Notes under the pieces: model-generated
Databases searched by the model: none
Told to the model about the DNA's origin: nothing
Seen by the model: the letters and a program-made list of their open reading frames with translations, nothing else
DNA from: Spirochaetota bacterium
GTDB taxonomy: Bacteria; Spirochaetota; Spirochaetia; Treponematales; UBA12059
Assembly: GCA_029565815.1 (NCBI GenBank)
Contig: JAKQNL010000228.1
Location: forward strand, 1-10,345
Length of the DNA stretch: 10,345 nucleotides
Reading direction: 5' to 3'
Program-made: the position numbers and the translations under genes
Shown: in pieces, positions 1 through 10,345 of the stretch
Layout: each line of letters starts with the position of its first letter
How positions within the stretch are numbered: the first letter of the stretch is position 1

Positions 1-465
1 CAATCCGGCGCTATGGTTGCTGGCACCGCGTGGGCCCTGTACATGGCAGAGGTTCACAAGGGGCTGCCCTACAAAAGCTTTGTGCGACCCCAGTCAGGCT
101 TGGTCGACGTGCGCGTCTGTGCCTTATCCGGCCTCCTACCAACCGATTTCTGTACCGATGGCACGGTAGCCCTCACCTTCCTGGAAGGAACCCAGCCTAG
201 GACCTACTGCGACCTGCACCAGTTCACCTCCGAGGAAGCGCAGAAAACCATACGCGACCTGGCAGGACAGCGGGAAATCCTGGGCGGTGGCATGGTGGAT
301 CCGGCTTTGCAAACGGACGACATCCCGGACCTGGACGAACTCTTGCGCCAGCTCTTGTCCGATACGCCCCCCTTGGATGCAAAGGACGAAGAACCGGTGA
401 CAGGGCCTGTGCCGCCTTCCGGCGCGCCTTCTGGCGAGCCGGAAACGCCGCCTATTCTTGATTGA
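1..465 (+). CDS. Class A penicillin-binding protein (PBP1A-type), C-terminal end, 5' truncated by the window
   Basis: The frame is open from base 1, so only the last 154 residues are present. The opening residues QSGAMVAGTAW and the following helix fit the end of a transpeptidase domain. Next comes the short C-terminal extension typical of class A PBPs of this group: VRVCALSGLLPTDFC, then FLEGTQPRTYC and DLH, with cysteines spaced as in related proteins. The last 50 or so residues are acidic and proline-rich (DIPDLDELL to the end) and probably disordered. The full enzyme would polymerise glycan strands and cross-link peptidoglycan in the periplasm, anchored by an N-terminal membrane segment that lies outside the window. 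The gene ends TGA TAG, two stops one after the other. The next gene starts 27 bases on, so the two are probably co-transcribed. The family call is firm. The exact subtype (PBP1A or PBP1C-like) cannot be settled from the tail. Confidence 0.85.
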   Translation, partial: QSGAMVAGTAWALYMAEVHKGLPYKSFVRPQSGLVDVRVCALSGLLPTDFCTDGTVALTFLEGTQPRTYCDLHQFTSEEAQKTIRDLAGQREILGGGMVDPALQTDDIPDLDELLRQLLSDTPPLDAKDEEPVTGPVPPSGAPSGEPETPPILD

Positions 466-484
466 TAGCAAACCGCGCGCTATC
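464..484 (+). other. Small inverted repeat between the PBP gene and the next gene
   Basis: GATAGC (464-469) pairs perfectly with GCTATC (479-484) around a nine-base loop. The repeat overlaps the PBP stop codon and ends eight bases before the next ATG. There is no T-run after it, so it is a poor rho-independent terminator. It could mark an RNA end or modulate initiation of the downstream gene, which has no visible Shine-Dalgarno sequence. A six-base stem can occur by chance. Confidence 0.3.
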
Positions 485-492
485 TTAACACC

Positions 493-1422
493 ATGAGCAG
501 TCAACGCGTCCGGCAGATACACCCTCATGGCATAGCCCTGTTTGTACTCCTTGCGCTCTGCATTCAGTTTGCAGCCGCACAAGAGCCGGTAGCTCCTGCC
601 CAAGCGCCGGCGCCTCTTTCCCAAGCGCCCACAGGCCTTGCCCTTCGGCCTTTTGTCGGACACGGCCTTTCCGACGGCGAACTGGACATCTTTTTCCGCA
701 TTGTAAACGATTACGCAAGCTCGTATGCAAGCGCACAAACCGGGGAACAGACGCGCTTCTATCTGGTTTCAGCAAGCCAGGAACAAAGCGAAGCAAGCAT
801 GTATCTGGATGGGCTCATCGACGCTCGCTCGGGCCTCTATGTGCTTGGCCTTAGCCTAAGCTTTTCGGACACGAGCCAAAAGCTCAGCGTATCAGCGTCA
901 TTTTCCTCGGTAAACGATGCCATATTGAGCACCAGGGCTCTGTGTACCCGCCTGTTCGCACTGCTGGAAACCTGGCAGTCGTCCGCCACGCCGGAAGCTG
1001 CTCCTTCTGCGGCCACTGCTATCAGCAGCCAGAGTGCACCGGAACTGTCCATGCTTGTAGGCAGCTGGAAGGGCGACAAAGGCCTAGGCACCGTACGCAT
1101 TTTCCCGGACGGCAGCGCGGTTGCGGTTCTTTTGTACGGCGGCATCGTGCGTTTACGGGTAACAGTCAGCGGAAGCGAAATCTATATCGAGCAGGCGGAA
1201 GCCAACAAGGCTGCCTTGTACCGGAGCGAAGCGGTAAGCCAGGCGCAAGCCGAACGCATCGTAGCCATGGCTCGGCCCATGCGCTGGATTTTCACCCTGT
1301 CCGCCGACGGTTCAACGCTGTTCGGTCTAAAGGAATCGCTTGCGGTGAGCGGCAGCACGTCGGACATACAGGTGGACAACCAGTTTACGCGGCCGGCACT
1401 CTGGTCGCGCGTAAGCCGCTAG
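493..1422 (+). CDS. Secreted or periplasmic two-domain protein of unknown function
   Basis: This is a 309-residue protein I do not recognise by name. Residues 1-29 look like a signal peptide: a basic start (RVRQ), a hydrophobic core (IALFVLLALCIQF) and a cleavage site after AAA, before QEP. Cys23 sits inside the core with Leu before it, so a lipobox is unlikely. A proline/alanine stretch (31-46) leads into a first domain (about 47-160). A Ser/Ala/Pro linker (about 162-184) follows. The second domain opens with LVGSWKGDKGLGTVRIFPDGSAV, a pattern of short strands that resembles small beta-barrel or lipocalin-like folds; that resemblance is my inference. ATG 493 is the only usable start after the in-frame TAG at 466-468. 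No clear ribosome site precedes it. Position 27 bases behind a PBP gene suggests an envelope role. Its TAG stop overlaps the stop of the convergent septum-protein gene. Confidence 0.7.
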   Translation: MSSQRVRQIHPHGIALFVLLALCIQFAAAQEPVAPAQAPAPLSQAPTGLALRPFVGHGLSDGELDIFFRIVNDYASSYASAQTGEQTRFYLVSASQEQSEASMYLDGLIDARSGLYVLGLSLSFSDTSQKLSVSASFSSVNDAILSTRALCTRLFALLETWQSSATPEAAPSAATAISSQSAPELSMLVGSWKGDKGLGTVRIFPDGSAVAVLLYGGIVRLRVTVSGSEIYIEQAEANKAALYRSEAVSQAQAERIVAMARPMRWIFTLSADGSTLFGLKESLAVSGSTSDIQVDNQFTRPALWSRVSR

Positions 1423-1871
1423 CTCGAACCAAAGCTATGCGTATCGGTTTTGCGGGAAAAGCGAAGCGAGCAAAGAAATACGACAGCGGCTGCGAACAAA
1501 CCACAGCACAATGCCCACAGCCTGGCTTCCTGCGGACGTACAGCGCCCTGTTCGCTCCGCAGCAGCACACGCCCCGCGTACGCAACATCCGGCTGAGCCA
1601 TAGACGGCAGCCGTACAGCCAGCTCGCCGTTGGCCAGATAGCCCAGGGCTCGGCCTTCCACCGCGATGCTGGACGGATCCGAGCGCAGGGCGTTCCAGCG
1701 CGCTTCCAGGTCTCTATTCCTTGCCTCTAGTTCGGCCACATTCTCGGCCATGCGCTGTGCATCATGGTGCAATACAGCCAGAGCACCCAAGCCTGTAGGC
1801 CCTGCAACAACAGAAATGAGGCTATAAACCAAAACGGACACCCAGAGCGCCGTGATTGCTGCGTGTTTCAT
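1419..1871 (-). CDS. DivIC/FtsB-like septum formation initiator protein with two membrane segments
   Basis: This is a 150-residue protein. It has an N-terminal membrane helix (about 5-24), then a heptad-like helix rich in A, E, L and R (about 35-63, including AELEARNRDLEARW). The motif RALGYLANGELAVRL (about 74-88) matches the signature that follows the coiled coil in the FtsB/DivIC family, where such proteins bridge FtsL and FtsQ in the divisome. Unlike typical FtsB or DivIC (about 100 residues, one helix), it carries a second hydrophobic segment (about 118-136) and a basic and polar tail. Both ends would therefore be cytoplasmic and the coiled coil periplasmic. The start ATG (1869-1871) follows an in-frame stop closely. 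An AAGG lies directly against the ATG, too close for a normal ribosome site. The gene faces the PBP-linked genes and diverges from the acidic-protein operon. It could instead be a generic coiled-coil membrane protein, but the GYL..GE motif favours the family. Confidence 0.7.
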   Translation of the reverse strand: MKHAAITALWVSVLVYSLISVVAGPTGLGALAVLHHDAQRMAENVAELEARNRDLEARWNALRSDPSSIAVEGRALGYLANGELAVRLPSMAQPDVAYAGRVLLRSEQGAVRPQEARLWALCCGLFAAAVVFLCSLRFSRKTDTHSFGSS

Positions 1872-1936
1872 CCTTGTTATTTACGGAATAAGCGGAACCA
1901 TTCTTGAGTTTGCTCCGTTCCTTATACAAGCGAATG

Positions 1937-1965
1937 TTGACAACGGCCCCGAGCGCTAGTACAGT
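1937..1965 (+). promoter_or_regulatory. Sigma-70 type promoter for the four-gene operon
   Basis: A perfect -35 box TTGACA (1937-1942) is followed by 17 bases and a -10 box TACAGT (1960-1965), which keeps the key first, second and last bases of TATAAT. It lies in the 207-base divergent region between the septum gene and the acidic-protein gene. The predicted transcript would start near 1972 and carry a leader of about 105 bases before ATG 2079. I saw no clear promoter of similar quality on the other strand for the septum gene. Confidence 0.75.
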
Positions 1966-2067
1966 TGTTTTGATTGGTTCCTGTTTTCATTTTGCCGGTA
2001 TGTGCCGATACTGAAACAGAATCATCCCGACGACGGAGCGCACGCGCCATGCAGAAAAAGACCCCGC

Positions 2068-2072
2068 AAGGG
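2068..2072 (+). promoter_or_regulatory. Ribosome binding site that decides the start of the acidic protein
   Basis: AAGGG lies six bases before ATG 2079. The longer open frame reaches back to TTG 1974, but that codon sits at the predicted transcription start and cannot be reached by ribosomes. An alternative in-frame ATG at 2049 has GGAG (2035-2038) ten bases ahead and remains possible. It would add ten residues. Confidence 0.6.
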
Positions 2073-2078
2073 TATGAC

Positions 2079-4328
2079 ATGCCCAACAGTACACCGGAAG
2101 CCGAACTCGAAAAGTACGGCGTTTGGGTAAAAGCCGAACCGCAGGATATCATCGAGGAGCCGGAAACCGAACACAGCTTGCTCGGCGCCGTCGACCTGTC
2201 GGCGGATGCGCTGCCGGACGGCGATCTGTCTATGGACGACTTCTCGATACCGGAGTTTTCGGATGAGCAGTCGGCTCAGGACTTGTCGCTCAATCTGTCC
2301 AAAGACAGCCTGTCCGAAATCAGCGCGCCAGCAGACGAAGAACCCTTCAAGCTGGACGACTTTTCCGTGGACCTGGACGAGTTTGAACCGGCGGCCGAAG
2401 CTGCAAGCGCCGATGCGGACGACGACGGACTAGAGCTTTCAGAGGAATTTGCGGATAGCGGCATGGATGCAGAGCGCATGCACAAGCCAGACATCACCCA
2501 TTTTGAGCCGGAGGAAGCAGTGCCGCCAACGGACAAATCCGACGAGCATGACGATATAACCGAACTGAGCCTGGAAGATTTTGGCCTGAGTGATGACAGC
2601 CCGGCGCCCAAAGCGGCAAGCGAAGACGATTCCGGCATGAGCTCTGTCGACTTATCGGAATTCGGCCTGGGCGACGACGAGGACGAACAAGCATCGGCGG
2701 CCAGCGAGGAAAACGATGGCTTTGACAGCCTGGATATAGACCTGGAATTCGACGACACCATCCCGTCTCCCGTAGAATCCGCTCCGGAAGAAGACATAGA
2801 TTTTTCGCTCGACGAGGTGGAAGAGCTTGGTAGCGGCGTTGCAGGTCTTGAAGCTATCGACGCTCCGCATCTGGCCGACACGGATGGCGGCATATCCATG
2901 GAAGATGTGACCGCCGAGTTCTCCGGGAAAGCGCAGTTCGGCTCCGCTCCATCGTCCAAACCCGAAGAAACCCGCTCGGTCGGCGTCGACTCATTCATCG
3001 ATGACGAATCCGCTTCGGACGACGACAGCATTCTTCCAGAGCTGGAACTAGAAGAAGTTTCGCTGGACCCGAAAGCAAAAATCTCCAAGAGCTTTGACGA
3101 CGTAGGCGCATTGGAACGCGAACTGGGTTCTGCGCCAGCAGCCGCAGGTCCGTCCAGCGACCTTTTAAAAACCATCGCATCCGAACTTGCTTCCATCAAG
3201 AGCGAACTGGTCAGCCTGCGCGGTCAGCTCGATGTGCTTAAACGAACTGAACCGTCGGATATAAAGACGGAACCGGAAGCGGAAGCCGCAGGCGGTTTTT
3301 TTGACGACGAGGAAGACGATACCATAGCCCTAACCGGGGACGAACTAAACAATATCCTTAATACCGCCGATTTCACCGAAGAAAGCGCGCACATAGAAGA
3401 CCGTGCCGACCAAAGCGTTCCTTCCGCCGCGGGCAGCGGCTTGTTGCCCGAGGACGGCGACTACCTGTCGCTAGAGAACAGCCTGTCCGACCATTTGCCC
3501 GACGAGATTTTGCCCGTTACCGAAGCGCCCGAAGATACCAGCTACCTGGAAGAAGAAAACCTTGACGAATTCAGCCTGGATACGAGCAGCCTAAGCGAAA
3601 ACGAGCTTGTGGAACCAGATCTGTCGGGCTTGGACCTGGCTGTAGAACCGGAAATCGTTATTGACGACAGCGACCTGGTCATCGATGCCGATGACGACAA
3701 GCTGGAAGTGCTGGAAGAGCTGGAAGCCGACGACGACAATCTGGAGGAACTGGTAAGCGAAGAGCCGGATATGGATGACATGGTCTTGTCCATAGACGCA
3801 TCCGACATGGAAACCAGCGCGGACGATGAAAGCCTAGAGGTCATCGAAGAACTGGAAGCAAGCGACGAGTTTGGCCTCGAGGAACTGGAAGCGGAAGACG
3901 ACCTGTCCGGCGATTTGCTTATGGAAGCAGCCGAGGACATCAACCTGGAAGCCGGAACCATAAAGCCCGCCTCCCCGGTTTCCGTTCATCCCGACGAACT
4001 GAGCATGAGCTTGGACGACAGCCTGTTTGTCGAGCCGGATCAGCATGTTATCGAAATGTCATCACCGCCTTTGGATATAAGCATGCCGGCTATGGGCTCG
4101 GACAAGGACGATTTCGTCCAGGAAGCTGTGCAGCCATCACAACGCCAGGTGGCACCAAGCGGCGGCAAGGAAGACGTGCCGGACAAACTGAAACACGACG
4201 TAAAATCCGTGCTCTTATACCTGGACCAGCTCTTGGCATCGCTGCCGGAAGAAAAAATAGAAGAGTTTGCTTCTTCTCAATATTATGATACCTACAAAAA
4301 ACTTTTTGATGAACTGGGGTTGCTCTGA
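2079..4328 (+). CDS. Large very acidic repeat-containing cytoplasmic protein, treponemal type, function unknown
   Basis: This is a 749-residue protein with no signal peptide or membrane segment, extremely rich in Asp, Glu and Ser. The short N-terminal block ELEKYGVWVKAEPQDI (9-24) looks ordered and, from memory, recurs in treponemal hypothetical proteins. Residues 50-280 hold loose repeats of an S-[ML]-[DE]-[DE]-[FV] type: SMDDFS 51, KLDDFS 91, SLEDFG 164, DLSEFG 191, FSLDEV 242 and ISMEDV 272. A basic/leucine heptad segment (about 361-389) predicts a coiled coil. Residues 538-608 contain two copies of an LEVLEELEADDD-like unit. The last 50 residues (LKHDVKSVLLYLDQLLASLPEEKI and on to YKKLFDELGLL) form a compact helical domain. 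The layout, ordered ends joined by a disordered acidic spacer, suggests an adaptor or scaffold; this is inference. It is the first gene after a strong promoter, and its TGA overlaps the next ATG (TGATG), implying coupled translation. Confidence 0.8.
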   Translation: MPNSTPEAELEKYGVWVKAEPQDIIEEPETEHSLLGAVDLSADALPDGDLSMDDFSIPEFSDEQSAQDLSLNLSKDSLSEISAPADEEPFKLDDFSVDLDEFEPAAEAASADADDDGLELSEEFADSGMDAERMHKPDITHFEPEEAVPPTDKSDEHDDITELSLEDFGLSDDSPAPKAASEDDSGMSSVDLSEFGLGDDEDEQASAASEENDGFDSLDIDLEFDDTIPSPVESAPEEDIDFSLDEVEELGSGVAGLEAIDAPHLADTDGGISMEDVTAEFSGKAQFGSAPSSKPEETRSVGVDSFIDDESASDDDSILPELELEEVSLDPKAKISKSFDDVGALERELGSAPAAAGPSSDLLKTIASELASIKSELVSLRGQLDVLKRTEPSDIKTEPEAEAAGGFFDDEEDDTIALTGDELNNILNTADFTEESAHIEDRADQSVPSAAGSGLLPEDGDYLSLENSLSDHLPDEILPVTEAPEDTSYLEEENLDEFSLDTSSLSENELVEPDLSGLDLAVEPEIVIDDSDLVIDADDDKLEVLEELEADDDNLEELVSEEPDMDDMVLSIDASDMETSADDESLEVIEELEASDEFGLEELEAEDDLSGDLLMEAAEDINLEAGTIKPASPVSVHPDELSMSLDDSLFVEPDQHVIEMSSPPLDISMPAMGSDKDDFVQEAVQPSQRQVAPSGGKEDVPDKLKHDVKSVLLYLDQLLASLPEEKIEEFASSQYYDTYKKLFDELGLL
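3690..3902 (+). repeat. Two diverged copies of an acidic leucine-rich unit inside the acidic protein
   Basis: The segment starting at 3690 (DDDKLEVLEELEADDDNLEEL) and that starting at 3822 (DDESLEVIEELEASDEFGLEEL) align over about 26 residues with a period of 132 bases. The DNA has drifted at third positions, so this is an old protein-level duplication and not a recent repeat likely to recombine. Confidence 0.65.
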
Positions 4329-5301
4329 TGGGTTTACTTGCACGAGCAGAACTCGGACGGAATAAGCCGTCCGAGCCGCAGCGCAGCGAAGGGCTTTTGT
4401 CGCTGAGCCAAAAAAAAAAGCCCCGATAGTCCTTGAAGAGCCGTCTTTTGGACTAGCAGGCGAGTCGGCTCTTGCAGAACCCAAACAGACAGTATCCACC
4501 GAACACGAACAGAGCCTGGAAACGTTTTCAACTATCGTCGCAAACGCTACGAACAACTTGCTCCTGCCCTATGACCTCATCGAAGCTTTTAGGAGAAGCA
4601 GCATAGCAAGCGGAGCGCTGTTTGCTATGCATGGGCAGGATGCATGGACAGCCTATGCTTCCTATGGCGTACAGCGCATGGTTGGGCCCTTACAGGGTTT
4701 TAATCCGCATGCGCCCTTTGTCATTGGCGGCCGTGCAAGCACGCTCACCCTAGCCTTACACAACGAGCGTGCGTACTGCGTTTTGTTCGGGACCGTACAC
4801 CATGGACAGGAATGCGGCCGCATACTGGCCCACCGATCGGCTTCATGGAAGCTTCCAGAACTACACGGCGAGCGGCCATCCCAATCGGAGCGCTTTGACG
4901 CTACGGCCTTTCCGCGCTCGGTGCTCAATGATGCAACAAAACGCCAGGCTGAGCACATAGCGCTGGCTGTTATGGATTTGTCCTTGTTCATAGCGTATAT
5001 AGCCGAAAGCCGTCCGTCCGCGCACTCAGACCAGGTGCAGGCCGATATATACACGCTCCTGTCTATGGCGGTTAAAGATACCGGCTCGGTCTTTTTGCTG
5101 CCGGATAGGCGCATTGTCATCGTCCACTATTCGCACCACAGCGCTGACCCGGAGCTTTTGTGCGGACAGCTGTACGCATCCGTTCGTAGGAGCATAGGAG
5201 CGCCGAAAGCCCTTTCCGTAGGCTGTTCTGCGGGTATTACCGTCAACACCGAGGATCCAGCCAGTTTTGGCATCCTGGTAGCATTCGCTAGTAGGCTGTG
5301 A
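4328..5301 (+). CDS. Conserved treponemal-type protein encoded in two frames joined by a -1 shift at an A10 run
   Basis: ATG 4328 overlaps the TGA of the acidic gene and has GGGG (4316-4319) eight bases upstream. Read in that frame it gives MGLLARAELGRNKPSEPQ up to QKKK and stops at TAG 4427-4429 after 33 codons. The next frame back is open from 4366 to 5301. Slipping one base back at AAA AAG (4415-4420) continues with APIVLEEPSFGL and produces 324 residues. Without the shift, the first usual start in the long frame is TTG 4558, which has no ribosome site and would discard about 46 residues of coding-looking sequence. Residues 78 onward (LLPYDLIEAFRRSS) begin the better-folded part. The end (TGSVFLLPDRRIVIVHY, then ALSVGCSAGITV) vaguely recalls a degenerate GGDEF-like alpha/beta domain without the signature loop. 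The function is unknown. No signal peptide is seen. The TGA overlaps the GTG of the first Maf gene (GTGA). Confidence 0.7.
4352..4375 (+). other. Perfect nine-pair hairpin early in the frameshifted gene
   Basis: CTCGGACGG (4352-4360) and CCGTCCGAG (4367-4375) are exact reverse complements around a six-base loop AATAAG. The hairpin starts about 24 bases after the ATG and ends 35 bases before the A10 run. It is not followed by a T-run, so it is not a standard terminator. In mRNA it would form within the first 16 codons and could slow ribosomes or affect initiation. Confidence 0.6.
4410..4473 (+). promoter_or_regulatory. Candidate programmed -1 frameshift element: slippery A-run plus pseudoknot
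   Basis: Ten A (4410-4419) end in A AAA AAG (4414-4420), with AAA and AAG as zero-frame codons, the same heptamer as the E. coli dnaX shift site. Six bases later, TAGTCC (4427-4432) can pair with GGACTA (4450-4455). AAGAGCCG (4436-4443), inside that loop, can pair with CGGCTCTT (4466-4473). Together these make an H-type pseudoknot with loops of 3, 6 and 10 bases. The zero-frame stop lies in the first stem. A competing stem GGGCTTTT (4391-4398) with AAAAGCCC (4416-4423) would cover the slippery site. AAGGG (4389-4393) is too far upstream to act like the dnaX internal Shine-Dalgarno. RNA polymerase slippage on the A-run is an equally possible mechanism. Confidence 0.55.
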
Positions 5302-6815
5302 AACGGGACAGCAACCAGTACCATTCACGCTATAATCCAGAGCGGGAGGCATCCCGCTTCCTGGACAGTTCCCTTGGCTCTAAACGCCCGTCCCTGGCCA
5401 TACTCATAGGGCCTGGCCTCAACTACCTTGGATCGGAACTAAAGCTTAGGCTGCCCGGCTGCCATGTCATTGCGCTACAGCCTTGTTCGCACTTCGACCA
5501 AGAGCTTGTGCACCCAGCCGACCGCTATTGGAGCCCATCCTGTGCATACGCGCCCGATTCAGTTATACAGGAAGCCCTGGGCGAAGGCAGGGCTTTAGGC
5601 GGCGTGTGCGTGCTTGAATGGGAACCGCTTGTCCGCGAGTATCCACACGAATGCGATGCGCTTCGAACCATGGTTAAAAACCTGCTTTCAAAAGAAGCAG
5701 CTCGATCGGCAACCAGCTCGTTTTGGGCTAGGCGCTGGCTTAGAAACTGCGGGCGTTTTGTAGAAGGTATCCGTCAGACCGCACAGGTGGTCGTAGGAAG
5801 CTCGCCTATTATCATAGCCTGCGCTGGCCCTAGCCTGGAGCGATGCATTCCGTTCATCAAAACCGTTCGCGACAGGGTAAGCCTGTGGTCCCTTGCATCC
5901 GCGCACGCTAGCCTTAATGCACACAATCTGGAAGCCGATGCGTTGATTACCAGCGACCCAGGCACCTGGAGCGGCTTACATGCTAGAACTTTGGCAGCGG
6001 GCGCAGGAAGCAATGGCCCGGTGCTGTTCGCTACGCCAAGTGCGTACCTACCCACTGCTGTATTGGAACGAGTAGCTATAGTGCCCTTTGAAACCGGCAT
6101 GCCCATGGAAGAGGATGCGCTTGCCCTGGTAGGGCTCAGCGCTTGTGCCCGGGCGGCTTCGGGGACCGCTTCCGGTAGCGCAGCTATGCTTGCCCTACAA
6201 GCTACAAGCGCTAACGTGTACCTGTGCGGCCTGGACCTTGCCGCCTTGGATTATCGCGACCACGCACAGGGCTATGCCTTTTGGTCTTTGGACCAGGAAA
6301 AGGCCACAAGGCTTGGGCCAACCTACAGCATAGCGGCCGGCCGCGTGTACGAGCACTATCCGCAGCAGGATAGTCCATGGCGACTGTCCAGGGCATTTAA
6401 CACCTATGCACACGAACTATCCATCCTGTTTGCGAACGAAAAACGGCTTGTGCGGGTAGAGCCATCCGCGCTAGGCCTTACAGGGAATACTATATCTGCC
6501 GACATGCTATCCCTATGCGCACGCGGAATAAAACCGCGCTTTATCACGCAGACTATAGTTTCCACAAAGCCACATGCAGAGAAGCTGTATCATTCCGTTT
6601 GTAAGCGGGCATGCACAGCGCTAGAGAACGCAGTGGCACGCACAGTGCCGGTGGATGCGGAAAGTAGCACGGAGCTCTTTGCTCTTGGCGGCAAGGCCCT
6701 TGCATCCGCCATAGCCCTAGCCGCACGGGGCGAACTTGGACACGATGTACTTACACAGGCTATTACGGCCCTACAGAGCGCGGCAAAACCTTTGGATAGC
6801 GGAGCATCGGTATGA
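5298..6815 (+). CDS. Maf-type motility-associated protein (DUF115 / MptE-like), first of two
   Basis: This is a 505-residue protein. HSRYNPEREASRF (9-21) is the conserved N-terminal motif of Maf proteins. A Rossmann-like strand and loop follow (ILIGPG, 35-40). The DUF115 core runs from IIIACAGPSL (171-180) through LEADALITSDPGTW (211-224) to GSAAMLALQA (293-302) and NVYLCGLDLAAL (306-317). The family shares its core fold with archaeal 6-hydroxymethylpterin diphosphokinase MptE. In Campylobacter, Aeromonas and similar bacteria, Maf proteins are implicated in placing nonulosonic acid sugars on flagellin in the cytoplasm before export. That role here is inference. Compared with its neighbour it lacks about 50 residues before HSRYNP, and GPG replaces the GLGGG loop. 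It may therefore be a diverged partner and not an equal enzyme. The start is GTG overlapping the previous TGA; its own ribosome site is weak (TAGG, two bases ahead), so coupled translation is likely. Confidence 0.85.
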   Translation: MKRDSNQYHSRYNPEREASRFLDSSLGSKRPSLAILIGPGLNYLGSELKLRLPGCHVIALQPCSHFDQELVHPADRYWSPSCAYAPDSVIQEALGEGRALGGVCVLEWEPLVREYPHECDALRTMVKNLLSKEAARSATSSFWARRWLRNCGRFVEGIRQTAQVVVGSSPIIIACAGPSLERCIPFIKTVRDRVSLWSLASAHASLNAHNLEADALITSDPGTWSGLHARTLAAGAGSNGPVLFATPSAYLPTAVLERVAIVPFETGMPMEEDALALVGLSACARAASGTASGSAAMLALQATSANVYLCGLDLAALDYRDHAQGYAFWSLDQEKATRLGPTYSIAAGRVYEHYPQQDSPWRLSRAFNTYAHELSILFANEKRLVRVEPSALGLTGNTISADMLSLCARGIKPRFITQTIVSTKPHAEKLYHSVCKRACTALENAVARTVPVDAESSTELFALGGKALASAIALAARGELGHDVLTQAITALQSAAKPLDSGASV

Positions 6816-8509
6816 CCAAGGACGAGCTGTTTGAGCGCAATATGCTTGCCCTGTCATCAACGCAAAGCATAGAGGCCTCGATTTTGATACGGAACGCCCA
6901 GCCGGGCGGCATGAAAACGGAATGGGCAAAAGACGGATCCATAGTGCCGGTACTAGAAGCCAAGGACGGTAGGAGCATAGCGCTACACTCCCGCTACAAT
7001 CCACAAGAACAGGCAAAAAAACTTGCATCCACCTACGGCCAACAAGGCTTTTATGTATTCCTAGGCCTTGGCGGCGGTTATGAAATACTATCAATACTGC
7101 AACGGTCGCCGGTAAGCCGGGGCATCATCATCGAATACGACGCAGCCTATATGCGCGAGCTTTTGTCCACCGTAGACCTAACGCCCATACTGGCCGACCG
7201 TAGGCTATCCCTGTGCGTCGATATGGAAGAAACAGCTTTAGTAAACCTGATAGCGCAACGATTTGTGCCTGCGGTAACCGGCAACCTGGTTACCGTTCCG
7301 CTTAGGGCTCGGGTAGACGCAGACCCGGAACGTTTTACGCAGGCGGTTACGGCGGTGCGTAAAGCTATGGCTGCCGCCTCGGATGACTATTCCGTACAGG
7401 CATATTTTGGCAAGCGCTGGTTTGCAAACATTATCCATAACCTAGAACACGCATCGCGGCCTACCCCGCCAGTCATGCCTATACGTGAAGCTATTATAAG
7501 CGCCGCAGGGCCTTCTCTGGACGATGCCTTGGACACTTTGAAAAACCGCAGCCGGCAGCAATACCTCATAGCTACCGACACCAGTTTGCGCGCTCTCCTC
7601 AGCTATGGCATACAACCGGATGCGCTTGTATCCATAGACTGCCAGCACATCAGCTACTACCACTTCATGGATGGATGCCCGCCGGACATTCCGGTTTTTT
7701 TCGACCTGGCATCCCCGCCAACCGTTACAAGGCTAGCCAAAAAGCCGTATTTTTTCTCTTCCGGCCATCCATTGGCCCGATACCTAAGCTCGCAGTTCCG
7801 GGCATTTCCGTCATTGGATACATCGGGGGGGAACGTAACCCACGCTGCCGTTTCGCTTGCGGTTTTTCTTGGCGCATCGCGCATTACGGTGTACGGCGCG
7901 GATTTCTCCTACCCGCTGGGTTCAAGCTACGCGCGCGGAACCTACATCTATCCATACTTTGACCGACGCCAGAACAGGCTTAGGCCGCAGGAAGCGCTTT
8001 TTTCCGAATTTTTATACCGCAATCAGCAGCTCATACGGCAGGAAGACAGTGACGGATTTTTCCGCTACCTGACTAAGCCTCTGATTGCGTACCACGAGCG
8101 CTTGTCCGAATTGCGGCTGTCCTCTTTATCGTCCATCAGCCGCGTCCAGGGCCGCGGGCTTGCCGACGAAGCTTGTACTGGAGTCGCGCGCGCAGATCGC
8201 GGAACAACGCGCTCGGACATTGGCTTAGCGGCCGCGTCGGTATTTTCCTCAGGGCCATTATTCAAAAGCGCCAGGGGCTTTTTGGAAGATTACCTAGATG
8301 AATTGCAGGGCATGAAGCGCATCAGCGCGCCCGCAAGCAGTTTTATGGACACGCTAACGCATAAAGAAAAAGATATATGGACTACCCTCTTGCCCGTAGC
8401 GGCCGCGATACAGCGGGAATACCGCGACAAGCCTCCTACGACCGAACAGGTGCTGGAAGAAACCCGCTTGTGGTGCATGGGCATTGTCCGCTCGGAACTG
8501 GACGCCTAG
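6812..8509 (+). CDS. Maf-type motility-associated glycosyltransferase-like protein (DUF115), second of two
   Basis: This 565-residue protein has the fuller Maf layout: an N-terminal region, HSRYNPQEQAKKL (59-71), a Rossmann loop FLGLGGGYE (83-91), then the DUF115 core. The core shows AAGPSLDDAL (231-240), LIATDTSLRALLSYGIQPDA (252-271) with SIDCQ (274-278), SGGNVTHAAVSLAVFLGA (338-355) and VYGADFSYP (360-368). A helical C-terminal region of about 180 residues follows. The GPSL loop, the acidic ATD and SID sites and the GADFS strand are the features expected of an active family member. The likely task is transfer of an activated sugar to flagellin in the cytoplasm. The ATG overlaps the previous TGA (ATGA) and has its own GGAG (6801-6804) seven bases upstream. 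The stop overlaps that of the convergent HExxH gene. A run of seven G (7825-7831) falls in the codons for the SGG motif. No flagellin gene is in view to confirm the substrate. Confidence 0.85.
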   Translation: MTKDELFERNMLALSSTQSIEASILIRNAQPGGMKTEWAKDGSIVPVLEAKDGRSIALHSRYNPQEQAKKLASTYGQQGFYVFLGLGGGYEILSILQRSPVSRGIIIEYDAAYMRELLSTVDLTPILADRRLSLCVDMEETALVNLIAQRFVPAVTGNLVTVPLRARVDADPERFTQAVTAVRKAMAAASDDYSVQAYFGKRWFANIIHNLEHASRPTPPVMPIREAIISAAGPSLDDALDTLKNRSRQQYLIATDTSLRALLSYGIQPDALVSIDCQHISYYHFMDGCPPDIPVFFDLASPPTVTRLAKKPYFFSSGHPLARYLSSQFRAFPSLDTSGGNVTHAAVSLAVFLGASRITVYGADFSYPLGSSYARGTYIYPYFDRRQNRLRPQEALFSEFLYRNQQLIRQEDSDGFFRYLTKPLIAYHERLSELRLSSLSSISRVQGRGLADEACTGVARADRGTTRSDIGLAAASVFSSGPLFKSARGFLEDYLDELQGMKRISAPASSFMDTLTHKEKDIWTTLLPVAAAIQREYRDKPPTTEQVLEETRLWCMGIVRSELDA

Positions 8510-10056
8510 CGCAATCGGCCAAAGTACCCTGCTTTGATTCCCCAGTTTTCGTAAAGATGGGAACTAAGCATAGCTGCGCTTGTATTCGCGTGCGCGATGA
8601 CCTCGTCCTGAACGCTGCTCAGCCACTGCGCTGTATCCGGGTAGGCTTGTATGAGGCGCGGAAACACGCTGCGCTGTAAGTACGCGCCTGCATCCGAAGC
8701 AGCCTGCTGAACAAGGTAGGCCTGCAGTTCGTTGACGCACAGGTAGTCATCTTCTATATCGTACTTGCGCCAAGCCAAATGCAAAAGCCAAAATTGCCGT
8801 ACTGTTTTAGGCATGTCATCCCACAGCTTCTGGCAAAGCTGGCGGTATGCATCGTCCTGAAAAAAGAGGGCGTGCGACGCTTCGTGGTTGGCAAATAGAA
8901 ACCTAAGGCTTGGGGTGCTTTCCCTGGCTATCGATATGATTGCGCCTGTACCTTCGCTTAGGCTGCCGGAAGTATTCTTAACTAAAATACCGTAGCGCAC
9001 AAGCAGATCCAGTAATTCCAGTTCTTGCGGGTTTAAGTTAAAGCCGGATTCCAAGGCTAGTTTGTAAAACGAGCACAGGGTCCACACCGGATAATCGTGG
9101 GCGTTCCACGCATGTAATCCAGCCAGTTCCGCATCCGTTGCCAGGCGGCCGCGAAAGCCGGGTTTTTCCGCAAAAAAAGCCAAGCGCTTAAGAAATTGAT
9201 CCTGTACGGCGTAGTCGGCAAAATCCAGCACCAGCGTATGCGGCAGCACATCCCATCGGTACAAATCGTAGGGCTTGCCTTGTGCACCAATGGCCAAAAG
9301 GCTGTATAGATCCGCCGGCATGGGTCCGCCAGCCGGAAACAGGGCGCAATCCAGAAAGACGCTATCGCTCTGTACGGAAAATGCTTTGGTGCCAAGTAGG
9401 GCGGCCGGGACAGCCAGATAGGAACCGGCTTTAAGGCTAGCGGTCCAGGTTTTTTCTGCATGTATGCGCACGGTGCCGGTTTTGGCTAACGCTATGCTTA
9501 GGTACAATGCACGATCCTGTGGTGGCGGGAAGTCTAGCTGCACAGGCTGGCCACTTTGTGCGTCCATGCGTGCAGACAGGCTACTGGACAAGCGCGCAGT
9601 TGTGGTGCTAGACCAGCCAAGAAAGCGCGGAAGGACTTCTACCGAACTAAGACGGGCTGTACCGCTTCCTAGGAGCTCGAGGGAAAACGCTTCTACCGGC
9701 ATACTTAGTGGAATATGGTGTGCAAGCGCTGCGTTTGCATAAGCGGGCAGCTGTATGCGTAGGAAGGCTTCCTTGTCGCCGGCCTTGGAAAACAGGCTAA
9801 GGCTTAGCGGCTGCGTGGACTGCAGACTAAGCACCAGGTCGTAGTGTGGCTGTGCGTCGAGGAGCGGCTTTACGCGGTAGCTACGGACACTGTGCTCGTC
9901 ATCGAGTACAGCTGCATACTGTGCATCCTCTGCAAGCAGCACAAGCTGCTGGCCATCTGGCCCGCGAGTTTCCACACCGGCAACAGTCTGGGCAAAACAC
10001 GATGCTGCAAAAACGACACAGGCTGCACAGACAGCCGTCAGCATGGGTTTATTCAA
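8506..10056 (-). CDS. Secreted HExxH protein, putative zinc metallopeptidase, possibly a lipoprotein
   Basis: This is a 516-residue protein. The N-terminus NKPMLTAVCAACVVFAASCFAQ is a signal sequence. FAASC (16-20) could serve as a relaxed spirochaetal lipobox with Cys20 as the lipidated residue, or signal peptidase I could cut after FA or FAQ. Residues about 30-300 look like beta-rich domains. The C-terminal third is helical and contains FLFANHEASHALFF, with HEASH at 391-395 (bases 8872-8886). NELQAYLVQ follows about 48 residues later, and Glu443 could be the third zinc ligand, the gluzincin arrangement. I do not recognise a named family. The start is TTG 10054-10056, chosen because it supplies the Lys of the signal n-region and overlaps the upstream gene by eight bases. 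ATG 10042-10044 is the alternative and would leave an uncharged n-region. There is no convincing ribosome site for either, so coupled translation is likely. Confidence 0.7.
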   Translation of the reverse strand: MNKPMLTAVCAACVVFAASCFAQTVAGVETRGPDGQQLVLLAEDAQYAAVLDDEHSVRSYRVKPLLDAQPHYDLVLSLQSTQPLSLSLFSKAGDKEAFLRIQLPAYANAALAHHIPLSMPVEAFSLELLGSGTARLSSVEVLPRFLGWSSTTTARLSSSLSARMDAQSGQPVQLDFPPPQDRALYLSIALAKTGTVRIHAEKTWTASLKAGSYLAVPAALLGTKAFSVQSDSVFLDCALFPAGGPMPADLYSLLAIGAQGKPYDLYRWDVLPHTLVLDFADYAVQDQFLKRLAFFAEKPGFRGRLATDAELAGLHAWNAHDYPVWTLCSFYKLALESGFNLNPQELELLDLLVRYGILVKNTSGSLSEGTGAIISIARESTPSLRFLFANHEASHALFFQDDAYRQLCQKLWDDMPKTVRQFWLLHLAWRKYDIEDDYLCVNELQAYLVQQAASDAGAYLQRSVFPRLIQAYPDTAQWLSSVQDEVIAHANTSAAMLSSHLYENWGIKAGYFGRLR

Positions 10057-10345
10057 AGGCCAACATGCTCCGCACCACGAGCTGGGCTACCTGGTACACG
10101 CGCTCCGGACTCAGGCTGCCGTCCACCGCGGTAAGCATGCCCCAGCGGCCGGAAAAATCTTCAGGCAAACTGGGAAGGGCCAAAAGGATACGGGTCAGGT
10201 TACGGTCGGAGGGTTCCAGCTGGCGGTTTTTCGCAAAAATGGTCGACGCCGTAGCACGAAGGAATCCGGCCAGCGCTATATGGAAGAAGAAGTGGTCATC
10301 CTTGAAGGCTGCACCGCCAAGATCGCTGAGCGTATGCTCCATCCT
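10049..10345 (-). CDS. C-terminal part of an unidentified gene, perhaps nucleotidyltransferase-related, cut by the window end
   Basis: The frame is open to the right edge, giving 98 residues and a TAA stop (10049-10051). A Met is the second visible codon, but the frame continues before it, so the true start is probably outside. The segment is mostly helical: a hydrophobic helix HFFFHIALAGFLRATASTIFAKNRQLEPSDRNL, then LLALPSLPEDFSGRW. Patterns of the kind 'NRxxxPSxR...LxxLPxLPxxF' recall the helical C-terminal parts of DUF4037 or adenylyltransferase-like nucleotidyltransferases, from memory only. It overlaps the start of the HExxH gene by eight bases, so the two are translated as a pair. Confidence 0.5.
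   Translation of the reverse strand, partial: RMEHTLSDLGGAAFKDDHFFFHIALAGFLRATASTIFAKNRQLEPSDRNLTRILLALPSLPEDFSGRWGMLTAVDGSLSPERVYQVAQLVVRSMLAFE

Follow-up and report, generated by a model that had tools for sequence, protein, structure and literature searches.

How does a gene that is divided between two reading frames come to yield one long protein? The question is raised by a stretch of 10,345 nucleotides (here, the window) from a Spirochaetota bacterium represented by a draft metagenome-assembled genome (67% complete, 452 contigs), in which the two parts of a gene meet at a run of ten A's (A10). Programmed slippage is known in bacteria mostly from dnaX, insertion sequences, and a few secretion genes, and the gene considered here is not dnaX.

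Layout of the split gene and its operon

The split gene lies between a gene for a long acidic protein and two genes for MptE-like (Maf-type glycosyltransferase-like) proteins (Table 1). Its ATG (4328 to 4330) shares one base with the TGA of the upstream gene (4326 to 4328), and the zero frame opened there ends at a TAG (4427 to 4429), two codons past the end of the run. The earliest potential start within the 3' part, which is in the −1 frame, is a TTG 46 codons in; a shift at the run would join 31 and 293 residues into a product of 324. No other A run in the window exceeds seven, and the draft genome (1.95 Mb) has just two further A10 sites. The last six A's of the run and the following G form the heptamer A AAA AAG, and two crossing stems composed entirely of Watson-Crick pairs begin 6 nucleotides past it. 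The original prediction had described this arrangement from the operon-coupled ATG and the division over two frames, through the phased heptamer, the crossing stems, and the want of a credible downstream start, to products of 33 and 324 residues without and with the shift; all of these features were found as described, the product sizes upon recomputation.

Table 1. Features of the split gene and its operon neighbors in the window
Feature	Position	Strand	Remarks
Upstream gene, long acidic protein	1974..4328	+	Same neighbor with the same C-terminal motif in relatives; 1974 is the frame boundary, and the true start may be further inside
Split gene, 5' part	4328..4429	+	Zero frame, 33 residues; codon-position counts in relatives
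A10 run	4410..4419	+	Contains A AAA AAG (4414-4420); A9 to A12 at 44/44 split loci
Split gene, 3' part	4420..5301	+	−1 frame, 293 residues; third-position bias in relatives
H-type pseudoknot candidate	4427..4473	+	4427-4432/4450-4455 (6 pairs), 4436-4443/4466-4473 (8 pairs)
MptE-like gene	5298..6815	+	Downstream of the split gene
Second MptE-like gene of the operon	6812..8509	+	

The genes on either side overlap the split gene. The acidic protein, for which searches of Pfam and NCBIfam gave no match, has a conserved C-terminal end, and its stop codon runs into the ATG of the split gene, whose N-terminal motif (MGLL..A..GLL) is widespread in the class; at the other end, the first MptE-like gene begins with a GTG that shares bases with the split gene's stop codon. 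The 3' protein evolves fast, with 18 aligned relatives being 10 to 22% identical to the 3' part in the window, and in one genome (G012) the 3' frame has just 129 codons. Third-position bias is present in the 3' part in eight of eight pairs compared. The 3' part in the window had no match in Pfam, in a PDB profile search up to an E value of 1, or in a phage search; Pfam likewise returned nothing for three relatives whose gene is unbroken and, for 19 aligned members, a single weak match to an unstructured-region model (E = 0.049). A scan of genome contigs for relatives seeded with a single protein found none, and one seeded with 10 MptE-like proteins found 24 loci, 14 of them from metagenome genomes labeled Spirochaetes, Spirochaetae, Spirochaetota, or Spirochaetales; the remaining 10 belong to other groups.

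Conservation of the run among relatives

We compared the junction across the family to which the window belongs (20 testable genomes in ten genera by the grouping used; locus GC of 0.32 to 0.69) and beyond. All 20 family genomes hold A10 or A9 at the junction, with one locus in frame, and they keep this run despite the 10 to 22% identity of the 3' proteins, which points to selection on the run itself, in excess of any coding requirement. The same split is also present at 25 of 55 testable loci from other orders within the class. Both layouts that the original prediction had envisaged in relatives are thus found: among 109 testable loci, which come from related genomes and were counted without lineage weights, 44 are split, 54 have a single frame without such a run, and 11 have a run of A10 to A12 with the long frame in phase. 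In these 11, the run has been kept without any need of frame rescue, although three of them (L184, L190, and L226) are AT-rich loci, in which such runs are commoner.

Every one of the 44 split loci has a run at the junction (A10 in 38, A9 in 4, and A11 and A12 in one each) and never a shorter one. The shift needed is −1, equivalent to one extra A, in 42 of them; the exceptions are two A9 loci that would have to shift by +1 and may reflect assembly differences. The run lies 11 to 49 codons from the start, and it persists while its codon phase (0, 1, or 2), the next base, the flanks, and the GC content vary. Past it, both unproductive frames tend to end early (mean ranks of 0.20 and 0.22 against an expected 0.5; n = 19, related genomes). 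Elsewhere A10 is rare: it gave 64 matches in 23 family genomes, counting overlaps, and 18 of these are at this junction, which is the sole A10 found in the draft family genomes G003, G005, G018, and G019 and likewise in G225, G227, and G228. The recurrence of the junction run supports the proposal that the shift in this gene is real, functional, and programmed, and the full-length protein is very probably made by deliberate slipping in either the copying or the reading of the run.

Six genes from other families of the order (L078, L079, L085, L086, L088, and L091) were considered as hidden splits without a run and rejected: they are unbroken at 115 to 180 residues and stop 41 to 115 nucleotides before the MptE-like match, which marks them as short genes. 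Among 10 loci from other classes of the phylum, inspected by eye, L249 has a similar neighbor and start and no run of at least nine A's; L241 has an A9 elsewhere in the locus. The spread of the run, taken by itself, suggests that it may be ancestral to the class. A tree of 108 rows gave 17 changes between run and no run and 13 between split and other states; with only 57 of 165 columns fit for use, nearly all of them in the acidic protein (the second block was found in just 2 rows), and 61 of 104 inner branches open, it settles nothing on gain or loss of the run.

Proposed polymerase slippage and its rivals

We favor, with a probability of about 60%, the reading that A10 is a programmed slippage site at which RNA polymerase mostly adds one A and so sets the share of full-length protein. 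On this reading, the polymerase would slip on the run during transcription; messages with eleven A's would be read through into the long protein, and the remaining ones would be read to the stop shortly past the run to give the short peptide, such that the site would fix the fraction of messages giving the full-length product. The translation of the MptE-like gene would probably also be affected through coupling, since its start sits on the stop of the long frame. In relatives, the following gene has a candidate start ahead of the end of the long frame at 13 of the 15 family loci in which its motif was found, and at 9 of the 15 such starts lie solely there.

The polymerase is the more likely agent of slippage because the run varies in phase and is never shorter than nine A's, a combination that fits the polymerase better than the ribosome. 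Across a large fraction of genomes, visible selection against polymerase slippage is described as starting at nine A's (PMC1088944), and insertions made by transcription in A/T runs are reported to be mostly of single nucleotides (PMC5574713). In the same family, 9 of 20 genomes have an A10 in dnaX itself, at residues 392 to 427, followed after 0 to 1 codons by a −1 stop and after 1 to 6 codons by a +1 stop. Counting against the polymerase are the two A9 loci with the opposite shift and the 54 of 109 loci without a run. Further, the behavior of the polymerase in these bacteria cannot be taken for granted, as suppression of slippage at long A/T runs was inferred for the spirochete Borrelia burgdorferi (PMC1088944).

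The strongest rival, which we regard as possible but rather unlikely, is programmed −1 ribosomal frameshifting on A AAA AAG or A AAA AAA within the run, aided by downstream structure. Its direction would be the one needed in 42 of the 44 splits, and a single ubiquitous direction is a sign of the ribosome by the rule given in PMC3711429. The heptamer is in phase in the window and at 13 of 17 family A10 loci with a −1 shift, and RNA just past the run is more structured in the family than in control windows (mean z of −1.55 versus −0.09; Wilcoxon P = 0.0001; n = 19). On the near-constant direction and this extra structure, ribosomal frameshifting fits equally well or better. The pseudoknot in the window stands out against 300 dinucleotide shuffles (P = 0.003), and an equal score was reached in 3 of 515 sliding 60-nucleotide windows of the contig, possibly including overlapping views of the same site. 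However, when the 60 nucleotides past the run were scanned in relatives (Watson-Crick pairs alone, stems of at least 5 pairs, 60 shuffles each), 14 pairs were reached in none of 19, so the pseudoknot was rejected as a conserved stimulator; smaller candidates occur in G015 (12 pairs; P = 0.033), G006 (10 pairs; P = 0.115), and G014 (10 pairs; P = 0.066). In other orders, the heptamer is in phase at only 6 of 25 split loci (19 of 42 among all −1 split loci), and the downstream structure is z = −0.78 versus −0.20 in controls (P = 0.06; n = 25). Shine-Dalgarno-like words 4 to 20 nucleotides upstream of the run favor the ribosome in those orders (7 of 25 loci against a background of 0.125) but are absent from the window and close to the 0.12 background at the split family loci (3 of 19). 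Moreover, the run always has at least nine A's, though six or seven suffice for a heptamer, and the two A9 loci need +1. Hence, of the dnaX-type ribosomal cassette originally predicted, the heptamer and pseudoknot stand in the window, but the cassette is not supported as a general mechanism. The ribosome may still contribute some −1 slipping on the run where the polymerase acts.

The other readings fit the conserved junction poorly. A phase-variable tract, in which slippage of DNA replication toggles the gene between cells, would accord with the hypermutability of A runs and the presence of A9, A10, A11, and A12. It is nevertheless very improbable: random lengths predict about one-third of loci in frame and shifts in both directions, against 1 of 20 in frame in the family, the same direction in 42 of 44 splits at any run length, and exactly A10 in 38 of 44; in G004, where a further contig carries a slightly divergent copy of the locus, that copy is likewise A10. 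Less probable still are two separate genes, the downstream one with its own start: TTG, GTG, or ATG codons are available within the 3' part, but the first of these lies anywhere from 2 to 101 codons past the run, and the N terminus and the rest form a single frame in 54 relatives. Least probable is an assembly error or a recent mutation in a decayed gene, which the draft state of the genome might suggest, as the junction is repeated in 43 loci of other genomes, which refutes error as far as other assemblies can, and both gene parts show codon-position bias in relatives.

Significance and comparison with known slippage systems

A bolder extension, which we consider unlikely on present evidence, is that the error rate of the polymerase on A10 acts as a class-wide rheostat gating a glycosyltransferase-like operon in many spirochete lineages, the site being old and lost or in frame in some families. 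If so, elongation speed, nucleotide supply, or transcription factors would set the levels of the full-length protein and the coupled enzyme, and the site would have been retained while nearly all of its surroundings changed. An A10 tract kept over at least 14 families (by the grouping used) would rank among the more widely conserved cases of slippage, and the split, in-frame-run, and run-less loci offer a natural comparative series on two products or operon gating. Annotation pipelines are likely to call such a gene broken or to miss it.

Among known systems, Escherichia coli dnaX, with −1 ribosomal frameshifting, an upstream Shine-Dalgarno-like stimulator, and a downstream stem-loop, shares with the window the in-phase heptamer and following structure; in contrast, no pseudoknot is conserved here, and heptamer and phase vary over the class. 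Thermus thermophilus dnaX, with transcriptional slippage on A9, likewise has a run of this length class (A9/A10), yields two products from a single gene, and has early stops in the unproductive frames, a layout seen both here and in the family's dnaX (PMC1088944 and PMC5009743, the latter describing the layout for polymerase slippage). It is a different gene with a site late in the coding region, whereas here the site is near the start, the short product comes from the standard frame, and the long one would require slippage. The two-ORF dnaX genes of the GeneTack clusters resemble the present locus in that adjacent ORFs are joined at A10 into a long product by slippage, for which the polymerase was proposed; the gene here is not dnaX, and the cited part of that work names no such spirochete gene (PMC3711429). 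A further comparison is with Shigella mxiE and spa13 and Citrobacter rodentium tssM1, in which slippage on T or A runs joins frames into a long product, as proposed here (PMC4256274, PMC1088944), with an efficiency of about 20 to 25% on the A11 of tssM1 (PMC4256274). No sequence relation to these has come to light, and the present site differs from them in being retained across many families within one class.

Conservation of the split and the run

Re-reading of the sequence bore out the original prediction in its description of a gene split between two frames, of an A10 run with an A AAA AAG heptamer at the junction, and of two crossing stems after it. The window belongs to a draft genome of 1.95 Mb (452 contigs, 67% complete), and a neighboring gene used as the query recovered spirochaete metagenome genomes as its closest named relatives. 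With MptE-like proteins as the anchor for the same locus, 20 of the 23 genomes of the window's own family were testable; G001 (57% complete) gave just a weak MptE-like match, apparently to another gene, and in G011 and G021 the locus is cut by contig ends. The run length at the junction, which the original prediction had singled out for comparison, is nine or ten A's in all 20: 17 loci have A10 and need −1 (one extra A to join both frames), two have A9 and need +1 (G020 and G017), and one (G006) has A10 and needs no shift, its long frame being in phase. The run lies in codon phase 1 in 19 loci and phase 2 in G006, and the base 3′ of it is mostly G, also C and T. Across 18 aligned relatives, the 3′ protein shares 10 to 22% identity with that of the window; locus GC ranges from 0.32 to 0.69.

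The comparison was extended through the class, with family and genus labels taken as database grouping codes. Within the order, four further families supplied 40 loci, of which 34 were tested (32 by script; L104 and L105 by eye; L074, L077, L081, L087, L094, and L102 dropped). All 34 have a single frame, only one has a run of at least nine A's near the start (an in-frame A11), and six are short genes abutting the next gene. Of 60 loci retrieved from other orders, 55 were tested (42 by script, 13 by eye; L220, L223, L225, L236, and L240 dropped): 25 are split, nine have A10 to A12 with the long frame in phase, and 21 have neither. All 25 splits need −1, with run lengths of A10 (21), A9 (2), A11 (1), and A12 (1) in phases 0 (4), 1 (13), and 2 (8). 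Over all 109 tested loci, the retained split envisaged originally is found in 44, spread over 14 families, always with the run and in 42 cases with the same direction; the intact frame lacking a run, its stated alternative, is found in 54; and 11 have in-frame runs. We put programmed slippage, by either RNA polymerase or the ribosome, at a probability of about 0.9. Among the titles listed in searches of open-license literature (10 to 15 of up to 2,622 matches each), none reports the split gene or slippage in a spirochaete operon, which is weak evidence of absence.

Features of the window and of related loci
Feature	Position	Remark
Acidic protein gene	end at 4328	operon gene 1, 5′ of split gene
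Split gene	4328–5301	operon gene 2
MptE-like gene	5298–6815	operon gene 3; start GTG 5298
Second MptE-like gene	6812–8509	operon gene 4
Open frame, 516 residues	8506–10056, − strand	without any Pfam or NCBIfam match
Second contig copy of locus (genome G004)	L123:361–370	slightly diverged, A10 kept; probably strain mixture in assembly
In-frame A11, other family of order	L103:2146–2156	place similar to split-gene run
A10 in FtsK/SpoIIIE-family gene (genome G002)	L126:1489–1498	residue 323, before alpha domain at 392
dnaX with A10, nine family genomes	L131, L132, L133, L137, L140, L143, L145, L146, L149	

Products and downstream coupling

Substitutions were compared by codon position in eight pairs, seven of them between genomes and one between the two contigs of G004. 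In its own open frame, the 3′ part has differences concentrated at third positions in all eight (e.g., 64, 44, and 112 at positions 1, 2, and 3 in G004/G018). The 5′ part yields small counts with the same trend in six; the two G004 contigs show no differences there, and G008/G016 shows 1, 2, and 2. In the 54 run-less loci, the gene is one frame, mostly with the same MGLL-type N terminus, which makes the long protein the product common to relatives. Among split loci, the short product is anywhere between 15 and 78 residues long, a variation that makes it less likely to be conserved as a protein by itself.

The long-frame stop (5299–5301) shares bases with the GTG that opens the first MptE-like gene, for which a glycosyltransferase role is predicted from the Pfam and NCBIfam names of MptE-like/Maf proteins. 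The position of this gene is marked by its motif in 15 of the 20 family loci; 13 of these have at least one candidate start before the long-frame end, nine have candidates exclusively there, and in G002 and G009 the sole candidate lies 23 to 31 nt past it. Given the overlap in the window and these candidate starts, slippage likely affects the MptE-like gene too.

Polymerase versus ribosome

We favor RNA polymerase as the probable slipping machine. Polymerase insertions in such runs are commonly of a single A, as described in PMC5574713, which we count in its favor; against it, PMC1088944 presents Borrelia burgdorferi as inferred to suppress such slippage. The −1 ribosomal shift on A AAA AAG originally proposed is the less likely reading, though it would account for the near-constant direction and the in-phase heptamer in 13 of the 17 family A10/−1 loci, and there is excess RNA structure in the 50 nt 3′ of the run in the family (z of −1.55 versus −0.09 in control windows; P = 0.0001; n = 19). 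The corresponding values in other orders are −0.78 versus −0.20 (P = 0.06; n = 25); 5′ of the run, structure is slightly raised in the family (P = 0.03), not in other orders (P = 0.82). For the polymerase, the run always has at least nine A's, though fewer would suffice for the ribosome, its phase and following base vary, the heptamer is in phase in just 6 of 25 other-order splits, and the 14-pair pseudoknot proved private to the window. Nor does an upstream stimulator stand out in the family (3 of 19 loci versus a background of 0.12); candidates occur in 7 of 25 other-order splits (background, 0.125).

Other A10 tracts and dnaX

An exact ten-A scan of the 23 family genomes gave 64 matches, overlapping ones counted; 18 are the split-gene site and one more is the diverged second G004 copy. 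That site is the sole A10 found in the drafts of G003, G005, G018, and G019. Among 20 genomes of other orders scanned for exactly ten A's flanked by non-A bases, G225, G227, and G228 have none besides it. In the FtsK/SpoIIIE-family gene of G002, each of the other two frames reaches a stop no more than about eight codons from where the run begins, so slippage would yield an N-terminal fragment. Genome G013 has two A10 sites (L114 and L115), each directly 3′ of a C run.

No A10 was found in dnaX of 10 of 20 family genomes, and that of the window's genome has one late (residue 542), without close stops. In three of 21 dnaX loci from other families of the order, A10 is followed by an immediate −1 stop. 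In the remaining nine family genomes, A10 lies in phase 1 at residues 392 to 427, with a −1 stop 0 to 1 codons and a +1 stop 1 to 6 codons 3′ of it. Per genome, 0.03 to 0.19 of control positions have a +1 stop as near, which is suggestive only; for the −1 stop the figure is 0.05 or less, a stronger signal. Judged by sequence, this is likely a tau/gamma slippage site, and so the lineage probably already uses A10 tracts.
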